From Herbiconiux solani NBRC 106740 (GTDB taxonomy: Bacteria; Actinomycetota; Actinomycetes; Actinomycetales; Microbacteriaceae): 64,000 nucleotides of DNA. The translations under genes and the position numbers were made by a program. Location of the stretch: positions 558,001-622,000 of the forward strand of contig NZ_BCST01000001.1 in assembly GCF_001571005.1 (NCBI RefSeq). Direction: 5' to 3'. Of the stretch, positions 1 through 64,000 are shown piece after piece (the stretch's first letter is position 1; each line of letters opens with the position of its first letter). Under the pieces are notes generated by a model, which was given only the letters and a program-made list of their open reading frames with translations, was not told the DNA's origin and did no database searches.

Positions 1-525
1 GCGCTGGGCGAGCTCGTCGTTGGGCTCGACGACCATGGAGTCGATGTCGACCAGGCTGTTCTCGACCTCGCGCAGCACCTTGCCCACGGCGATGCCGAAG
101 ACACCCTGGCCGCGGCTGACGAGGTCGATGACCTCGTCGTTCGAGGTGCAGAGGTAGACGCTCGCACCGTCGGACATCAGCGTGGTCTGTGCCAGGTCGT
201 TGATGCCGGATTCGCGGAGCTGGTTGATCGCGGTGCGGATCTGCTGCAGCGAGATGCCGGTGTCCAGCAGACGCTTGACGAGCTTCAGCACGAGGATGTC
301 GCGGAAGCCGTAGAGCCGCTGCGATCCGGAACCCGCGGCCCCGCGGACGGTGGGCTCGACGAGCGCGGTGCGCGCCCAGTAGTCGAGCTGACGGTAGGTG
401 ATGCCGGCGGCACGGGCGGCGACGGCGCCGCGATAGCCGCTGGCGTCGTCGAGGTCCGGCATGCCGTCGGTGAAAAGGAGCCCGAGGTCGTAGCGAGAAT
501 CGTCGTTCTGGCTTAGCTCGCTCAT
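1..525 (-). CDS. MerR-family transcriptional regulator (3' end cut by window edge)
   Basis: The reading frame is open from the ATG at 525 to base 1 (175 codons), so the C-terminus lies outside the window. A MerR-type winged helix begins near residue 25 (GYRGAVAARAAGITYRQL, then DYWAR and later SGSQRLYGFRDI), followed by a helix resembling the dimerisation region. A GGAAGG Shine-Dalgarno just upstream of 525 decides the start; in-frame ATGs at 537 and 549 have none. In actinobacteria a second MerR gene of this type (Rv1830-like) commonly lies downstream of garA and ftsR, the order seen here. The DUF151-type bifunctional nuclease gene often found between the two MerR genes is absent. The effector is unknown. 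Confidence 0.85.
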   Translation of the reverse strand, partial: MSELSQNDDSRYDLGLLFTDGMPDLDDASGYRGAVAARAAGITYRQLDYWARTALVEPTVRGAAGSGSQRLYGFRDILVLKLVKRLLDTGISLQQIRTAINQLRESGINDLAQTTLMSDGASVYLCTSNDEVIDLVSRGQGVFGIAVGKVLREVENSLVDIDSMVVEPNDELAQR

Positions 526-648
526 TGCGCCTTCCATCGTCCGGTGCATCCGGAACGTCTCGTGTTCGTACCCCACGCTAGCGACCGCGACCCGTGGGGG
601 CAACGACATCACCCATTCGGCTCCGGCGTGTCGCGGAGGACGGGTCGG

Positions 649-1395
649 TCAGGGGGTGATCCGGCCGAGCGCCGAGCGGATGAGGCTCGATCGCACGATC
701 TCCAGCTGGCCCGCGATCTCCATCGCCATCTCGGCGACCTTGGCCCGGCTGGACGGGTCGCGACGGCGCGCCACCGGCATCAGAGCGCTCTCGATCAGGC
801 CGAGTTCGCGCTCGGTGGCCTGCCGGAAGCCGCGAAGGTGCCGCGGCTCGATCCCGCTGCGCTGCAGTTCGACGAGGGCCTTCAGCACGACGAGCGAATC
901 CTCGCCGTACGACTCAGCCGGGGTGAGCACCGCGGCCGAGAAGGCATCCTGCACCAGCATCGGCGTGGCACCCGCCTCGCGGGTCAGATCCTCCCGCGAG
1001 AGGCGACGGCCGGTCTGCAGGATGGACGCCCCGCCCACCAGGGCCGAGCCGGGCATCGGGGGGTTGAGCCCCGCATCCACGTCGGCGAGGTACTCCTTGA
1101 TCACCGCGAGCGGCAGGTAGCAGTCGCGCTGCATGGTGAGGATGAGACGCAGGCGGCTCAGGTCGTTCTGCGAGAACTTGCGGTAGCCCGACGCGGTGCG
1201 GGCCGGATGCACGAGGCCGCGCTCTTCGAGGAAGCGCAGCTTCGAGGGCGTCAGGTCGGGGAAGTCGGCGGTGAGCTTCGCGAGCACCTGGCCGATGCCG
1301 AGCAGCGGGCCCTGCGATGCGGACTCGGAGGCCGGGCTCCCGGGCGCGGACGAAGACGAGGACTCCGCCGACCGGCGGGGCTGTGCGGCTGCCAC
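649..1395 (-). CDS. ftsR: MerR-family regulator, FtsR-like
   Basis: The 248-aa protein has a low-complexity Ser/Ala N-terminus of about 30 residues, then a MerR-like winged helix (LTPSKLRFLEERGLVHP, ASGYRKFSQNDLSRLRLIL) typical of the Rv1828/FtsR family. In corynebacteria FtsR activates ftsZ and affects division; that role is transferred here by family and is not visible in the sequence. The GTG start at 1395 shares one base with the TAG stop of the upstream FHA gene, so the two are co-transcribed and probably translationally coupled. The first motif residues usually seen at the start (GIGQVL) occur only near residue 33, so the N-terminal extension is longer than in the best known relatives. 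Confidence 0.85.
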   Translation of the reverse strand: MAAAQPRRSAESSSSSAPGSPASESASQGPLLGIGQVLAKLTADFPDLTPSKLRFLEERGLVHPARTASGYRKFSQNDLSRLRLILTMQRDCYLPLAVIKEYLADVDAGLNPPMPGSALVGGASILQTGRRLSREDLTREAGATPMLVQDAFSAAVLTPAESYGEDSLVVLKALVELQRSGIEPRHLRGFRQATERELGLIESALMPVARRRDPSSRAKVAEMAMEIAGQLEIVRSSLIRSALGRITP

Positions 1396-1877
1396 TACTC
1401 TCCAGCGGCGGTGACGACGTCGATCCGCGACGGGTAGAACGTGAGGCGGAACTTGCCGATCTGCACCTCGGCGCCGTCGTCGAGGAGCGCCTCGTCGACA
1501 CGCACGCCACCGACGTAGGTGCCGTTCAGCGAGCCAAGGTCGCGCACCGTGAAGGTGTGGCCGTGGCGGGCGAACTCGGCGTGCCGGCGCGAGACCGTCA
1601 CATCGTCGAGGAAGATGTCGGCGTTCGGGTGGCGGCCCACGGTGCTGACGGAGGTGTCGAGCAGGAAGCGGGCGCCCGAATTGGGGCCGCGACGGACGAT
1701 CAGGAGCGCAGAACCGGAGGGCAGGGCCGCGATCGACTCGAGCTCCTCGCTCGTGACTCCGCCTTCGAGGGCGGCCAGCTGCGCCGCGAACTCGCCCGTG
1801 AGGGAGAGCGTCGTGTCGGCGGCCGACGCGGGCACGGGGATGCTCGTGGTGCGATCGTCGTTCGTGTGGTTCGTCAT
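1395..1877 (-). CDS. garA: GarA/OdhI-like FHA signalling protein
   Basis: The 160-aa protein has one C-terminal FHA domain (about residues 55-150) with the expected phosphothreonine-binding signature: GRHPNADIFLDDVTVSRRHA and then GSLNGTYVGG. The N-terminal tail carries DTTLSLTGEF with Thr22 and Thr23, matching in place and pattern the ETTS phospho-acceptor of mycobacterial GarA. In that family PknB/PknG phosphorylate the tail, which then folds onto its own FHA domain and switches control of 2-oxoglutarate dehydrogenase and glutamate metabolism. It is first in a cluster with ftsR and a second merR. The match is strong; the regulatory targets in this organism are inferred. Confidence 0.9.
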   Translation of the reverse strand: MTNHTNDDRTTSIPVPASAADTTLSLTGEFAAQLAALEGGVTSEELESIAALPSGSALLIVRRGPNSGARFLLDTSVSTVGRHPNADIFLDDVTVSRRHAEFARHGHTFTVRDLGSLNGTYVGGVRVDEALLDDGAEVQIGKFRLTFYPSRIDVVTAAGE

Positions 1878-1976
1878 CCCTCAGCCCTCCTAGCTCCGTC
1901 CAGCGTAGCCGATCACGCCCCCTCCTCCACCCGGGAATTCCCGGGACGCAGGCCGAGCATCCCCTATGCTCGTCGC

Positions 1977-2825
1977 ATGTCGCCTCTGATCGCCTCGCTC
2001 TGGGTTCTCGCTGCGGTGTCGCTGGCCGTCTGGGTGGCCTCCTTGATCACGCGGGAGTACTCCTGGGTCGACCGGATCTGGTCGATCGTGCCGCTGGTCT
2101 ACGTCTGGATCTTCGCCGGCGCGGCCGGGCTCTCCGACCCGAGGCTCAACCTCATGGCGGTCGTCGTGACGCTGTGGGGCGCGCGGCTGACCTTCAACTT
2201 CGCCCGTAAGGGCGGCTACGCCCCGGGTGGCGAGGACTACCGGTGGGCGGTGCTGCGCGGGCGGATGTCGCCGCGCCTCTTCCAGGTGTTCAATCTGTTC
2301 TTCATCACGATCTACCAGAACGTGATCCTGTTCCTCATCACGATGCCGGCCCTGACCGCGTACGAGAACCGCTCGACGCCGTTCGGTCTGCTCGACGGAC
2401 TGCTGCTGGCCCTGTTCGTCGTCTTCACCGTCGGCGAGACGATCGCCGACCAGGAGCAGTGGGACTTCCACCGCTGGAAGCGGGCCGAGACGGCCGCCGG
2501 TCGCGAGCCACGGCCGCGTTTCCTGCAGAGCGGGCTCTTCCGCTTCTCGCGCCACCCGAACTTCTTCTTCGAGCAGGCGCAGTGGTGGGTGCTGTTCTTC
2601 ATCGGGGCGGTCGCCGCCGGATCGGTGCTTCAGTGGACCGTCGTCGGCGCGGTGCTGCTCACCCTGCTGTTCATCGGCTCGACGGTCTTCACCGAGAGCA
2701 TCTCGCTGTCGAAGTACCCGGAGTACGCCGACTACAAGGAGAGGACGTCGGCGCTCATCCCCTGGTTCCCCAGGAAGAGTCGCACCGACGTCCCCGTCGC
2801 AGCAACGAACCAGCGCGCCGGCTAG
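1977..2825 (+). CDS. DUF1295 / steroid 5-alpha-reductase-like membrane protein
   Basis: The 282-aa integral membrane protein has about seven hydrophobic segments, beginning directly after the ATG at 1977. The family signature near the C-terminus is clear: SGLFRFSRHPNFFFEQAQWW, then KYPEYADYKERTSALIPWFP, as in DUF1295 and related isoprenylcysteine methyltransferase/5-alpha-reductase folds, where the RHPNF segment lies near the cofactor site. The substrate is unknown. The frame is open much further upstream, but only the stretch from 1977 has membrane-protein composition. Its stop codon overlaps the stop of the convergent aldo/keto reductase gene, so no separate terminator fits between them. 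Confidence 0.85.
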   Translation: MSPLIASLWVLAAVSLAVWVASLITREYSWVDRIWSIVPLVYVWIFAGAAGLSDPRLNLMAVVVTLWGARLTFNFARKGGYAPGGEDYRWAVLRGRMSPRLFQVFNLFFITIYQNVILFLITMPALTAYENRSTPFGLLDGLLLALFVVFTVGETIADQEQWDFHRWKRAETAAGREPRPRFLQSGLFRFSRHPNFFFEQAQWWVLFFIGAVAAGSVLQWTVVGAVLLTLLFIGSTVFTESISLSKYPEYADYKERTSALIPWFPRKSRTDVPVAATNQRAG

Positions 2826-3652
2826 TTCACCTCGAGCGGGCTGGAGCCGTTGCGGCCGTCCTCCCCGCGGTCGAGCGTCGCGATGGTCGCGATCTCGGAG
2901 GCCGACAGCTCGAAGTCGAAGACGTCGAAGTTCTGCGCCATCCGGTCTTTGTTGTTGCTTTTCGGGATGACGATGTTGCCGACATCCAGGTGCCAGCGGA
3001 TGATCGTCTGCGGCACAGACTTACCGTGCGCCTCGGCGATGGCGGACAGCTCGGGCGACTCGTTGATCTTGCCCTGGCCGAGCGGGCCCCACGCCTCGAT
3101 CGCGATGCCCTTCTCGGCGGCGAACGCCCGCAGCTCGGCCTGCTGGAAGTCGACGTGCAGCTCGACCTGGTTGACCGCGGGGACGATCTCGGTCTCGGCG
3201 ATCAGGCGCTCGAGGTGGTCGACCGTGAAGTTCGAGACACCGATGGCCTTGGCGCGGCCGGAGGCGAGGATCTTCTCCATCGAACGCCACGCGTCGAGGT
3301 AGGTGTCGCGCTCGGGCGTGGGCCAGTGGATGAGGTACAGGTCGACGTAGTCGGTGCCCAGGCGGGCGAGGCTCTTCTCGAACGCGGCCTCCGCATCCGT
3401 CTGGTCGTCGTTCCAGAGCTTGGTGGTGAGGAAGATCTCCTCGCGCGGGATGCCCGACTCCTTGAGGGCGTGACCGACGCCCTCTTCGTTCTGGTAGATC
3501 TTGGCGGTGTCGATGTGGCGGTAGCCGACGTCGAGCGCGTCACGGACGACGCGGCCGGTCTTGTCGGGGTCGACCTTGAAGACTCCGAAGCCGAGCTGCG
3601 GAATGGTGATCCCGTTGTTGAGGGTGACGAGGGGAACTGCGTTTTCAGTCAT
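2822..3652 (-). CDS. Aldo/keto reductase (AKR5-like, 2,5-diketo-D-gluconate reductase type)
   Basis: The 276-aa protein is of usual length for a bacterial AKR. The (beta/alpha)8 fold carries the complete catalytic tetrad: Asp and Tyr in GYRHIDTAKIYQNEEGVG, Lys in LTTKLWNDD and His in YLIHWPTP. NADPH-binding features near the C-terminus include IPKSNNKDRMAQNFDVFDF. It reduces small aldehydes or keto compounds; the true substrate is not deducible. The ATG at 3652 overlaps the TGA of the upstream gene by four bases (ATGA), so it is translationally coupled to that hypothetical protein. It ends tail to tail with the DUF1295 gene. Confidence 0.92.
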   Translation of the reverse strand: MTENAVPLVTLNNGITIPQLGFGVFKVDPDKTGRVVRDALDVGYRHIDTAKIYQNEEGVGHALKESGIPREEIFLTTKLWNDDQTDAEAAFEKSLARLGTDYVDLYLIHWPTPERDTYLDAWRSMEKILASGRAKAIGVSNFTVDHLERLIAETEIVPAVNQVELHVDFQQAELRAFAAEKGIAIEAWGPLGQGKINESPELSAIAEAHGKSVPQTIIRWHLDVGNIVIPKSNNKDRMAQNFDVFDFELSASEIATIATLDRGEDGRNGSSPLEVN

Positions 3653-4122
3653 TCCCCAAGCCTATTCTCGTCGTCCGACACCAGGGTGCGGACGATCAGG
3701 TCGAGCACAGCTTCGCCGTACGCGTCCTGGGCCGAGAGCGCCTCGAAGGTGCGGCGTTCGCCCCGCACCACGGCGGTCACGAGGTAGAGCGGCTCCTCGG
3801 GGTCGGAGCGGTCGACCGCGAGCTGCTCGAAGCCGTCGCGGAGGAGGCTGCGCAACTGATCCTCCCGCGGGAGCCACAGGGTGTCGGCGATGTCGACGGA
3901 GTCGAGCGCCCACTCGGTCGTGCCGTTGAAGCCGATCAGCCGGCCGGACGGGAAGTCGTGCACCTCGGCGGTCATCTCGCTGACGGTGAAGACCTCGCCC
4001 TCACCCTGCTCCTCGGCCTCACCGGTGACGTCGGCGGTCTCGATCACGAAGGCGTCGCCGGATCGCGGGTGCCAGCGGAGACCCGCGGTGCGGAGCGCCC
4101 GGGCCAGCTCGATGGAGATCAT
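3649..4122 (-). CDS. Conserved hypothetical protein, operon partner of the aldo/keto reductase
   Basis: The 157-aa soluble acidic protein starts MISIELARALRTAGLRWHPR and contains GFNGTTEWALDSV and LWLPREDQLRSLL. I recall this pattern from small conserved actinobacterial proteins, some labelled pilus assembly protein CpaE. No receiver domain, ATPase motif or membrane segment is visible, so that label is not supported. The start at 4122 was chosen because the protein becomes compositionally normal there. Its stop overlaps the start of the aldo/keto reductase gene. No function is proposed. Confidence 0.7.
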   Translation of the reverse strand: MISIELARALRTAGLRWHPRSGDAFVIETADVTGEAEEQGEGEVFTVSEMTAEVHDFPSGRLIGFNGTTEWALDSVDIADTLWLPREDQLRSLLRDGFEQLAVDRSDPEEPLYLVTAVVRGERRTFEALSAQDAYGEAVLDLIVRTLVSDDENRLGE

Positions 4123-4194
4123 GCGCCCATCATCCCAGCGAAGCCTGAGCTTCGCGGGGGCAATCCGATCCGGCGAGGTCTCCGAACCACCTCG

Positions 4195-5160
4195 GTGACC
4201 GACCCCTATGCGCCCTCTCCCCTGACGACGGCGCCGGAGGTCCTCGGTCTCAGGACGGTGCGGGTGCCGACGCGCCTGGGCCCGATGACGGTTCGGTACG
4301 GTCCTCGCACGTCGGGCCACGCGACCATCCTCGTGCACGGCGCCGCCGGCACCTGGACGACCTGGACGCCGCTGATCGAGGCGGCCCGGCGAGCCGGACG
4401 TCGCTCGCCGAACGTGCTGCTGGTCGAGCTTCCCGGCTGGGGCGACACCCCGCTGCCGGATCGACCGCTGAGGAACGGCAAGGACTCCCGCACGATCGAC
4501 GCCTACGCGCGGGCGGTCGCGGATGCGGCCCGAGCGCTCGGCCACCGCGAGTGGACCGTGACCGGCCACTCGCTCGGCGGCGTGATCGCCCTGCACCTCG
4601 CGGCCATCGAACCGGTGGCGACCCGGGCCGTCGGCCTGGTCTCGGCGACCACCTTCGCCGTCATGGATGCGGCCGCGCACCCGGTGCGCCGGTTCGTCTC
4701 GCTGCCGGCCTACGTCGGCCTCCTCGTCGTGATGCGGGTCTTCGCACCGCTGGGCGACACCGCGAGCCGCCTGCTCGGCTGGCTCGACCGGAGGGGGATG
4801 CTGCCCGCGATCGTGTCCCCGCTGTTCGCCCAGCCCTCGCGCATCCCCGTCTCGGTGACGCGGGCGCTGGCCGCCGAGGTGCGGCCTCGGACCTTCGTGA
4901 TGGCCTCGGACGAAGCCGCTCGCTACCCGGCCGCCGAGCTCTGGGCCGGCATCCGCTGCCCGGTGCGCTCGGTGCACGGCGAGCACGACGCCTTCGTCGC
5001 CGCCTCGGACGACGAACGTCTGGCCGAACTGATCGAGGACTACTCGGTGACCGTGCTCCCCGGCTCCGGGCACTTCGCGCAGATCGAGGAGCCCGCGCTG
5101 ACCCTCCAGGCGCTCTCGGATGTGGCCGAGGTGAACGGCTACTTCTCGCCGCGCTCGTAG
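4195..5160 (+). CDS. Alpha/beta hydrolase
   Basis: The 321-aa protein has the alpha/beta-hydrolase fold. The oxyanion-hole strand ILVHGAAGTWTTW lies near residue 45, the nucleophile elbow GHSLGG (Ser) near residue 130, an acid in the GEHDAFV segment and the catalytic His in VLPGSGHFAQIE. A lid-like helical segment lies between the nucleophile and the acid. The class includes esterases, lactonases and haloperoxidase-like enzymes; the substrate is unknown. The GTG at 4195 is the most plausible start, since the upstream codons of the same frame read like non-coding sequence. It is convergent with ppk2 and the two 3' ends overlap by 22 bases. Confidence 0.88.
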   Translation: MTDPYAPSPLTTAPEVLGLRTVRVPTRLGPMTVRYGPRTSGHATILVHGAAGTWTTWTPLIEAARRAGRRSPNVLLVELPGWGDTPLPDRPLRNGKDSRTIDAYARAVADAARALGHREWTVTGHSLGGVIALHLAAIEPVATRAVGLVSATTFAVMDAAAHPVRRFVSLPAYVGLLVVMRVFAPLGDTASRLLGWLDRRGMLPAIVSPLFAQPSRIPVSVTRALAAEVRPRTFVMASDEAARYPAAELWAGIRCPVRSVHGEHDAFVAASDDERLAELIEDYSVTVLPGSGHFAQIEEPALTLQALSDVAEVNGYFSPRS

Positions 5161-6059
5161 ACGCTCTCGGCCGGGCCGACGACCAGCGGATCCGGGCGGC
5201 CGACGATCTCGTCGTCACGCTCGGCGTAGTCGAACAGGCTCAGCACGTGACGCATCGCCTCGAGCCGGGCGCGCTTCTTGTCGTTGCTCTTGACCACGGT
5301 CCAGGGCGCCGCCTCGGTGTCGGTCTCGGCGAACATCGCCTCCTTGGCGACCGTGTAGGAGTCCCACTTGTCCAGCGAGGCGATGTCCATGGGTGACAGC
5401 TTCCACTGCCTCACCGGATCGACCTGCCGGATCGCGAACCGGGTGAGCTGCTCGCTCTTGGAGACCGAGAACCAGAACTTGACGACGTCGACGCCGTCCT
5501 GCACGAGCATCCGTTCGAAGGCCGGCGCCTGCAGCATGAAGCGCTCGTACTCGCTGTCGTCGCAGAAGCCCATCACCCGCTCGACGCCGGCGCGGTTGTA
5601 CCAGGAGCGGTCGAAGAGCACGATCTCACCGGCGGCCGGCAGGTGCGTGACGTAGCGCTGGAAGTACCACTGGGTGCTCTCGCGGTCGGTCGGCTTCTCG
5701 AGCGCCACGACCCGGGCGCCGCGGGGGTTGAGGTGCTCGGTGAAGCGCTTGATGGTGCCGCCCTTGCCGGCGGCGTCGCGGCCCTCGAAGACGACGACCA
5801 GGCGGCGGCCCTCGGCCTTGACCCAGTTCTGCAGCTTGAGCAGTTCGATCTGCAGGAGGCGCTTGGCCGACTCGTACTCGTCGCGGCCCATCCGCTCGGC
5901 GTAGGGGTAGCCCTCGCGCCAGGTGTCGACGGGCGAACCGTCGCGCCCGACCAGGATCGGGTCGTCGTCGTCGGTCTCGACGACGACGTACCCGAGGAGG
6001 TCGTCGAGATCGATGGGGGTGATCGGCTCGGTTCGGGTGGTCTCGTGGTCGTCGGTCAT
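5139..6059 (-). CDS. ppk2: Polyphosphate kinase 2 family protein (class I)
   Basis: The 306-aa protein is a single-domain PPK2 enzyme. It has a Walker A segment FEGRDAAGKGGTIKRF near residue 90, the lid or substrate motif STQWYFQRYVTHLPAAGE, and Walker B FDRSWYNRAGVERVMGF. PPK2 enzymes transfer phosphate between polyphosphate and nucleoside di- or monophosphates; length and single-domain form suggest class I (NDP to NTP). The disordered acidic N-terminus (about 60 residues) is common in the group. It is transcribed alone. The stop lies inside the last codons of the convergent hydrolase. Confidence 0.93.
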   Translation of the reverse strand: MTDDHETTRTEPITPIDLDDLLGYVVVETDDDDPILVGRDGSPVDTWREGYPYAERMGRDEYESAKRLLQIELLKLQNWVKAEGRRLVVVFEGRDAAGKGGTIKRFTEHLNPRGARVVALEKPTDRESTQWYFQRYVTHLPAAGEIVLFDRSWYNRAGVERVMGFCDDSEYERFMLQAPAFERMLVQDGVDVVKFWFSVSKSEQLTRFAIRQVDPVRQWKLSPMDIASLDKWDSYTVAKEAMFAETDTEAAPWTVVKSNDKKRARLEAMRHVLSLFDYAERDDEIVGRPDPLVVGPAESVYERGEK

Positions 6060-6116
6060 CGGGGCTCCGTTCGGGTCGCGCGTCAGGGAGTCTCGCGGGG
6101 ATTCCCGGCGCGGGGG

Positions 6117-6269
6117 CTACCGGACGGTGAACGTGAGGTGAACGCGCCGCCCGCTCTCCGCCCCGCCACGGCACGGGATTCGGCGGTAGCCGTCGCGGGC
6201 GAGGGTGCGGATCGTGGCCACGACGGCCACCGCGGCGAGGACGACGAGGAGTGCGACGAAGAAGATCAT
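6117..6269 (-). CDS. Small single-span membrane protein
   Basis: The 50-aa protein starts MIFFVALLVVLAAVAVVATI, one transmembrane helix, followed by a basic tail (RTLARDGYRRIPCR). Small membrane proteins with a similar RDGYRRxP tail are, from memory, frequent in Microbacteriaceae and have no known function. An in-frame ATG at 6305 would add 12 residues but breaks the membrane-first layout. It lies between ppk2 and the large LuxR gene on the same strand and may be an independent unit. Confidence 0.6.
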   Translation of the reverse strand: MIFFVALLVVLAAVAVVATIRTLARDGYRRIPCRGGAESGRRVHLTFTVR

Positions 6270-6317
6270 GCACCGAGGCTGCTCGCTGAGTCGCGGCCCG
6301 GGCATCGGGCGGATGCC

Positions 6318-9300
6318 CTAGCCTTCCGGGTCGAGGGCTCGGGCCAGGTAAGCCGCTTCGGTGCGGGTCGCGGTGCCTGTCTTGCGCAGGATGTTCGAGA
6401 CGTGCACGCTCGCCGTCTTCGCGCTGATGAACAGGGTCTCGGCGATCTGCCGGTTGCTCAGGCCGGTCGCCAGCAGCGCGAGCACCTGGCGCTCACGGTC
6501 GGTCAGGCCGGCCTCGGCCAGGCGGTCGGCGAGCGGATGCGCGGCGACCGGATGCGGGCCGGCCGGATGCGCGGCGGTCGGGTGCGCGCCGGTCGGGTGC
6601 GGGCCGGTCGGGTGCGGGCCCGCCGGATGCCCGGCATCGGGCGACCCGGACCCGCCCGCTTGAGCGATGGCGCCGGAACGCACCTGGCTGCCGCCGACAC
6701 CGGGATCGGCGATCCCCCGGGCACGGCCGAACCGCCGTTCGAGGACCGTCACGAGATCGACCACCCGCCCGAGGCCGAGCTCGCGTGCTCGGGCCGCGGC
6801 CTCCTGGGCTTCGGCCCGCGCCGCGACACGGTCTCCGGTCGCCGCGAGCGCTCCCGCGAGCCGGAAACGCGCGTAGGGCTGCAGGCGGGCCGGCACCTCG
6901 GGAGCGGCCAGCGCGTGGACCGCCGCCGCCCAGCTCGCCGGATCGGCCCCGGCGCCGCCGGGCCCGGCGAGCTCGGCCTCGACCAGCAGACGGTAGGCGT
7001 CGGCACCGGGCCAGGCAGCGGCGGACCCGGCGGTGCCGGGCCAGGCAGCGGCGGACTCGCCGGCACTGGGCCAGGCGGCATACCGAACCACCGACTCCCG
7101 CGCGCGGTCAGCCGCCGCCTCGGCGCTCGGGTCGCCCGACTGCGGGCCACCGGGCTCGAGGTCGACTCCCGACGCGCGGGCCCGGCCGAGGATGCGGGCG
7201 GCTATCGCGGCCAGCGGCAGATCGTAGGCGGGGAAGTCGCGGTGATCCTCGGCGAAGAGCACCTGCACCTCCCGCCACGCTCCGGGCAGGTCACCCGAGG
7301 CCAGCGCGATCTCGCCGGCGACGGCGGCGAGGCCGAGGCGGGACTGCGCGTCGATCCGCAACTGCCGCTGGAGGCCGGTGCGCCAGCTCCGGAGCAGGCG
7401 GGCCGCGAGCGCGACGTCCCCCGACCAGAGCACCTGCTCGAGCTTCAGCCGCTGCAGATGGGCACTGAAGCCGATCGGCGGATCCAGGTCGAGAGCGCGG
7501 TCGAGGAGTTCTGCGGCGCGCGCCGTCTCGCCGAGCGCGGCCAGCGGGGCGACCACGTTCGAGACGAGCATCACACCGGAGGTGCGCTCGACCCCGCGCT
7601 CCCGGGCGCGGTCGACCCCGGCCTCGGCGAGCGCCGCGGCGTCGCGGAACCGGCCGATCAATAACAGGGCATCCGACTCGTTGACCCAGTAGCGCAGGCG
7701 CGCCGAGTCATCGCCGTCGGCGAGCTCACCCGCGAGTGCGAGGTCGGCGAGACCCGCGTCGATCCCGCCGGCGGAGAGGCGGGCCATGCCCCGGATGTTG
7801 GCTGCCACCGACATCCGGGGACGCGAGCCCACCTGCTCGGCCTCGGCGAACGCCGCATCGGCGGTCTCGATCGCCTCGGCGAACCGCGCATCCAGCATCA
7901 GTCGTGCCGCGAGCTCGCCAAGTACGTTGGCCCGGAGCACGGTGGCTTGTTGCGCGTTGGCGGGGTGCGGGGCGAGGAGGTCGAGCGCTTCGCGGAGCAG
8001 GGTGATGGACCCGGTCTGGCCGAGGTTCGCCAGGTAGGAGGCTTTGTCACGGAGCAATCGGGCCAGTCGGCGCCGCGACTCCTCGTCGGCGAGCTCGGCA
8101 AGCGGGTCGGCACCGGCCGCCGCCGGGCCAGCCGCGCGAGCGGCCTCGATGGCCTCGTCGACCAGAGCGACGGCCCGTTCGCTCTCCCCCGCGTTGCGCA
8201 GGATGTACGCGGTCTCGGCCAGCAGCTCGATCCGGCTTCGTCCGGCCGTGGACTCGGCGTCGGGCACCCTGTCCCACAGCTCGAGCGCGCGCTCCCCCAG
8301 CCGGGCGGCCGAGGCGTTGGCGAACGACGCCCGCGCCCTGTCCATGGCGAGGAGCGAGGCGGTGAACGCGGCGGGGATGTCGTGCGCCGCCATCCAGTGG
8401 TACGACACCGCGGAGGGATCGTCACGCTGCTCGAGGGCGCGCGCATAGGCCGTGTGAAACCGCACCCGTTCTCCGGGCAGCAGCTGATCGTGGACGGCCT
8501 CGCGCACGAGTGCGTGGCGGAACGAGTACGAGGTCTCGTCGACCTCGAGCACCCGCGCCGCCACCGCCTCGCGCGCCGCCTCGTCGAGCGCCTCGGCGCT
8601 CGTTCCGCTCACCGCGGCGAGCAGCTCGTGCTCGACCCGCACTCCCCCGGCGGCGAGCTGCCTCAGCAGGCGCTGGGCCGCATCGCTGAGACCCTCGTAC
8701 CGCGCGAGGAGCAGATCGCGCAGCGTGCCCGGCAGCGCGGCCACGCCGTCCCAGCGGGAGGAGGCGTCGTCGGGGAGCGCGGAAGCGGCATCCGTCTCAC
8801 CCGTACCGCCCAGGAGTTCTTCGACGAAGAACGGGACCCCGTCGGTGCGGGCGACGACGAGCGCGAGGTCACGCGCCTCGAGGGGGCGGCCCGCGAGAGC
8901 GATCGCCAGCCGGCGTACCTGGTTCGCGGTGAGGCGCGGCAGCTCGCGGCGGATGACCCTCCGGTTGCGGTCGAGCTCGGGAAGCCAGCCGCGCAGCGGA
9001 TGCCCACGGCCGAGCTCGTCGCTGCGATAGGTGACGACGACGAGCAGCCGGGCCCGCTCGAGCACGCGGACGAGGAAGCGGAGAAGAGCGAGTGTGGCCT
9101 GATCGGCCCAGTGCAGGTCTTCGATCACCGCGACGATCGGCCTCTCGACGGCCGCGCCTTCCAGCGCCATCGCCACCGCGTCGAAGAGCCGCTCGCCGGA
9201 CGCCGCCTCGCGCGCCTCAGGGGTCGCCCGCAGCTCGGGCAGCAGGATCGCCAGCGCGTCAGCGCCTGGACCGGCCGCCTCGAGCAGAGCGGTCTGCCCG

Positions 9301-9563
9301 ATCGTGCCGGCCAGCGATCGCAGCAGGGCCACGATCGGACCATAGGGCGGAGCATCGCTGTCGAGGTCGACGCATTGCCCCCGCAGCACCGTCACCTCGT
9401 CGAGGCCGGAAAGGAACTCGGCGAGCAAGCGCGTCTTGCCGATGCCCGCCTCGCCGCTGATCACGACCGTGCGGGTCTGCCCGCGACGGGACTCCTCGAG
9501 CGCGGAGGCGAGCGACTCGAGGTCGCTCTCGCGCCCGATCAGGAGCGGGCTGGTGATCGGCAT
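6318..9563 (-). CDS. LuxR-family regulator with N-terminal AAA ATPase (LAL type)
   Basis: The 1081-aa protein has the three-part layout of LAL regulators. An N-terminal ATPase has Walker A GEAGIGKTRLL near residue 37 and Walker B VIAVIEDLHWAD near residue 140. A long alpha-helical TPR-like middle spans about residues 330-900. The C-terminal LuxR helix-turn-helix (LTDRERQVLALLATGLSNRQ, then ISAKTASVHVSNILRK) occupies the last 65 residues. Such proteins act as large ATP-gated activators of sugar or secondary metabolism genes; the signal is unknown. The linker before the DNA-binding domain is unusual, with pentapeptide repeats rich in His-Pro. It starts two bases after the stop of a small upstream gene and is probably coupled to it. 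Confidence 0.93.
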   Translation of the reverse strand: MPITSPLLIGRESDLESLASALEESRRGQTRTVVISGEAGIGKTRLLAEFLSGLDEVTVLRGQCVDLDSDAPPYGPIVALLRSLAGTIGQTALLEAAGPGADALAILLPELRATPEAREAASGERLFDAVAMALEGAAVERPIVAVIEDLHWADQATLALLRFLVRVLERARLLVVVTYRSDELGRGHPLRGWLPELDRNRRVIRRELPRLTANQVRRLAIALAGRPLEARDLALVVARTDGVPFFVEELLGGTGETDAASALPDDASSRWDGVAALPGTLRDLLLARYEGLSDAAQRLLRQLAAGGVRVEHELLAAVSGTSAEALDEAAREAVAARVLEVDETSYSFRHALVREAVHDQLLPGERVRFHTAYARALEQRDDPSAVSYHWMAAHDIPAAFTASLLAMDRARASFANASAARLGERALELWDRVPDAESTAGRSRIELLAETAYILRNAGESERAVALVDEAIEAARAAGPAAAGADPLAELADEESRRRLARLLRDKASYLANLGQTGSITLLREALDLLAPHPANAQQATVLRANVLGELAARLMLDARFAEAIETADAAFAEAEQVGSRPRMSVAANIRGMARLSAGGIDAGLADLALAGELADGDDSARLRYWVNESDALLLIGRFRDAAALAEAGVDRARERGVERTSGVMLVSNVVAPLAALGETARAAELLDRALDLDPPIGFSAHLQRLKLEQVLWSGDVALAARLLRSWRTGLQRQLRIDAQSRLGLAAVAGEIALASGDLPGAWREVQVLFAEDHRDFPAYDLPLAAIAARILGRARASGVDLEPGGPQSGDPSAEAAADRARESVVRYAAWPSAGESAAAWPGTAGSAAAWPGADAYRLLVEAELAGPGGAGADPASWAAAVHALAAPEVPARLQPYARFRLAGALAATGDRVAARAEAQEAAARARELGLGRVVDLVTVLERRFGRARGIADPGVGGSQVRSGAIAQAGGSGSPDAGHPAGPHPTGPHPTGAHPTAAHPAGPHPVAAHPLADRLAEAGLTDRERQVLALLATGLSNRQIAETLFISAKTASVHVSNILRKTGTATRTEAAYLARALDPEG
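6535..6639 (-). repeat. 15-bp tandem repeat (7 units) inside the LuxR gene
   Basis: Seven imperfect copies of a 15-bp unit (for example GGATGCGGGCCGGCC and GGGTGCGGGCCGGTC on the plus strand) lie head to tail. On the coding strand each encodes five residues of the form H-P-x-x-x, giving a His/Pro-rich linker just before the LuxR DNA-binding domain. The unit length is a multiple of three, so copy-number change would alter linker length without a frameshift. Confidence 0.9.
7001..7080 (-). repeat. 30-bp tandem repeat (2.7 units) inside the LuxR gene
   Basis: Units at 7001-7030 and 7031-7060 and a partial third unit to 7080 share the segment GGGCCAGGCAGCGGCGGAC. They encode a repeated AAAWPG-like decapeptide within the helical middle region of the regulator, where no such repeat is expected from the family. 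Confidence 0.85.
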
Positions 9564-9565
9564 GC

Positions 9566-9826
9566 CTACATCGTGGCACCGGCCGCCGACACCGGGTTCC
9601 GGGCCTCGGACCGGGGGCCGGATGCGGCCTGCTCAGGCTGACCGTGAGCGGCGTCGCGCCGGGCCTGCTCAGGCTGACCGGTAGCGGCGTCGCGCCTGGC
9701 CTGCTCCGCCCGCAGAGCCTGCTCCGCCGCCCGTTCCTGCGTCAGCCTCCGGAACTCGAGCTCGCGGGTGAAACGCTCCTCCTCCGCGTCGCGGAGCCAG
9801 GAGAAGGTGTACTCGGTGATCATCAT
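9566..9826 (-). CDS. Small Gln/Ala/Arg-rich protein upstream of the LuxR regulator
   Basis: The 86-aa protein starts MMITEYTFSWLRDAEEERF and continues as a charged, probably coiled-coil helix (ERAAEQALRAEQARRDA) in which a 12-residue unit (QARRDAATGQPE) is duplicated. The start at 9826 is set by a GGAGGA Shine-Dalgarno four bases upstream. The frame extends further upstream but without a ribosome site. The stop is two bases before the start of the LuxR gene, so the two form an operon. No known family is recognised; small proteins with this opening sequence do occur in related actinobacteria. Confidence 0.65.
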   Translation of the reverse strand: MMITEYTFSWLRDAEEERFTRELEFRRLTQERAAEQALRAEQARRDAATGQPEQARRDAAHGQPEQAASGPRSEARNPVSAAGATM

Positions 9827-9836
9827 GATGTCCTCC

Positions 9837-9878
9837 GTCTCGATCACGCGGTCGGTATGACCGCCGTGTGATCGAGAC
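9837..9878. promoter_or_regulatory. Inverted repeat in the leader of the small gene/LuxR operon
   Basis: Outer arms GTCTCGATCAC (9837-9847) and GTGATCGAGAC (9868-9878) are perfect reverse complements. Inside, GCGGTC and GACCGC form a second 6-bp stem around GGTAT, with a 3-base bulge on one side. The element ends 11 bases upstream of the 9826 start codon, next to the Shine-Dalgarno. It could be an operator or an mRNA hairpin controlling initiation. Confidence 0.6.
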
Positions 9879-9972
9879 TCCGCTCTGAGGAGGGGTGGGG
9901 ACATCGGTCATCTGCCTTAGGTCTGACCGCGTGCTGCGGTGGAGACCCGAGGCGGGACCGGGGCCCTGAGGC

Positions 9973-10590
9973 CTAGTCGGCCAGGATGAGGTACAGCGCA
10001 CGCCGTGCCTCGTCGATCTTCTCGGTGGCCTGCACCCGCTGCTCCTCGGTGGCCGCGAAGCGGAACTGCTGCACAACCCCCATGAGCTTTCCGATGCTGG
10101 CGTGGAACTCGGCGTCGGCGGTCGACTGACCGGGGGTCGCCTCCCAGGCCTTGGCGAGTTCGTCGGCGTTCTCGGCCACGTAGGCCGTGCCGGCCTCGGT
10201 GAGCTCGAACACCGTGCGCTTGCCGTCGCCGGTGGCGACGATCAGCTCCTCGTCGACGAGCTGCTGCAGGGTGGGGTAGACCGAGCCGGGGCTCGGGCGC
10301 CAGACGCCGCCGGTCTTCTCGGCGATCGCCTTGATCAGGCCGTAGCCGTTCGAGGGCGCCTCGGAGAGCAGGGACAGGATGGCCGAGCGCACGTCGCCGC
10401 GGCTCGCCCGCTGGTGGCCGCGCGGGCCGAAACCGGGTCCAAAGCCGCGGAACTCGCCGGGGCCGAAGCCCGGTCGGCCGCGTCCGTGGCCCTGGGGGTC
10501 GCGGCGACGGCCGGAGCGGCCGCCCTCGCGATCGTGGAAGTCGTGGTGCTGGTGGTTCTCGTGGTTCTGGAAGTCATGAATGCCTCGCAT
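9973..10590 (-). CDS. PadR-family repressor with His-rich N-terminus
   Basis: The 205-aa protein has a PadR winged helix in the middle: RGDVRSAILSLLSEAPSNGY, GGVWRPSPGSVYPTLQQL and the wing GDGKRTVFELTEAGTAYV. A C-terminal dimerisation helix follows. The first 20 residues hold six histidines (MRGIHDFQNHENHQHHDFHD) and are followed by a Gly/Arg/Phe-rich stretch, an addition absent from basic PadR proteins. PadR proteins repress transcription and release on binding small ligands. Two identical 15-bp sites overlap its own promoter, so autoregulation is likely. It is divergent from the DyP peroxidase gene. The upstream in-frame start at 10674 lies inside the promoter repeats and was rejected. Confidence 0.88.
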   Translation of the reverse strand: MRGIHDFQNHENHQHHDFHDREGGRSGRRRDPQGHGRGRPGFGPGEFRGFGPGFGPRGHQRASRGDVRSAILSLLSEAPSNGYGLIKAIAEKTGGVWRPSPGSVYPTLQQLVDEELIVATGDGKRTVFELTEAGTAYVAENADELAKAWEATPGQSTADAEFHASIGKLMGVVQQFRFAATEEQRVQATEKIDEARRALYLILAD

Positions 10591-10641
10591 GGGAGCATCC
10601 GCCTTTCGTTTGAAGTGAATGTCGCGACTGTAACGCGATGT

Positions 10642-10689
10642 GTCAAAGATATATCGGTTAATCCGTCCTGTCAAGTCAAAGATATATCG
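10642..10689 (-). promoter_or_regulatory. padR promoter with two direct-repeat operator-like sites
   Basis: The 15-mer GTCAAAGATATATCG occurs exactly at 10642-10656 and 10675-10689, 33 bp apart. On the minus strand TTGACA (10674-10669) is followed after 15 bp by TATATC, or after 17 bp by TATCTT, both inside the downstream repeat, so a sigma-70-like promoter is embedded between and within the repeats. This suits repression by PadR. The same region is the only upstream DNA of the divergent DyP gene. Confidence 0.75.
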
Positions 10690-10764
10690 CTGAATTCCCA
10701 GAAGAAGGATCCTTCCTCTTCAGAGAGGACGACCCCCCTCCGCCCACGGCCATAGGATCGCAGC

Positions 10765-11721
10765 ATGCATGACGAGGCCTGGGACCGCACTCCGATCGAA
10801 CCGCAGAGCGTCGACGCCCCCCTGTCGACCGCAGCCGTCTTCCTGGTCGTCACGATCGCCGACGGAGACGACGCCGTCGCCACCGTGCGCGACGTGATCT
10901 CCGACATCGGCGGCCTGGTCAGGGCCGTAGGCTTCCGCGACCTGAACGCGCACCTCTCCTGCAACGTGGGCATCGGCTCGGATGCCTGGGACCGGCTGGG
11001 CCAGACCTCGCGCCCCGCGCAGCTGCGGTCGTTCTTCGAGGTCAAGGGACCGGTGCACACCGCCGTGTCGACGCCCGGCGACCTGCTGTTCCACATCCGC
11101 GCTGAGCGCGCCGACTTCGTCTTCGAGCTCGAGCGGCTCATCCTCACGACCCTCGGTGACGCCGTCACGGTCGCCGACGAGGTCAACGGGTTCCGGTACT
11201 TCGATTCGCGCGACCTGCTCGGGTTCGTGGACGGCACCGAGAACCCGACCGGCGCATCCATGGCCCGTGCCTCCCTGATCGGCGAGGAGGATCCGGAGTT
11301 CCGCGGCGGCAGCTACGTGGTGGTGCAGAAGTACCTGCACGACCTGACCGCCTGGACCTCGCTGCCGGTGGAGCTGCAGGAGAAGATCATCGGCCGCACG
11401 AAGCTCGACAACGTCGAGCTCGACGACGCGGTCGAGGGCCAGAAGGCGCACAAGACGCTCGCCACGATCGTCGACGCGAACGGCGTGGAGCACGACATCC
11501 TCCGCGACAACATGCCCTTCGGCCGCCCGGGTCAGGACGAGTTCGGTACCTATTTCATCGGCTACGCCCGCGACCTCTGGGTGATCGAGGAGATGCTGCG
11601 GAACATGTTCGTCGGCAACCCGGTCGGATCGTACGACCAGATCCTCGACTTCTCGACGGCTGTGACGGGCACGACGTTCTTCGTGCCGTCGAACGACGTG
11701 CTCGAAAGCCTCGGCGGCTAG
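10765..11721 (+). CDS. Dyp-type heme peroxidase (YfeX-like, cytosolic)
   Basis: The 318-aa protein shows the DyP signature GFVDGTENP near residue 155 with the catalytic Asp of GxxDG. A His in GQKAHKTLATI is the probable proximal heme ligand, and the distal Arg is in ILRDNMPFG, followed by GTYFIGYARDLWVIEEML. There is no Tat or Sec signal, so it is YfeX-like rather than EfeB-like. DyP enzymes use hydrogen peroxide to oxidise dyes, phenolics or porphyrins. No encapsulin gene is adjacent and the protein lacks an obvious cargo tail. It is divergent from the PadR gene and shares its control region. It ends tail to tail with the LLM monooxygenase. Confidence 0.92.
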   Translation: MHDEAWDRTPIEPQSVDAPLSTAAVFLVVTIADGDDAVATVRDVISDIGGLVRAVGFRDLNAHLSCNVGIGSDAWDRLGQTSRPAQLRSFFEVKGPVHTAVSTPGDLLFHIRAERADFVFELERLILTTLGDAVTVADEVNGFRYFDSRDLLGFVDGTENPTGASMARASLIGEEDPEFRGGSYVVVQKYLHDLTAWTSLPVELQEKIIGRTKLDNVELDDAVEGQKAHKTLATIVDANGVEHDILRDNMPFGRPGQDEFGTYFIGYARDLWVIEEMLRNMFVGNPVGSYDQILDFSTAVTGTTFFVPSNDVLESLGG

Positions 11722-11753
11722 ACAGGCAGGCGTCTAGGCAGCTCGGCGGCTAG
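11710..11753. repeat. 12-bp direct repeat at the DyP/monooxygenase 3' junction
   Basis: CTCGGCGGCTAG occurs at 11710-11721 and again at 11742-11753. The first copy holds the TAG stop of the DyP gene and the second holds the reverse-strand stop of the convergent monooxygenase gene. This looks like a short duplication at the convergent junction. No terminator hairpin is visible here. Confidence 0.7.
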
Positions 11754-13129
11754 GCCGAACGCCCCACCCTGAAGTCGTACCCGCGATGGGTCTCGGGCAG
11801 CTGCGTGCAGCCCACGCCGAACAGGCGCTCGCGCAGGGTGTCCCCCTCGTACTCGTGGCGGGCGAGCCCCCGGTCGCGGAGCACCGGGAGCAGCAGGTCG
11901 ATCAGGTCGTCGTAGGTTTCGGGAACGAGGTGCGGCTGGATGAGGAAGCCGTCGGCCCCGGTCGCCGCGACGAACTCCTCGATCTGGTCGGCGACCTCCT
12001 CGGGCGCCCCCACGAACACGCTGCCGTTGATGCCGGTGCGTCGGAAGTTCTCGAGGATGTCGCGGACCAGCGGCGCCGGCTTCCCGTCGGCTCCCAGGTA
12101 GCGCTCGAGGTTGGACTGCCCGAGCTCGGTGCTCTTCTGCGCGATCGGCTTGTCCGGATCCAGCGCGAGCAGGTCGACCCCGGTGTTGCCGGCGTAGATC
12201 GCGGCGGCGCCCTCGTCGGTCGACATCGCGAGCATCTCGGCGTGCTTGGCCCACGCCTCCTCGCTGGTCGGGGCGGTGATGAACAGGGCGCCCACCATGA
12301 CCTTGATCGCGTCGGCGGGGCGCCCCGCGGCGACCGCGCTCTCCCGGATGCCGGCGATCGTGCGGGCCACGGTCGCGGGCTCCCCTCCGCCCACGAAGAC
12401 CGCCTCGGCGTTGCGGCCCGCGAACTGACGGCCCCGCCCGGAGGCCCCGGCCTGCACGAGCAGGGGCGTGCGCTGCGGCGAGGGCGGCAGGTTCAGGATG
12501 CCGTCGGTCCGGAAGTAGGGACCCTCGTGATGCACCATGTGCACCTTCGCCGGGTCGGCGTAGACAGCGGACTCCTTGTCGAGAACGAGGGCGTCGTCCT
12601 CCCACGACCCCTCCCACAGGGTGAGGTTCACGTCGAGGTAGTCGTCGGCCATGTCGTAACGGAGGTCGTGCGCGATCAGCTCCTTGCCCATCAAGGCGGC
12701 GACGGTCGCTCCCGACGACCCGGTGACGATGTTCCAGCCGATCCGCCCGTCGGTGAAGTGGTCGAGCGTGGCGAACCGGCGCGCGTTGGCCGCGGGCGGC
12801 TCGACCGTGGTGGAGGTGGTCAGGATGTAGCCGAGCTTCTCGGTCACGGCGGCCAGGGCCGAGATCAAGGGCATCGGGTCGCCGTGCGGGATGCCCCGGC
12901 CCTCGCGCACCGAGGCGGGAAGCAGTTCGCCGTCGAGCGCCGGGAAGCCGTAGCTGTCAGCGAGGAAGAGGAAGTCGAGCTTCGCGTCCTCGAACTTCCG
13001 CGCCAGCGCGGTCCAGTGGGCGAGCTTGGTGAAGTTCGCCGACTCGTCGCGCGGACTCTGCCAGGCCGAGCCGACCGTGCCGTTCGGACCGATGTACTGG
13101 AAGATGCCGAAGACCAGGGGGCTGCTCAT
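11750..13129 (-). CDS. NtaA/SnaA/DszA-family FMNH2-dependent monooxygenase
   Basis: The 459-aa luciferase-like (LLM) flavin oxidoreductase shows the NtaA/DszA pattern: SAWQSPRDESANFTKLAHW near residue 23, LDFLFLADSYGFP, and TSTTVEPPAANARRFATLDH with TDGRIGWNIVTGSSG. Enzymes of this family use reduced FMN from a separate reductase to oxidise nitrilotriacetate, EDTA, sulfonates or organosulfur compounds; the substrate here is unknown and no flavin reductase is adjacent. The ATG at 13129 gives the normal N-terminus. It is divergent from an XRE-cupin regulator, and a perfect palindrome lies three bases before its start codon, so the regulator probably controls it. Confidence 0.9.
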   Translation of the reverse strand: MSSPLVFGIFQYIGPNGTVGSAWQSPRDESANFTKLAHWTALARKFEDAKLDFLFLADSYGFPALDGELLPASVREGRGIPHGDPMPLISALAAVTEKLGYILTTSTTVEPPAANARRFATLDHFTDGRIGWNIVTGSSGATVAALMGKELIAHDLRYDMADDYLDVNLTLWEGSWEDDALVLDKESAVYADPAKVHMVHHEGPYFRTDGILNLPPSPQRTPLLVQAGASGRGRQFAGRNAEAVFVGGGEPATVARTIAGIRESAVAAGRPADAIKVMVGALFITAPTSEEAWAKHAEMLAMSTDEGAAAIYAGNTGVDLLALDPDKPIAQKSTELGQSNLERYLGADGKPAPLVRDILENFRRTGINGSVFVGAPEEVADQIEEFVAATGADGFLIQPHLVPETYDDLIDLLLPVLRDRGLARHEYEGDTLRERLFGVGCTQLPETHRGYDFRVGRSA

Positions 13130-13132
13130 GGC

Positions 13133-13153
13133 AATATTTATCGCATAAATATT
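13133..13153. promoter_or_regulatory. AT-rich perfect palindrome between monooxygenase and XRE-cupin genes
   Basis: AATATTTAT (13133-13141), CGC, ATAAATATT (13145-13153) is a 21-bp inverted repeat with perfect 9-bp arms. The composition is strikingly AT-rich for this genome. It lies in the 55-bp divergent gap and covers the ribosome-binding position of the monooxygenase gene, so a bound repressor would block it. TAAATA on the minus strand, about five bases before the ATG, could be a -10 element of a leaderless transcript. Confidence 0.8.
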
Positions 13154-13184
13154 TTTCCGGGCTGTTTCGGGAGGTTTCGACGAG

Positions 13185-13790
13185 ATGAACGACGACCGGC
13201 GACGCACGACGGGGCCGCTCGACGACGAGGCCGTCTCGATGGGCGCGCGCATCCGGAGCCTGCGGACAGAGCGCGGCCTGACGCTGGTACAGCTCGCCGT
13301 CGCGGCCGGGATGTCGCAGCCGTTCCTCAGCCTGGTCGAGCGCGGCCATGCCCGGCTCAGCCTCGCCTCGATGGCGAAGCTCTCCGCGGCTCTCGGCATC
13401 CGCTCGGGCGCCCTGCTCGCCGAGCCGGCGGCCAGCCGGTCGACCGCGGACGGCGTGGATGTCGTGCACCGGGCGGACGCGCGCGTCCCGTCGGGAGCGC
13501 GGTCGGTCTGGCAGCTCGCTCAGCTGCCGGGAGGACTGTTCGGCATCGAGATGTGGGGCAGCGAAGAGGTGTTCTCGGAGACGGCGGTGCACGACGAGGA
13601 CGAGTTCCTCTACCTGCTCGAGGGAAGCCTCGAAGTCGGATTCGAGGTCGGCACGCCCGACGGCGCGGTGCACCGGCTTGGCGCCGGGGACTCGCTGACG
13701 GTCGCGGCGGGCATCCCGCACGGGTGGCGGGCCGTGGGCCCCGAAGGGTACCGGGTGGTCGTGGTGACCTCCGGGGGCCGCAGCCACTGA
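13185..13790 (+). CDS. XRE-family regulator with C-terminal cupin domain
   Basis: The 201-aa protein has an N-terminal Xre-type helix-turn-helix (IRSLRTERGLTLVQLAVAAG, SQPFLSLVERGHARLSLASM) at about residues 15-75. A cupin barrel follows at about 115-195 (HDEDEFLYLLEGSLEVGFEV, LGAGDSLTVAAGIPHGW). This HTH-cupin layout is common in local repressors of catabolic genes such as PuuR-like proteins, where the cupin senses a small molecule or metal. It is transcribed away from the monooxygenase gene across the 21-bp palindrome, which is the best candidate for its operator. Confidence 0.9.
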   Translation: MNDDRRRTTGPLDDEAVSMGARIRSLRTERGLTLVQLAVAAGMSQPFLSLVERGHARLSLASMAKLSAALGIRSGALLAEPAASRSTADGVDVVHRADARVPSGARSVWQLAQLPGGLFGIEMWGSEEVFSETAVHDEDEFLYLLEGSLEVGFEVGTPDGAVHRLGAGDSLTVAAGIPHGWRAVGPEGYRVVVVTSGGRSH

Positions 13791-13829
13791 ACGGGTTCGG
13801 CGTCTACCGCGGAGACCGCCTGTGCTACG

Positions 13830-14681
13830 TCACTTCGGGTCCATGTTGATGCCGGCCATCGCGAGGTGACCCGAGTCCACCGGCAGGCTGACGCCCGTGA
13901 TGTTCGAGGCCATCTCGGAGTTGAGGAAGGCCGCGGCGTTCGCGATGACCTCAGGCTGCATGAAGCCGGATCCCTTGAGGATGCCGTAGGTGCGGCCCGC
14001 GGCCATCAGGTCGTCATACGTGCCGCCGGGGTGCCCGGCCATCATGTCGTAGCCCTGCTGATTGTTCGTCATTCCGGTGAGGATGGTTCCCGGGTTGACG
14101 GTGTTCGCGCGGATGCCCTGCGGGCCGAGCTCGACCGCGATCGCCTTCATCAGCCCCACCACGCCGAACTTCGCCGCCGTGTAGTGCGAGAAGAACGGTC
14201 CACCCTCCAGGCCGTTGACGGAGGAGGTCAGCACGATCGAACCCTGCTGGCGCTCGACCATGTGCGGCACGACCGCCTTGACCGACTGCCAGACGCCGGT
14301 GAGGTTGATGTCGATCATCTCCTGCCACTGCTCGCGGGTCATCTCGGCGACGGGGCCGAGGGTCCAGATGCCGGCGTTGCCGATCAGGCAGTCGATCTGG
14401 CCGAACTGGGCGATGCCCTCGGCGACGGCCGCGTCGAGCGCACCCTGGTCGCGGACGTCGGCCTCGATGCTGAGAACCCGGCGGTCGAGGGCCTCGACCT
14501 GGCTGACGGTCTCGGCCATGTCCTCGGCCGTGGTGTGGGCGTAGGGCACGGTGGCGAACGGCTCCGTCGTGTCGATGAATACGATGTCGGCGCCCTCCTT
14601 GGCTGAGACGACCGCGTGGGCCCGGCCCTGGCCGCGGCCTCCGCCGGTGATGAAGACGACTTTTCCGTCGAGAAGACCCAT
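13830..14681 (-). CDS. Short-chain dehydrogenase, mycofactocin-coupled type
   Basis: The 283-aa SDR has the nucleotide motif ITGGGRGQGRAHAV near residue 10, NAG in GNAGIWTLGPV, the catalytic Ser in VLTSSVNG, the YxxxK pair in FSHYTAAKFGVV, and a C-terminal LPVDSGHLAMAG. The GGRGQGRAHA segment and the insertion after the second strand (FATVPYAHTTAEDMAETV) match the mycofactocin-coupled or carveol-dehydrogenase-like group, whose NAD is held tightly and recycled through mycofactocin. No mycofactocin genes are in the window, so that coupling is inference. AAGGAG seven bases upstream supports the start at 14681. Confidence 0.87.
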   Translation of the reverse strand: MGLLDGKVVFITGGGRGQGRAHAVVSAKEGADIVFIDTTEPFATVPYAHTTAEDMAETVSQVEALDRRVLSIEADVRDQGALDAAVAEGIAQFGQIDCLIGNAGIWTLGPVAEMTREQWQEMIDINLTGVWQSVKAVVPHMVERQQGSIVLTSSVNGLEGGPFFSHYTAAKFGVVGLMKAIAVELGPQGIRANTVNPGTILTGMTNNQQGYDMMAGHPGGTYDDLMAAGRTYGILKGSGFMQPEVIANAAAFLNSEMASNITGVSLPVDSGHLAMAGINMDPK

Positions 14682-14810
14682 TTCATGCTCCTTTGCACTG
14701 GTGCTTTCGCTGGCTCGGATGCTTTGTTGCACTCGATGCCAGAAGGGTACTCCGCAGCCCTCGCGGGCGCGACCCCCGGCACGGTCGGCGATCTTCGGGC
14801 AGAAACGACG

Positions 14811-14845
14811 AAACCCCCGCCGATCTCTCGATCAGCGGGGGTTTT
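14811..14845 (-). terminator. Intrinsic terminator downstream of tRNA-Ala
   Basis: A stem of about 12 bp (CCCCCGCTGATC paired with GATCGGCGGGGG, one mismatch, minus strand) with loop GAGA is followed by TTTCGTCGTTTC. The plus strand also ends in TTTT, so it may act in both directions between the SDR leader and the tRNA. Confidence 0.8.
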
Positions 14846-14848
14846 CTG

Positions 14849-14921
14849 TGGACCCGAGGGGATTCGAACCCCTGACCCCCTGCATGCCATGCAGGTGCGC
14901 TACCAGCTGCGCCACGGGCCC
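14849..14921 (-). tRNA. tRNA-Ala (GGC anticodon)
   Basis: The 73-nt cloverleaf is complete: acceptor GGGCCCG/CGGGTCC with one G-U pair, D arm GCGC-AGCTGGTA-GCGC, anticodon stem CCTGC/GCAGG enclosing ATGGCAT (anticodon GGC), and T arm AGGGG-TTCGAAT-CCCCT with discriminator A. No CCA is encoded. Alanine identity is supported by the G3-U70 acceptor pair. A terminator follows within four bases. Confidence 0.97.
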
Positions 14922-15000
14922 AGGTGACTGGGCGTTTTTCCCGATCTCCCGGAAACAACTTGTCTAGGTTACTACATGGAAAGAGTGCTCGTGAACCACT

Positions 15001-15372
15001 TCACGCATCCGCCGGGGTGACCGCGAGCGGCACGACCGGGCAGTCCTTCCAGAGGCGCTCGAGCGAGTAGTACATGCGGTCCTCCTCGTGGAAGACGTGC
15101 ACGACGATGTCGCCGAAATCGAGCAGGATCCAGCGCCCGTCGGACAGGCCCTCGCGACGGATCGCCTTCGCGCCAGCCTCGGCCATCTTGTCCTGGATCT
15201 CCTCGGAGATGGCGATGACATTGCGCTCGTTGCGGCCCGAGGCCAGCAGGAACACGTCGGTGAGGGGCAGCGGCCCCGACACGTCGAGAGCGACGAGGTT
15301 CTCGGCCTGCTTGGAGTCGGCCGCCTGTGCGGCGATCTGGGTGAGTTCGAGGGAACGGGTGGAAGCGGTCAC
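15001..15372 (-). CDS. rsfS: Ribosome silencing factor RsfS
   Basis: The 123-aa protein is a full-length RsfS/Iojap protein. The fold motif LVALDVSGPLPLTDVFLLAS is followed by GRNERNVIAISEEIQDKM, SDGRWILLDFGDIVVHVF and a terminal YYSLERLWKD. It binds ribosomal protein L14 and keeps subunits apart when nutrients are short. In this family it commonly follows nadD; here one predicted membrane protein lies between them, and the gene ends just before tRNA-Ala. Confidence 0.95.
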   Translation of the reverse strand: MTASTRSLELTQIAAQAADSKQAENLVALDVSGPLPLTDVFLLASGRNERNVIAISEEIQDKMAEAGAKAIRREGLSDGRWILLDFGDIVVHVFHEEDRMYYSLERLWKDCPVVPLAVTPADA

Positions 15373-15398
15373 GAAGACTTTCTGGTCGTGGAGGTGGG

Positions 15399-16586
15399 TC
15401 AGAAGACCCGGAAGACGAAGACCGCGAACAGCAGGCCCACGACGCCGACCGCGAGCACGCCCGCGGTGATGGCGAGGACGAGCGGGGCGTTGGCGCGCGC
15501 GCGCTTCGGGGGCGTGATCAGCGAGGTCGACGAGGTGTTGGTGCTGATGGCGCGGCTGGCGCTCACGGGAGCGACCTCGGATCCGCCCATCTCGACCTCG
15601 TTGCGCTCGAGGAGCGTGTCGAGGTCGTTGGACTCGAGGCCGGATGCGGGGGCGCCGAGGGCACCGAAGCTGGCCGGGAGGTCGATCGACCCGGTGATGA
15701 TGACCTCACCGGTCTCATCGAGGGCCGTACCGACGTCGTTGGAGCCGGGGACGGTGGGGAGCACGAGAGCGCTCGTCGTCGAGATCGAGTTCGCGGCGGC
15801 GGCGTTCCGCACCGAGATCAGGTCGTCGAACGAGGAGGGCAGCTGGTCGCTCGAGACGCGAGCGCGCTCGGACGGGCTCTGGAACAGGGGCGCCAGCGGG
15901 GGCTGGGCGGCGGCGGCCTCACGGGCCTCGCGCTCCTCGGCGGCGACGTGCGCCGCCGCCTCGGCGGTCGGGTCGACGGTCTCGGCGATCGGGACGTCGA
16001 TCACCATCTCCTCGACCACGGTCTCGCCGGTGTCGTCGGAGGTGGTGATGATCTCGGCGTGCTCGGCGGTGTCGTCGTCGCCCTCGTCGGCGAACTGCGT
16101 GTCGTTGTCGGACGAGGGGATGAGCACGGGCTCGGACATCGGGACGACGTCGATCACGGGCTGCACGGTCGTCGCCGGCTCGGCGTCGTCGACCGCGTCG
16201 TCGGAGGAGACGATCTCGGGGACGATGGTGTCTTCGTCGATCTCGTCGATGGAGGCGGCGGAGACCGGTGACGGGGTCTCGGTCTGCTCGGCCTGCTCGG
16301 CCGCATCCACGGGCTGGGCCTCGGTCGCGGCTGCCGTCTCGGCGGGCGTGGCCGGCCCCTGCTCGCGCAGGGCGCGGCGGGACGCCGAGCCGGTGGACTC
16401 GGTGTCTGCGGCGTCGGCGCCTGCGGGCGCAGCGGCTGCGGCTTCGCGCTCGGCGTCGGCCTTGCGCGCGGCCTCGGCCTCTTCGGCCGCCTTGGCGTCA
16501 GCTTCGCGCTCCTTGCGCGGTTTCTGGCGCTCCATTTCACGTAGCTGGCGCCGCGTCAGCGGCTGCTCATCGTGCGACAAACTCAT
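15399..16586 (-). CDS. Acidic hypothetical protein with C-terminal membrane anchor
   Basis: The 395-aa protein has three parts: a charged N-terminus rich in Arg/Glu/Lys ([15 protein letters not shown], probably a helix), a long acidic, Ala/Thr/Glu-rich disordered middle, and a single C-terminal transmembrane helix of about 25 residues near position 368 with almost nothing after it. It is therefore predicted to be tail-anchored with the bulk in the cytoplasm. Its ATG overlaps the nadD stop (ATGA), so it belongs to the nadD-rsfS operon. Similar proteins sit at this place in relatives, but no domain is recognised and no function is proposed. Confidence 0.75.
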
Positions 16587-17236
16587 TCAACACTCCGATA
16601 TAGGTGGTGCTTGGTGATGTACTGAACGACACCGTCGGGTACCAAGTACCACACCGGAAAACCCCGGCCGACCCGGCCGCGACAGTCAGTGGACGATATC
16701 GCAAGCGCCGGAACTTCCAAATAGCTTACGTCCTGCTGCGGCAAAGACGAAACCGCGAAGGTGTGACCGGGCCGGGAGACCGCCACGAAATGGGCGAGTC
16801 CCCACAGCTCGTCGACGTCTTTCCAGCTCAGGATCTGGGCGATCGCATCCGCCCCGGAGATGAAGAACAGGTCATCGTCGGGGTGCTGTTGCTTCAGGTC
16901 GCGGAGGGTGTCGATCGTGTACGTGACGCCGCCGCGGTCGATGTCGACGCGGCTGACGGTGAAGTTCGGGTTGGATGCGGTGGCGATCACCGTCATCAGG
17001 TAGCGGTGCTCCCCTGTCGTGACCGGCTCCTTGTGCCAGGGCCGCCCGGTCGGGACGAAGACGACCTCGTCGAGGTCGAACGAGTTCGCGACCTCGCTGG
17101 CGGCCACGAGGTGGCCGTGGTGGATCGGGTCGAACGTGCCGCCCATCACTCCGACGCGGCGGCGTCGCTTCGTGGACGGCGCATCAGACGGCGCATCCGC
17201 CTGCGGCTCGCCCGTCGCAGGCGTGAGGGTCGTCAT
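16583..17236 (-). CDS. nadD: Nicotinate-nucleotide adenylyltransferase NadD
   Basis: The 217-aa protein has the nucleotidyltransferase motif [20 protein letters not shown], the substrate segment [10 protein letters not shown], and the family's ISSTDCR close to the C-terminus. It makes nicotinic acid adenine dinucleotide in NAD synthesis. About 27 residues precede the usual family start. The ATG at 17236 lies one base from a GGAGG, which is tight, so an internal GTG or ATG just before the GGTFDP motif is possible. It is followed without a gap by the tail-anchored protein and rsfS. Confidence 0.95.
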
Positions 17237-17245
17237 CCTCCGGGA

Positions 17246-17470
17246 CTAGTGGTCCGCGCCCGTGCGGTCGGCCTGACCGTGCACGTCGTGGGTCGCGGCG
17301 AAGGACGCCGACTTCTGCGGGTGGCGGTTCGCGACGTCGCGGTAGCTCCAGGTCACGAAACCGAGGGCGATGAAGACGACGGCCGCGATCATCCCGAACA
17401 CGATGGGCGGGAAGGGGAGCACGACATGCTGGTCGACCTCGGCCGCGAGAACACTCACCAGAACGGACAT
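17246..17470 (-). CDS. Small membrane protein between proA and nadD
   Basis: The 74-aa protein has a short hydrophobic N-terminus and one clear transmembrane helix (IVFGMIAAVVFIALGFVTW), followed by a polar tail ending in HDVHGQADRTGADH. GGGAG upstream favours the ATG at 17470 over the in-frame ATG at 17482. It lies between proA and nadD on the same strand, nine bases from nadD, in a position where related genomes carry a similar unnamed small protein. The function is unknown. Confidence 0.7.
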   Translation of the reverse strand: MSVLVSVLAAEVDQHVVLPFPPIVFGMIAAVVFIALGFVTWSYRDVANRHPQKSASFAATHDVHGQADRTGADH

Positions 17471-17511
17471 TTCTACTCCCACAGGTCGTAACGAACTCTC
17501 TTACGATACCG

Positions 17512-18858
17512 CTAACTGCGGAACTGGCCCGACCCCCGCACCAGCCACTTGGTGCTGGTGAGCTCGGGCAGCCCCATCGGGCCGCGCGCGTGCAGCTTCT
17601 GGGTCGAGATGCCGACCTCGGCGCCGAAGCCGAACTCGCCGCCGTCGGTGAAGCGCGTGGAGGCGTTGACCATCACCACGGCCGAGTCGACTTCGTTGAG
17701 AAAGCGCTCGGCATTGCCCAGATCGTTCGTGATGATCGACTCGGTGTGGTGGGTGGAGTAGCGGCGGATGTGCTCCATCGCCTCATCGACGTCGCGCACG
17801 ACGCGCACTGCGAGGTCGAGGCTCATGTACTCGGTGGCCCAGTCGTCCTCGGTGGCGACCACCGCATCCGGGAACAGGGCGCGCGTGGCTTCGTCGCCGT
17901 GGATGACGACACCGGATGCGGCGAGCCGCCCCAGCACCGGCCCGAGCAGGCGCTCTGCCGCGGCCTCGTGCACGAGCAGGGTCTCGAGGGCGTTGCAGAC
18001 GCTAGGGCGCTGCACCTTGGCGTTGTGCACGATGTCGATCGCCCACTGCTCGTTCGCCGACTCGTCGAGGAAGACGTGCACCACTCCCGCGCCGGTCTCG
18101 ATCACGGGGACCTTCGACTCGGTGACGACGGTCTCGATCAGCTGGGCGCTGCCGCGCGGGATGAGGACGTCGACCTTGCCGCGGGCGCGCATGAGCGCCT
18201 TGGCGCCGTCGCGGCCGAACTCGTCGATCGTCTGCACGGCGGCCCCGGGGAGGCCGACCTCTTCGAGGGCGCCCTGGATGAGCCCGACGAGCACGCGGTT
18301 GGTGTTCTCGGCGGCCGAACCGCCGCGGAGCACCACGGCGTTGCCGCTCTTGATCGCCAGCGCGGCGATGTCGACCGTGACGTTGGGGCGGGCCTCGTAG
18401 ATCGCGCCGACCACACCGAAGGGCACGCGGACCTGGTCGATGCGCACGCCGTTGGGCAGGTTGCGGCCGCGGATGCTCTCGCCGACCGGGTCGGTCAGGC
18501 CGATGATCTCGCGCACGGCGCCGGCGAGCGAGCCGAGGCGGGGGGCGTCGAGGCGCAGGCGGTCTTGAAGGGCGGTGGAGAGGCCGTTCTCGCGGCCGTT
18601 GGCCAGGTCGAGGTCGTTGGCGGGGACGACCTCGGCGGCCGCGCCCTCGATCGCGCGGGCGATGGCTTCGAGGGCGCTGTTCTTGAGGTCGGTCGTGGCG
18701 GTGGCGAGCACGAGGGAGGCGGTGCGGGAGGCCGTGAGCTTGGCGTCGAAGGCGGGGTCGGGGGTCTGTGCCGTCTCGGCGTTCTCCGGGTTCTCCGTCT
18801 TCTCCGTCGAATTGGTGCGGACGGGCGTGACCTGATCGGGCGCGATAACCTCAGACAT
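17512..18858 (-). CDS. proA: Gamma-glutamyl phosphate reductase ProA
   Basis: The 448-aa aldehyde-dehydrogenase-fold enzyme shows VPFGVVGAIYEARPNVTVDI, IKSGNAVVLRGGSAAENTNR and the catalytic Cys in AKVQRPSVCNALETLL. It performs the second step of proline synthesis. The first 35 residues are a non-conserved extension, so a later start is possible, although the ATG at 18858 is the first in frame. ProB lies 4.4 kb away on the same strand because a plus-strand block of three genes is placed between them. The gap to the divergent transporter is only 36 bp. Confidence 0.95.
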   Translation of the reverse strand: MSEVIAPDQVTPVRTNSTEKTENPENAETAQTPDPAFDAKLTASRTASLVLATATTDLKNSALEAIARAIEGAAAEVVPANDLDLANGRENGLSTALQDRLRLDAPRLGSLAGAVREIIGLTDPVGESIRGRNLPNGVRIDQVRVPFGVVGAIYEARPNVTVDIAALAIKSGNAVVLRGGSAAENTNRVLVGLIQGALEEVGLPGAAVQTIDEFGRDGAKALMRARGKVDVLIPRGSAQLIETVVTESKVPVIETGAGVVHVFLDESANEQWAIDIVHNAKVQRPSVCNALETLLVHEAAAERLLGPVLGRLAASGVVIHGDEATRALFPDAVVATEDDWATEYMSLDLAVRVVRDVDEAMEHIRRYSTHHTESIITNDLGNAERFLNEVDSAVVMVNASTRFTDGGEFGFGAEVGISTQKLHARGPMGLPELTSTKWLVRGSGQFRS

Positions 18859-18894
18859 GCCCGAATTCTACGCGTCCGGGGCGGAGGTCGGCGG

Positions 18895-19833
18895 GTGGCG
18901 CTGATCGTTCTGTTGGCGCTGGGGTCGAGCCTCTTCTACGGCACCTCCGATTTCCTGGGCGCTCTGGCGGCCCGCCGGCTGGCCGTCCTGCCCGCCACGC
19001 TGATCACCTATCTCTTCGGGGCGGCGGTGATCGGTGTCGCGTTGCTCTTCGGCGGCTGGACCGTCTCCGAGCCGGCCCTCGTCGCCGGCTCGGCGGCCGC
19101 CCTGTTCGCGATCGTCGGCTTCGTCGCCTTCTATGCAGCGCTGGCGATCGGGCCGATGAGCCTCTTGTCGCCGGCGATCGCGGTAATCCAGGCCCTCGTG
19201 CCGATCGTGGCGGCCGCGGTCACCGGGCAGGCGCTCTCGCCGCTCGGCTGGGGCGCGGTGGCGCTGGCGGTCGTGGCGGGCATCCTGATCTCGGTGCAGC
19301 GGACCCCCGGCGCCCTCCGCGTCACGCTGCCGGGCGCGGTGCTGGCGCTCGTCTCGGGCGTCACGCTCGGGGCGTCGATCGTGGCGCTCGACTCATCCCC
19401 CGCCTCCTCGGGCCTGTTCCCGGCTTTCCTCGAGATGGCGGGCGGCATCCTCGTCCTGGCCCTGCTCATGCTCGCCCTCCGCCTCCTCCACCTCCGCCCC
19501 ACCTGGCTGGCCGCCGACCCCACCCCGCCGGCCGCGCCCGCCGCTGCCACCCTTCCGCCCGGGTCGGATGGCGCGTCGGATCGACCTCGGGGTGCTTCTC
19601 GTCCGGCGTCGCTCACGGCGGCGGCCGCAGGCCTCCTCCTCGGCACGGCCAACGCCCTCCTCCTGCTCGCCCTCCACGGCGGAAACCTCGCGGCCGTCTC
19701 GGTGCTCTCGGCCCTCTACCCGATCGCGACGGTCATCCTCGCCGCCCTCGTCCTCCGCGAGCGCGTCTCCCCCACGCAACTCGCCGGCATCGCCCTGGCC
19801 GTCCTGGCGGCCACCCTCCTCAGCCTCTCCTGA
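18895..19833 (+). CDS. EamA/DMT-family transporter
   Basis: The 312-aa membrane protein consists of two five-helix EamA halves, with the family's small-residue-rich helices (LFYGTSDFLGALAARRLAVL at the start of half one, ALYPIATVILAALVLRERVS in half two). An Ala/Pro-rich cytoplasmic loop separates the halves at about residues 200-240. Substrates of the superfamily include amino acids, nucleosides and drugs. GGAGG seven bases upstream supports the GTG at 18895. It is divergent from proA and begins the plus-strand block between proA and proB; a role in amino-acid export is possible but only suggested by position. Confidence 0.85.
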   Translation: MALIVLLALGSSLFYGTSDFLGALAARRLAVLPATLITYLFGAAVIGVALLFGGWTVSEPALVAGSAAALFAIVGFVAFYAALAIGPMSLLSPAIAVIQALVPIVAAAVTGQALSPLGWGAVALAVVAGILISVQRTPGALRVTLPGAVLALVSGVTLGASIVALDSSPASSGLFPAFLEMAGGILVLALLMLALRLLHLRPTWLAADPTPPAAPAAATLPPGSDGASDRPRGASRPASLTAAAAGLLLGTANALLLLALHGGNLAAVSVLSALYPIATVILAALVLRERVSPTQLAGIALAVLAATLLSLS

Positions 19834-19906
19834 ACTCACTGCTTGAGAACCGGCCACCGTCATGGCACTCTTACCTGAGTTTCCCTCAGTTAAGAAAGTT
19901 GATCCG

Positions 19907-22135
19907 ATGTCCTCAGCAGTATCTCCACCCCGAAGCGGGCCCTTCCGCTCCCGATCCCTGGCGGGCCTGGGCCTCGTCGCAGCCCTCCTAGCGGGCGGTC
20001 TGGTCCACCTCGCCGCCCCCGCGGCCGAGGCCCTCCCCGCCGAGTGCCAACCTCGTTTCGACGGCTGGACCAGCAAAGGCAGCTACACCTGGTTCGACGA
20101 GAAGGGACAGGAGCACATAACCGAGCTGGGGGTGAAGGAGAAATGGGTTCTCGGCTCGAATTGCGATGTCATCTACAACCCGACGGACATCCCGGACCGA
20201 GATGGCAGCGCTCCGGCCCCCGACGTTCCAAGCTCGCCGGGTCCTGTGGTCCCCCCGCCCCCGCCTTCGGTGCCACCAGGGGCCGGCCCAAAATGCGTCG
20301 CCGGAGCCAACAACGCCACGACGCCCGGAATGGACCCTGAAGGCGCGACCGGAACCGGAGACCTCGTCAAGGAGAACGTCGAAGCCGGCCAGAAGACAAA
20401 CGATCTGGTGCTCAACATGACATCCCCCTCGCGGATCGTCTCCATGAATGTCAACCTCGGCACTCCTGAGTCCGGTGTTCCCGGTTCTAACCCCTTCGAG
20501 GGAATGACCCCCGAGCAGGCGGCGCAGTCCCTCTACTGGCCCGGCGGTGAGCTTCCCTATCTCGAGACGGGCGGCCCCGCGAGTGAGATCCTGAACGACA
20601 TCGCGAGGCTCGCGATCCGAGCAGCCCAAGGACACGCCGGGTCCAAGTCAGCGTTCCTGCGTAATTTCGGAAAGTACCCGCCCACGACCCGCAACCTCGT
20701 CATTAAGGAGGTCCTGGACATCCTCGACAAGGCCGAAGCTCAGTACGTCGCGACGTACAAGACGCTTCCCCCGGGCGCGCAGGATCTCGTGGACGGCATC
20801 TTCGAACTGATCGATCTCGCTCTGAAGGTGCCGATCGATGGGCCCGCTCCTGCCGACCTGGCGCCGCTTTATGCGGCAGCTGCCAGAGAGGGTTCGTCGG
20901 GCACAGCCTCCGGAAGCGCCTGCGGACAGATCGCGGCCGCCGAGGTCGCGCCGATGGCCGGATTGACCACCGGCTCCGATTGGGTGACGATCACACTTAC
21001 GGGCACGGTTCATGGAACCGTGATCGACCGTCTCAAAGCCCTCGCCGCTACGGCCCCGCCGCTGTACTGTCCGCCGACGACGGTGGACGCCGTGGCCGGC
21101 CAGGAGATGATCCACAATGTGACCGACGAGTGCGTCGGAACGGTTTCGTCCGTGCGGCTGCTGAACCGCCGCGAGATCAACTCCCTTCCCAGCGCGCAGT
21201 CCCGATCCCTCATGCTCAACACGGCGGAATCGGTGGACTCGGACCTCGTTGCCTCGGCCTCATTAGCGAGCTTCGCTGACCTGGACTCGACATCGTGGCT
21301 CGCCGAGGGAAACGCCGGCTTCGGTGCCGGGCGCACCGGCGATCTCCGGTACAAAGCACCCGAGACGGCCGGGGGTTACAGCGATGCACTCGTCGCCGCC
21401 GCAACCGGCACCGACGGAATCGAACGCCCGTTCCTCGTGAAGGTCATCGTGCGCACGCCACCAGTGTGCAAAACGGACGGGCCGATCCACGGCCTGGACC
21501 CGGACGGCACCCACGGGGCTCTCACAGGCGGCACGCTCGAAGTGAATCGCGGGCAGTTCTTCCTGATCGATCCCAAGATGCTGTGCTCGACGGACGGTCG
21601 CGACAGCTACCGGGTCGACATCGCCGGAGCGATCCCGGGGACGACTCGAGAGGTGGATGCCGATGGGAACTACCTGTACACCTGGAACGACACCGGCAAG
21701 GTCGGCCAGGTCGGCACGCTGGTCGTGACCGGGTGGGACGAAGTGACCGGAGCGCCGAGCGCACCTGTCAGCCTCAAGGTCGTCGTGCGCGACGTGGCTC
21801 CTGTCTGCAAGGACGTGAACCTCACCTACGACGCCGCGACTCTCAAGGGCGCACCGATGACTGTGCCCCTGGATTGTGCACTGCCCGACGGATTGGCGCT
21901 GCTCGAGACTCCCGTGGCTCGCTTCCCGGGGACCTCGTCGGACGACGGCACGGTGTTCGAGCAGCCGGAAGGGACCTTCCGGGTCACCGGATCCACGGTC
22001 ACCTTCACGCCGTCAGCCGGAGCGAGGGGCAGCATGACCGCCACCGACGTGCGCGCGTGGTCGTCCGCCCCCGGCGGCGACCTGCGGCCGCGGGAGAGCA
22101 ACGCGTTCGCGATCCGCATCGAACTGAAGGGATAG
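19907..22135 (+). CDS. Large secreted protein of unknown function
   Basis: The 742-aa protein has a Sec signal (RSRSLAGLGLVAALLAGGL, cleavage probably after AEA near residue 42), a region with paired cysteines, a Pro-rich linker (GPVVPPPPPSVPPG), a helical middle section, and three C-terminal beta-rich segments each opening with a PxCK-type Cys motif (PPVCKTDG, APVCKDVN). This suggests extracellular immunoglobulin-like repeats stabilised by disulfides. There is no LPXTG motif or membrane tail, so it is predicted to be released. The base composition looks slightly lower in GC than the flanking housekeeping genes. It is co-transcribed with the beta-propeller gene four bases downstream. No known family is recognised. 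Confidence 0.75.
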   Translation: MSSAVSPPRSGPFRSRSLAGLGLVAALLAGGLVHLAAPAAEALPAECQPRFDGWTSKGSYTWFDEKGQEHITELGVKEKWVLGSNCDVIYNPTDIPDRDGSAPAPDVPSSPGPVVPPPPPSVPPGAGPKCVAGANNATTPGMDPEGATGTGDLVKENVEAGQKTNDLVLNMTSPSRIVSMNVNLGTPESGVPGSNPFEGMTPEQAAQSLYWPGGELPYLETGGPASEILNDIARLAIRAAQGHAGSKSAFLRNFGKYPPTTRNLVIKEVLDILDKAEAQYVATYKTLPPGAQDLVDGIFELIDLALKVPIDGPAPADLAPLYAAAAREGSSGTASGSACGQIAAAEVAPMAGLTTGSDWVTITLTGTVHGTVIDRLKALAATAPPLYCPPTTVDAVAGQEMIHNVTDECVGTVSSVRLLNRREINSLPSAQSRSLMLNTAESVDSDLVASASLASFADLDSTSWLAEGNAGFGAGRTGDLRYKAPETAGGYSDALVAAATGTDGIERPFLVKVIVRTPPVCKTDGPIHGLDPDGTHGALTGGTLEVNRGQFFLIDPKMLCSTDGRDSYRVDIAGAIPGTTREVDADGNYLYTWNDTGKVGQVGTLVVTGWDEVTGAPSAPVSLKVVVRDVAPVCKDVNLTYDAATLKGAPMTVPLDCALPDGLALLETPVARFPGTSSDDGTVFEQPEGTFRVTGSTVTFTPSAGARGSMTATDVRAWSSAPGGDLRPRESNAFAIRIELKG

Positions 22136-22139
22136 AAGG

Positions 22140-23207
22140 ATGCGCAACTTCAGCAAAGCAACTGTCGCCGCAGGTGTGGCGGCCGTGATCCTGACGGCGG
22201 GCGTGATCCCCGCCGCCCACGCCGAGGTGACCGAGATCGATCCGGGCGGGTTCACGCCTTCCTCGATCGCGGTCGATCCGAACACGCATCGAGCGTTCGC
22301 TTTGGATGCACGGGATGGCTCGATCACCGTGATCGACACCACCACGAATGCCGTGATCGGCAAACTGCCCGGAACGCTCGGCTGGTCACACGACGAAGCC
22401 TTCCTGGCGGTCGACCCTGCGCTCGGCCAGATCTACACGATCGGCATGTGGATGCCGGTCGCGGGAGGCCGTGAGTATTTCATCGATGTGCAGACCGAGG
22501 ACCTGGGTGGATTCCCCGCCGGATGGAGCGGGAGTGGGAGGACCCTCGGGCGGAACGTCCGGCCGACGGCCGCGGCAATCGATCCATTCACCCACGCGGT
22601 GTTCGTCTCGACCGCCGAGTCGTCGGGCCCGCTGACGATCAACCGGTTGATGACCCTCACCGGCGGTACCCGGCCGTACGACGTCGGTCCGCTGACCCAG
22701 CTCGTGCGTCTGCCGAACAACCAGGCGGTGGACTCGCTCGCGGTCGATCCGCTACTGCGGCAGGTGTACGTCTCGAACCCGGGCGCGGGCAGCGTCTCGG
22801 TGATCGACGAGGTGACGGGCGCCTACAAGGGGCTCGACATCGCCGTGGGGCGTCAGCCCCGCGGCCTCGCGGTCGACACGTACACCCACGAGGTGTTCGT
22901 CGCGAACGCGGGGTCGGGAACGGTCGGAGTGATCGACGGCTACAGCCGCACGGCCACCGCCGCCGCGATCCCCGTGGGCGGGGTCCCGGATGAGGTCGAT
23001 ATCGATCAGATCCGCGGCCGGGTCTACGTGAAGCAGGACGGCGCGGGTGGTTCCGACTCGGTCAGCACCTTCGACAGCGCCACCCACACCGCGGCGGGCT
23101 CGCCCGTCGCAGTCGGGCCCACGCGCGAGGTCGCCATCGACGGCCTGAACCATTCCGTCTACGCCGCCAAGGCGACCGGAAGCTCCATCACGGTCGTGAC
23201 GGAGTAG
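22140..23207 (+). CDS. Secreted YncE-like beta-propeller protein
   Basis: The 355-aa protein has a signal peptide (VAAVILTAGVIPAAHA, cleavage before EVTEI near residue 29) followed by repeated blades of YncE/NHL type: SSIAVDPNTHRAFALDARDG, LAVDPLLRQVYVSNPGAGSV, LAVDTYTHEVFVANAGSGTV and VAIDGLNHSVYAAKATGSSI. Each blade pairs an xAVD strand with a following xVID strand. YncE-like propellers bind DNA, metals or partner proteins outside the cytoplasm; none has a common enzymatic role. It begins four bases after the preceding secreted protein, so the two products probably act together at the surface. Confidence 0.85.
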   Translation: MRNFSKATVAAGVAAVILTAGVIPAAHAEVTEIDPGGFTPSSIAVDPNTHRAFALDARDGSITVIDTTTNAVIGKLPGTLGWSHDEAFLAVDPALGQIYTIGMWMPVAGGREYFIDVQTEDLGGFPAGWSGSGRTLGRNVRPTAAAIDPFTHAVFVSTAESSGPLTINRLMTLTGGTRPYDVGPLTQLVRLPNNQAVDSLAVDPLLRQVYVSNPGAGSVSVIDEVTGAYKGLDIAVGRQPRGLAVDTYTHEVFVANAGSGTVGVIDGYSRTATAAAIPVGGVPDEVDIDQIRGRVYVKQDGAGGSDSVSTFDSATHTAAGSPVAVGPTREVAIDGLNHSVYAAKATGSSITVVTE

Positions 23208-23222
23208 CGCCGAAGAAGAGAA

Positions 23223-23258
23223 GCGGGGTGCGTCCGGTCGAAACCGGGCGCATCCCGC
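23223..23258. terminator. Hairpin between convergent beta-propeller and proB genes
   Basis: A 16-bp stem (GCGGGGTGCGTCCGGT against ACCGGGCGCATCCCGC, two wobble-type mismatches) closes on a CGAA tetraloop. It lies 15 bases after the plus-strand stop and 26 bases after the proB stop, so it can serve both directions. No long T-run follows, as is common in actinobacteria. Confidence 0.75.
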
Positions 23259-23284
23259 CTCGTCGCGTGGGGCGCGCCAGTACT

Positions 23285-24124
23285 TCAGTCGGCGACGAGG
23301 GTGAAGGAACCCGTGGGGGTTCGGGGGGCCGGGTCGGGCGAGGGCTCGAAGAAGGTGCCGATGTCGTCGCCCGAGAGGGCCGCGGCAACCTGGGCCGTCG
23401 AGGTCACGAGCACGGCCGTGCCCGAGGCCGCCGCCAGGCGGGCCGCCTGCACCTTGGTCGCCGCTCCCCCGGTGCCGACGCCGGCCGCTCCGACCGAGCC
23501 GAAGGTGACTCCGGCGAGGTCGTCGCCGAGGGGCACGGAGGTGATCTTCACCGCACCGGGCTCCTGCGGGGGGCGCGTGTAGAGCGCGTCGACGTCCGAG
23601 AGCAGGATGAGCGCATCAGCCCCGACCAGCTGCGAGACGAGGGCGGCGAGCCGGTCGTTGTCGCCGAAGCGGATCTCGTGGGTGGCGACGGTGTCGTTCT
23701 CATTCACGATCGGCAGGATGCGGAGGCCGAGCAGGCGGTCCATCGCGCGCTGCGCGTTCGAGCGGTGCGTGGGGTTCTCGAGGTCGCCCGCGGTCAGCAG
23801 GACCTGCCCCGCCACGATCCCGTAGCGCCGCAGGCTGTCTCCGTAGCGCAGGATGAGCACGTTCTGGCCGACCGCGGCCGCCGCCTGCTGCGTCGCGAGA
23901 TCGGTGGGACGGGCGTCGAGCTGCAGGTACGGCATGCCCGTGGCGATCGCTCCGGAGGAGACCAGGATGACCTCGGTGCCGCGGGCATGCGCCGCCGCGA
24001 GGGCGTCGACGAGCGGCTCGATCTGGCCGGCGTTCTCGCCGCTGATCGACGAGGAGCCGACCTTCACCACGACCCGCCGGGCCCCGGGGATCCCGGCGCG
24101 CGACAGGAGGGGGCTACGGGTCAC
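23285..24124 (-). CDS. proB: Glutamate 5-kinase ProB (no PUA domain)
   Basis: The 279-aa amino-acid kinase fold protein has [12 protein letters not shown] near residue 18, [33 protein letters not shown] and [20 protein letters not shown]. It phosphorylates glutamate in the first step of proline synthesis. It ends after the kinase domain, whereas the E. coli type (about 370 aa) adds a C-terminal PUA domain; the short form is known in this bacterial group. The GTG start at 24124 overlaps the obgE stop by four bases (GTGA). Confidence 0.95.
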
Positions 24125-25635
24125 GACTCGTCCTCGTCGTCGTTCTTCCAGAGCCCCGCTTCCTTCTCGCGGACCAGCTCGGCACGGGCCTCGGACTTCG
24201 CGTCCATCAGGTCGTAGTACTCCTCGCGGCGCTGGTGGCTCGTGCGGCGACGCGGGCCGTCCAGGCGCGCATCCGTTCCACGCGGGGCGGTGACCAGCTC
24301 GGCGGTCGAGGTGAGCGTGGGCTCCCAGTCGAAGACGATGCCGTTGCCGGCGCCGATGACGACGGCCGAGCCGGCGACGGCTCCGGCCTTGAACAGCCTG
24401 TCCTCGACGCCGAGCTTCGCGAGCCGGTCGGCGAGGAAACCGACGGCCTCGTCGTTGGTGAAGTCGGTCTGCTGCACCCAGCGCTCGGGCTTGGCGCCGA
24501 GGATGCGGTACACGTTGCCGTGCGTGCCGCCCTCGACCTTGATCTCGAAGCCGGCCTCGTCGACCGCGCGGGGGCGCATCACGATGCGGGTGGCCTTGGG
24601 CTCCGCGGCGGCGAGCACCCGCGCATCCTCGACCAGCTGGCCGAGCGCGAAGGAGAGCTGACGCAGACCCTCGTGGCTCGCCGTCGAGATCTCGAAGACG
24701 CGGTAGCCGCGGGCCTCGAGGTCGGGCTTGACGAAGTCGGCGAGCTCGCGCGCCTCGGGCACGTCGATCTTGTTCAGCGCGATCAGCTGCGGCCGGTCGA
24801 GCAGGGGCACCTGGCCCTCGGGCACGGGGTACGCGGCCAGCTCGGCCTGGATGATGTCGAGATCCGAGATCGGGTCACGGCCGGGCTCGAGCGTGGCGCA
24901 GTCGAGCACGTGCAGCAGAGCGCTGCAGCGCTCGACGTGGCGGAGGAACTCCAGGCCGAGGCCCTTGCCCTCGCTCGCGCCCTCGATCAGACCGGGCACG
25001 TCGGCGATGGTGTACCGGATGCCACCGGACTCGACCACACCCAGGTTCGGGTGCAGCGTCGTGAACGGGTAGTCGGCGATCTTCGGCTTCGCGGCCGACA
25101 TCGCGGCGACGAGACTCGACTTGCCCGCCGAGGGGAAGCCCACGAGGGCGATGTCGGCGACCGTCTTGAGCTCGAGCAGGACGTCGCCCTGCCAGCCCTC
25201 GGTTCCGAGCAGCGCGAAGCCGGGAGCCTTGCGCTTGGTGGTCGAGAGCGCGGCGTTGCCGAGACCGCCCTGACCGCCCTCGGCGATGACGTAGCGCATG
25301 CCGGGCTCGGCCATGTCGATCAGCTCGTCGCCGTCGGCGCTCTTCACGACCGTGCCGACGGGCACGCTCAGCTCGAGCTCCTCGCCGTTGGCGCCGGCGC
25401 GGTGGTCGCCCATGCCGGGGCCGCCGTTGGTCGACGAGACATGCGGATGCCGGTGGAATCCGAGAAGAGTCGTTGTTTGCGGGTCGCTGACGAGCACGAT
25501 GTCGCCGCCGTGCCCTCCGTTGCCACCGTCGGGGCCTGCGAGCGGCTTGAACTTCTCGCGGCGCACGGACACGCATCCGTTGCCGCCGTTGCCGGCCCTG
25601 AGGTGCAGGGTCACATGGTCGACGAAAGTCACCAT
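24121..25635 (-). CDS. obgE: GTPase ObgE
   Basis: The 504-aa protein has the three Obg parts. The glycine-rich N-terminal fold is at residues 1-158 ([33 protein letters not shown]). The G domain follows, with G1 [12 protein letters not shown]3 [10 protein letters not shown] and G4 ALNKIDV. The C-terminal OCT domain of actinobacterial type follows, ending in a charged acidic tail. It is a ribosome-assembly and stress GTPase. The ATG at 25635 ([12 protein letters not shown]) gives the family N-terminus; the frame continues upstream for 32 codons but those residues are not family-like. proB follows with a 4-base overlap. Confidence 0.97.
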
Positions 25636-25698
25636 TACGGTTCCCTCACACTCTCTTCTCATACTGCAGTGGCCGGCGCCCTCGGGGGCACCGACCGG

Positions 25699-25737
25699 AA
25701 AACCAAAAGCAGGGGCGGGCGCTAGGCCCACCCCTGC
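25699..25737 (-). terminator. Intrinsic terminator after rpmA
   Basis: On the minus strand GCAGGGGTGGGC, loop CTAGC, GCCCGCCCCTGC form a 12-bp stem with one mismatch, followed by TTTTGGTTTTCC. It ends the rplU-rpmA unit and separates it from obgE. Confidence 0.9.
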
Positions 25738-25755
25738 TCGAAGCGACTCGCGACG

Positions 25756-26016
25756 TTACTCGGCGGCCGCTGCGACGATGTTGACGACCTTGCGGCCACC
25801 CTTGTTGCCGAACTCGACCGCACCAGCCGACAGGGCGAACAGCGTGTCGTCTCCGCCACGGCCGACGTTGATGCCGGGGTGGAAGTGCGTGCCGCGCTGG
25901 CGGACGATGATCTCGCCCGCGCCGACGACCTGGCCACCGAAGCGCTTCACGCCGAGACGCTGAGCGTTGGAATCACGACCGTTGCGAGTGGAGCTCGCGC
26001 CCTTTTTGTGTGCCAT
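25756..26016 (-). CDS. rpmA: 50S ribosomal protein L27
   Basis: The 86-aa protein opens [20 protein letters not shown], the universal L27 N-terminus reaching the peptidyl transferase centre, and continues with [10 protein letters not shown] and [10 protein letters not shown]. There is no Firmicutes-type N-terminal extension that would need cleavage. It is the second gene of rplU-rpmA, 12 bases after rplU. Confidence 0.98.
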
Positions 26017-26028
26017 CTGCCTTGATCC

Positions 26029-26337
26029 TTACTTGATTCCGGTGACCTTGACACGGGTCAGCTCCTGGCGGTGGCCCTGGCGCTTCTTGTATCCGGTCTT
26101 GTTCTTGAACTTCTGGATGACGATCTTCGGGCCGCGGAGGTCTTCGAGGACCTCGGCGGTGACCTTCACCTTGGAAAGCGACGTGGCGTCGGAGGTGATG
26201 TTCTCACCGTCGACGAGCAGCACTGCCGCCAGTTCGATGTTGCCGTCTTTGTCAGCCTTGATCCGGTCGAGGGTGACAATGGTGCCGACCTCTACCTTTT
26301 CCTGCCGACCACCGGCGCGCACAACTGCGTAAACCAA
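26029..26337 (-). CDS. rplU: 50S ribosomal protein L21
   Basis: The 102-aa protein has the L21 pattern [34 protein letters not shown] and a terminal VKVTGI. It is first in rplU-rpmA. The roughly 155 bases upstream, to the divergent DUF4031 gene, hold its leader; a TTGACC is visible on the minus strand near 26435 but no convincing -10 is paired with it, and no known ribosomal-protein leader structure was recognised. Confidence 0.98.
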
Positions 26338-26493
26338 TTTACGTACCTAACTCTTTTAGGGGCCCTCAAAAGCGCAATCTGCAACGCTTGGAAGTCTTGG
26401 CGATAGCGAGAGAAAGCTCTACGCACACCAGCGGTCAAGCTTACTTGAATCCGCGATTTCGGTCAAACCGGGCCGAGTGGGATACTCAGCCTC

Positions 26494-26769
26494 GTGACCG
26501 TGTTGATCGACAAGCCCATGTGGCCAGCCCACGGTACCATCTGGGGCCACCTCGTCAGCGACGAATCGCTGGAGGAACTGCACGTCTTCGCGCGGATGGC
26601 CGGGTTGCCGCCGCGCAGCTTCGATCTCGACCACTACGACGTGCCGGTCGACCGGTACGACGAGCTGGTGGCCGCAGGCGCGCTGCCGGTCAGCTACCGC
26701 GACCTGGTGGTCAGGCTGCGGCGGAGCGGCCTCCGAATCCGTTCGAAGGACCGCCCCGCCAAGCACTGA
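26494..26769 (+). CDS. DUF4031 domain-containing protein
   Basis: The 91-aa protein MTVLIDKPMWPAHGTIWGHL has the DUF4031 pattern: an early Asp, WPxHGxxWxHLVSD, and DLDHYDVPVDRYDELVAAGA in the second half. The family is small, soluble and uncharacterised, with conserved His and Asp residues that could bind metal. The start is GTG. It is convergent with rne and divergent from rplU, a placement also common in relatives. Confidence 0.85.
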   Translation: MTVLIDKPMWPAHGTIWGHLVSDESLEELHVFARMAGLPPRSFDLDHYDVPVDRYDELVAAGALPVSYRDLVVRLRRSGLRIRSKDRPAKH

Positions 26770-26772
26770 CCG

Positions 26773-26788
26773 GGCACCCGAGGGTGCC
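26773..26788. terminator. Short hairpin between DUF4031 and rne
   Basis: GGCACC-CGAG-GGTGCC is a perfect 6-bp stem with a 4-base loop, just after the DUF4031 stop and 21 bases beyond the rne stop. There is no T-run, so its use as a bidirectional terminator is only likely. Confidence 0.5.
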
Positions 26789-26808
26789 GCGGATGCGGGC
26801 GCTGCCGG

Positions 26809-29742
26809 CTACTTGTCGTCGACCGGAGCCGACACCGCGGCCGTCGACACCCGGCGGCTGCGTCCGCGGCCCTGACCGGGCTGCTTCGGCTCGGGAAGGG
26901 CGTCGAGCACGGAATCGAGCAGCTGCGTCGCATCCGGAGTCACCACGCGGGGCGCACGGGCGGCCTTCGTGACGGGGATGTCGAGGATCGCGACCGGGAC
27001 GTCGTTCTCGGGCTCGCGAGCCGCAGGAACCTCTGCACGCGCCTGCGCAGGCGCCTCCGCCGGCACGTCGGCCGCAGCGTGCTGCGGCTGCGCCTGCGGT
27101 TCGGCCTGCGTCTGCTGCGAGTCCGCCTCGGCCTCGCCCCTGCTGTGGCGCGACTTGCGGCGACGCGAGCTGGATGCGGTGGCCGCCTTCTCGGAACGCG
27201 TCTCCCCCGCTGCCGGCTCGGCTGCGCGGGATTCGGAGCCGTCGACCGGGGTGGTGACCGAATCGGGGGCGGCCGCCTCGGGCGAGGTGGACGCGGCAGG
27301 CGCCGCATCCGTCGCCGCCTCGGCCGGGATCGTCTGGATCGCACCGGTCGCCGGAGCGATCGTGCTCGCCGCGATCTTGGCCAGAGCGTTCTTCGCGTCG
27401 TCGGTGATGGCGTGGGTGACCCCGTTGCCGTTGCTCGAGGACGAGCCGTTGCCGTTCGACGACGACCCGTTGCCGCCACCGTTGCCGTTACCGCCGTTGC
27501 CGCCGTTCGACCCGCCGTTGCCGTTGCCGCCGCGCGAGCGACGGTTGTTCGACGAGGAGTTGCCGGCCTGCGGGGGCTGGCTCGACTGGCGGTGCTTCAC
27601 GACGGGGTCGTGGTGCACGATGATGCCGCGGCCGGCGCAGAACTCGCACGGCTCGCTGAAGGACTCCAGGAGCCCGAGGCCGAGCTTCTTGCGGGTCATC
27701 TGCACGAGTCCGAGCGAGGTGACCTCGGCGACCTGGTGCTTGGTGCGGTCGCGTGACAGGCACTCGATCATCCGGCGCAGCACGAGGTCGCGGTTGGACT
27801 CCAGCACCATGTCGATGAAGTCGACCACGATGATGCCGCCGATGTCGCGGAGCCGCAGCTGCCGCACGATCTCCTCGGCGGCCTCGAGGTTGTTCTTCGT
27901 GACCGTCTCCTCGAGGTTTCCGCCCGAGCCGACGAATTTGCCGGTGTTGACGTCGACGACCGTCATGGCCTCCGTGCGGTCGATCACCAGCGAGCCGCCC
28001 GAGGGCAGCCAGACCTTGCGGTCGAGGGCCTTCTCGATCTGCTCCGAGATGCGGTACTCGTCGAACGCGTCGCGCTCGCCCTCGTACTTCTCGACGCGGT
28101 CGAGGAGGTCGGGAGCGACGGCTGCGAGGTAGTTCTCGATCGTGGCCTGGGCGTCGTCGCCGGAGATCACGAGCTTGTGGAAGTCCTCGTTGAAGACGTC
28201 GCGCACGATCTTGATCAGGAGATCCGGCTCGGAGTGCAGCAGGTGCGGAGCCTGCTGCTTCTTGACCTGCTCGCTGATGTGCGCCCACTGCGAGGTGAGG
28301 CGGTTGACGTCGAGGGTCAGCTGCTCCTCGGTGGCGCCCTCCGAGGCGGTGCGCACGATGACGCCGACGTTGTCGGGGAGCACCTCCTTCAGGATGCGCT
28401 TGAGCCGGGCACGCTCGGTGTCCGGCAGTTTGCGTGAGATGCCGTTCATCGAGCCGTTCGGCACGTAGACGAGGTAGCGGCCGGGCAGGCTGACCTGGCT
28501 GGTGAGGCGGGCGCCCTTGTGTCCGACCGGATCCTTCGTGACCTGGACGAGCACGGTGTCGCCGGACTTCAGCGCGAGTTCGATGCGGCGGGGCTGCGTG
28601 CCCTTGCCCTCGTTGTTCTCGGCCGCGGCATCCCAGTCGACCTCGCCGGAGTAGAGCACGGCGTTGCGGCCGCGGCCGATGTCGACGAAGGCTGCCTCCA
28701 TGCTCGGCAGCACGTTCTGCACGCGGCCGAGGTAGACGTTGCCGATGAGCGAGGCGTCCTGCGCCTTCGCGACGTAGTGCTCGACGAGCACGCCGTCTTC
28801 GAGGACGCCGATCTGGATCTTGTCGTTCTTGGCGCGGACCACCATCACGCGGTCGACGGCCTCGCGGCGGGCGAGGAACTCGGCCTCGGTGACCACGGGG
28901 CGGCGTCGGCCGGCGTCACGGCCGTCGCGACGGCGCTGCTTCTTGGCCTCGAGCCGGGTGGAGCCCTTGACGCGCTGCGGCTCGGTGATGAGCTCGGGCT
29001 CGCGCGGGGTGCGCACCTTGACGACGGTGTTCGCCGGGTCGTTGTCTCCCCCGCGCCCCTCTTCGCCGGAGCGGCGGCGCGAACGGCGTCGGACGCCCGA
29101 CTCGGACGGCTGACCGCCGCGGTCGTCGCGGCCGTCGTCGTCGCGGTCGTCACCGAGATCGCGGCCCCGGTCGTCGCGGCGGTCGTCCCGGTTCCGGTCG
29201 CCGCCGCGCGGCGGCAGCGGAGGAAGGTCGGGCAGGTCGGGTGCCTGGAAGAAGAGCGAGGTGGTGCTGAGGGCACGCGCGGGAGGCGCGGCAGGAGCAT
29301 CCTGACCGGCGGAGGCGTTGCCAGAGACGCCGGCCGCGAACGGGGCGAGGCCCGGCTCGTCGTCGTGCTGGACCTCGAGCACGGCCGCGGCGGCGAGGCC
29401 GGAACCGGTCGCGGGGGCCGCAGCCTCAGGAGCAGCGGTGTCAGCGCCGACAGCGTCGAGCTCAGCAGCGTCTGCCGCAGCGGCGTCAGGCTCAGCAACT
29501 GCGGGCACGGCGGCCTGCGGCGCATTGGCCTGCGGTGCGTTCGTCTGGGGCGCCGAAGCCCGGCGCGAGGAGCTCCGTGGCTCCGGCTGCGTTGCGGGAG
29601 TCTCGGGCTGCGCCTCGGGCATCGAACCCTGGGGCTCGGTCTTCTTCACCGCCCGGCGGCCGCCGAACAGACGGGTCTTCCGCCGCCCTGTTCCCTCTCC
29701 GTTGTTCGCATCCTGGTCATTGTGTGAATTTTTCTCCACCAT
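26809..29742 (-). CDS. rne: Ribonuclease E/G family protein
   Basis: The 977-aa protein has the catalytic RNase E/G core in its centre (about residues 280-720). An S1-like segment contains GNVYLGRVQNVLPSMEAAFV. The DNase I-like active site includes VVDVNTGKFVGSGG and IIVVDFIDMVLESNRDLVLR with the metal-binding aspartates, and the zinc-link cysteines are in CEFCAGRG. Long flanking regions rich in Ala/Arg/Glu and Gly/Asn/Ser (HNDQDANNGEG, NGGNGNGG) are disordered and probably hold RNA or partner sites, as in other actinobacterial RNase E. About 260 bases upstream contain no gene and form a long leader, in keeping with known self-regulation of rne in other bacteria. Confidence 0.95.
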   Translation of the reverse strand: MVEKNSHNDQDANNGEGTGRRKTRLFGGRRAVKKTEPQGSMPEAQPETPATQPEPRSSSRRASAPQTNAPQANAPQAAVPAVAEPDAAAADAAELDAVGADTAAPEAAAPATGSGLAAAAVLEVQHDDEPGLAPFAAGVSGNASAGQDAPAAPPARALSTTSLFFQAPDLPDLPPLPPRGGDRNRDDRRDDRGRDLGDDRDDDGRDDRGGQPSESGVRRRSRRRSGEEGRGGDNDPANTVVKVRTPREPELITEPQRVKGSTRLEAKKQRRRDGRDAGRRRPVVTEAEFLARREAVDRVMVVRAKNDKIQIGVLEDGVLVEHYVAKAQDASLIGNVYLGRVQNVLPSMEAAFVDIGRGRNAVLYSGEVDWDAAAENNEGKGTQPRRIELALKSGDTVLVQVTKDPVGHKGARLTSQVSLPGRYLVYVPNGSMNGISRKLPDTERARLKRILKEVLPDNVGVIVRTASEGATEEQLTLDVNRLTSQWAHISEQVKKQQAPHLLHSEPDLLIKIVRDVFNEDFHKLVISGDDAQATIENYLAAVAPDLLDRVEKYEGERDAFDEYRISEQIEKALDRKVWLPSGGSLVIDRTEAMTVVDVNTGKFVGSGGNLEETVTKNNLEAAEEIVRQLRLRDIGGIIVVDFIDMVLESNRDLVLRRMIECLSRDRTKHQVAEVTSLGLVQMTRKKLGLGLLESFSEPCEFCAGRGIIVHHDPVVKHRQSSQPPQAGNSSSNNRRSRGGNGNGGSNGGNGGNGNGGGNGSSSNGNGSSSSNGNGVTHAITDDAKNALAKIAASTIAPATGAIQTIPAEAATDAAPAASTSPEAAAPDSVTTPVDGSESRAAEPAAGETRSEKAATASSSRRRKSRHSRGEAEADSQQTQAEPQAQPQHAAADVPAEAPAQARAEVPAAREPENDVPVAILDIPVTKAARAPRVVTPDATQLLDSVLDALPEPKQPGQGRGRSRRVSTAAVSAPVDDK

Positions 29743-30005
29743 CTCTGGTGCAACTCCTTGCCAGCCAGGGGCTCACGCCCTCCGGCAGGTACTCTCAAGA
29801 ACGAAGATCCGCGTTCGCGAAGCTCTCCGCCAATCTCTCTGGTGCGCCGGCCCGGTGATGACCGGGGCCGGTCGCTCTGTCTGTCTTCTGCGTCGGACCG
29901 GGTGCCGCGAGGAGCATCGCTCTCGTGCAGCCGGCCGAAAAGCCTTCTTGGCGGTGACCGTGACGTTCACGGAAACCTACGTCGATTATCGCACGCATTC
30001 CCAGA

Positions 30006-30653
30006 ATGCTCGCGTACCCGCTCTGCAATAATGCGTTGGTGCCTGCCGAAACGATCCCGTACCGCCGCCCGATCGGCCTGGCCGTGTTCCTCATCGTCGC
30101 CGGGGTGATCGGCTGGTACTCGGCGTTCGATCTGACTCTGGAGCGCATCCAGACCCTGATCAACCCGGACTACGCGCCCAGCTGCAACATCTCGCCGCTG
30201 GTGACCTGTGGGCCGAACATGGCGAGCCAGCAGGGCTCGATCTTCGGCTTCCCGAACCCGATCATCGGGGTGGCCGCGTTCGTGGCGCCCATCGTCGTGG
30301 GCGTCGCCATCCTGGCCGGCGCCCGATTCGCCAAGTGGTTCTGGGTGCTGTTCAACCTCGGCTTCGTCGGCGCCCTGGTCTTCATCATCTGGCTGATCGG
30401 CCAGAGCATTTTCGTGCTGGGCACGCTGTGCCCCTACTGCATGCTCGTCTGGTCGGTGGTCATCCCGCTGTTCTGGTACGTGACGGCCTACAACCTCAAG
30501 CAAGGGCACTTCGGCAACGGGAAGAGGAGCCGCGAGGTCGCGGCGCTCGTCTACCCGTGGGTGTGGACCCTGGTGCTGCTCAGCTACCTGGTGATCGTGG
30601 TGATCGCGCAGCTGCGGCTCGACGCGATCACCGCGATCTTCCAGTCGCTGTAG
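30006..30653 (+). CDS. Vitamin K epoxide reductase (VKOR) family protein
   Basis: The 215-aa membrane protein has four to five transmembrane helices and the VKOR cysteines: a loop pair in SCNISPLVTCG and the redox CxxC in TLCPYCMLVW, with the conserved Ser/Trp context. Bacterial VKOR reoxidises DsbA-like thiol oxidases using menaquinone and so supports disulfide formation in secreted proteins. The start is uncertain. The ATG at 30006 has no Shine-Dalgarno, and an in-frame GTG at 30039 sits six bases after AATAAT, so a leaderless start is possible. It is divergent from rne. Confidence 0.9.
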   Translation: MLAYPLCNNALVPAETIPYRRPIGLAVFLIVAGVIGWYSAFDLTLERIQTLINPDYAPSCNISPLVTCGPNMASQQGSIFGFPNPIIGVAAFVAPIVVGVAILAGARFAKWFWVLFNLGFVGALVFIIWLIGQSIFVLGTLCPYCMLVWSVVIPLFWYVTAYNLKQGHFGNGKRSREVAALVYPWVWTLVLLSYLVIVVIAQLRLDAITAIFQSL

Positions 30654-30666
30654 CGGCCCGCCCGGC

Positions 30667-30694
30667 GGCTACCGGCTACCGGCTACCGGCTACC
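30667..30694. repeat. 7-bp tandem repeat, four units
   Basis: GGCTACC is repeated four times without a mismatch and followed by a partial GGCT that runs into the ndk stop codon. It fills the short gap between the convergent VKOR and ndk genes. Confidence 0.9.
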
Positions 30695-30697
30695 GGC

Positions 30698-31126
30698 TCA
30701 GTCGAACCAGAGGGCGAGCTCGCGCTCGGCCGACTCGGGCGAGTCGCTGCCGTGCACGAGGTTCTGCTGCACGGCGAGGCCCCAGTCGCGGGCGAGGTCG
30801 CCGCGGATCGTGCCGGGCGCGGCCGTGGTCGGGTCGGTGGTGCCGGCGAGCGAGCGGAAGCCCTCGATCACGCGGTTGCCCGCGATACGGAGCGCGACGA
30901 TCGGGCCGGACTCCATGAACTCCACGAGCGGCTCGTAGAAGGGCTTGCCCTGGTGCTCCTCGTAGTGCGACGCGAGCAGCTCGCGGTTCGGCTCGATGAG
31001 CTTGATGTCGACGAGCTGGTAGCCCTTGGCCTCGATGCGGCGCAGGATCTCGCCGGTGAGGTTGCGGGCGACCCCGTCGGGCTTGACGAGAACGAGGGTT
31101 TCTTCGACGTACGTGGGCACGGTCAT
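30698..31126 (-). CDS. ndk: Nucleoside diphosphate kinase
   Basis: The 142-aa protein has the NDK opening ETLVLVKPDGVARNLTGEIL, the nucleotide-site residues, and the phosphorylated catalytic His125 in NLVHGSDSPESAERE. It balances nucleoside triphosphates. It is the last gene of the ileS-folC-DUF4233-ndk string, 61 bases after the DUF4233 gene. Confidence 0.97.
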   Translation of the reverse strand: MTVPTYVEETLVLVKPDGVARNLTGEILRRIEAKGYQLVDIKLIEPNRELLASHYEEHQGKPFYEPLVEFMESGPIVALRIAGNRVIEGFRSLAGTTDPTTAAPGTIRGDLARDWGLAVQQNLVHGSDSPESAERELALWFD

Positions 31127-31187
31127 CCTTCCGAGTGGCCGCGGGATGCGCGGCGCGAACTGTCCGAAGACACCCTAGCGGGCCGAG

Positions 31188-31598
31188 CTAACCGTCTTCC
31201 GAAGGGCTCCGGGGCTCGGCGCCCTCCCCCGCCTGCTCCTCCGCGGCGCGGGCCTCGGCGGCCCGGAGCGCGTTGTCGCGGTCGATGGATGCACCCTTGA
31301 CCAGGCAGTAGACCCAGAGCGCGATGAAGATGGCGGCCACCACGGAGAGGGCGGGGGCGAAGAAGCACGCGGCCACGATGACCGCCTGCAGCACCCACCC
31401 CACCGCGTACGCCCACCGGTGCCGAAGCAGCGCCGCGGTGCCGATGAGCGCGAGGCAGAGCACCGCTCCCCCGCCGAGCGCGATCGTAGGAGGCAACGCC
31501 TTGAGCCCGAAGATCACCAGGGCGGCGAAGAACATGACGATCGACTCGAAGCCGAGCACGATCGAGCAGAGGCTCTGCCGGACGGAGCCGCCTCTCAC
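31188..31598 (-). CDS. DUF4233 membrane protein
   Basis: The 136-aa protein has four hydrophobic helices (SIVLGFESIVMFFAALVIFG, then ALIGTAALL and AVIVAACFF) and an acidic C-terminal tail. DUF4233 proteins are small actinobacterial membrane proteins almost always encoded right after folC, as here. The GTG start overlaps the folC TGA by four bases, so translation is coupled. No role is established; a link to folate or envelope is only suggested by position. Confidence 0.85.
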   Translation of the reverse strand: MRGGSVRQSLCSIVLGFESIVMFFAALVIFGLKALPPTIALGGGAVLCLALIGTAALLRHRWAYAVGWVLQAVIVAACFFAPALSVVAAIFIALWVYCLVKGASIDRDNALRAAEARAAEEQAGEGAEPRSPSEDG

Positions 31599-33055
31599 GC
31601 GTCGTCGCCCTTCCACCCCTCGGCGGCGGCGAGGCCGATGACCTCGCCCACGAGCGTGATCGAGCCGGTGACCAGCACCGCCCCCTTCTCCGACTCGCCC
31701 GCGAGCTCGCGGGCCTGGTCGAGGGCGGCCTCGAGCTCGGGCTCCACCAGCACGCGATCGGCGCCGACGATGCCGACGACGGTCGAGGCGAGCTCGTCGG
31801 GGTCGATCGCCCGGTCCGACGACGAGGAGGTGATGACGAACTCGTCGACCACGGGGTCGAGCGCCCGCACGATCCCCTCGACGTCCTTGTCGGCAAGCAC
31901 CGCAATCACGGCGATGACCTTGTCGAAGGTGAAGTACTCGGTCACCGCGGCCGCGAGGGCCTGGGCGCCGCCCGGGTTGTGGGCGGCGTCGACCAGCACG
32001 GTCGGCTCGATGCCGACCAGCTGGAGGCGGCCGGGCGAGGTCACCGTGGCGAAGCCCTCGGTCAGCACCTCGTCCGAGAGCGCCTGGGTGCCGGCGCCGA
32101 GGAAGGACTCCACGGCGGCGACCGCGACGGCGGCGTTGTGCCCCTGGTGCGCTCCGTAGAGCGGCAGGAAGTGGTCGCGGTAGGTGCCGGCTAGGCCCTG
32201 GACCGAGACCAGCTGGCCGCCGACCGCGACCGTCGACTCGAGCAGCCGGAAGCCGTCGCCCTCGACCGCGAACCGCGACTCGGACAGGCTCGCGGCGCGT
32301 TGGAGTTCGGCCAGCGCCTCGGCGGGCTGGATGGCCGAGACGACCTCGGCCGCGGGCTTGATGATCCCGGACTTGGTGCGCGCGATCTCGGCGACCGTGT
32401 TGCCGAGACGGGCGGTGTGGTCGAGGGAGATCGGCGTGATCACGGCGACCTGGCCGTCGGCGATGTTGGTGGAGTCCCACTCCCCGCCCATCCCGACCTC
32501 GATCACGGCGACGTCGACGGGCGCGTCGGCGAAGGAGGCGAAGGCGAGCACGGAGAGGGCCTCGAAGAAGGTCAGCCCGGGTTCGCCCTCGGCCGCGAGC
32601 TCGGAGTCGATGATGCCGAGGAAGGGCTCGATGTCGCGCCAGTTCGCGGCGAGGGCCTCGTTCGAGATCGGCTGCCCGTCGATCATGATGCGCTCGTTGA
32701 GGCGCTCGAGGTGCGGACTCGTGAAGAGCCCGGTGCGGAGCCCGTAGGCCCGCAGGATGCTCTCGATCATCCGGCTGGTCGAGGTCTTGCCGTTGGTGCC
32801 TGTGATGTGGATGACGGGGTACGAGCGCTGCGGGTCTCCCAGCAGTTCCGCGGCACGGCGGGTGGCCGTCAGGCGGGGCTGCGGAGCCGCCTCGCCCAGG
32901 CGGGCGAGCAGGGCCCGGTAGACCGCGTCGCCCTCCTCGACGAACTCGTCGGGGGCGTCGAGGCCGACCTCCTCGAAGCCGTCACCGGTGCCCTCGGTCT
33001 CGTCGGGGTCGTCGGCGGGGGGCCCGAAGTCTCCTCCGAAGAACTGGTCAGACAT
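31595..33055 (-). CDS. folC: Bifunctional folylpolyglutamate synthase/dihydrofolate synthase
   Basis: The 486-aa Mur-ligase-fold enzyme has the ATP loop [20 protein letters not shown] near residue 80, [14 protein letters not shown], the lysine/His region [15 protein letters not shown] and [13 protein letters not shown]. It adds glutamate to dihydropteroate and folates. An acidic N-terminal extension of about 40 residues ([16 protein letters not shown]) precedes the fold. Its start overlaps the ileS stop by eight bases, and its stop overlaps the DUF4233 start. Confidence 0.95.
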
Positions 33056-36000
33056 TCTGGGTCACCGACTTCCGGCTCACGGCGATGATGAACTCGTCCT
33101 GGTTGGCGTACTTGCCCGCTGCGACACGCACGAAGTGCTCGGGCGCGGCTCCGGTGAGGGTGCCGAGCCATTCCGAGGCGAGCACCTCACGATACCCGTC
33201 GAGCGACGGGGTGCCGGCCGGGGCGTGGGATGCGAACGAGGTCGCGAGAGTCTCGGCCGCTAGGTCGACCGCGGTGGCGGAGGCGACGGCCGCCGCATCC
33301 TCGTCGCTGAAGAAGACCAGGTCGAGGTTGATACGGTCGCTCACCTCGAAGCCGGCCGACTTCCGCACGTCCTGAACGGCACGGATGATGTCCCGGGCCA
33401 GGCCCTCGGCCTCGAGCTCGGGCGTGGTCTGCGTGTCGAGCAGCACGAAGCCGCCGTTCGGCAGCAGGGCGACGCCCACACTGTCGGAGTCGTTGGTCGC
33501 GACCAGGGTCAGCTCGTACTCCCCCTCCAGTAGCTGGATGCCGCCGGCGGTGACCACGTCGTTCTCCTCGGACCACTCGCCGGTGCGGGCCGCCTTGATG
33601 GCCTGCTGCACGCTCTTCCCGAGGCGCGGACCCGCGACCCGGGCGTTCACGGTCAGGCGCGACGAGAGACCGTAGTCGGCCGGGGCCGTCTCGCTCTGCT
33701 CGGCGAACGTCACCGACTTGACGTTCAGCTCGTCCTTCAGGATCGACTCGAAGGCGGCGAGGTTCTCGGCCCCGTCGGCGACGATCGTGAGGCCGGCGAG
33801 CGGCAGGCGCACGCGCAGACCGTTGAGCTTGCGGAGCGAGAGCACCGTCGACGAGATCGAGCGCACGGTGTCCATGGTGTGCACGAGGCCGACGTCGGCC
33901 GGGAAGTGGTTCTCGTTCGGCCAGTCGGTCAGGTGCACGCTGCGGCCGCCGGTGAGGCCCTTCCACATCGCGTCCGCCACCAGCGGGATGAGCGGGGCGG
34001 CCACCCGGGTGACCGTCTCGAGCACCGTGTAGAGGGTGTCGAAGGCGTCGTGGTCGTCGCCGGACCAGAACCGGTCGCGCGACCGCCGGACGTACCAGTT
34101 GGTGAGCACGTCGGCGAAGTCGCGGAGCTTCGCGGAGGCGAGCGTCGCATCCAGGCCCTCGAGATCGGCGGTCACCGACTGCACGAGCTCGCGCGTCTTG
34201 GCGAGCAGGTACCGATCGAGCACGTCCTTCGAGTCGGTGCGCCACTGAGCTTCGTAGCCGCCCTCCTCCGCACTGTTCGCATAGAGGGTGAAGAAATAGT
34301 AGGTGCTCCACAGGGGCAGGAGGAGTTCGCGGACGCCCTGGCGGATGCCCTCCTCGGTGACGACGAGGTTGCCGCCGCGGAGGACGCTCGAAGACATCAG
34401 GAACCAGCGCATCGCATCCGACCCGTCGCGGTCGAAGACCTCGGAGACGTCGGGATAGTTGCGGAGCGACTTCGACATCTTCTGCCCGTCGGAGCCGAGC
34501 ACGATCCCGTGGCTGATCACGTTCTTGAACGCGGGCCGGTCGAACAGCGCGGTGGAGAGCACGTGCATGACGTAGAACCAGCCGCGGGTCTGCCCGATGT
34601 ACTCGACGATGAAGTCGGCCGGGCTGTGGGTGGCGAACCACTCCTCGTTCTCGAACGGGTAGTGCACCTGGGCGAACGGCATCGATCCCGAGTCGAACCA
34701 GACGTCGAAGACGTCGGTGATGCGGCGCATGGTCGAGCGGCCGGTCGGGTCGTCGGGGTTCGGCCGGGTGAGTTCGTCGATGAACGGGCGGTGCAGGTCG
34801 GGCTCGCCGTCGCGATTGACCGGCAGCCGGCCGAAGTCGGCCTCGAGCTCGGCGAGCGAGCCGTAGACGTCGATGCGCGGGTACTCAGGGTCGTCGCTCT
34901 TCCAGACCGGGATGGGCGAACCCCAGTAGCGGTTGCGCGAGATCGACCAGTCGCGGGCGCCGGAGAGCCACTTGCCGAACTGGCCGTCCTTGACGTTCTC
35001 GGGCACCCAGTCGATCTGCTGGTTGAGCTCTTCCATGCGGTCGCGGATGGGCAGCACGCGCACGAACCAGCTCGACACGGCCTTGTAGATCAGCGGGTTG
35101 CGGCAGCGCCAGCAGTGCGGGTAGCTGTGCTCGTAGCTGGCCTGGCGGAGCAGGCGCCCCTCGGCCTTCAGCAGCTGGGTGAGCGGCTTGTTCGCGTCGA
35201 AGACCTGCAGGCCCTCGACGTCGTGCACGGTGGAGAGGAAGCGGCCGCCGTCGTCGACGGAGATGATGACCGGGATGCCCGCGGCCTCGCAGACCTTCTG
35301 GTCCTCCTCGCCGTAGGCGGGGGCCTGGTGCACGATGCCGGTGCCGTCGGTGGTCGAGACGTAGTCGGCGACGAGGATCTGCCAGGCGTTCTCGGTGCCC
35401 CACTTCTCGGTGTCGGCGTAGTAGTCCCAGAGGCGGTCGTAGGCGACGCCCTCGAGCTCACGGCCCGTGATCGTGCGGGTGACCGCGGCGCGGGCCTCCT
35501 CGGCCGAGTCGTATCCGAGGTCTTTGGCGTAGTTGCCGACCAGGTCGACCGCGAGCAGATAGTCGGCGACCAGCACGGTGGTGGAGGGCGCGACCGTGGC
35601 GCGGCCGGTGTCGGTGCCCTCGGGCACGGGGTCGCCCGAAGCGACCTCGCGGGCGACCGGGGTGTCGGCCGTGCCGTTGGGGCCGGCAGGAACCACGGCG
35701 TACTCGATCGACGGACCGACGGCGAGGGCCATATTGGTCGGCAGGGTCCAGGGCGTCGTCGTCCAGGCCAGGGCGCGCACGCCGGTGAGCCCGAGGGCCT
35801 CGGCGCGGCTGCCGACGAGGGGGAAGGTGACGGTGACCGTCTGGTCCTGACGCATCTTGTAGACGTCGTCGTCCATCCGCAGCTCGTGGTTCGAGAGCGG
35901 GGTCTCGTCCTTCCAGCAGTAGGGCAGCACACGGTAGCCCTCGTAGGCGAGGCCCTTGCCGTGCAGCTCCTTGAAGGCCCAGAGCACGCTCTCCATGAAG

Positions 36001-36482
36001 GTGGTGTCGAGCGTCTTGTAGTCGTTGTCGAAGTCGACCCAGCGGGCCTGGCGGGTGACGTAGTCGCGCCACTCCTGGGTGTACTGCAGCACCGACTTCC
36101 GCGAGGCGTCGTTGAACACCTCGATGCCCATCTCCTCGATCTGGCTCTTCTCGGTGATGCCCAGCTGCTTCATCGCCTCGAGCTCGGCGGGGAGGCCGTG
36201 CGTGTCCCAGCCGAAGCGGCGCTCGACCTTCTTGCCGCGCATGGTCTGGAAGCGCGGGAAGACGTCTTTCGCGTACCCGGTCAGCAGGTGGCCGTAGTGC
36301 GGCAGGCCGTTCGCGAACGGCGGGCCGTCGTAGAACACCCACTCGGGCTTGCCGTCGCGGTTGTCGATGCTGGCCTGGAAGGTGTCGTCCTGCTTCCAGA
36401 ACGCCAGCACCCCCTGCTCGAGGTCGGGGAAGCTCGGCGAGGGGACGATGGACGAGAAGTCGTCGGAGTCTTTGGGGTACAT
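33048..36482 (-). CDS. ileS: Isoleucyl-tRNA synthetase (eukaryote-like, long form)
   Basis: The 1144-aa class I synthetase has the HIGH-type motif in [18 protein letters not shown] near residue 60, the CP1 editing domain (about 200-420), KMSKS in [15 protein letters not shown], and a long anticodon-binding C-terminus. The length and domain spacing match the IleS2 type that is common in actinobacteria and elsewhere linked to low mupirocin sensitivity. The start at 36482 is supported by AGGAG; the frame runs on upstream but through the T-box leader. It heads the operon with folC, DUF4233 and ndk. Confidence 0.97.
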
Positions 36483-36690
36483 GGGCTCTCCTGGAGGGCG
36501 GATGACGCTGCTGCCTGTTCCACGAGGACGGATCGGAGCCGGAGCCCCCCACCGCGGTACCACCTCGCTTGCGCCCCTGCTCGCGCAGGGACGCCGCTCG
36601 TTCTCAGGTTGTGACGGACCCGACCCGTCCGGTTCTACTGAGCGCTCGCACGCCGTTCCTCCGGAGGCTCCCCGGTGATGGCCGGTTCAC
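36483..36690 (-). promoter_or_regulatory. Ile-specific T-box riboswitch upstream of ileS (translational type)
   Basis: On the minus strand the leader contains GTGAACCGGCC and then ATC (36679-36677) in CCATCACCGG, the Ile specifier of a very short Stem I. GAGCCTCCGG follows. The T-box sequence GGTGGTACCGCGG that binds the uncharged tRNA end is at 36564-36552. Downstream, GGCTCC repeats can pair with the GGAGAGCC that holds the Shine-Dalgarno, so uncharged tRNA-Ile would free the ribosome site. This is the known actinobacterial ileS T-box arrangement. TAGAAT at 36712-36707 is a possible -10 element. Confidence 0.93.
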
Positions 36691-36709
36691 TGCCTTGGTA
36701 TAGGCGATT

Positions 36710-37372
36710 CTACCCGATCGCGGGGTCGCGGCGGGCGGGCGTCGGTGCATCCGATCCGTACCCCGCGACGACCGGATGCACGACCCGCGCCAGGTAGGCC
36801 TCCAGCGGTTCGCGGTCGGGCCCGTCGGCGGCCCAGCGACCGACCGCCGCGGCGGCGGCCCCGACCACGGCGAGCGCGACGGCCCGCGCCGTGAGGGCCG
36901 CGTCCGGCCCGGCGAGCCGGGTGGAGAGGAACAGCTCGATGGCGTCCGCATGGGCCAGGGCCCGGGCGAGACCGGCGGCCTTCAGTTCGCCGTCGATGCC
37001 CATCACCTCGTACTGCGTGAGCACGAGGGGTGCGCGCTGGGCGCTGAAGCCGCGGGCGGTGACGAGGAGGGCCCGCTCGACCGCGTCGAGGGGCGGGGTC
37101 TCCGGCGGCGTGGCGACCAGGGCATCCGTGAGGGCGGTCAGGCTCGCGTCGAGCTCGATCCAGAGCAGATCGCTCTTGGCCGAGAAGTAGTTGAAGAAGG
37201 TGTTGCGGCTGACGCCGGCGCGCTGGGTGATCTGCTCGATCGTGGTGCGGGCGTAGCCGTTCTCGAGGAAGAGCTCGGAGGCGGCTTCTTCGAGCATGGC
37301 CTTCGAGGAGGCGCGGGGGCGGCCTCGGGTGGCCGGTGCATTCGAGGGCTCCGCGCCGGTGTTCGCGGCCAT
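36710..37372 (-). CDS. TetR-family repressor
   Basis: The 220-aa protein has a TetR helix-turn-helix at about residues 25-70 (ASELFLENGYARTTIEQITQ, AGVSRNTFFNYFSAKSDLLW) and an all-helical ligand domain rich in Ala and Leu. The ligand is unknown. It is divergent from the peptide-type ABC importer, and an imperfect palindrome plus a repeated AATTAGA lie in the gap, so it most likely represses the importer and itself. Its stop overlaps the probable -10 element of the ileS leader. Confidence 0.92.
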   Translation of the reverse strand: MAANTGAEPSNAPATRGRPRASSKAMLEEAASELFLENGYARTTIEQITQRAGVSRNTFFNYFSAKSDLLWIELDASLTALTDALVATPPETPPLDAVERALLVTARGFSAQRAPLVLTQYEVMGIDGELKAAGLARALAHADAIELFLSTRLAGPDAALTARAVALAVVGAAAAAVGRWAADGPDREPLEAYLARVVHPVVAGYGSDAPTPARRDPAIG

Positions 37373-37401
37373 CGTGCCTCCGGAATCGCGGATCGGGGAA
37401 T

Positions 37402-37427
37402 AATTAGATCAAGTCCAACAATTAGAC
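37402..37427. promoter_or_regulatory. TetR operator-like site in the tetR/ABC divergent gap
   Basis: GTCCAACAATTAGAC (37413-37427) is an imperfect palindrome with five of six arm positions complementary around a central A. The 7-mer AATTAGA occurs at 37402-37408 and 37420-37426, 18 bp apart. The AT-rich stretch is unusual here and lies about 60 bp from the importer start and 30 bp from the tetR start. Confidence 0.65.
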
Positions 37428-37484
37428 TCATTGTGATCACAGCGGATCACCCCCTTCACCCTCCCATACGAGACAGGTTTCGTC

Positions 37485-39161
37485 GTGCCCCTGCGCCACC
37501 GTTCATCGCTCCTCGTGCTCGCCGCGGCGACCACCGCATCCGCTCTGCTGCTGGCCGGCTGCACCGCCGACGGCGCGGGCACCTCGGGGGGCGGCTCGGC
37601 ACCGAGCACGCCCGTCGCGGGCGGCACCCTCACCTACGCCACCGGCTTCGGCGAGCCGACCTGCCTCGACCCGCACGTCGGCGGCAACATGCCGCAGGCG
37701 CTGCTCGGCACGAACGTGCTCGAGTCGCTGTTCTCGCAGGATGCCGAGGGCGCCATCGTGCCGTGGCTCGCGACGGGCGCGACCCCCTCGGCCGACGGCC
37801 TCTCCTGGGACGTGGCCCTCCGCGACGACGTGAGCTTCACCGACGGCACCCCGTTCGACGCCGCCGCCGTCGCGGCGAACGTGGCGCACATGAAGGATCC
37901 GGCGACCGAATCGTCGACTGCCATCCTGGCCCTCGGCAAGGTAACGTCGGTCGAGGTCGTCGACCCCACCACGGCCCGCTTCGTGCTCACCGAGCCCGAC
38001 AGCGCGCTGCTCGAGTCGCTCGCGCAGACCTGGCTCGCGATGGAGTCGCCCGCCGGCCTCGCCCGCGGCATGGAGGCGAACTGCGAGGATCCCATCGGCA
38101 CCGGGCCGTTCGTGGTCGACAGCTGGACCAAGCAGGACAACGTGACGCTCTCGCGGAACGACTCGTACAATTCCTCCCCCGCCGGCGCGGCGCACGAGGG
38201 CCCCGCGTACCTCTCGACCATCGTGTGGCGGTTCATCCCCGACCCGGCGACCCGGTTCGCGGCGCTGCAGTCGGGACAGGTCGACGTGATCGACGAGATG
38301 CAGCCCGACAACGTGGTCACGGCACAGGATGCGGCGGCCTCGGGCGGACAGCTCGGCGTGCTGACCGGCGCGCTGCCGGGCGCGTCCATCCGGCTCGAGC
38401 TCAACTCGGGCTACGCGCCCTTCGACGACGAGCGTGTGCGAAAGGCCTTCATCGCCTCGGCCGACGTGAACCCGGGCATCGAGAGCCTGTTCTTCGGCAC
38501 GGTCGACCGCTCGTACTCGGTGCTGTCCTCATCCACCCCCTTCGGCGCCTCCTTCGAGGACGACTACGCGATCGACACGGACCGCGCCAACCAGCTGCTC
38601 GACGAGGCGGGCTGGACCGGCCGCGACAGCGAGGGTTACCGCACCAAGGACGGCGCACGCCTGACCGTCGACTTCCCGATCTCGACGAACCAGTCGATCC
38701 CCGCCGAGCAGTCGCTGTTCGAGCAGATCCAGGCGACCACGAAGGACGTCGGCTTCGACGTCGAGCTGCACCCGCTCGACCTGTCAAGCTGGTACGCCTC
38801 GCTCGCGGCCTGGGACTTCGGGGTCACCAGCGCGATCTACACGAAGAACTCGCCCGACGTGCTGCGCATCCTTTACGACTCGGCCAACATCATCCCGGCG
38901 CCGAGCGGCTACCACCCGAACCACTCGCACGTGTCGATCCCCGAGCTCGACGCGTTGCTGACCACGGCCGGCGAGACGAACGATCAGGCCGAGCGGGCCG
39001 ACGCGTACCAGAAGGCGCAGAAGATCCTCGCCGACGGTGCCTACGTGCTGCCGCTCTACGACCACCTGCAGAAGATCGGCTACTCGACGCGGGTGCAGGG
39101 GCTGTCGCTGCTGCCGACGCTGCAGCTGCCGTACCTCGCGGACTCGTGGGTTCAGCAGTAG
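37485..39161 (+). CDS. ABC importer substrate-binding lipoprotein (SBP_bac_5 family)
   Basis: The 558-aa lipoprotein has lipobox LLAGC (Cys26), then the family-5 extracellular peptide-binding fold: GGTLTYATGFGEPTCLDPHV, the WDVALRDDVSFTDGTPFDA segment typical of the family, and GTGPFVVDSWTKQDNVTLSR. Family members bind oligopeptides, dipeptides, nickel chelates, heme or sugars; the ligand is not readable here. The start is GTG. It leads an importer operon with two permeases and a fused ATPase. Confidence 0.93.
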   Translation: MPLRHRSSLLVLAAATTASALLLAGCTADGAGTSGGGSAPSTPVAGGTLTYATGFGEPTCLDPHVGGNMPQALLGTNVLESLFSQDAEGAIVPWLATGATPSADGLSWDVALRDDVSFTDGTPFDAAAVAANVAHMKDPATESSTAILALGKVTSVEVVDPTTARFVLTEPDSALLESLAQTWLAMESPAGLARGMEANCEDPIGTGPFVVDSWTKQDNVTLSRNDSYNSSPAGAAHEGPAYLSTIVWRFIPDPATRFAALQSGQVDVIDEMQPDNVVTAQDAAASGGQLGVLTGALPGASIRLELNSGYAPFDDERVRKAFIASADVNPGIESLFFGTVDRSYSVLSSSTPFGASFEDDYAIDTDRANQLLDEAGWTGRDSEGYRTKDGARLTVDFPISTNQSIPAEQSLFEQIQATTKDVGFDVELHPLDLSSWYASLAAWDFGVTSAIYTKNSPDVLRILYDSANIIPAPSGYHPNHSHVSIPELDALLTTAGETNDQAERADAYQKAQKILADGAYVLPLYDHLQKIGYSTRVQGLSLLPTLQLPYLADSWVQQ

Positions 39162-39165
39162 CGGC

Positions 39166-40143
39166 GTGAGCGGGGTTGTGGGGGCGCGGCGGGCGGATGC
39201 GCGGGGCTGGGGCCCGCTGCTGCGCGGGCTGCTGCTGCGGCTGGCCGGCGCGGTCTTCGTGCTGTGGGCCGCGGCGACGCTGACCTTCTTCGGGCTGCGG
39301 CTGATCCCGGGCGACCCGGCGCAGGCATTACTCGGCGGCCCCGGATCGCAGGCCTCGGCCGAGGCGCTCGCCCAGGTGCGGGCCGAGAACGGGCTCGATC
39401 AGCCGCTGATCCTGCAGTACCTCGCGCAGCTCGGGCGGCTCGCGACGGGTGACCTCGGCACCTCGTACGCCCAGAAGAACTCGGTGCTCTCGATCATCGG
39501 GTCGCAGATCGGCGGCACCCTGTTGCTCGCCGTGCTCGCGCTCGCGGTCGCCTGGCTGATCGCGCTGGGGCTCGCGCTCTGGGCGACCCGGGGCGGCCGG
39601 ATCGCGGCCGCCGTCGGGTCGGGGCTCGAGATCGTGGCGGCCGCCGTTCCGCACTTCTGGCTGGCGCTCGTGCTGGTGCTGATCTTCAGCACGACGCTCC
39701 GCTGGCTGCCCGCGGTGAGCACGTCGGGGCCCGCGGGGCTGGTGCTGCCCGTGCTCACACTCGCGATCCCGCTGGCCGGGTTCTTGGGGCAGGTGATCCG
39801 GGAGTCGGTGCTCGACGCCCTGGCCGCGCCCTTCACGCTGTCGGCGCGGGCGCGTGGCGAGACCGAGAACGGCATTCGGTGGCGGCACGTGCTGCGGCAC
39901 GGGGCGCTGCCCGGCATCGCGCTGTCGGGGTGGGCGTTCGGGTGGCTGATCTCGGGCGCAGTCGTGGTCGAGACGGTCTTCGCGCGGCCCGGGCTCGGGC
40001 GCACGTTGCTGAACGCGGTGCAGCTGCGGGACGTGCCGCTCGTGGTGGGAGTCGTGCTCGTGGTGGCGCTCGGGTACGTGCTCGTGACGGTGCTGACCGA
40101 CGGGGCCTCACGGCTCGCGGATCCTCGGGAGCGTGCGGCGTGA
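39166..40143 (+). CDS. ABC transporter permease (DppB/OppB type)
   Basis: The 325-aa membrane protein has six helices with the DppB pattern: FGLRLIPGDPAQALLGGPGS after the first helix, NGLDQPLILQYLAQLGRLAT, and the EAA-like loop LSARARGETENGIRWRHVLR before the last helices. The GTG at 39166 lies four bases after the preceding stop; a second in-frame GTG at 39178 is possible. It pairs with the next permease. Confidence 0.92.
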   Translation: MSGVVGARRADARGWGPLLRGLLLRLAGAVFVLWAAATLTFFGLRLIPGDPAQALLGGPGSQASAEALAQVRAENGLDQPLILQYLAQLGRLATGDLGTSYAQKNSVLSIIGSQIGGTLLLAVLALAVAWLIALGLALWATRGGRIAAAVGSGLEIVAAAVPHFWLALVLVLIFSTTLRWLPAVSTSGPAGLVLPVLTLAIPLAGFLGQVIRESVLDALAAPFTLSARARGETENGIRWRHVLRHGALPGIALSGWAFGWLISGAVVVETVFARPGLGRTLLNAVQLRDVPLVVGVVLVVALGYVLVTVLTDGASRLADPRERAA

Positions 40144-41063
40144 GCGTGCTTCCTGAGGGGTCGGTGGCGGCTGGGTGGTCCGGGGCGGCTGGGTCGGCTG
40201 GGTCGTCCGGGCCCGTGGGGTCGGCGGGATCGGTGGCGGGGAGGGGTTCTCGGCGCGGGCGTCGGCTCGGGCTCGGCGTCGGCCAGTGGGTGTCGCTCGG
40301 GTTCCTGCTGTCGCTGGTGCTGGCGGCGGTCTGGCCGGGGCTTCTCGCACCCGGCGACCCGCTCGCGATCGACCCGCGCGCGGCGTTCGTGCCGCCCGGG
40401 TGGGGGCATCCATTCGGCACGGACGAATCGGGGCGCGACATCTACACCCGTGTGGTGCACGGTGCGGCCCCCTCGCTCGTGATCGGGGTCGCGGCCACGG
40501 CGATCGGCGTGGGTCTCGCGCTGGTGCTCGGCATGCTCGCGGCGCTCGCCGGGCGGATCGTCGACTTCGCGGTGAGCCGGTTGCTCGAGGTGCTGTTCGC
40601 GTTTCCGGGGTTGTTGCTGGCGCTGCTCGTGATCACCGTCTACGGGCCGGGGGTCGTGACCTCGACGGTCGCGGTCGGGCTCGCGACGGCGCCGGGGTAC
40701 GCGCGGATCATCCGGTCGCAGACGCTCTCGGTCGCCGCCTCGCCGTACATCGAGGCCGCCGTGGTGCTCGGGAAGTCGCGGGGGCGCATCCTGGCTCGGC
40801 ACATCCTGCCGAACGCGCTCGTGCCGGTATTCGTGCTCGTGACGCTCGGGGTCGGGCAGGCGATCGTGTGGGCGGCCGCGCTCAGCTACCTCGGGCTCGG
40901 GGCCGAGCCGCCGGCGCCGGAGTGGGGGGCGATGCTGTTCGCGGGCAAGAACTACGTGACGAGTGCGTGGTGGATGACGTTCTTCCCGGGCCTGGTGATC
41001 GTGCTCGCGGCGGCGGCGACCACGGTGCTGGGGCGGGCGCTGCAGAAACGGGGTGTGCGGTGA
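40140..41063 (+). CDS. ABC transporter permease (DppC/OppC type)
   Basis: The 307-aa protein has a Gly/Ser-rich cytoplasmic N-terminus of about 45 residues (low-complexity GSxGSAG repeats), then six helices. Family marks are FGTDESGRDIYTRVVHGA after the first helix and the EAA loop VVLGKSRGRILARHILPNAL. Its GTG overlaps the TGA of the upstream permease (GTGA). It completes the membrane part of the importer. Confidence 0.92.
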   Translation: MSVLPEGSVAAGWSGAAGSAGSSGPVGSAGSVAGRGSRRGRRLGLGVGQWVSLGFLLSLVLAAVWPGLLAPGDPLAIDPRAAFVPPGWGHPFGTDESGRDIYTRVVHGAAPSLVIGVAATAIGVGLALVLGMLAALAGRIVDFAVSRLLEVLFAFPGLLLALLVITVYGPGVVTSTVAVGLATAPGYARIIRSQTLSVAASPYIEAAVVLGKSRGRILARHILPNALVPVFVLVTLGVGQAIVWAAALSYLGLGAEPPAPEWGAMLFAGKNYVTSAWWMTFFPGLVIVLAAAATTVLGRALQKRGVR

Positions 41064-42859
41064 GCGCGCTGCTGCGGGTCGAGGAGTTGCGCGTCGGGTT
41101 CGGGCGGCGAGGGACGGGTTCCGTCGTCGACGGGGTGTCGTTCGCGGTGCACGCGGGGCGGGCCGTGGCGATCGTGGGCGAGTCCGGGTCGGGCAAGTCC
41201 GTGACCGCGCGGACGCTGGTCGGGCTCGCGGGAGCCGGATCGTGGCAGACCGCCGAGGCACTGGAGGTGCTCGGCAAGCCGGCGCCGCTCGGGGCGGGGC
41301 CTTCGTCGCGGGCGTGGCGGAGCATCCGGGGCCGGCAGATCGGGCTCGTGCTGCAGGATGCGCTGGTGTCGCTCGACCCGCTGCGGCCGATCGGGCGGGA
41401 GATCGGCGACGCCATCCGGTTGCACACCCCGCTCTCGGCGGCGCAGCGCACGGCGCGGGTGCTCGAGCTGCTCGAGGCGGTCGGGATGCCGGACCCGGCC
41501 GAGCGGATCGGGCAGCGCTCGGGCGAGCTCTCGGGCGGGCAGCGGCAGCGGGCGCTGATCGCCGCGGGACTCGCGGCCGACCCCGCGGTGCTGATCGCCG
41601 ACGAGCCGACGACGGCGCTGGACACGACGGTGCAGGCGCAGATCCTCGCGCTGTTCGAGACCGTGAAGGCGCGGGGCACGGGGCTGCTCTTCATCAGCCA
41701 CGACCTGGCGGTGGTCTCCCGGATCGCGGACGAGGTGCTCGTCATGCGCGCCGGGCGGGTGGTGGAGCAGGGGCCGGCCGCCGAGGTCTTGGGCGACCCG
41801 CAGCACGAATACACGAAGGCGCTGCTGCGGGCGGTGCCCGCGGGGGTGCCGCGCGGGCGGCGCCTGAGCGAGGGTGCAGGTGCGCCGGGTGCGGGCGCGC
41901 AGGATGCGGTGGATGCTGCTGCTGCGGCATCGCTGGAGGCGCCGCTCGATTTGATGAGCGGCGGATCGGTGCTCGAGGTGCGGGACGTGCGCAAGACGTT
42001 CGCGGTGCGGGGGCGGGAGCGGGGCGACGTCCGGGTCGCCGTGGACGGGGTGTCGCTCGAGATCGCGCGCGGGACGACGCTGGGGCTGGTCGGCGAGTCG
42101 GGGTCGGGGAAGACGACGCTGGCGCGGATGGTGCTCGGGCTCGCCACACCCGACTCGGGCGAGGTGCTGCTCGACGGGGCACCGTGGGCTCCAGGTCCGG
42201 AGCGGCTGCGGCGAGCACGCCGACCGCTGATGGGGGCGGTGTATCAGGATGCGTTGTCGTCGTTCGATCCGCGGCTGACGGTGGGGCAGATCCTCGCGGA
42301 CGCCCTCGACGTGCCGGGAGTGCGCGCCGACCCGCGAGACCGGCACTCCCCCGTTGCCGAGCCGGGTAGCGGTGCGCGGACCTACCCATCCGGCCGGGAC
42401 GCCGCGGGCGCAGAGCCGACCGGTGCGAACCGGGCGGCGCGAGCGGACCGGGTGACGGGACTGCTGGAGGACGTGGGGCTGGCAGCGGAGACGGCCGGGA
42501 TGCGGCCCATCCACCTCTCGGGCGGACAGCGGCAGCGCGTCGCCATCGCGCGAGCGCTGGCCCCGGGGCCCGAGCTGCTCATCTGCGACGAGCCGGTGTC
42601 GGCGTTGGACGTGTCGATCCAGGCGCAGATCCTCGACCTCTTCGACGAGCTGCAGCGCACCCGCGGGTTGAGCTACCTCTTCATCTCGCACGACCTCGGG
42701 GTGATCCGGCACATGAGCGACCGGGTCGCCGTGATGAAGGACGGGCGGATCGTCGAGCACGGCACGACCGAGGCGGTGTTCGCCTCCCCCGCCGATGCGT
42801 ACACGCGCACGCTGCTCGCCGCGGTGCTCCCGCCGCCCGGGCCCGCGCGGACGCTCTGA
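41060..42859 (+). CDS. Fused double ABC ATPase of the peptide-type importer
   Basis: The 599-aa protein carries two full nucleotide-binding domains, equivalent to DppD and DppF joined in one chain. Domain 1 has Walker A GESGSGKSVTART, signature LSGGQRQRALIA and Walker B LIADEPTTALD. Domain 2 has GESGSGKTTLARM, LSGGQRQRVAIAR and LICDEPVSALD. A low-complexity insertion of about 45 residues lies in domain 2 before its signature motif. The GTG start overlaps the upstream stop. The palindromic element at 42885 follows 25 bases downstream. Confidence 0.94.
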   Translation: MSALLRVEELRVGFGRRGTGSVVDGVSFAVHAGRAVAIVGESGSGKSVTARTLVGLAGAGSWQTAEALEVLGKPAPLGAGPSSRAWRSIRGRQIGLVLQDALVSLDPLRPIGREIGDAIRLHTPLSAAQRTARVLELLEAVGMPDPAERIGQRSGELSGGQRQRALIAAGLAADPAVLIADEPTTALDTTVQAQILALFETVKARGTGLLFISHDLAVVSRIADEVLVMRAGRVVEQGPAAEVLGDPQHEYTKALLRAVPAGVPRGRRLSEGAGAPGAGAQDAVDAAAAASLEAPLDLMSGGSVLEVRDVRKTFAVRGRERGDVRVAVDGVSLEIARGTTLGLVGESGSGKTTLARMVLGLATPDSGEVLLDGAPWAPGPERLRRARRPLMGAVYQDALSSFDPRLTVGQILADALDVPGVRADPRDRHSPVAEPGSGARTYPSGRDAAGAEPTGANRAARADRVTGLLEDVGLAAETAGMRPIHLSGGQRQRVAIARALAPGPELLICDEPVSALDVSIQAQILDLFDELQRTRGLSYLFISHDLGVIRHMSDRVAVMKDGRIVEHGTTEAVFASPADAYTRTLLAAVLPPPGPARTL

Positions 42860-42884
42860 CGGTCTGACACTCACGGTGGATGCA

Positions 42885-42951
42885 CGAACGGGCTGAAGAT
42901 CGCAGTCATACGTGCACAGTGCACGCATGAGCACGATCTTCAGCCCGTTCG
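42885..42951. repeat. Composite palindromic element, copy A
   Basis: CGAACGGGCTGAAGATCG (42885-42902) and its exact reverse complement (42934-42951) form 18-bp arms. Inside, at 42906-42930, TCAT-A-CGTGCAC is opposed by GTGCACG-C-ATGA around a central A, with one A/C mismatch. The element fills the gap between the convergent ATPase and rhamnosidase genes. A second copy with the same core and different but self-complementary arms is at 50559-50625. There is no T-run, so it is not a standard terminator on either strand. Confidence 0.9.
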
Positions 42952-42966
42952 GCAACGAGCCCGCGG

Positions 42967-45900
42967 TCAGGCGGAGCGGCGACGGTACCCGAGGAGGAGG
43001 AGCGCTCCGAGAGCGGCCAGCAGTCCCCCGCCGAGCGCCCAGCCCCAGACCGGGAAGCCGGTCGAGGCGAGCACGGTCGCCGGCACGGTGAGGTCGCCGG
43101 AGCCGGTGCCGCCGGTTCCCGCGCCGCCCGACCCGGTGCCGCCGGTGCCGGACCCACCCGAGCCCGAGCCGCCGGAGCCGTCGCCCGACCCACCCGTGCC
43201 GGAGCCGTCGTCGGCCACGAGCACGAGGTCGTGCGCCCCGCCCGGGAAGTCGGCCGGCACCATGACCGCCGCCGAGATCACTCCGCGCCCGTCGGCCAGC
43301 ACCGTGCCGAGGACGACCGGGTCGGAGTGCAGTTCGATCCGCACCGACTGCCCGGCCCGGAACCCGCTCGCCTCGATCAGCAGCCCGGCACCCGGGACGA
43401 CCTCGAACGTGGACGGGGCGTCCGACCGGGACAGCTCGAGCGGGGCCCCGACGTTCCCGGCGACGTCCACCGCGCGCACGGCGACCCGTTCCGGGGTAGC
43501 CGACGCCGCGATCAGCGCGCTCAGGCCGTCGACCCAGGTCGATCCGTCGAGCGAGTACTGCAGCCGGGCGATCCCCGAGCCCGTCGGGGCGGCACCGCCG
43601 GCGGCACTCCCCGCCGGGTCGGTGCCCACCGCGGCCACCCGCCCGGCCGAGGTCAGCCAGCCCCACACCGTCGGCGCGGTCGCATCGACCTTGGCCTCGA
43701 GCGTCTGCACGGCGCTGACGTTGCCCGCGGCATCCGTCGCCCGCACCTGCACCTGCGTGACGCCCTCGGGCAGGGCGACCGGCGCCGAGTAGGTCGCCCA
43801 AGCGGCCTCCCCGAGCCGGTACTCGACCACAAGGCCGGCACCAGCACCAGCACCAGCACCAGCACCAGCACCAGCACCAGCACCAGCACCAGCAGAGTCA
43901 TCCGTCGCCACGACCGTCAGCGCGGCCCCCGCGACGTGCCACCCGCCGAGCCCCTCGTTCGACACCGTGGCCGATACCGTCGGCGCCGTCACATCGGGGA
44001 TCACGACGACTCCCGACAGCGACCCCGCCGCCTCGACGTTGCCGGCCACGTCGACCGAGCGGTACTCGACCTTGAAGGGTCCGGCCGCACTGATCGTCAC
44101 CGAGGTGCCGACCATCCAGGCACCGCCGTCGACCCGGTACGAGGTGCCGTCGCCCGCCACCCCCGAGGTCGCGTCGGTCGCGTCGAGCGTGATCGTCGCC
44201 GGCCCGGTCGAGACGTCCGCGTCGTCACCCGACCCGAAGCTGCCGCCGCGGGTCGCGGTCGTGGCCGGGGCCACCGTGTCGATCCGCACCGGGAGCGACT
44301 GGGTCGGCGAGACGTTGCCGGCCGCATCCGTCGCGCTGTAGGTCACCGTGTGCGACCCTTCGCCGCTCACCGCGAACGGGGCGGTGTACGGCGCGAGCGC
44401 ATCCTGGTCGACGCCGAACGACACGGCAGGGGCACCCGCCCGGTCGTCCTGCGCCGCGAGCGACACCGTCACCGGAGCCGTGCGGAACCACCCACTCGAG
44501 CGATCCGGCGTCGCCGGGTCGGTCGAGGCCACGACCACAGGCGCCGTGGTGTCGGCCGCGACGGGCAGGCTCCAGACGTCGGCGATCGAGGGGTCGTAGA
44601 AGGCGTGGTCGTCGAGGTTCTCGAACTTCACCCGCACCGAATCTCCGGATGCGCGGGCCGCGTCGACGAGGATCTCGTACGTCTCGGTGCCCACCCCGCC
44701 GGTGTGGCTGAACAGCCGTGTCGCCACCTCGACGCCGTCGACGTAGACCTTGTACTTCTTGGTCTGCGGCTTGTCGTAGGTCTCGATCGAGCGCAGCACG
44801 AACGGCTGGCCCGGAGTCACCGCGAGGTCGAACTCGAACGACGAGAAGTCGGTCAGGTGCCCGGCGTACCGGCGGGTGAGTCCGGCCTCGCTGCTCGTCC
44901 CGGACGAGCTCGAGGCGGCGAGCAGGTGGGCCCGCTCGCTCGTGTCGTCGCCCAGGTCGATGTGGTCGAGCGCACCGGCCTCGGCCAGCGGGGTGAGCGC
45001 CACACCGAGGGTCACGGCAGCCGTCGCGTAGACGGTGCCCTGGTCGGCGAAGCTCGCGGTCAGCGGAGCCGAGACGGAGGCCTGCTCCAGACCGAACGGC
45101 GCCGTCACCGGAACCCGCAGCGTCACCGATCCCCCGGCCGGTACCACCGTGGTGGCGGTGTCGAACGGGGTCGTCCAGCCCTCCGGCACGGCGACCGAGA
45201 GGCGGCCGGCCGCGGGCTGCGCGCCCTGGTTGGCGACGACCGCCACGACCGTCGCGGTCGACCCGGGCGTAATCGAGGAGGGCTCGACCGTCACCGAGGA
45301 GAACTGCACCGGGGAGTCGACCGCGATGGAGGCATCCACGGGAATCCCGATCGCCGTGCCCTGCACGAGGTACGTGACCCGCACCGGGGCCGGGACCGCG
45401 CCGGGGAGCCGGTCGGCCGGGACGGTGAACGCGAGTTCGGCCGAGGCCTCTGCGCCGGCCGCGAGGCCGTCGGCGACCTTGGTGCGCGAATCGACGGATC
45501 CCCACGAACCGTCGAGGCCGCCCGCGCCGGTGACGAGCTGAGCGGTCACCGCGCCGAGCTCCGAGGTGCCCGTGTTCGTGACCGTGGCCACGAGCGCACC
45601 CGCTTCGCCCGGCTTGAACCCGGGGCGGCTGCCCGCCACGCTCGCCGAGACGCCGAGGAGTGTCGAGACGGTCGCGTCGGCGGCGGTGCGCACGTCGGCG
45701 GCCGACTGCGTCAGAGATGTGCGAGCCGGACCGTCTGCCAGCGCCGCGGCCCACTTCTCGACCTCGGCGAGGGCGGGGTAGGCCGCCACGAGCCCCTGAG
45801 CGGCGGCGACGGGGTCTCCGCCCTGTGCCGTGCCGAGCGCCGAGACCACGCGGGCCCGCAGGGTTTCGACGAGAGCAGTGCCGGAGCTGTGCTCCGCATC

Positions 45901-48900
45901 CGTCAGCCCGCCGTCGGCGTGGGCCGACTCGACGGCCGCGGCCAGTGCGTCGACCCGGTCGATGACCGCGCCCACCGCCTCGGACCGGTCGTCGACCACG
46001 AAGGTGTAGTCGCCCGAACCGACGGTCACGAGCACCTCGGTGCCGTCGGCGGAGGCCTCGACCGAGTGCACGCCGGCGACCTGGTCGAGCGCGAGCCCGC
46101 CCTCGGTCGCGGCCCACCGGGTGGTCGTGGGCAGGTGCACCACGGCGGTCGAGCCGACCGGAACGTGGGTGGCGAGGGTGAGCTGGGAGCCGTCGCGCTT
46201 CCAGTCGGAGCTGACCGGCCCGAACGGCGTCTGCGTCGTGGCCTTCGCCCAGGCGAGCTGGTCGGTCACGGCCGGGGCGATCGTGATGTCGCGGTAGCCG
46301 GTGGTCTCCGAGCTCCGGATGCCGGCGACGTCGTGGTAGAACCAGTCGTCGACGGTGCCGAGGAAGTAGTGTCCGCGGCTGCGGGCATCCAGCGACCAGT
46401 GCTCCCACATGCTGGTGGCGCCGTTCTCGATCATGTAGCCCCAGCTCGGGTACTCGGTCTGCACCGCGACCTTGTAGGCGAGGTCGGCGTGCCCGTACTT
46501 CGTGAGCATCGGCAGCAGGTACTTCGAGCCGAGCGAGCCGGTGTTGAGCTTGTTCCCCTTTGCGACGACGTCGGCGGCGAGGCTGTCGGCCACGCGCTGG
46601 GCGGTGGCGTCGTCGGGGGCGAGGCCGAAGGCGAGGGCCAGTGCGTTGTGCGTCTGGCGGTAGCCGTTGTCGCCGTTGCCGCGGTAGTAGCCGGCGGCGG
46701 TGTCGAGGAAGGCGTCGTTGAAGCCCTGCTTCACGACGGCGGCGTTCGCGTCGAACTTCGCCGCGTCGGCGGGCCTGCCGAGCAGGGTCGCCGTCTTCGA
46801 CATCGAGGTGAGCATCGTGTAGAGGTAGGCGGTGCCGCTCACGCGGGTGTCTTCGGGCGCATTGCCGCCGGCCGGGCTCGCCTCCGGGCTGACCCAGTCG
46901 CCGAGGCGGTTGTCGGGCACGACCCCGCCGGGCGAGCGGGCGAACTCGAGGTCGACGTACTTCGCCATGTCGTCGTAGTACTTCGCGAGCACCTGCTCGT
47001 CTCCGCCGTACTGGTAGAGCCACCACGGGATCAGGATGAACGCCGAGTGCCACGGGGTCGCGACTCCCCACTGGCCCCACTGGTCGGAGCTCGGGGCGAT
47101 CACGAGCGGGGCACCGGCGGCGTCGCGGGAGTCGTCGATGTCGCCGATCCACTTCTCGAACAGGTTCTGGGTGTCGAGGTTCATCAGGAACATCTCGGCG
47201 CCGACCGCGGCGTCACCGGTCCAGCCGTTCTTCTCGAACATCGGGGTGTCGGTGGGAATCGAGTGGATGTTGTTGAGCAGCGTGTCGACGACCGCCCGGT
47301 GGGTCTCGTTCATGATGCGGTCGGCGCTGTCGAACGATCCGGTCTCGGGGGCGTCGGTGTGCAGCACCTCGGCGGTGAAGGCGCTGAGCGGGGGCGCCTC
47401 GGTGCCGGGCCAGCCGGACACCTCGATGTACTGGAAGCCCTTGTACGAGAACTTCCCGCCCCAGGTCTCGGGGGCCCCGGTGCCGGCGAGCACGAAGCGG
47501 TCGGTCTGGAAGCCGTTGGCGAAACCGCCGTTGTTCGAGAAGTTCACCCGGCCGTCGGCCGTGAGCTTCTCGCCGTACTGCGCGCGGATCGTCGTGCCGG
47601 CCGGCCCCTGGGCCGTGAACTTCACGGTGCCCGCGAGGACGCGCGGGAACTTCACGCGCCACACCCCGTCGGCCACCTGCACGACCTCGGTCGCCGGAAG
47701 CTCCTCGGTGACCCGGATGGGCTGCTGCTGCTGGTTGATCAGCTCGCCCTTCGGCCCGGCGGCCTCGGCGGCGTTCCCCCAGGCGCGGTCGTCGAAGCCG
47801 ACCGTGTCGAAGCCGGGCTGCGCCTTCGACGCGTCGAAGGTCTCGCCGCCGTAGAGGTCGTCGAGGCGGGTGGGGCCGTCGTGCAGCCGCCAGCTGTCGT
47901 CGGTCACGACGTCATTCGTCGTGCCGTCGGTGTACTGGATGCGCAGCAGTGCGCGCCCGACCGGCTCGTCGTGGAACGGCGGGCTCTGCCAGTTCCAGAC
48001 GTTCGGGTTGGTCATGCCGTAGAAGCCGCGGCCGAGCTCGAGGCCGAGCGCGTTGTCGCCCGCGCGGAGCTGGTCGGTCAGGTCGGTCACCGTGTACTGG
48101 GCGTGGTCGTCGTAGTCGGTGAAGCCGGGCGAGAGGATCTCGTCGTTGATCGGCGCGCCGTTCAGGCTCACGTTCGCGTAGCCGCCGGCGGCGACGTAGA
48201 TCTTCGCGTCGGCGACGGTCTTCGCGGCGTCGACGGCGAACTCGGTGCGGAGGAGCGGGGCGGGTGCGACGGTGCCGGTGGGCGGGCGGACGCCGGTGCC
48301 CCAGGGTCCGGTGCCGTAGGTCGCCTGGACGGCGGCGGCGGGCCAGGCGGAGTCGTCGAACGCGCGGGACTCGAAGCCGGTGGGGATGGTCTTGACGGCC
48401 TTCCAGGCCGCATCCGTCGTGGTCGTGGTGGTGCTGCCGTCGGTATAGGTGACGCGGATCTTGGCGAGCAGGCCGGCGGGCGAGTTCGGCCCGTTGGTCG
48501 TGCGCACGGCGATCGTGTTCGCGCCGGTGGCCTGGAGGGAAGTGGTGAACGACTTGGAGCCCTGCCACTCGTTCTCGGCACCCGCGGTGCGACCGAGCTC
48601 GGTGCCGTTGACCCAGAGCGCGTACGAGTCGTCGGCGGTGATGATCACCTCGGCGGTCTTGGGGGTCTTGCCCGCCGGGGCGGGGAGGGTGGTGCGGAAG
48701 GCGCGATCCTCGGCGGGGGCGTAGGGGGCGCCGGGTTCGGGGGTCCAGATCCAGCTGGCTCCGGAGAAGTCGAGCTGGTCGGCGGCAGCGGCGCGGGCGT
48801 TGCCGATCCAGGCGCTGCCGGCCCAGTCGGCCTCGTCGAAGAGGCCGGTGCCGAAGGTCGAGGTGGCGGTCGCGGTGCCGGCGGAGGTGACGACGTCGAC

Positions 48901-49350
48901 CGTCCAGGTGTACTGGGTCGCGGGGGCGAGGGGGGTGCCGGCGTACTCGATCGCCGTGGAGGCGGTGGAGGTGACGACGCCGGTGTCCCAGAGGGGGGTG
49001 GGGGCTGCGTTCGCTGTTCCGGCGGCGGCTCCGGCCGTGGTGACGCGGATGCGGTACGAGGTCTGCGTGACGTCGCGCGCATTCGAGCTGGTCACCCAGG
49101 AGAAGCGGGGGGACGGGACGTCGATGCCTAGGGGCTCGGTGCGGTTCTCGACCTCGAGGGTGCCGAGGGTGATGCCGGTGGCGGGGGCGTCGGCGGCTTG
49201 GGTTGCTGTTTTCGCTTCCGCGCTTGCCGCCGCCACCGCTGCCGGCAGGGCCGACGCGGGCAGCGCGGCACCCGTGGCCACCAGGCCGAGACTGAGGATG
49301 CCGGCCAGGGCGGCACCGAGCGTGAAGCGGCCGAGAGTGGTTCTGGTCAT
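42967..49350 (-). CDS. Cell-wall-anchored alpha-L-rhamnosidase (GH78) with Ig/OmpL47-like repeats
   Basis: The 2127-aa surface protein has a signal peptide in the first 45 residues. The GH78 N-terminal beta domains and (alpha/alpha)6 catalytic barrel run to about residue 1090, with acidic residues in EKNGWTGDAAVGAE and in ENGATSMWEHWSLDARSRGH. A NEW-type beta domain and a galactose-binding-like domain (PQTKKYKVYVDGVEVATRLF) follow, then repeated OmpL47/Ig-like modules with YSATDAAGNV or RATDAAGNV motifs at about 1560-1980 and a Gly/Ser linker. The end VLASTGFPVWGW plus a hydrophobic helix and RRRSA is a LAXTG-type signal for class E sortase. It removes terminal rhamnose from glycans. A (GA)n repeat interrupts one Ig-like module. 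Confidence 0.93.
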   Translation of the reverse strand: MTRTTLGRFTLGAALAGILSLGLVATGAALPASALPAAVAAASAEAKTATQAADAPATGITLGTLEVENRTEPLGIDVPSPRFSWVTSSNARDVTQTSYRIRVTTAGAAAGTANAAPTPLWDTGVVTSTASTAIEYAGTPLAPATQYTWTVDVVTSAGTATATSTFGTGLFDEADWAGSAWIGNARAAAADQLDFSGASWIWTPEPGAPYAPAEDRAFRTTLPAPAGKTPKTAEVIITADDSYALWVNGTELGRTAGAENEWQGSKSFTTSLQATGANTIAVRTTNGPNSPAGLLAKIRVTYTDGSTTTTTTDAAWKAVKTIPTGFESRAFDDSAWPAAAVQATYGTGPWGTGVRPPTGTVAPAPLLRTEFAVDAAKTVADAKIYVAAGGYANVSLNGAPINDEILSPGFTDYDDHAQYTVTDLTDQLRAGDNALGLELGRGFYGMTNPNVWNWQSPPFHDEPVGRALLRIQYTDGTTNDVVTDDSWRLHDGPTRLDDLYGGETFDASKAQPGFDTVGFDDRAWGNAAEAAGPKGELINQQQQPIRVTEELPATEVVQVADGVWRVKFPRVLAGTVKFTAQGPAGTTIRAQYGEKLTADGRVNFSNNGGFANGFQTDRFVLAGTGAPETWGGKFSYKGFQYIEVSGWPGTEAPPLSAFTAEVLHTDAPETGSFDSADRIMNETHRAVVDTLLNNIHSIPTDTPMFEKNGWTGDAAVGAEMFLMNLDTQNLFEKWIGDIDDSRDAAGAPLVIAPSSDQWGQWGVATPWHSAFILIPWWLYQYGGDEQVLAKYYDDMAKYVDLEFARSPGGVVPDNRLGDWVSPEASPAGGNAPEDTRVSGTAYLYTMLTSMSKTATLLGRPADAAKFDANAAVVKQGFNDAFLDTAAGYYRGNGDNGYRQTHNALALAFGLAPDDATAQRVADSLAADVVAKGNKLNTGSLGSKYLLPMLTKYGHADLAYKVAVQTEYPSWGYMIENGATSMWEHWSLDARSRGHYFLGTVDDWFYHDVAGIRSSETTGYRDITIAPAVTDQLAWAKATTQTPFGPVSSDWKRDGSQLTLATHVPVGSTAVVHLPTTTRWAATEGGLALDQVAGVHSVEASADGTEVLVTVGSGDYTFVVDDRSEAVGAVIDRVDALAAAVESAHADGGLTDAEHSSGTALVETLRARVVSALGTAQGGDPVAAAQGLVAAYPALAEVEKWAAALADGPARTSLTQSAADVRTAADATVSTLLGVSASVAGSRPGFKPGEAGALVATVTNTGTSELGAVTAQLVTGAGGLDGSWGSVDSRTKVADGLAAGAEASAELAFTVPADRLPGAVPAPVRVTYLVQGTAIGIPVDASIAVDSPVQFSSVTVEPSSITPGSTATVVAVVANQGAQPAAGRLSVAVPEGWTTPFDTATTVVPAGGSVTLRVPVTAPFGLEQASVSAPLTASFADQGTVYATAAVTLGVALTPLAEAGALDHIDLGDDTSERAHLLAASSSSGTSSEAGLTRRYAGHLTDFSSFEFDLAVTPGQPFVLRSIETYDKPQTKKYKVYVDGVEVATRLFSHTGGVGTETYEILVDAARASGDSVRVKFENLDDHAFYDPSIADVWSLPVAADTTAPVVVASTDPATPDRSSGWFRTAPVTVSLAAQDDRAGAPAVSFGVDQDALAPYTAPFAVSGEGSHTVTYSATDAAGNVSPTQSLPVRIDTVAPATTATRGGSFGSGDDADVSTGPATITLDATDATSGVAGDGTSYRVDGGAWMVGTSVTISAAGPFKVEYRSVDVAGNVEAAGSLSGVVVIPDVTAPTVSATVSNEGLGGWHVAGAALTVVATDDSAGAGAGAGAGAGAGAGAGAGLVVEYRLGEAAWATYSAPVALPEGVTQVQVRATDAAGNVSAVQTLEAKVDATAPTVWGWLTSAGRVAAVGTDPAGSAAGGAAPTGSGIARLQYSLDGSTWVDGLSALIAASATPERVAVRAVDVAGNVGAPLELSRSDAPSTFEVVPGAGLLIEASGFRAGQSVRIELHSDPVVLGTVLADGRGVISAAVMVPADFPGGAHDLVLVADDGSGTGGSGDGSGGSGSGGSGTGGTGSGGAGTGGTGSGDLTVPATVLASTGFPVWGWALGGGLLAALGALLLLGYRRRSA
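43841..43894 (-). repeat. 6-bp tandem repeat, nine perfect units, in the rhamnosidase gene
   Basis: CCAGCA is repeated nine times without error (plus strand), encoding a Gly-Ala run of about 20 residues in an Ig-like module. Because the unit is two codons, slippage would change length but not frame. Confidence 0.95.
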
Positions 49351-49670
49351 GAGTGCGCTGTCTCCTGCGGCTCGACGTTGAGGGAGGGGCGGCGCGTGCT
49401 GAATCGTTTCATCGCGCCGGGTTTCGGCGAACGTAGCACGGCTCGCGGAGGCTTCTCAAGGGCGTCTTATCGCGCCACCAGGCCGATTGAACAGCGGTTT
49501 TGCGGGCCCCTTCGCCCCTCGGTGGGCGTCTTTCGGCGGGGTGCCGCCGGTGCCGCTCGCTCGGCTGTCTGACAACGTGAGTCATATTGAACACGGGGAT
49601 TCCTCCACAATCGCTCTGTTCAACGCGCTCCTCCACAGCGACGGGCCGTCGTGACCGCACCGGGTGCTGC
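49351..49670. other. 320-bp divergent intergenic region
   Basis: No gene is visible here. On the minus strand AGGAGA lies nine bases before the rhamnosidase ATG and is its ribosome site. TTGAACA occurs near 49487 and 49587 and its reverse complement TGTTCAA near 49614, so the region may hold a spaced inverted operator. A TTG at 49587 is an alternative start for the downstream DUF559-like gene. No other structure stands out. Confidence 0.5.
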
Positions 49671-50573
49671 GTGCCGCAGGCTGTCGGCGTGCTCCTTCCG
49701 ATCCTGCAGTCGCTCGGCGGCGTCGCCTCGACGCGGCAACTCGCCGACCACGGCATCGGCGACGCCGAGGTGCGCGCTGCGGTGCGCCGGGGCGACGTGC
49801 TCCGGATCCGCCAGGGCTGGCTCGCGCTTCCCACCGCCGACCGCGAGGTCGTCGCGGCGGTACGCGTCGGAGGCGCCCTCACCTGCACGTCCCTCCTCAC
49901 CCGCCTCGGCGTCTGGTGCGCCCCCGACCCCCGCCTCCATGTCCGCGTCCCGCAAAGCACCGGACACGTCGGGTCGCCCACTGAACGCGGTCGGCCCTTA
50001 CGCCCCCATGACCCCGTGACGATTCACCGCCCGGCCTGGGGTGGATCGATCACCTCGCCCGTCGACGGCGTGGTGGCGTCGCTGCGTAATGCCATGCTCT
50101 GCCAGGAGCGACTCGACGCGATCGTCTCGCTCGATTCGGCCTTGAACAAGAAGCTGATCACGATGTCGATGCTGTCCGACCTGGTGGCTCCGCTTCCCGC
50201 GAAGTGCCAGGCTCTCGCGAAGCTGGTCGACCCTGGTGCGCAATCCGGGCTCGAGACCAAGGCGCGCGTCCGCCTGCATGGACGGCGCATCAGGGTGCGC
50301 AGCCAGGTGGAGATCGCCGGCGTGGGGCGCATCGACCTGCTGGTGGGCGACCGCCTCGTGCTCGAGCTTGACGGCTACCAATGGCACTCGTCGCGCACTG
50401 CCTTCGAGGATGACCGCCGTCGAGACCTCGCACTGAAGGAGCTCGGTTACATCGTGATCCGGCTGAGCTACGCCCAGGTCATGTACGACTGGCCGGCCTG
50501 CGAGACCGTCATCCTCGAGATCGTGCGCCGCCGCGAGCACATGTGGCGGCGGGGTGTTCGAATGGGCTGCTGA
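49671..50573 (+). CDS. AbiEi-like winged-helix plus DUF559 endonuclease-fold protein
   Basis: The 300-aa protein starts VPQAVGVLLPILQSLGGVAS and has a winged-helix resembling the AbiEi antitoxin N-terminus (STRQLADHGIGDAEVRAAVR, GDVLRIRQGWLAL). Its C-terminus has the DUF559/Vsr-like PD-(D/E)XK pattern: an early Glu in SGLETKARV, IDLLVGDRLVLELDGYQWHS with Asp and Glu-x-Asp, then DRRRDLALKELGYIVIRLSY. No toxin gene is adjacent, so a toxin-antitoxin role is doubtful; such solitary genes are common in Microbacteriaceae. The start is uncertain (TTG 49587, GTG 49671 or GTG 49689). Its last codons and stop lie inside the left arm of palindromic element B. Confidence 0.75.
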   Translation: MPQAVGVLLPILQSLGGVASTRQLADHGIGDAEVRAAVRRGDVLRIRQGWLALPTADREVVAAVRVGGALTCTSLLTRLGVWCAPDPRLHVRVPQSTGHVGSPTERGRPLRPHDPVTIHRPAWGGSITSPVDGVVASLRNAMLCQERLDAIVSLDSALNKKLITMSMLSDLVAPLPAKCQALAKLVDPGAQSGLETKARVRLHGRRIRVRSQVEIAGVGRIDLLVGDRLVLELDGYQWHSSRTAFEDDRRRDLALKELGYIVIRLSYAQVMYDWPACETVILEIVRRREHMWRRGVRMGC

Positions 50574-50625
50574 GAGCAGCTATACGTGCATATTGCACGC
50601 ATAGGCAGCCTCAGCAGCCCATTCG
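50559..50625. repeat. Composite palindromic element, copy B
   Basis: CGAATGGGCTGCTGAG (50559-50574) and its exact reverse complement (50610-50625) form 16-bp arms. The inner core at 50580-50604, CTAT-A-CGTGCA, TAT, TGCACG-C-ATAG, has the same layout and the same A/C mismatch as copy A. Arms of both copies begin CGAAyGGGCTG, and the C/T difference is compensated on the other arm. The element lies between the convergent DUF559-like gene and ispG and overlaps the stop codon of the former. Confidence 0.9.
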
Positions 50626-50639
50626 GAACGCGAAGACGG

Positions 50640-51788
50640 TCAGGCGGTGACGACCTCGGGCGAACCGACGGCCCCGGGGGGCATTTCGGCCGCGAGGCGG
50701 TTCGCCTCCTCGATCAGCGTCGCCACGATCTCCGACTCGGGCACGGTCTTGATGACCTCGCCACGCACGAAGATCTGGCCCTTGCCGTTGCCCGACGCGA
50801 CGCCGAGGTCGGCCTCGCGGGCCTCGCCCGGTCCGTTGACGACGCAGCCCATGACCGCGACGCGCAGCGGCACGGTCATGCCCTCGAGCCCGTCGGTCAC
50901 GTCGTTGGCGAGCGAGTAGACGTCGACCTGGGCGCGCCCGCACGAGGGGCAGGACACGATCTCGAGCTTGCGCTCACGGAGGTTCAGCGACTGCAGGATC
51001 TGCAGCCCGACCTTGACCTCCTCGGCCGGCGGCGCCGACAGCGAGACGCGGATCGTGTCGCCGATGCCCTCCGACAGCAGGATGCCGAAGGCGGTCGCGC
51101 TCTTGATGGTTCCCTGGAACGACGGCCCGGCCTCGGTCACGCCGAGGTGCAGCGGCCAGTCGCCGCGTTCGGCGAGCAGGCGGTAAGCCTTGACCATCAC
51201 GATCGGGTCGTTGTGCTTGACCGAGATCTTGAAGTCGTGGAAGTCGTGTTCCTCGAACAGCGACGCCTCCCAGACCGCGCTCTCCACGAGCGCCTCCGGG
51301 GTGGCCTTGCCGTACTTCTCGAGCAGCCGCGGGTCGAGCGACCCGGCGTTCACACCGATGCGGATCGAGACCTCGGCCGCCTTGGCCGCCGCAGCGATCT
51401 CGCCCACCTTGTCGTCGAACTTGCGGATGTTGCCCGGGTTCACGCGCACAGCGGCGCACCCGGCGTCGATCGCCGCGAACACGTAGTTCGGCTGGAAGTG
51501 GATGTCGGCGATCACCGGGATCTGGCTCTTCTTCGCGATGATCGGCAGCGCCTCGGCGTCGTCCCGCGAGGGCACGGCGACGCGCACGATGTCGCAGCCC
51601 GAAGCGGTGAGCTCGGCGATCTGCTGGAGCGTGGCGTTGATGTTCGGCGTGGGGGTCGTCGTCATGGACTGCACGCTGACCGGCGCATCTCCGCCGACGA
51701 GCACCTTGCCCACCTTGATCTGCCGTGACTTGCGGCGGGGGGCGAGGGTTTCGGGAACCTTGGGCATCCCTAGATTGATTGCAGGCAC
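50640..51788 (-). CDS. ispG: 4-hydroxy-3-methylbut-2-en-1-yl diphosphate synthase IspG (GcpE)
   Basis: The 382-aa protein has the TIM-barrel domain ([48 protein letters not shown]) and the C-terminal [4Fe-4S] domain with Cys ligands in [11 protein letters not shown] and [16 protein letters not shown]. It performs the penultimate step of the non-mevalonate isoprenoid pathway. The start is GTG. It lies after the site-2 protease and dxr on the same strand, so two steps of the pathway are encoded close together. Confidence 0.97.
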
Positions 51789-51891
51789 GATTTCAGTCTA
51801 AGTCCGCAATCTGAACAGCAGGTCAGCACCGGCTGAACCCGGCGAGCCGCCGACCCACCGACCATGCGAACCGGCGATCCCGCCCCACCGA

Positions 51892-53220
51892 TCACCCGAA
51901 GACGTTGACCGGCTTCACGATGTCGGCGTACACGAGCAGCGCCGTCATGCCGCCGAACAGGATGACGACCGCGAAGGTCAGCGGCATCAGCTTGGCGGCG
52001 TCGACCGGCCCCGGATCCTTGCGCTTGAACAGCTTCGCGAACCCGCGCCGGATCGCCTCCCACAGCGCCGACACCACGTGCCCGCCGTCCAGCGGCGTGA
52101 GCGGCACGAGGTTGATCACGAACAGCGCCACGTTGAGCGACCCGAGCAGCCCCAGCAGCGAGGCCGCCTTCGCCGCGATCGGGATGCTGTCGATCGACGC
52201 GATCTCGCCCGCCACCCGGCCGACGCCGACGACGCTGATCGGGCCGTTGATGTCGCGCTCCCCCGGTCCGAACGCGGCCTGTGCCACGTCGTAGAGCCGC
52301 TGCGGGAGGTTCGCAACGAGCCCCACGGTCGACCCGATGTTCTCCCCCACCATCGGCAGCACCGAGGTGATGGGCTGCGGCACGAGCTCGGAGGCAGCGC
52401 CGATCCCGACGAATCCGACGTCCTGCGTCTGCTTCGTGCCATCGGCGTTCTCGACCACCTTGCCGGCGTCGTCGAGCACGTACCGCTCTGTCAGCAGCGG
52501 CGTGAGCGAGAGCGTCACGTCCTGGCCGCCGCGCTCGACCACGAGCGGCAGGGTCTGCCCGGCCGAGTCGCGGATGATGTCGGTCGACTGGTCCCAGCTG
52601 GTGATCGGGGTGCCGCCGAGGCTCACGAGCCTGTCGCCGGGCTGGATGCCGGCCGCCGCGCCGGGCGACGCCGCATCCCCCGCCGCGCACTCGGTCTGTT
52701 CGCTGCCGGCCGGGAGCACGCAGGCCGAGACGCTGCCGACGGTGGTCGAGGCCTGGGCGGTGCCGAAGCCGACGAGCACGATGGCGAAGAAGACGACGGC
52801 GAGCACGAGGTTCATGAACGGGCCGCCGAGCATGACGATGATCCGCTGCCAGACGGGCTTCCGGTAGAACGCGCGATCCTCGTCCTGGCCGATCGAGAGC
52901 TGGCTGGCCTGGCGTGCATCCTGAACCATCGACTGGAAGAAGCCGGTGCTGTTCGCGACCGGCTTCTCGCCGGCGTGACGCGGGGGGAACATCCCGACCA
53001 TCGAGATGTAGCCGCCGAGCGGCACGGCCTTGACGCCGTACTCGGTCTCGCCCTTGCGACGCGAGAAGACGGTCGGGCCGAAGCCGATCATGTACTGCGT
53101 GACCTTGATGCCGAAGAGCTTGGCGGGCACCAGGTGCCCGACCTCGTGGAGACCGATCGAAACGGCGACGCCGATGGCGATGATGAGCACGCCGAGGATG
53201 AACTGCAGGACCGTTTCCAC
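51892..53220 (-). CDS. Site-2 (RseP/Rip1-like) membrane metalloprotease
   Basis: The 442-aa M50 protease has zinc ligands in IGLHEVGHLVPAKLFGIKV near residue 25 and the third ligand region NLVPLTPLDGGHVVSALWEA near residue 360, with a PDZ domain in between (GIQPGDRLVSLGGTPITSWD). It cleaves membrane anti-sigma factors and other targets inside the bilayer, as mycobacterial Rip1 does. Position between dxr and ispG is conserved in actinobacteria. The PDZ-flanking segments are longer than in E. coli RseP. Confidence 0.94.
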   Translation of the reverse strand: METVLQFILGVLIIAIGVAVSIGLHEVGHLVPAKLFGIKVTQYMIGFGPTVFSRRKGETEYGVKAVPLGGYISMVGMFPPRHAGEKPVANSTGFFQSMVQDARQASQLSIGQDEDRAFYRKPVWQRIIVMLGGPFMNLVLAVVFFAIVLVGFGTAQASTTVGSVSACVLPAGSEQTECAAGDAASPGAAAGIQPGDRLVSLGGTPITSWDQSTDIIRDSAGQTLPLVVERGGQDVTLSLTPLLTERYVLDDAGKVVENADGTKQTQDVGFVGIGAASELVPQPITSVLPMVGENIGSTVGLVANLPQRLYDVAQAAFGPGERDINGPISVVGVGRVAGEIASIDSIPIAAKAASLLGLLGSLNVALFVINLVPLTPLDGGHVVSALWEAIRRGFAKLFKRKDPGPVDAAKLMPLTFAVVILFGGMTALLVYADIVKPVNVFG

Positions 53221-53249
53221 ACGAGGACACTACCCTGGCCCGCGACGAG

Positions 53250-53265
53250 GCCGCTGATCAGCGGC
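53250..53265. repeat. 16-bp perfect palindrome between rip and dxr
   Basis: GCCGCTGATCAGCGGC is a perfect palindrome in the 122-bp gap upstream of the protease gene. It could form a hairpin only with a very tight loop, so a protein-binding site is as likely. Confidence 0.6.
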
Positions 53266-53317
53266 TGTACGCCCGATGTGCGGCAGGTGTGGATGCGGCA
53301 GCAGCCGCGTCCCGGCC

Positions 53318-53360
53318 CGAGATCACCCGAGATCAGCCGAGATCAGCCCGCGATCAGCCG
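53318..53360. repeat. 10-bp tandem repeat across the dxr stop codon
   Basis: GATCACCCGA, GATCAGCCGA and GATCAGCCCG lie head to tail, followed by CGATCAGCCG. The dxr stop codon (53343-53345) lies within the third unit, so the last Dxr residues derive from the repeat. Confidence 0.8.
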
Positions 53361-54425
53361 GTCGGCCGTCGCGCGCGCCCAGAGCTCGGACTCGGCGAGC
53401 GACTCGACCGTGACTTCCTCAGACGGCATCTCGTGCAGGTCGACGACCCGGGCGACCGTGTCGACGATGTCGAGGAAGCCGATCCGCCCGGCGTGGAACG
53501 CCGCGACCGCCTGTTCGTTGGCCGCGTTGAAGACGGCCGGGTAGCTGCCGCCCGCGCGTCCGACGCGCTTGGCCAGGGCGACGGCCGGGAAGGCCTCCTC
53601 GTCCAGCGGCGCGAAGGTCCACGACTGCGCGGTCGTCCAGTCCAGAGGCATGCCGACGCCGGGCACGCGTGCCGGCCAGTGCAGCCCGAGCGCGATCGGC
53701 AGCCGCATGTCCGGCGGGGAGGCCTGGGCGATGGTCGATCCGTCGACGAACTCGACCATCGAGTGCACGATCGACTGCGGATGCACGGTGACGGCGATGT
53801 CCGAATAGGGCACGTCGAAGAGCAGGTGCGCCTCGATCACCTCGAGTCCCTTGTTGATCAGGGTGGCCGAGTTCGTGGTGACGACCAGGCCCATGTCCCA
53901 GGTCGGATGCGCGAGCGCCTCGCGCGGGGTGACGGTCGCCATCTCGGCGCGGCTGCGGCCGCGGAACGGCCCGCCCGACGCGGTGAGCACGAGACGGGCG
54001 ACCTCCTCGGCGGTACCCGAGCGGAGGGCCTGGGCGATCGCGGAGTGCTCGGAGTCGACCGGCACGATCTGGCCGGGGGCCGCGGCACGCTTCACCAGGT
54101 CGCCGCCGACGATCAGGCTCTCCTTGTTGGCGAGCGCAAGCGTCCGCCCCGCCTCGAGGGCGGCGAGGGTGGGGCCGAGACCGACCGAGCCGGTGATGCC
54201 GTTGAGCACGACGTCGGCCTCGACGTCGTGGATCAGCTGCTCGGCCTCGCGTGCCCCGAGGCCGGTGTCGGCGACGCCGAACTCGGCGGCCTGGGCGTCG
54301 AGGGTCTCGCGGTTCGTGCCCGCAACGAGACCGACCACCTCGAACAGTTCGGGATTGGCCCGGATCACGTCGAGCGCCTGGACGCCGATCGAGCCGGTGG
54401 AACCGAGGATGATGACACGTCTCAC
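53343..54425 (-). CDS. dxr: 1-deoxy-D-xylulose 5-phosphate reductoisomerase Dxr
   Basis: The 360-aa protein has the NADPH motif [20 protein letters not shown] at its start, the metal and substrate region [12 protein letters not shown], the flexible-loop segment [20 protein letters not shown] and [17 protein letters not shown]. It commits carbon to the non-mevalonate pathway. The GTG at 54425 puts the motif at the usual place; an in-frame ATG at 54461 would add 12 unlikely residues. The C-terminus runs into a tandem repeat. Confidence 0.96.
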
Positions 54426-54465
54426 CGTGCAATCATCCCAGACGGTCCCGTCACGCCTCACATGC

Positions 54466-54502
54466 GGAACGGGCGGTGCGGACGACCCGCACCGCCCGTT
54501 CC
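54466..54502 (-). terminator. Strong hairpin after the FKBP gene
   Basis: GGAACGGGCGGTGCG and CGCACCGCCCGTTCC form a perfect 15-bp stem around GACGACC, 25 bases downstream of the FKBP stop and upstream of dxr. No T-run follows. It separates the FKBP unit from the dxr-rip-ispG unit. Confidence 0.8.
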
Positions 54503-54527
54503 GGCAGTTCTCCCGTGATGCCTGTGC

Positions 54528-55514
54528 CTACGCCGAGGCGGTCGCCAGGATGTCGATCACGAACACGATCGTGTCGGTGCCCGAGATACCGGCCGAGCTG
54601 TTGCCGGCGCTACCGTAGCCCTGGTCCGGCGGGATGACGACGACGACCTGCGAGCCGACCGACTGGCCGACGAGCGCGGCCGAGAAGCCCTTGACGACAC
54701 CGGTGGTCGGGAAAGTGCGCGGACCGCCCTGGCCCCAGCTCTGGTCGAAGATCTTGCCGGTGCCCCAGACGAGGCCCTGGTACTGCACGGTGACGTTGTC
54801 TCCGTCGCCGACGGTCGGGCCGTCGCCCTTCTTCAGCACCTCGGTCTTGAGCTCGGTGGGAGCGTCGCCCGAGGGGATCGTCACCGTGGGGGCTCCGTCG
54901 TCACCGAGGGTGACGGTGGGGAAGCCGTCCTGCGCCGGCTGGTCCTCGCCCTGGGCGCGGGTCGGGATGATGCCCTCGACGTCGGCGACCATGACCATCG
55001 AGTCGGTCGCGGTGATGCCGAGCGAGGTGTTGCCGGTGTCGCCGAAGGCGTCGGCCGGCGGGATGACCGCGACCACGCGCGAGCCGACCGGCACGCAGTT
55101 CACGGCGTTGACGATGCCGGGGATGTACTGGGTCGCGTCGACCGTGAGCTGCAGCTGGGTGCCGCCCTCGTCGAGCGTCGAGAAGACCTGGCTGCCGCTG
55201 GTGGCGTTGTAGATGGTGAAGTCGATCGTGGCGACGTCGCCGGTCTTCACGGTGTCGCCGGTGCCCTCGGTCACGACGGTGCGCTGGGTCGTGTCGACCG
55301 TCAGCGGGCCGGTGAAGGCGGTGGTCGGCGCGGATCCGACGTCACCGGTCACGGTCACGCTGTTCGACTCGGTACCGGCCGACGCCGAGGTGCAGTCGCC
55401 CGAGGCCTGGTCGGCGGAGTCGGTGGAGGCCGGAGCCGGGTCGGATGACGAGCATCCGGCGAGAAGGAGAGTGGCGGCGATCGCGGCCGCAGCCAGTGCC
55501 GGAATTGAGCGCAT
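54528..55514 (-). CDS. FKBP-type peptidyl-prolyl isomerase lipoprotein, two domains
   Basis: The 328-aa lipoprotein has lipobox LLAGC (Cys21). Two FKBP-like domains follow: a divergent one at about 80-190 (GDVATIDFTIYNATSGSQVF) and a more typical C-terminal one at about 215-325 (VTVQYQGLVWGTGKIFDQSW, VVVIPPDQGYGSAGNSSAGI). It would catalyse proline isomerisation of exported proteins on the outer face of the membrane. GAGG five bases upstream supports the ATG at 55514. Confidence 0.92.
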   Translation of the reverse strand: MRSIPALAAAAIAATLLLAGCSSSDPAPASTDSADQASGDCTSASAGTESNSVTVTGDVGSAPTTAFTGPLTVDTTQRTVVTEGTGDTVKTGDVATIDFTIYNATSGSQVFSTLDEGGTQLQLTVDATQYIPGIVNAVNCVPVGSRVVAVIPPADAFGDTGNTSLGITATDSMVMVADVEGIIPTRAQGEDQPAQDGFPTVTLGDDGAPTVTIPSGDAPTELKTEVLKKGDGPTVGDGDNVTVQYQGLVWGTGKIFDQSWGQGGPRTFPTTGVVKGFSAALVGQSVGSQVVVVIPPDQGYGSAGNSSAGISGTDTIVFVIDILATASA

Positions 55515-55621
55515 GAGTCCTCTTCGAGAGATGGGGGGAATGCTGCACAGTCTTGCTCAGCGGCCTTGGGCCAAGCTGGTGAGGGCCTGGGAGCCCGCAC
55601 GGCGTGCACGCCCGGTCGAGC

Positions 55622-57130
55622 CTACCGGCTGGGCGCGGCCCCGGCATCGGGGGCGGGTGCATCCGGGGCGGCGGCATCCGGGATCACCGGCGCCGACCCG
55701 GAAGAAGGCACAGAAGGCGCTGCCGCAGGCGCCGCCGCCGCGGGCTTCGCCGCCTTCGACGGGTTCTGGATGCCGATCAGCGACACGACACCGCCCGCCA
55801 CGAAGAACACCGCGGTCACGAGCACGACCCGGTGGAATCCGTCGAGGTCGAGCACGGCCGCCCCGGCGATCAGGCTCGCGAGCGCCACGGCGATCAGCCC
55901 GGCGACCCGCGAGACCGCGTTGTTGACGGCCGAGGCGATGCCCGAGCGCGAGGGGTCGATGGCCCCGAGGATCGCGGCGGTCAGCGGCGCGACCGTGATC
56001 GACATCCCGAGACCGAAGACGACGACGGCCGGCAGCACCTGGGTGAGGTAGTCGGCGCTCTGGTCGATCCGGAGCATCAGCAGGAACCCGGCACCGGCGA
56101 GGAACGGCCCGACCGTCATGAACAGGCGCGGCCCGATCTTGCCGCTCAGCCGGCCGAACAGGCTCGACAGCCCGATCAGCAGCAGGCTCGTCGGGATCAT
56201 CGCGAAGCCGGCCTCGGTCGCGCTGTACCCGGCGACCTGCTGCAGGAACACGGCGACGCAGAAGAAGCCGAGCGAGAGCGCCCCGTAGATGAGGAAGGTC
56301 GAGACGTTGCCGACCGAGAAGTTGCGCACCCGGAACAGCTCGAGCGGCAGCATCGGCTGCTTCGCCCGGCGCTCGTGCAGGATGAACGCCACGAACGCGA
56401 CGACGCCCACGATCAGCGGCACGAGCACGACCGGCGATCCCCAGCCGAAGTTCGACTGCTCGATCAGGGCGAACACCGGCAGCCCGAGCCCGACGATGCC
56501 GAGGACAGCGCCGACGACGTCGATCTTCGCCCCGGCGATCCGCGCGTGGTCGTGGTCGAGCTTGGTCAGGAGGAACAGGGTCACGATGATCGGCAGCACG
56601 TTGATGCCGAAGACCAGCCGCCACGACACCTGATCGACGAGCACGCCGCCGAGGATGGGGCCGGCGATGTTGGCGACGCTCGTGAACGCCGTCCAGGTTC
56701 CGATCGCCCTGCTCTGCATCGGGCCGCTGAAGGTGGCGAGGATGAGCGCGAGCGACGAGGGCACGAGCAGCGCCCCCGCGATGCCCTGCAGGCCACGCGA
56801 GATGATCAGGAACTCGATCGTCGGCGCGAAGGCGCAGAGCAGCGAGGTCACGCCGAACCCGATCAGGCCCGCCAGCAGCACCTTCTTGCGCCCGAACACG
56901 TCCGAGAGCGAGCCGGCGAGCAGGATGACCGCGCCGAGAGTGATCAGGTACGCGTCGACCACCCACTGCTGCGAGGTCAGCTCTCCCCCGAGCTCGCGGC
57001 TGATCGCGGGCAGTGCCACGTTGATCACGGTCGCGTCCAGGAACGAGATGAACGAGGCGAGAACAGCCACGGACAGCACGAATCGCTGCTGCGACGACAT
57101 CTTCTCGGCCATGGGGACAGTCAAGTGCAT
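55622..57130 (-). CDS. MFS efflux pump of the DHA2/EmrB family
   Basis: The 502-aa protein has 14 predicted helices and DHA2 motifs: LDATVINVALPAISRELGGE in helix 1, GSLSDVFGRKKVLLAGLIGF between helices 2 and 3, and the antiporter motif C segment SVANIAGPILGGVLVDQVSW in helix 5. It expels hydrophobic compounds or antibiotics with protons. A Pro/Ala-rich cytoplasmic tail of about 45 residues follows the last helix. The start is 57130 or the ATG at 57112. It is divergent from the GH76 gene across 56 bp, with no TetR-type regulator nearby. Confidence 0.93.
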   Translation of the reverse strand: MHLTVPMAEKMSSQQRFVLSVAVLASFISFLDATVINVALPAISRELGGELTSQQWVVDAYLITLGAVILLAGSLSDVFGRKKVLLAGLIGFGVTSLLCAFAPTIEFLIISRGLQGIAGALLVPSSLALILATFSGPMQSRAIGTWTAFTSVANIAGPILGGVLVDQVSWRLVFGINVLPIIVTLFLLTKLDHDHARIAGAKIDVVGAVLGIVGLGLPVFALIEQSNFGWGSPVVLVPLIVGVVAFVAFILHERRAKQPMLPLELFRVRNFSVGNVSTFLIYGALSLGFFCVAVFLQQVAGYSATEAGFAMIPTSLLLIGLSSLFGRLSGKIGPRLFMTVGPFLAGAGFLLMLRIDQSADYLTQVLPAVVVFGLGMSITVAPLTAAILGAIDPSRSGIASAVNNAVSRVAGLIAVALASLIAGAAVLDLDGFHRVVLVTAVFFVAGGVVSLIGIQNPSKAAKPAAAAPAAAPSVPSSGSAPVIPDAAAPDAPAPDAGAAPSR

Positions 57131-57186
57131 CCCGGGCCCCGCCGCGACCCCGCCCGCCCGGCATCCACCCGGCATAGGGTGAGCGC

Positions 57187-58377
57187 GTGACGACGGATGA
57201 ACGGGGCTGGGCCGAGCGGGCCGCCTCCGCCCAGCAGGCGCTCGGCGCGACCGGTTCCGCCGGGTTCGGCCGCCGCTTCGTGCATGGCGCCTACCGCAAC
57301 ACCTCGAGGCCGCGCCTGCGCCAGGCCTTCCCCCTCAACTACTGGTGGATCGCCCACGTGATCGAGGTGCGCATCGACGGCTTCGAACGCTCGGGCGACG
57401 CGCGTCTGCTCGAGGAGGCACGGCTCACCTACGCCCGGCTGGTGCGCCGCAACCACGGCCGGCTCGAGAACGACTACTTCGACGACATGGGCTGGCTCGC
57501 GATCGCGGCCCTCCGCCTGCACGACGCCGAGGTGTCGACGACGGGCGGGAGCCGCTCCCGCTATCTGGACGACGCCGTGCAGCTGCAGCGCTACATCGCC
57601 GCGCGCGGCTGGAACGACTCCGAGGGCCCGAGCGTGTCCTGGCGCGTGCAGCAGCCTGCGTACAAGAACGCCCCGAGCAACGGGGCCTTCGCGATCGTGT
57701 CGGCACGCCTCGCCGACCGCACGGGCGATGCGGCGTACCGCGGGCAGGCCGAAGCGGCGGCACAGTGGATGCGCGAACGCCTGCTGCGCCCGGACCACCT
57801 GGTCGCCGACGGCGTCAACCGCCTGGGCGACGGCCGCACCGACACCGACTGGCTCTTCACCTACAACCAGGGGCTGTACGTCGGGGCCCTCGTCGAGCTG
57901 GCGGCCGGCTCGGATGGGGCTGGTTCGCGCAGCGACCGCCCAGGCAGCGACCTGGCGGACAGCGCCGGCGACCCCCTCCGCGAGGCCACCGCGACCGCGC
58001 TCGCCGCGATCCGGCACTTCGCTCCCCCGCCGGCCCGGGTCGTGACGGGTGAGAACGCCGATCTCCGGGCGCGCGGCGGCGGCGACCTCGGGCTGTTCAA
58101 GGGCATCCTCGTGCGGTACCTCGGGCTGCTCGCCGCGCACCTCCCCGACGGGCCGGAGCGCGCCGAGGTCGTCCGCTTCCTCCGCGACACGACCGACACG
58201 CTCTGGACGGGAATCCGCGGAACTCCTGGACTCCGGGCGGCCGACGACTGGTCGCAACCCGCCCCGCCGGTCACCTTCCTGTCGACCCAGCTCTCGGCCG
58301 TGATGGCGCTCGAGACGCGGGCCCGCCTCGAGGCGGGGTCAGTCCCGCGAGACAACCCGCACCGCGAAGGCGAGTGA
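57187..58377 (+). CDS. Glycoside hydrolase family 76 protein
   Basis: The 396-aa (alpha/alpha)6 protein has the GH76 catalytic Asp pair in ENDYFDDMGWLAIAALRL and other family segments (PLNYWWIAHVIEVRIDGFER, TDTDWLFTYNQGLYVGALVE). GH76 enzymes are alpha-1,6-mannanases. No signal peptide is visible, so either the enzyme works inside the cell on imported oligosaccharides or the true start lies elsewhere. The start is GTG. The last 39 bases overlap the 3' end of the convergent hypothetical gene. Confidence 0.9.
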   Translation: MTTDERGWAERAASAQQALGATGSAGFGRRFVHGAYRNTSRPRLRQAFPLNYWWIAHVIEVRIDGFERSGDARLLEEARLTYARLVRRNHGRLENDYFDDMGWLAIAALRLHDAEVSTTGGSRSRYLDDAVQLQRYIAARGWNDSEGPSVSWRVQQPAYKNAPSNGAFAIVSARLADRTGDAAYRGQAEAAAQWMRERLLRPDHLVADGVNRLGDGRTDTDWLFTYNQGLYVGALVELAAGSDGAGSRSDRPGSDLADSAGDPLREATATALAAIRHFAPPPARVVTGENADLRARGGGDLGLFKGILVRYLGLLAAHLPDGPERAEVVRFLRDTTDTLWTGIRGTPGLRAADDWSQPAPPVTFLSTQLSAVMALETRARLEAGSVPRDNPHREGE

Positions 58378-58782
58378 CTCCGCCGACTCGACGGAGACGA
58401 GGATGCGGCGGCTGCGGTCCGCCCCCGCAGGCCCGTCTGCGGACGGGATCCGCTGGGGTCCGCCGACCGGCCGGATGCCCTCGACCGACTCGGCGACCAC
58501 CTCGAAGAGCTGACGGCCGGCGCCCGGCGCGGTCGTAGCGGCCACCGGCATCCGCTGGCCGAACGCCGGGTCGGCGATGACGGCATCGACCGAGATCGCC
58601 CCGGCACGGGTGACGGCCACTACCGTCAGCTCGACCGTGCGCGAGAGGGCCGTGTGCACCGGCGCTTCGCCGGGATGCTCGTTCTCGAACAGGGCCACGA
58701 CCTCGGCGCGGAAGGCCTCGCCGAGCGTGCCCCGAAGCGTGCGGCCGATGAGAAAGACCTCGACCGGGACGGGCGACGGCAT
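58339..58782 (-). CDS. Hypothetical protein, partner of the OsmC gene
   Basis: The 147-aa soluble protein starts MPSPVPVEVFLIGRTLRGTL and alternates beta strands and short helices, ending RILVSVESAESLAFAVRVVS. No family is recognised. It starts two bases after the OsmC stop on the same strand, so the two are an operon, and it overlaps the GH76 gene by 39 bases at the 3' end. The start codon context (ATG, near-zero gap) supports translation coupled to OsmC. No function is proposed. Confidence 0.6.
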   Translation of the reverse strand: MPSPVPVEVFLIGRTLRGTLGEAFRAEVVALFENEHPGEAPVHTALSRTVELTVVAVTRAGAISVDAVIADPAFGQRMPVAATTAPGAGRQLFEVVAESVEGIRPVGGPQRIPSADGPAGADRSRRILVSVESAESLAFAVRVVSRD

Positions 58783-58784
58783 CC

Positions 58785-59312
58785 TCAGCCGACGACGTCA
58801 GCGCGATCGACGTCAGCGCGATCGCCGTCGGCTTCGACGTCGGCGGCTTCGACGACGGCGACCGCGTCGTGGTGCACCGGGAACGCGACCGAGTTCGCGA
58901 TGAAGCAGACCGCGTTGGCCTCGGCGTGCATCCGCTCGAACTCCTCGGGCTCGACCGATGCCGTGACGGTCACCCGGGGGTGCAGGGTGACCGAGGTGAA
59001 CCGGCCGCCGTCGCCCTCCTGCTCCATCGTGCCGGTGGCGGCATCCGTGTACCCGGTCACGACGACGCCGTGCTTCACGGCGACGTGCAGGAAGGAGAGC
59101 ATGTGGCACTCGGCGAGGGCGGCGAGCAGCAGCTCCTCGGGGTTCCAGCGGTCGGCGTCGCCGTGGAAGGTGCGATCGGCCGACGACTCGATCGGGTGCT
59201 TGCCCGCGGCCTCGATCGTGCCCTGGCGCCCGTACTCGCGGTAACCGCTCGTGCCGGTGCCGCGATTGCCAAGCCAGGCGACATCCACGCTGTAGTGATG
59301 CTCACGATTCAC
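58785..59312 (-). CDS. OsmC-family peroxiredoxin-like protein
   Basis: The 175-aa protein has the OsmC fold with the two redox cysteines: Cys69 in LLAALAECHMLSFLH and Cys136 in EANAVCFIANSV, and the acidic residue in RWNPEELL. It reduces organic hydroperoxides. The C-terminus (VEAADVEADGDRADVDRADV) is a non-conserved tail that arises from a 15-bp tandem duplication and would be disordered. It is divergent from the GABA transaminase across 52 bases. Confidence 0.93.
   Translation of the reverse strand: MNREHHYSVDVAWLGNRGTGTSGYREYGRQGTIEAAGKHPIESSADRTFHGDADRWNPEELLLAALAECHMLSFLHVAVKHGVVVTGYTDAATGTMEQEGDGGRFTSVTLHPRVTVTASVEPEEFERMHAEANAVCFIANSVAFPVHHDAVAVVEAADVEADGDRADVDRADVVG
58794..58823 (-). 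repeat. 15-bp tandem duplication at the 3' end of the OsmC gene
   Basis: GACGTCAGCGCGATC is present twice, head to tail and without mismatch. It encodes the repeated DRADV pentapeptide in the last residues of the protein. Confidence 0.95.
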
Positions 59313-59364
59313 CCCGCCATGCTAACCCCGGCTCCCAGGGGCGCTGGCCTAAACTCGGAGGACT

Positions 59365-60738
59365 ATGACTGACACCCTCGACGCACCGGTTGCTGCCCCC
59401 GTCTACACGGTTCCCCAGGAGCGGAAGATCGTCACCGCGATCCCCGGCCCCAAGTCCGAGGCGCTGCACCGGCGACGTCTGGCCGTCGTGCCGCCCGGGG
59501 TCTCGAGCGCCCTGCCGGTGTACATCGCCAAGGCGAACGGCGCCATCCTCGTCGACGTCGACGGCAACCAGTTCATCGACCTCGGTGCCGGCATCGGCGT
59601 GACCACGATCGGGCACACCGAGGCCGCCGTGGTCGCCGCCGCGGCCGCCCAGCTGCAGGACGTGACGCACACGCTGTTCACGATCACGCCCTACGAGGAG
59701 TACGTGCGGGTCGCCGAGTTGCTCGCCGAGAACACCCCCGGCGACTTCGTCAAGCGCACCGTGCTCGTGAACTCGGGCGCCGAGGCGGTCGAGAACGCGG
59801 TCAAGATCGCGCGCAAGCACACCCACCGGGTGGGTGTCGCCGTGCTCGAGCACGCCTACCACGGCCGCACGAACCTGACGATGGCGATGAACTTCAAGGC
59901 CGCCCCCTACTCCACCGGGTTCGGCCCGTTCGCGGGCGACGTCTACCGCGCCCCCAACTCGTACCCCTACCACGACGGTCTCACCGGCCCCGAGGCCGCG
60001 GCCCGTACGATCGCGTACCTCGAGAAGACGGTCGGGGCCGAAGACCTCGCCTGCCTCGTGGCGGAGCCGATCCAGGGCGAGGGCGGCTTCGTCGTCCCGG
60101 CCGAGGGGTACCTGCCCGCGCTGCAGGAGTGGTGCACCGAGAACGGCATCGTCTTCATCGCCGACGAGATCCAGAGCGGCATGGCCCGCACCGGCGCCAT
60201 GTTCGCCAGCGAGCACTTCGGCCTGGTTCCCGACGTGGTGCTGAGCGCCAAGGGCATCGCCGGCGGCCTCCCGCTCGCGGGTGTCACCGGCCGCGCCGAG
60301 ATCATGGACTCCGCGCAGCCCGGCGGCCTCGGCGGCACCTTCGGCGGCAACCCGGTCGCCGCGGCGGCCGCGGTCGCCGTGTTCGAGCAGATCGAGAAGA
60401 GCAACCTCCTCGAGGAGGCCGCCCGCATCGAGCGCACGCTGACCACGGGCCTCCGCGCCCTGCAGCAGAAGTACGACGTGATCGGCGAGGTGCGCGGCAT
60501 CGGCGCGATGATCGCGATCGAGCTCGTCGAGCCCGGCACCGGCGAGACCACGAAGGCGCCCAACGCGGCCGCCGTCAACAGCATCGTCGCGTACGCCGCT
60601 CAGCAGGGCGTGCTCGTGCTCACCGCGGGCACCTACGGCAACGTGCTGCGCTTCCTGCCGAGCCTCGCGACCAGCGACGCCCTGCTCGAAGACGCGCTGT
60701 CGGTGATCGACGAGGCGCTCGCCCGGTTCACGGCGTGA
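59365..60738 (+). CDS. gabT: 4-aminobutyrate aminotransferase (class III, PLP)
   Basis: The 457-aa class III aminotransferase has VNSGAEAVENAVKIARKHT, EPIQGEGGFVVPAEGYLP, FIADEIQSGMARTG and the PLP lysine in LSAKGIAGGLPLAGV. Together these fit GabT, which converts GABA and 2-oxoglutarate to succinate semialdehyde and glutamate. GGAG four bases upstream supports the ATG at 59365. The next gene, an asparaginase, starts inside its last codons (GTGA), so the pair feeds amino-acid nitrogen into glutamate and aspartate pools. Confidence 0.93.
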   Translation: MTDTLDAPVAAPVYTVPQERKIVTAIPGPKSEALHRRRLAVVPPGVSSALPVYIAKANGAILVDVDGNQFIDLGAGIGVTTIGHTEAAVVAAAAAQLQDVTHTLFTITPYEEYVRVAELLAENTPGDFVKRTVLVNSGAEAVENAVKIARKHTHRVGVAVLEHAYHGRTNLTMAMNFKAAPYSTGFGPFAGDVYRAPNSYPYHDGLTGPEAAARTIAYLEKTVGAEDLACLVAEPIQGEGGFVVPAEGYLPALQEWCTENGIVFIADEIQSGMARTGAMFASEHFGLVPDVVLSAKGIAGGLPLAGVTGRAEIMDSAQPGGLGGTFGGNPVAAAAAVAVFEQIEKSNLLEEAARIERTLTTGLRALQQKYDVIGEVRGIGAMIAIELVEPGTGETTKAPNAAAVNSIVAYAAQQGVLVLTAGTYGNVLRFLPSLATSDALLEDALSVIDEALARFTA

Positions 60739-61742
60739 GCGACTCGCACCGGATGAACGGGGCCGGCGAACCGGGAACGGCCGGCCTCGAGCAGTCGGTC
60801 GAGCTGGCGGTCCTCGACCGCAGCGGTTTCATCGAGTCGCGCCACATCGGTTCGGCCGTCGTGGTCGACCGTGAGGGGAAGGTCGCTCTGTCGTACGGCT
60901 CCCCCGAGCTGCCGGTGTACCCGCGATCGTGCATGAAGCCGTTCCAGGCGCTGACCGTGCTCGAGGCGGGCGTCGAGCTCGACCCCGTGCAGACGGTGCT
61001 CGCCACCGCGAGCCACGCCGCGACCGCCGCCCATGTCGAGGTCGTGCGGTCGATCCTCGCCCGGGCGGGTCTCGGCGAGGACGCACTCGGCTGCCCGCCC
61101 GACTGGCCCGGCGACTCGGCCGCGCGCGATGCCGCACGGGTCGACCCCGGGCATCCGTCGCGCGTCTTCATGAACTGCTCGGGCAAGCACGCGGCCATGC
61201 TGCTCGCCTGCGTCGAGAACGGCTGGGAGACCTCGGGTTATCTCGACCCGGAGCACCCGCTTCAGCAGCGCATCCTCGCCACCGTCGAGCGCGAGATCGG
61301 CGAGCCGGTCGCGCACTCGGGTGTCGACGGCTGTGGCGCTCCCGTGCACGCGATGTCGCTCGTCGGACTCGCCCGCGGGATCGGGCGCCTTCGCCGTGCG
61401 GAATCGGGGCCGGCGAAGCAGCTGAGCGACAGCATCCTCGCCAACGGCTGGGCGATCGACGGACCGGGCCGCGCGAACACCGTCGTGATCGAACGCCTCG
61501 GAGTGGTCGCCAAGCTCGGCGCCGAGGGCGTCATGGTGATGGCGACTCCGGACGGCGCCTCGGTGGCGGTGAAGATGCTCGACGGCAGCCTCCGCGCCGC
61601 GTCGCTCGTGGCCCTCACACTGCTCGCGCGCCACGGCTCGCTGACGGCCGAGGAGGTCGAGGGCATGACCGCCGAGCTCGAGCTCACCGTGTACGGCGGG
61701 TCGGCCGCGGTCGGCACGATCAGGGTGTCGCCGGGCCTCTGA
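60735..61742 (+). CDS. Asparaginase (AnsA-II / PF06089 type)
   Basis: The 335-aa protein belongs to the thermolabile asparaginase II family rather than the E. coli AnsB type: it has YPRSCMKPFQALTVLEAG, the active-site region MNCSGKHAAMLLACVENGW, SGVDGCGAPVHAMSL and GPGRANTVVIERLGVVAKLG. It hydrolyses asparagine to aspartate and ammonia in the cytoplasm. The GTG at 60735 overlaps the gabT stop. About 155 bases after its stop are without a gene or clear structure. Confidence 0.92.
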   Translation: MSDSHRMNGAGEPGTAGLEQSVELAVLDRSGFIESRHIGSAVVVDREGKVALSYGSPELPVYPRSCMKPFQALTVLEAGVELDPVQTVLATASHAATAAHVEVVRSILARAGLGEDALGCPPDWPGDSAARDAARVDPGHPSRVFMNCSGKHAAMLLACVENGWETSGYLDPEHPLQQRILATVEREIGEPVAHSGVDGCGAPVHAMSLVGLARGIGRLRRAESGPAKQLSDSILANGWAIDGPGRANTVVIERLGVVAKLGAEGVMVMATPDGASVAVKMLDGSLRAASLVALTLLARHGSLTAEEVEGMTAELELTVYGGSAAVGTIRVSPGL

Positions 61743-61898
61743 GGTTCGGGGCTCAGGTCGGGCTCGAGCACGCGCTCGGCTCGGCTCGGGTTCGAGCGAG
61801 CTCGCCGGCGGGGTCCCGCGCGGATGACGGGGTCGCGCGCTGGCAGAAGGCCGCACTGGTGGCGAGGTCGCGGCGCGCTGGTGACGGGACGGCTCGGG

Positions 61899-62720
61899 TC
61901 AGCGCACGTCGAAGTACTGGTCGCCGATGCCGACGCGGGTGCCGCGGAAGACGCGCTGCGCACGGCCGGGCACGAGGTCGATCGGCTCGAGCAGGTCGAG
62001 GCCGACGCGGGTGCCGTTCGAGGATCCGCGGTCGGCGACCCAGAGCTCGCCCTCGTCGATGCCGAACCGCAGGTGGGTCTTCGAGACGCTGCGCTGGGGG
62101 TCGACGATCTGCACGAGGTAGTCGACCCGCTCGCCCGCGTCGGGGACGGGATTGCGGCCGATCAGCCCGCTGCCCGAGACCCGCACGCTCTCGCCGGTGC
62201 TGAAGACGAGGTGGAAGAGCGCCTGCTCGTGGCCACGACCCGAGTCGACCGGGGTGATGTCGGGCACGGGCGCCGACGTCGGGATAGGTGCGGGCGACTC
62301 CGCGGGAGCGGGGGCCGACGTGGGGAAGGCCGCGGCGTCAGGGGCGGAAGCCGGGGCGGGGGCTGAAGCGGGCGCCGGCGCTGAAGCGGGGGCCGGTGCG
62401 GGATCGGGGGCCGGGGCTGCTGAGGCTGCATCAGGCGCCGAGGCTGAAGAAGCGGCAGCAGGCGCCGGGGAGGTCGCGGATGCATGAGCGCTCGCAGATC
62501 CGGGAGCCGGGACGGCAGCGGATGCCGGGGCCGGGGCCGCCGAGCCCGCCGCGCGAGCAGCGCGGGCGCGCCCTTCGTCGGCGATCGCGTCGATCAGGGC
62601 CTGCCGGTCGTACCGGGCGGTGTCTCCGAGAGTGGGCGCCGGCGCGATGGCCGAGGTGCCGCATTCGCCGCAGAGCAGGGCTCCTGCGCTCAAGGTGGTG
62701 CCGCAGGTTCTGCACTTCAC
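61899..62720 (-). CDS. Zinc-ribbon plus FHA domain protein
   Basis: The 273-aa protein has three parts: an N-terminal zinc ribbon with two CxxC pairs (CRTCG and CGECG within residues 3-20), a disordered Ala/Pro/Ser-rich linker at about 50-160 built of repeated APAP-like units, and a C-terminal FHA domain (VSGSGLIGRNPVPDAG, SVSKTHLRFGIDEGELWVAD, RGSSNGTRVGLD). It would bind a phosphothreonine partner. The GTG start overlaps the stop of the upstream transglutaminase-fold gene by four bases, so the two are coupled. Similar pairs occur in Ser/Thr-kinase-related loci of the family. Confidence 0.88.
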   Translation of the reverse strand: MKCRTCGTTLSAGALLCGECGTSAIAPAPTLGDTARYDRQALIDAIADEGRARAARAAGSAAPAPASAAVPAPGSASAHASATSPAPAAASSASAPDAASAAPAPDPAPAPASAPAPASAPAPASAPDAAAFPTSAPAPAESPAPIPTSAPVPDITPVDSGRGHEQALFHLVFSTGESVRVSGSGLIGRNPVPDAGERVDYLVQIVDPQRSVSKTHLRFGIDEGELWVADRGSSNGTRVGLDLLEPIDLVPGRAQRVFRGTRVGIGDQYFDVR

Positions 62721-64000
62721 TGGATCTTCCGCCTCTTCCTGACTGTGCTCGTCCTGTCCGTGCCATGATACGTGCGCAACGACCTGGTCGACACCCGGGC
62801 CCGCAGCCGGGCCAGGAGTCCGCGGTCTCCGAGGAGGCGCTTCCGCTCCCGGTCCGAGGCCTGCCAGATCGCGATGAGCTCGGCCTCGGTCGGGGGCGCG
62901 GGCGAGTACAGCGCGCTGTCGACCCACTCGGCGAGCGCGAGGGCCTCGGGGGCACCGAGGGACCGGGCCGCTTCCCGCCGGGTCGCGTGCACCGGGGTCG
63001 GGATGGCGCCGTCCCGCGCCGAGTCGACGACCTCGGCCCATCCCCCCGCCGCCCGGCTGCGCGCCGAACCCCTCGTGCGCCGCCGGGCGCGGCGCCGGAG
63101 CTTCAGGGCGATCACGGTGAGGAAGGGGGCCGCGAGCACGGCCAGCACCCCGAGAGTGATGCCGGCCACGGCGAGGATGCGGAGCACGAGCGCGAGCACC
63201 GCATCCGGAGCCGCCGGCCGGTCGTCATCCTGCTGCGCCGGCGCGGAGTCCGCGGGTCCCTCGAGCTGGTCCGAGGCGGGCGGCACGACCTCGGGCGGCT
63301 GCACGGCGGTGGTGCTGTCGTCGGTGGCGCTGTCCGGGATGGGCCGCGGTTCGGGATTCGGGTCGACGGCGACCCAGCCGGCCTCGGCCGTGTAGACCTC
63401 GATCCACGCGGTCGCGTCGGAGCCGGTGACCGGGATGGCCGCCGGGGCGCCGGCGGACCCGCCTGATCCGGCGGCTCCGGCGGTTCCGGCGGTTCCGGCT
63501 GATCCGGCGACGTCCGTCACGGGGATGTCGAACCCCGTGGCGACCCGTGCCGGGAACCCCACGGTCTCGGCCAGCAGCGCGGCCGCCGCGGCGTACTGCT
63601 CGGCGTCGCCGACCATGGGCGTGCTCGTCAGGAACTCCTGCAGCCGGTCGGCACCGTGTCCCGATCGACTGAAGACCTCCCCGGTGAGGCCGCTCGAGAC
63701 GTACCCGCCATGAAGCCCGTCGAGGATGCCGGCCAGCCGCTCCCCCGGCGAACCCGACGCGGGCGCCCACTCGGATGCGCGGAGGGCCACCGCATCCGGG
63801 ACCCCCGTCCCCGGGGTGACGGCGAGCGGGCCGGGCGTGAGCGCTGTGAGGCCGGCTGCGGGAACGGGAGCGGGATCGCGCGTGACGAGCCGGTAGCGGT
63901 CGCCGTCGGCCAGCCCCACGGGATCGGCGACGGTCGCCACCGCACGACCGATGTAGAGCGCGTCCTGGAGCGCAGAGGCATCGGGCCCGTCGAAGGTGAC
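62717..64000 (-). CDS. Transglutaminase-fold membrane protein, catalytic residues absent (5' end outside window)
   Basis: The reading frame is open to base 64000, so only the last 427 residues are seen. They contain a transglutaminase-like core (LQEFLTSTPMVGDAEQYAAA, ARVATGFDIPV, TAWIEVYTAEAGWVAVDPNP), one transmembrane helix and a basic cytoplasmic tail. In active members the motif reads GDCEQF with HAWVEV; here Ala stands in place of the catalytic Cys and Thr in place of the His, while Asp remains. The protein is therefore predicted inactive as a cross-linker. A Gly/Ala-rich stretch made of repeated GSAGTAG-like units interrupts the core. It is followed by the FHA gene. Confidence 0.85.
   Translation of the reverse strand, partial: VTFDGPDASALQDALYIGRAVATVADPVGLADGDRYRLVTRDPAPVPAAGLTALTPGPLAVTPGTGVPDAVALRASEWAPASGSPGERLAGILDGLHGGYVSSGLTGEVFSRSGHGADRLQEFLTSTPMVGDAEQYAAAAALLAETVGFPARVATGFDIPVTDVAGSAGTAGTAGAAGSGGSAGAPAAIPVTGSDATAWIEVYTAEAGWVAVDPNPEPRPIPDSATDDSTTAVQPPEVVPPASDQLEGPADSAPAQQDDDRPAAPDAVLALVLRILAVAGITLGVLAVLAAPFLTVIALKLRRRARRRTRGSARSRAAGGWAEVVDSARDGAIPTPVHATRREAARSLGAPEALALAEWVDSALYSPAPPTEAELIAIWQASDRERKRLLGDRGLLARLRARVSTRSLRTYHGTDRTSTVRKRRKIQ

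Follow-up and report, generated by a model that had tools for sequence, protein, structure and literature searches.

A conserved A/T-armed palindrome in Herbiconiux, very probably the operator of an XRE-cupin regulator next to an NtaA/DmoA-family monooxygenase gene

We analysed a window of 64 kb (G000:C1:558001-622000) from the 3.85-Mb genome of a member of the genus Herbiconiux, in which an A/T-armed palindrome separates the divergent genes of an XRE-cupin regulator and a flavin-dependent monooxygenase. Judging from its sequence and its distribution among relatives, the palindrome is almost certainly a docking site of the neighbouring regulator. We consider it highly probable that it is the single, dedicated operator of this protein, which would act as a local repressor over the core promoter of the monooxygenase gene, with nitrogen control by GlnR in addition. 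By analogy with characterised XRE-cupins, the regulator very likely keeps the monooxygenase gene off as long as an inducing compound is absent. As a bacterial switch, the system is well conserved and of an ordinary kind.

The palindrome and its gene pair

An earlier, sequence-only reading of this DNA had described a perfect 21-bp palindrome with arms of pure A/T in a genome of about 70% GC, and we could confirm this description: the two 9-bp arms, separated by a 3-bp spacer, are 100% complementary (Table 1). The window has a GC content of 70.5% and contains only five all-A/T 9-mers; since these overlap and all lie inside the palindrome, it is far beyond chance. No other match to AATATTTATNNNATAAATATT with three or fewer mismatches is found elsewhere in the 3.85-Mb genome, and the 17-bp core, with three mismatches allowed, gives one additional, chance-like site. 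The palindrome had also been said to cover the start region of the monooxygenase gene. It does lie in the divergent gap, but the start codon itself (CAT at 13127-13129) is outside, 3 bp from its end.

Table 1. Features of the divergent locus, in positions of the window
Feature	Position	Strand	Remarks
NtaA/DmoA-family FMN-dependent (luciferase-like) monooxygenase, 459 aa	11750..13129	-	TIGR03860, PF00296
Palindromic operator (predicted)	13133..13153	.	AATATTTAT-CGC-ATAAATATT; conserved 19-bp core 13134-13152
Possible -10 of monooxygenase promoter, AATATT	13148..13153	-	inside palindrome; putative
Possible -10 of regulator promoter, TATTTT	13150..13155	+	overlaps palindrome edge; putative
GlnR-type box TTCAT-n6-GAAAC	13174..13189	-	21 bp from operator core, upstream of monooxygenase promoter; overlaps regulator start codon
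XRE-cupin regulator, 201 aa	13185..13790	+	Pfam HTH_3 + Cupin_2

The regulator combines an N-terminal HTH_3 domain (40.4 bits, Pfam cut-off 23) with a C-terminal Cupin_2 domain (38.6 bits, cut-off 27.2), and both parts are seen in its AlphaFold2 model. Its recognition helix reads S44-QPFLSL50 (helix 45-52 in the model). In the alignment, the cupin residues H136, E140 and H179 are invariant in all 12 regulator orthologs and would allow a metal site in this domain. The best PDB sequence match is the Vibrio cholerae HTH_3 regulator 1Y9Q (E 7.4e-11), the only listed entry that spans both domains. Both 1Y9Q and PuuR are alike to our protein in full-length architecture, whereas the target pathway of PuuR is a different one. 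That the regulator is PuuR itself was ruled out, as it reaches only 33.9 bits (E 2.1e-8) against the model NF007408, which has a cut-off of 211. A fold search with the regulator model returned HppE enzymes and 1Y9Q at the top, with high rmsd and TM of about 0.4-0.5; these poor matches are probably a problem of domain orientation at a pTM of 0.58, and we built nothing on them.

The monooxygenase belongs to its family with 448.4 bits against the TIGR03860 cut-off of 279.7. Its closest solved relative is 5W48 (E 1.5e-115, 390 bits), but the scores of the dimethyl-sulfide monooxygenase DmoA (333 bits) and the alkane monooxygenase LadA (313 bits) are not much lower. We take 5W48, which the PDB table itself calls a riboflavin lyase, to be RcaE of Microbacterium maritypicum. 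RcaE is described as an FMN-dependent riboflavin monooxygenase in the consulted part of PMC12746152. Because DmoA and LadA score near the riboflavin lyase, we claim no substrate for the monooxygenase. The organosulfur or chelate ligands proposed in the sequence-only reading found no support, and a riboflavin lyase as nearest solved relative does not fix the substrate.

A conserved operon was considered as a clue to the substrate and rejected. Among 14 compared loci we found no additional genes beside the pair that are conserved across genera, and no additional family is common to more than 7 of these loci. The most frequent neighbour is a DyP peroxidase (7 of the 14 loci), which adjoins the monooxygenase in six and lies about 4.5 kb off in L097. 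In the window, the DyP-type peroxidase gene (10765-11721) stands tail to tail with the monooxygenase gene, and there may be a functional link between the two. On the other side, a gene for a mycofactocin-coupled SDR-family oxidoreductase (TIGR03971, 13830-14687) directly follows the regulator gene on the opposite strand, and at about 14750-14920 there are overlapping short ORFs with translations of the kind that a tRNA gene typically yields.

Distribution of palindrome and GlnR-type box in relatives

The regulator search and the motif pattern scan were run on the same sample of 299 family genomes, our own included. A close regulator ortholog (E <= 1.4e-63) is present in 11 of them, the next match having an E of 1.8e-31, and in all 11 it is divergent from a monooxygenase ortholog. 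Adding the contig L035 gives 12 pairs. Note that L032, L033 and L034 were dropped from the counts as the same loci as L004, L006 and L011, and that L041, with a match limited to the HTH, was not used. With the regulator as query, an order-wide scan of 396 genomes (E <= 1e-35) had our own genome as its sole match.

The core ATATTTAT-nnn-ATAAATAT is present in all 12 syntenic pairs, our own included, at 3-4 bp from the monooxygenase ATG. Both arms are intact in eight of the gaps, and each of the remaining four (L005, L007, L011 and L035) carries one arm substitution. Since the outermost pair of the 21-bp form is complementary in just 3 of the 12 loci, again counting our own (printed sequences), the conserved unit is the 19-bp 8-3-8 core and not the full 21 bp. 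The sequence-only reading had named the absence of the palindrome from such syntenic pairs as the finding that would count against it; with 12 of 12 pairs carrying the palindrome, its central claim, a dedicated operator of the adjacent HTH-cupin protein, stands well supported.

At zero or one mismatch, the motif occurs in 11 of the 299 genomes, which are exactly those with a close regulator ortholog, and as there is one site in each of them the regulator seems to be a local one. The core scan gave 12 genomes in total, including one unrelated match with two mismatches (G287). The relatedness of these genomes inflates the co-occurrence count; the split within one genus (labelled g8) is informative despite it, as regulator and motif are both present in G007, G153 and G203 and both absent from G090, G248 and G286.

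Furthermore, there are monooxygenase orthologs without a close regulator ortholog, in G248 (78%) and G295 (73%), and no palindrome was found upstream of either. For this reason the palindrome goes with the regulator and not with the monooxygenase. It was likewise not found at two monooxygenase paralogs in G093 (61% and 56%), and for the genomes with more distant monooxygenase matches (45-51%), which were covered by the pattern scan, no motif match was obtained except the one of G093, which lies at its pair. In G248, the flanking families F5 and F7 are the same as around the same-genus pairs. A DUF2090 gene takes the expected place of the regulator there (L086:3727-4822, G248:C13); the palindrome is absent, and the GlnR-type box before the monooxygenase is kept.

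This box is the second element of the gap; neither it nor the sister operators described below had been recognised in the sequence-only reading. The pattern [GT]TnA[CT]-n6-G[AT]AAC has a single match in the window, the one in Table 1, and the narrower TTCAYN6GWAAC is found at three places in the genome. In 9 of the 12 pairs the monooxygenase strand has the wider pattern 21-22 bp outside the core; it is shifted to 1 bp from the core in L012 and missing in two pairs, L008 and L010. The form GTNACN6GAAAC has 14 occurrences in our own genome, compared to one for the reversed control. Among these sites, which were partly inspected, one lies upstream of an apparent glutamine synthetase gene (L101, identified by sequence only). 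At the regulator-less orthologs of G248 and G295 the box is retained as TTCACACGTCGGAAAC and TTCACCCGGGCGAAAC, although regulator and palindrome are absent, and therefore the two elements are separable, the palindrome going with the XRE-cupin and the box with the monooxygenase. Before the two monooxygenase paralogs of G093 the box was not found.

According to the consulted part of PMC3087709, GlnR boxes of actinomycetes are of the gTnAc-n6-GaAAc kind, and the ChIP-peak motif matches include TTCACGTGCCCGAAAC and TTCATCCATCCGTAAC. The Herbiconiux box, a relaxed version of gTnAc-n6-GaAAc, has the form of TTCACGTGCCCGAAAC and TTCATCCATCCGTAAC, and a GlnR-like protein (L178) is encoded in the genome; binding and regulation in Herbiconiux are predictions. 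The best PDB matches of L178 are 8hih (E 6.9e-81) and 4o1i (E 2.4e-34), both named 'transcriptional regulatory protein', which we take to be mycobacterial GlnR. Against 4o1h, an entry that is named GlnR, the E value is 1.5e-24, and against MtrA it is 2.8e-23. L178 has no NCBIfam match above cut-off, and a literature search gave no article on these PDB entries. From these matches L178 is likely to be GlnR, although this is not settled. Its gene is followed by an acetyltransferase-like gene (L178:1087-2644, G000:C5), which presumably resembles mycothiol synthase.

Sister XRE-cupins and the recognition helix

The regulator search also gave other XRE-cupins of the family, at 35-45% identity, which form sister groups. 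Most of them have a palindrome of the same 8-3-8 (19-bp) build with a different sequence, ATGTTGAT-nnn-ATCAACAT. These Microbacteriaceae proteins share with our regulator the operator build, the divergent promoter and a GTnAC-n6-GAAAC box that is usually 21 bp away; unlike in our regulator, His and Gln replace Gln45 and Leu50, and the sister in our own genome has no monooxygenase neighbour. With one mismatch or fewer, GTNACN6GAAAC is found in all 45 sister promoters examined (of 47), in 34 of them exactly, at 20-22 bp from the palindrome in 36 and at 32 or 43 bp in 9. L115, which repeats L039, and L037, where the best box has two mismatches, were left out of this count.

We compared helices and operators in a table of 59 loci (L039 and L115 are one locus, both counted here). 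All 12 proteins with the SQPFLSL helix have ATATTTAT half-sites. Among the rows with an SH[PS]F[LI]SQ helix, 39 of 42 have the ATGTTGAT palindrome with at most three mismatches, that is, 36 of 37 for SHPFLSQ, 2 of 4 for SHPFISQ and 1 of 1 (L117) for SHSFLSQ. Eight of eight additional loci also combine the ATGTTGAT form with His/Gln helices. Neither palindrome was found within the 59 loci at L118 (SHPFLSQ), L014 and L017 (SHPFISQ), L040, L126 and L128 (SQPFLSQ), L130 and L110 (SHPFLSL). At L014, L017, L118, L126 and L128 the upstream DNA reads as same-strand coding sequence, and these loci are uninformative because there is no divergent promoter upstream.

Two half-site positions distinguish the clades, position 3 with A or G and position 6 with T or G, and so do two residues of the recognition helix, 45 (Gln or His) and 50 (Leu or Gln). 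The differing residues are thus five apart and the differing bases three apart, and the distance from half-site position 3 to the dyad is 7 bp. We take this register of residues and bases to be that of Gln44 in the lambda repressor and of Gln28 and Gln33 in the 434 repressor. In the consulted parts of PMC3317979, PMC4653904 and PMC8163980 the residue contacts of these repressors are not spelled out. The parallel change of operator and helix is good evidence that the regulator would read the palindrome directly. In a tree of 66 proteins (L115 and L130 left out, L170 added) the SQPFLSL (Gln45/Leu50) proteins form one clade with a support of 98/98, so that the main contrast in operator and helix amounts to a single evolutionary event.

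Some proteins have hybrid helices. The single His/Leu protein, L110, faces ATGTTTAC-CAG-GTAAACGA, which has four mismatches to the predicted hybrid (0 of 300 shuffles were equally good) and six to each of the parent forms; note that this fit was noticed post hoc and that n = 1. Such a rule is not supported by SQPFLSQ, the other hybrid class: L126 and L128 cannot be judged, and at L040, where a divergent neighbour is present, the best hybrid site has six mismatches, with 9 of 300 shuffles equally good. The result for L040 speaks against a simple code of helix and operator. We therefore put forward only tentatively, as a possibility that we would not bet on, a natural switch of two residues and two bases, in which residue 45 would read half-site position 3 and residue 50 position 6, L110 would be a hybrid, and the genome would have orthogonal operators, each with a GlnR-type box. 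If true, signals for substrate and nitrogen would be combined at one promoter. The specificity rule is attractive and unproven.

Two further XRE-cupin loci were noticed. In our genome, L090 (G000:C4:294714-295265; sisters L013, L036 and L161) has ATGTTGAT-nnn-ATCAACAT together with a GlnR-type box and would constitute a second XRE-cupin regulon. Its neighbours are a gene for a cytosine-deaminase-like amidohydrolase, followed by apparent ABC transporter genes, and a gene for a 2Fe-2S oxidoreductase; the translations at L036 are similar. The third XRE-cupin is the SHPFLSL protein L110 (L169:2664-5963, G093:C22) with the candidate operator given above. It adjoins a TIGR03860 NtaA/DmoA-family monooxygenase of its own and is therefore a second case of this type of regulator next to this enzyme family; the divergent gene is lipoprotein-like (no Pfam match). 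With L110 as query, a phylum-wide scan of 396 genomes (E <= 1e-22) gave matches in our own genome and G785 only, and no matching palindrome was seen in 520 bases at the G785 locus, L170.

Promoters, proposed regulation and alternatives

On the side of the regulator, the candidate -10 element TATTTT is found in 6 of the 12 loci, and four more have the form T-A-n-n-n-T. For the monooxygenase no canonical TAnnnT -10 could be placed, and hence we infer the overlap of the operator with this promoter. The candidate AATATT was chosen by its distance of 10 bp from the GAAAC half-site, which is the same as that of TAGATT in the sister promoter L013. In all 12 loci the 20 nt before the monooxygenase start are without a Shine-Dalgarno-like word (GGAG, GAGG, AGGA or AAGG), and because of this the mRNA probably has no leader, or a very short one.

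In the regulation that we propose, a dimer of the regulator would read the two ATATTTAT half-sites via Gln45 and Leu50 and, once bound, block RNA polymerase at the core promoter of the monooxygenase gene; a collision with the polymerase is expected because the operator sits immediately before the start codon. Since the operator probably overlaps the -10 of the regulator gene as well, the regulator would probably repress itself. A small molecule or a metal in the cupin domain may release it, and GlnR at the box 21 bp upstream would add activation under nitrogen limitation, so that cells short of nitrogen and exposed to the inducer would produce the monooxygenase.

The characterised XRE-cupins of Pseudomonas aeruginosa are, in the part of PMC7901475 consulted, local repressors that bind at least one intergenic region beside their own gene. 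PsdR, PauR, ErfA and others share with our regulator the XRE HTH plus cupin and the intergenic operator beside the own gene; the same part of that article gives them palindromic sites where these were determined, one or two targets for most, and sites in the core promoters of metabolic genes. The domain architecture, the adjacent palindromic intergenic site and the small number of targets per genome are all found here. Our system differs in that it is actinobacterial, has an NtaA/DmoA-family monooxygenase as target and a GlnR-type box alongside, and in that binding and repression are predicted. That the module is substrate-inducible, as the sequence-only reading had supposed, can fairly be inferred from the precedent of other XRE-cupins. 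We did not find the operator motif in the literature searched, and the consulted main text of PMC12565409 does not print it, its supplementary motif table aside.

The XRE-cupin could also bind the site as an activator of the monooxygenase gene, or as an activator/repressor switched by its ligand. By eye there is no good -35/-10 for the monooxygenase, and such a promoter could need help. However, an operator placed directly in front of the start codon has to overlap the core promoter, which is the position of a repressor, and a separate box of the activator type is already present upstream. In P. aeruginosa, all seven XRE-cupins whose regulon was determined are inhibitors, as far as the consulted part of PMC7901475 goes, and altogether we find an activator unlikely.

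Alternatively, the palindrome may be no more than the AT-rich core of two divergent promoters, with no protein reading it as an operator. The plausible -10 elements of both genes are indeed overlapped, and over the 12 loci all 8 positions of the arm on the monooxygenase side are invariant, compared with 5 of 8 in the other arm. Yet both arms are longer and closer to invariant than a promoter needs, and the sister palindromes, which have the same build, contain G/C and sit apart from the -10. Moreover, no such sequence is present at the two close monooxygenase orthologs without a regulator, and on this ground plain promoter symmetry was rejected; we regard the shared promoter as very unlikely.

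Binding by the neighbour is a prediction, and so the palindrome might be bound by another transcription factor. Against this, the motif with up to one mismatch is seen only in genomes with the regulator, and only beside it, across the 299 genomes, and from one sister clade to the other its sequence changes along with the recognition helix of the regulator. GlnR, for its part, would use its own, different box nearby. We hold another factor to be extremely unlikely. An RNA hairpin (a terminator or a translation control element) could be imagined from the perfect inverted repeat, but it was rejected because the arm changes in the 4 of 12 loci named above are one-sided and uncompensated, the A/T-only arms make it weak and it is located at the very beginning of the expected monooxygenase transcript, so that we give it almost no credence.

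With the palindrome as the operator of the XRE-cupin repressor, an uncharacterised monooxygenase gains a concrete candidate regulator, a minimal operator and a logic of induction. The separable GlnR-type box points to nitrogen scavenging as the role of the enzyme, which is a lead to its substrate that is independent of guesses from the enzyme family. Finally, the sister groups constitute a natural experiment on the choice of operators by XRE recognition helices, with two differing residues and two differing base pairs.
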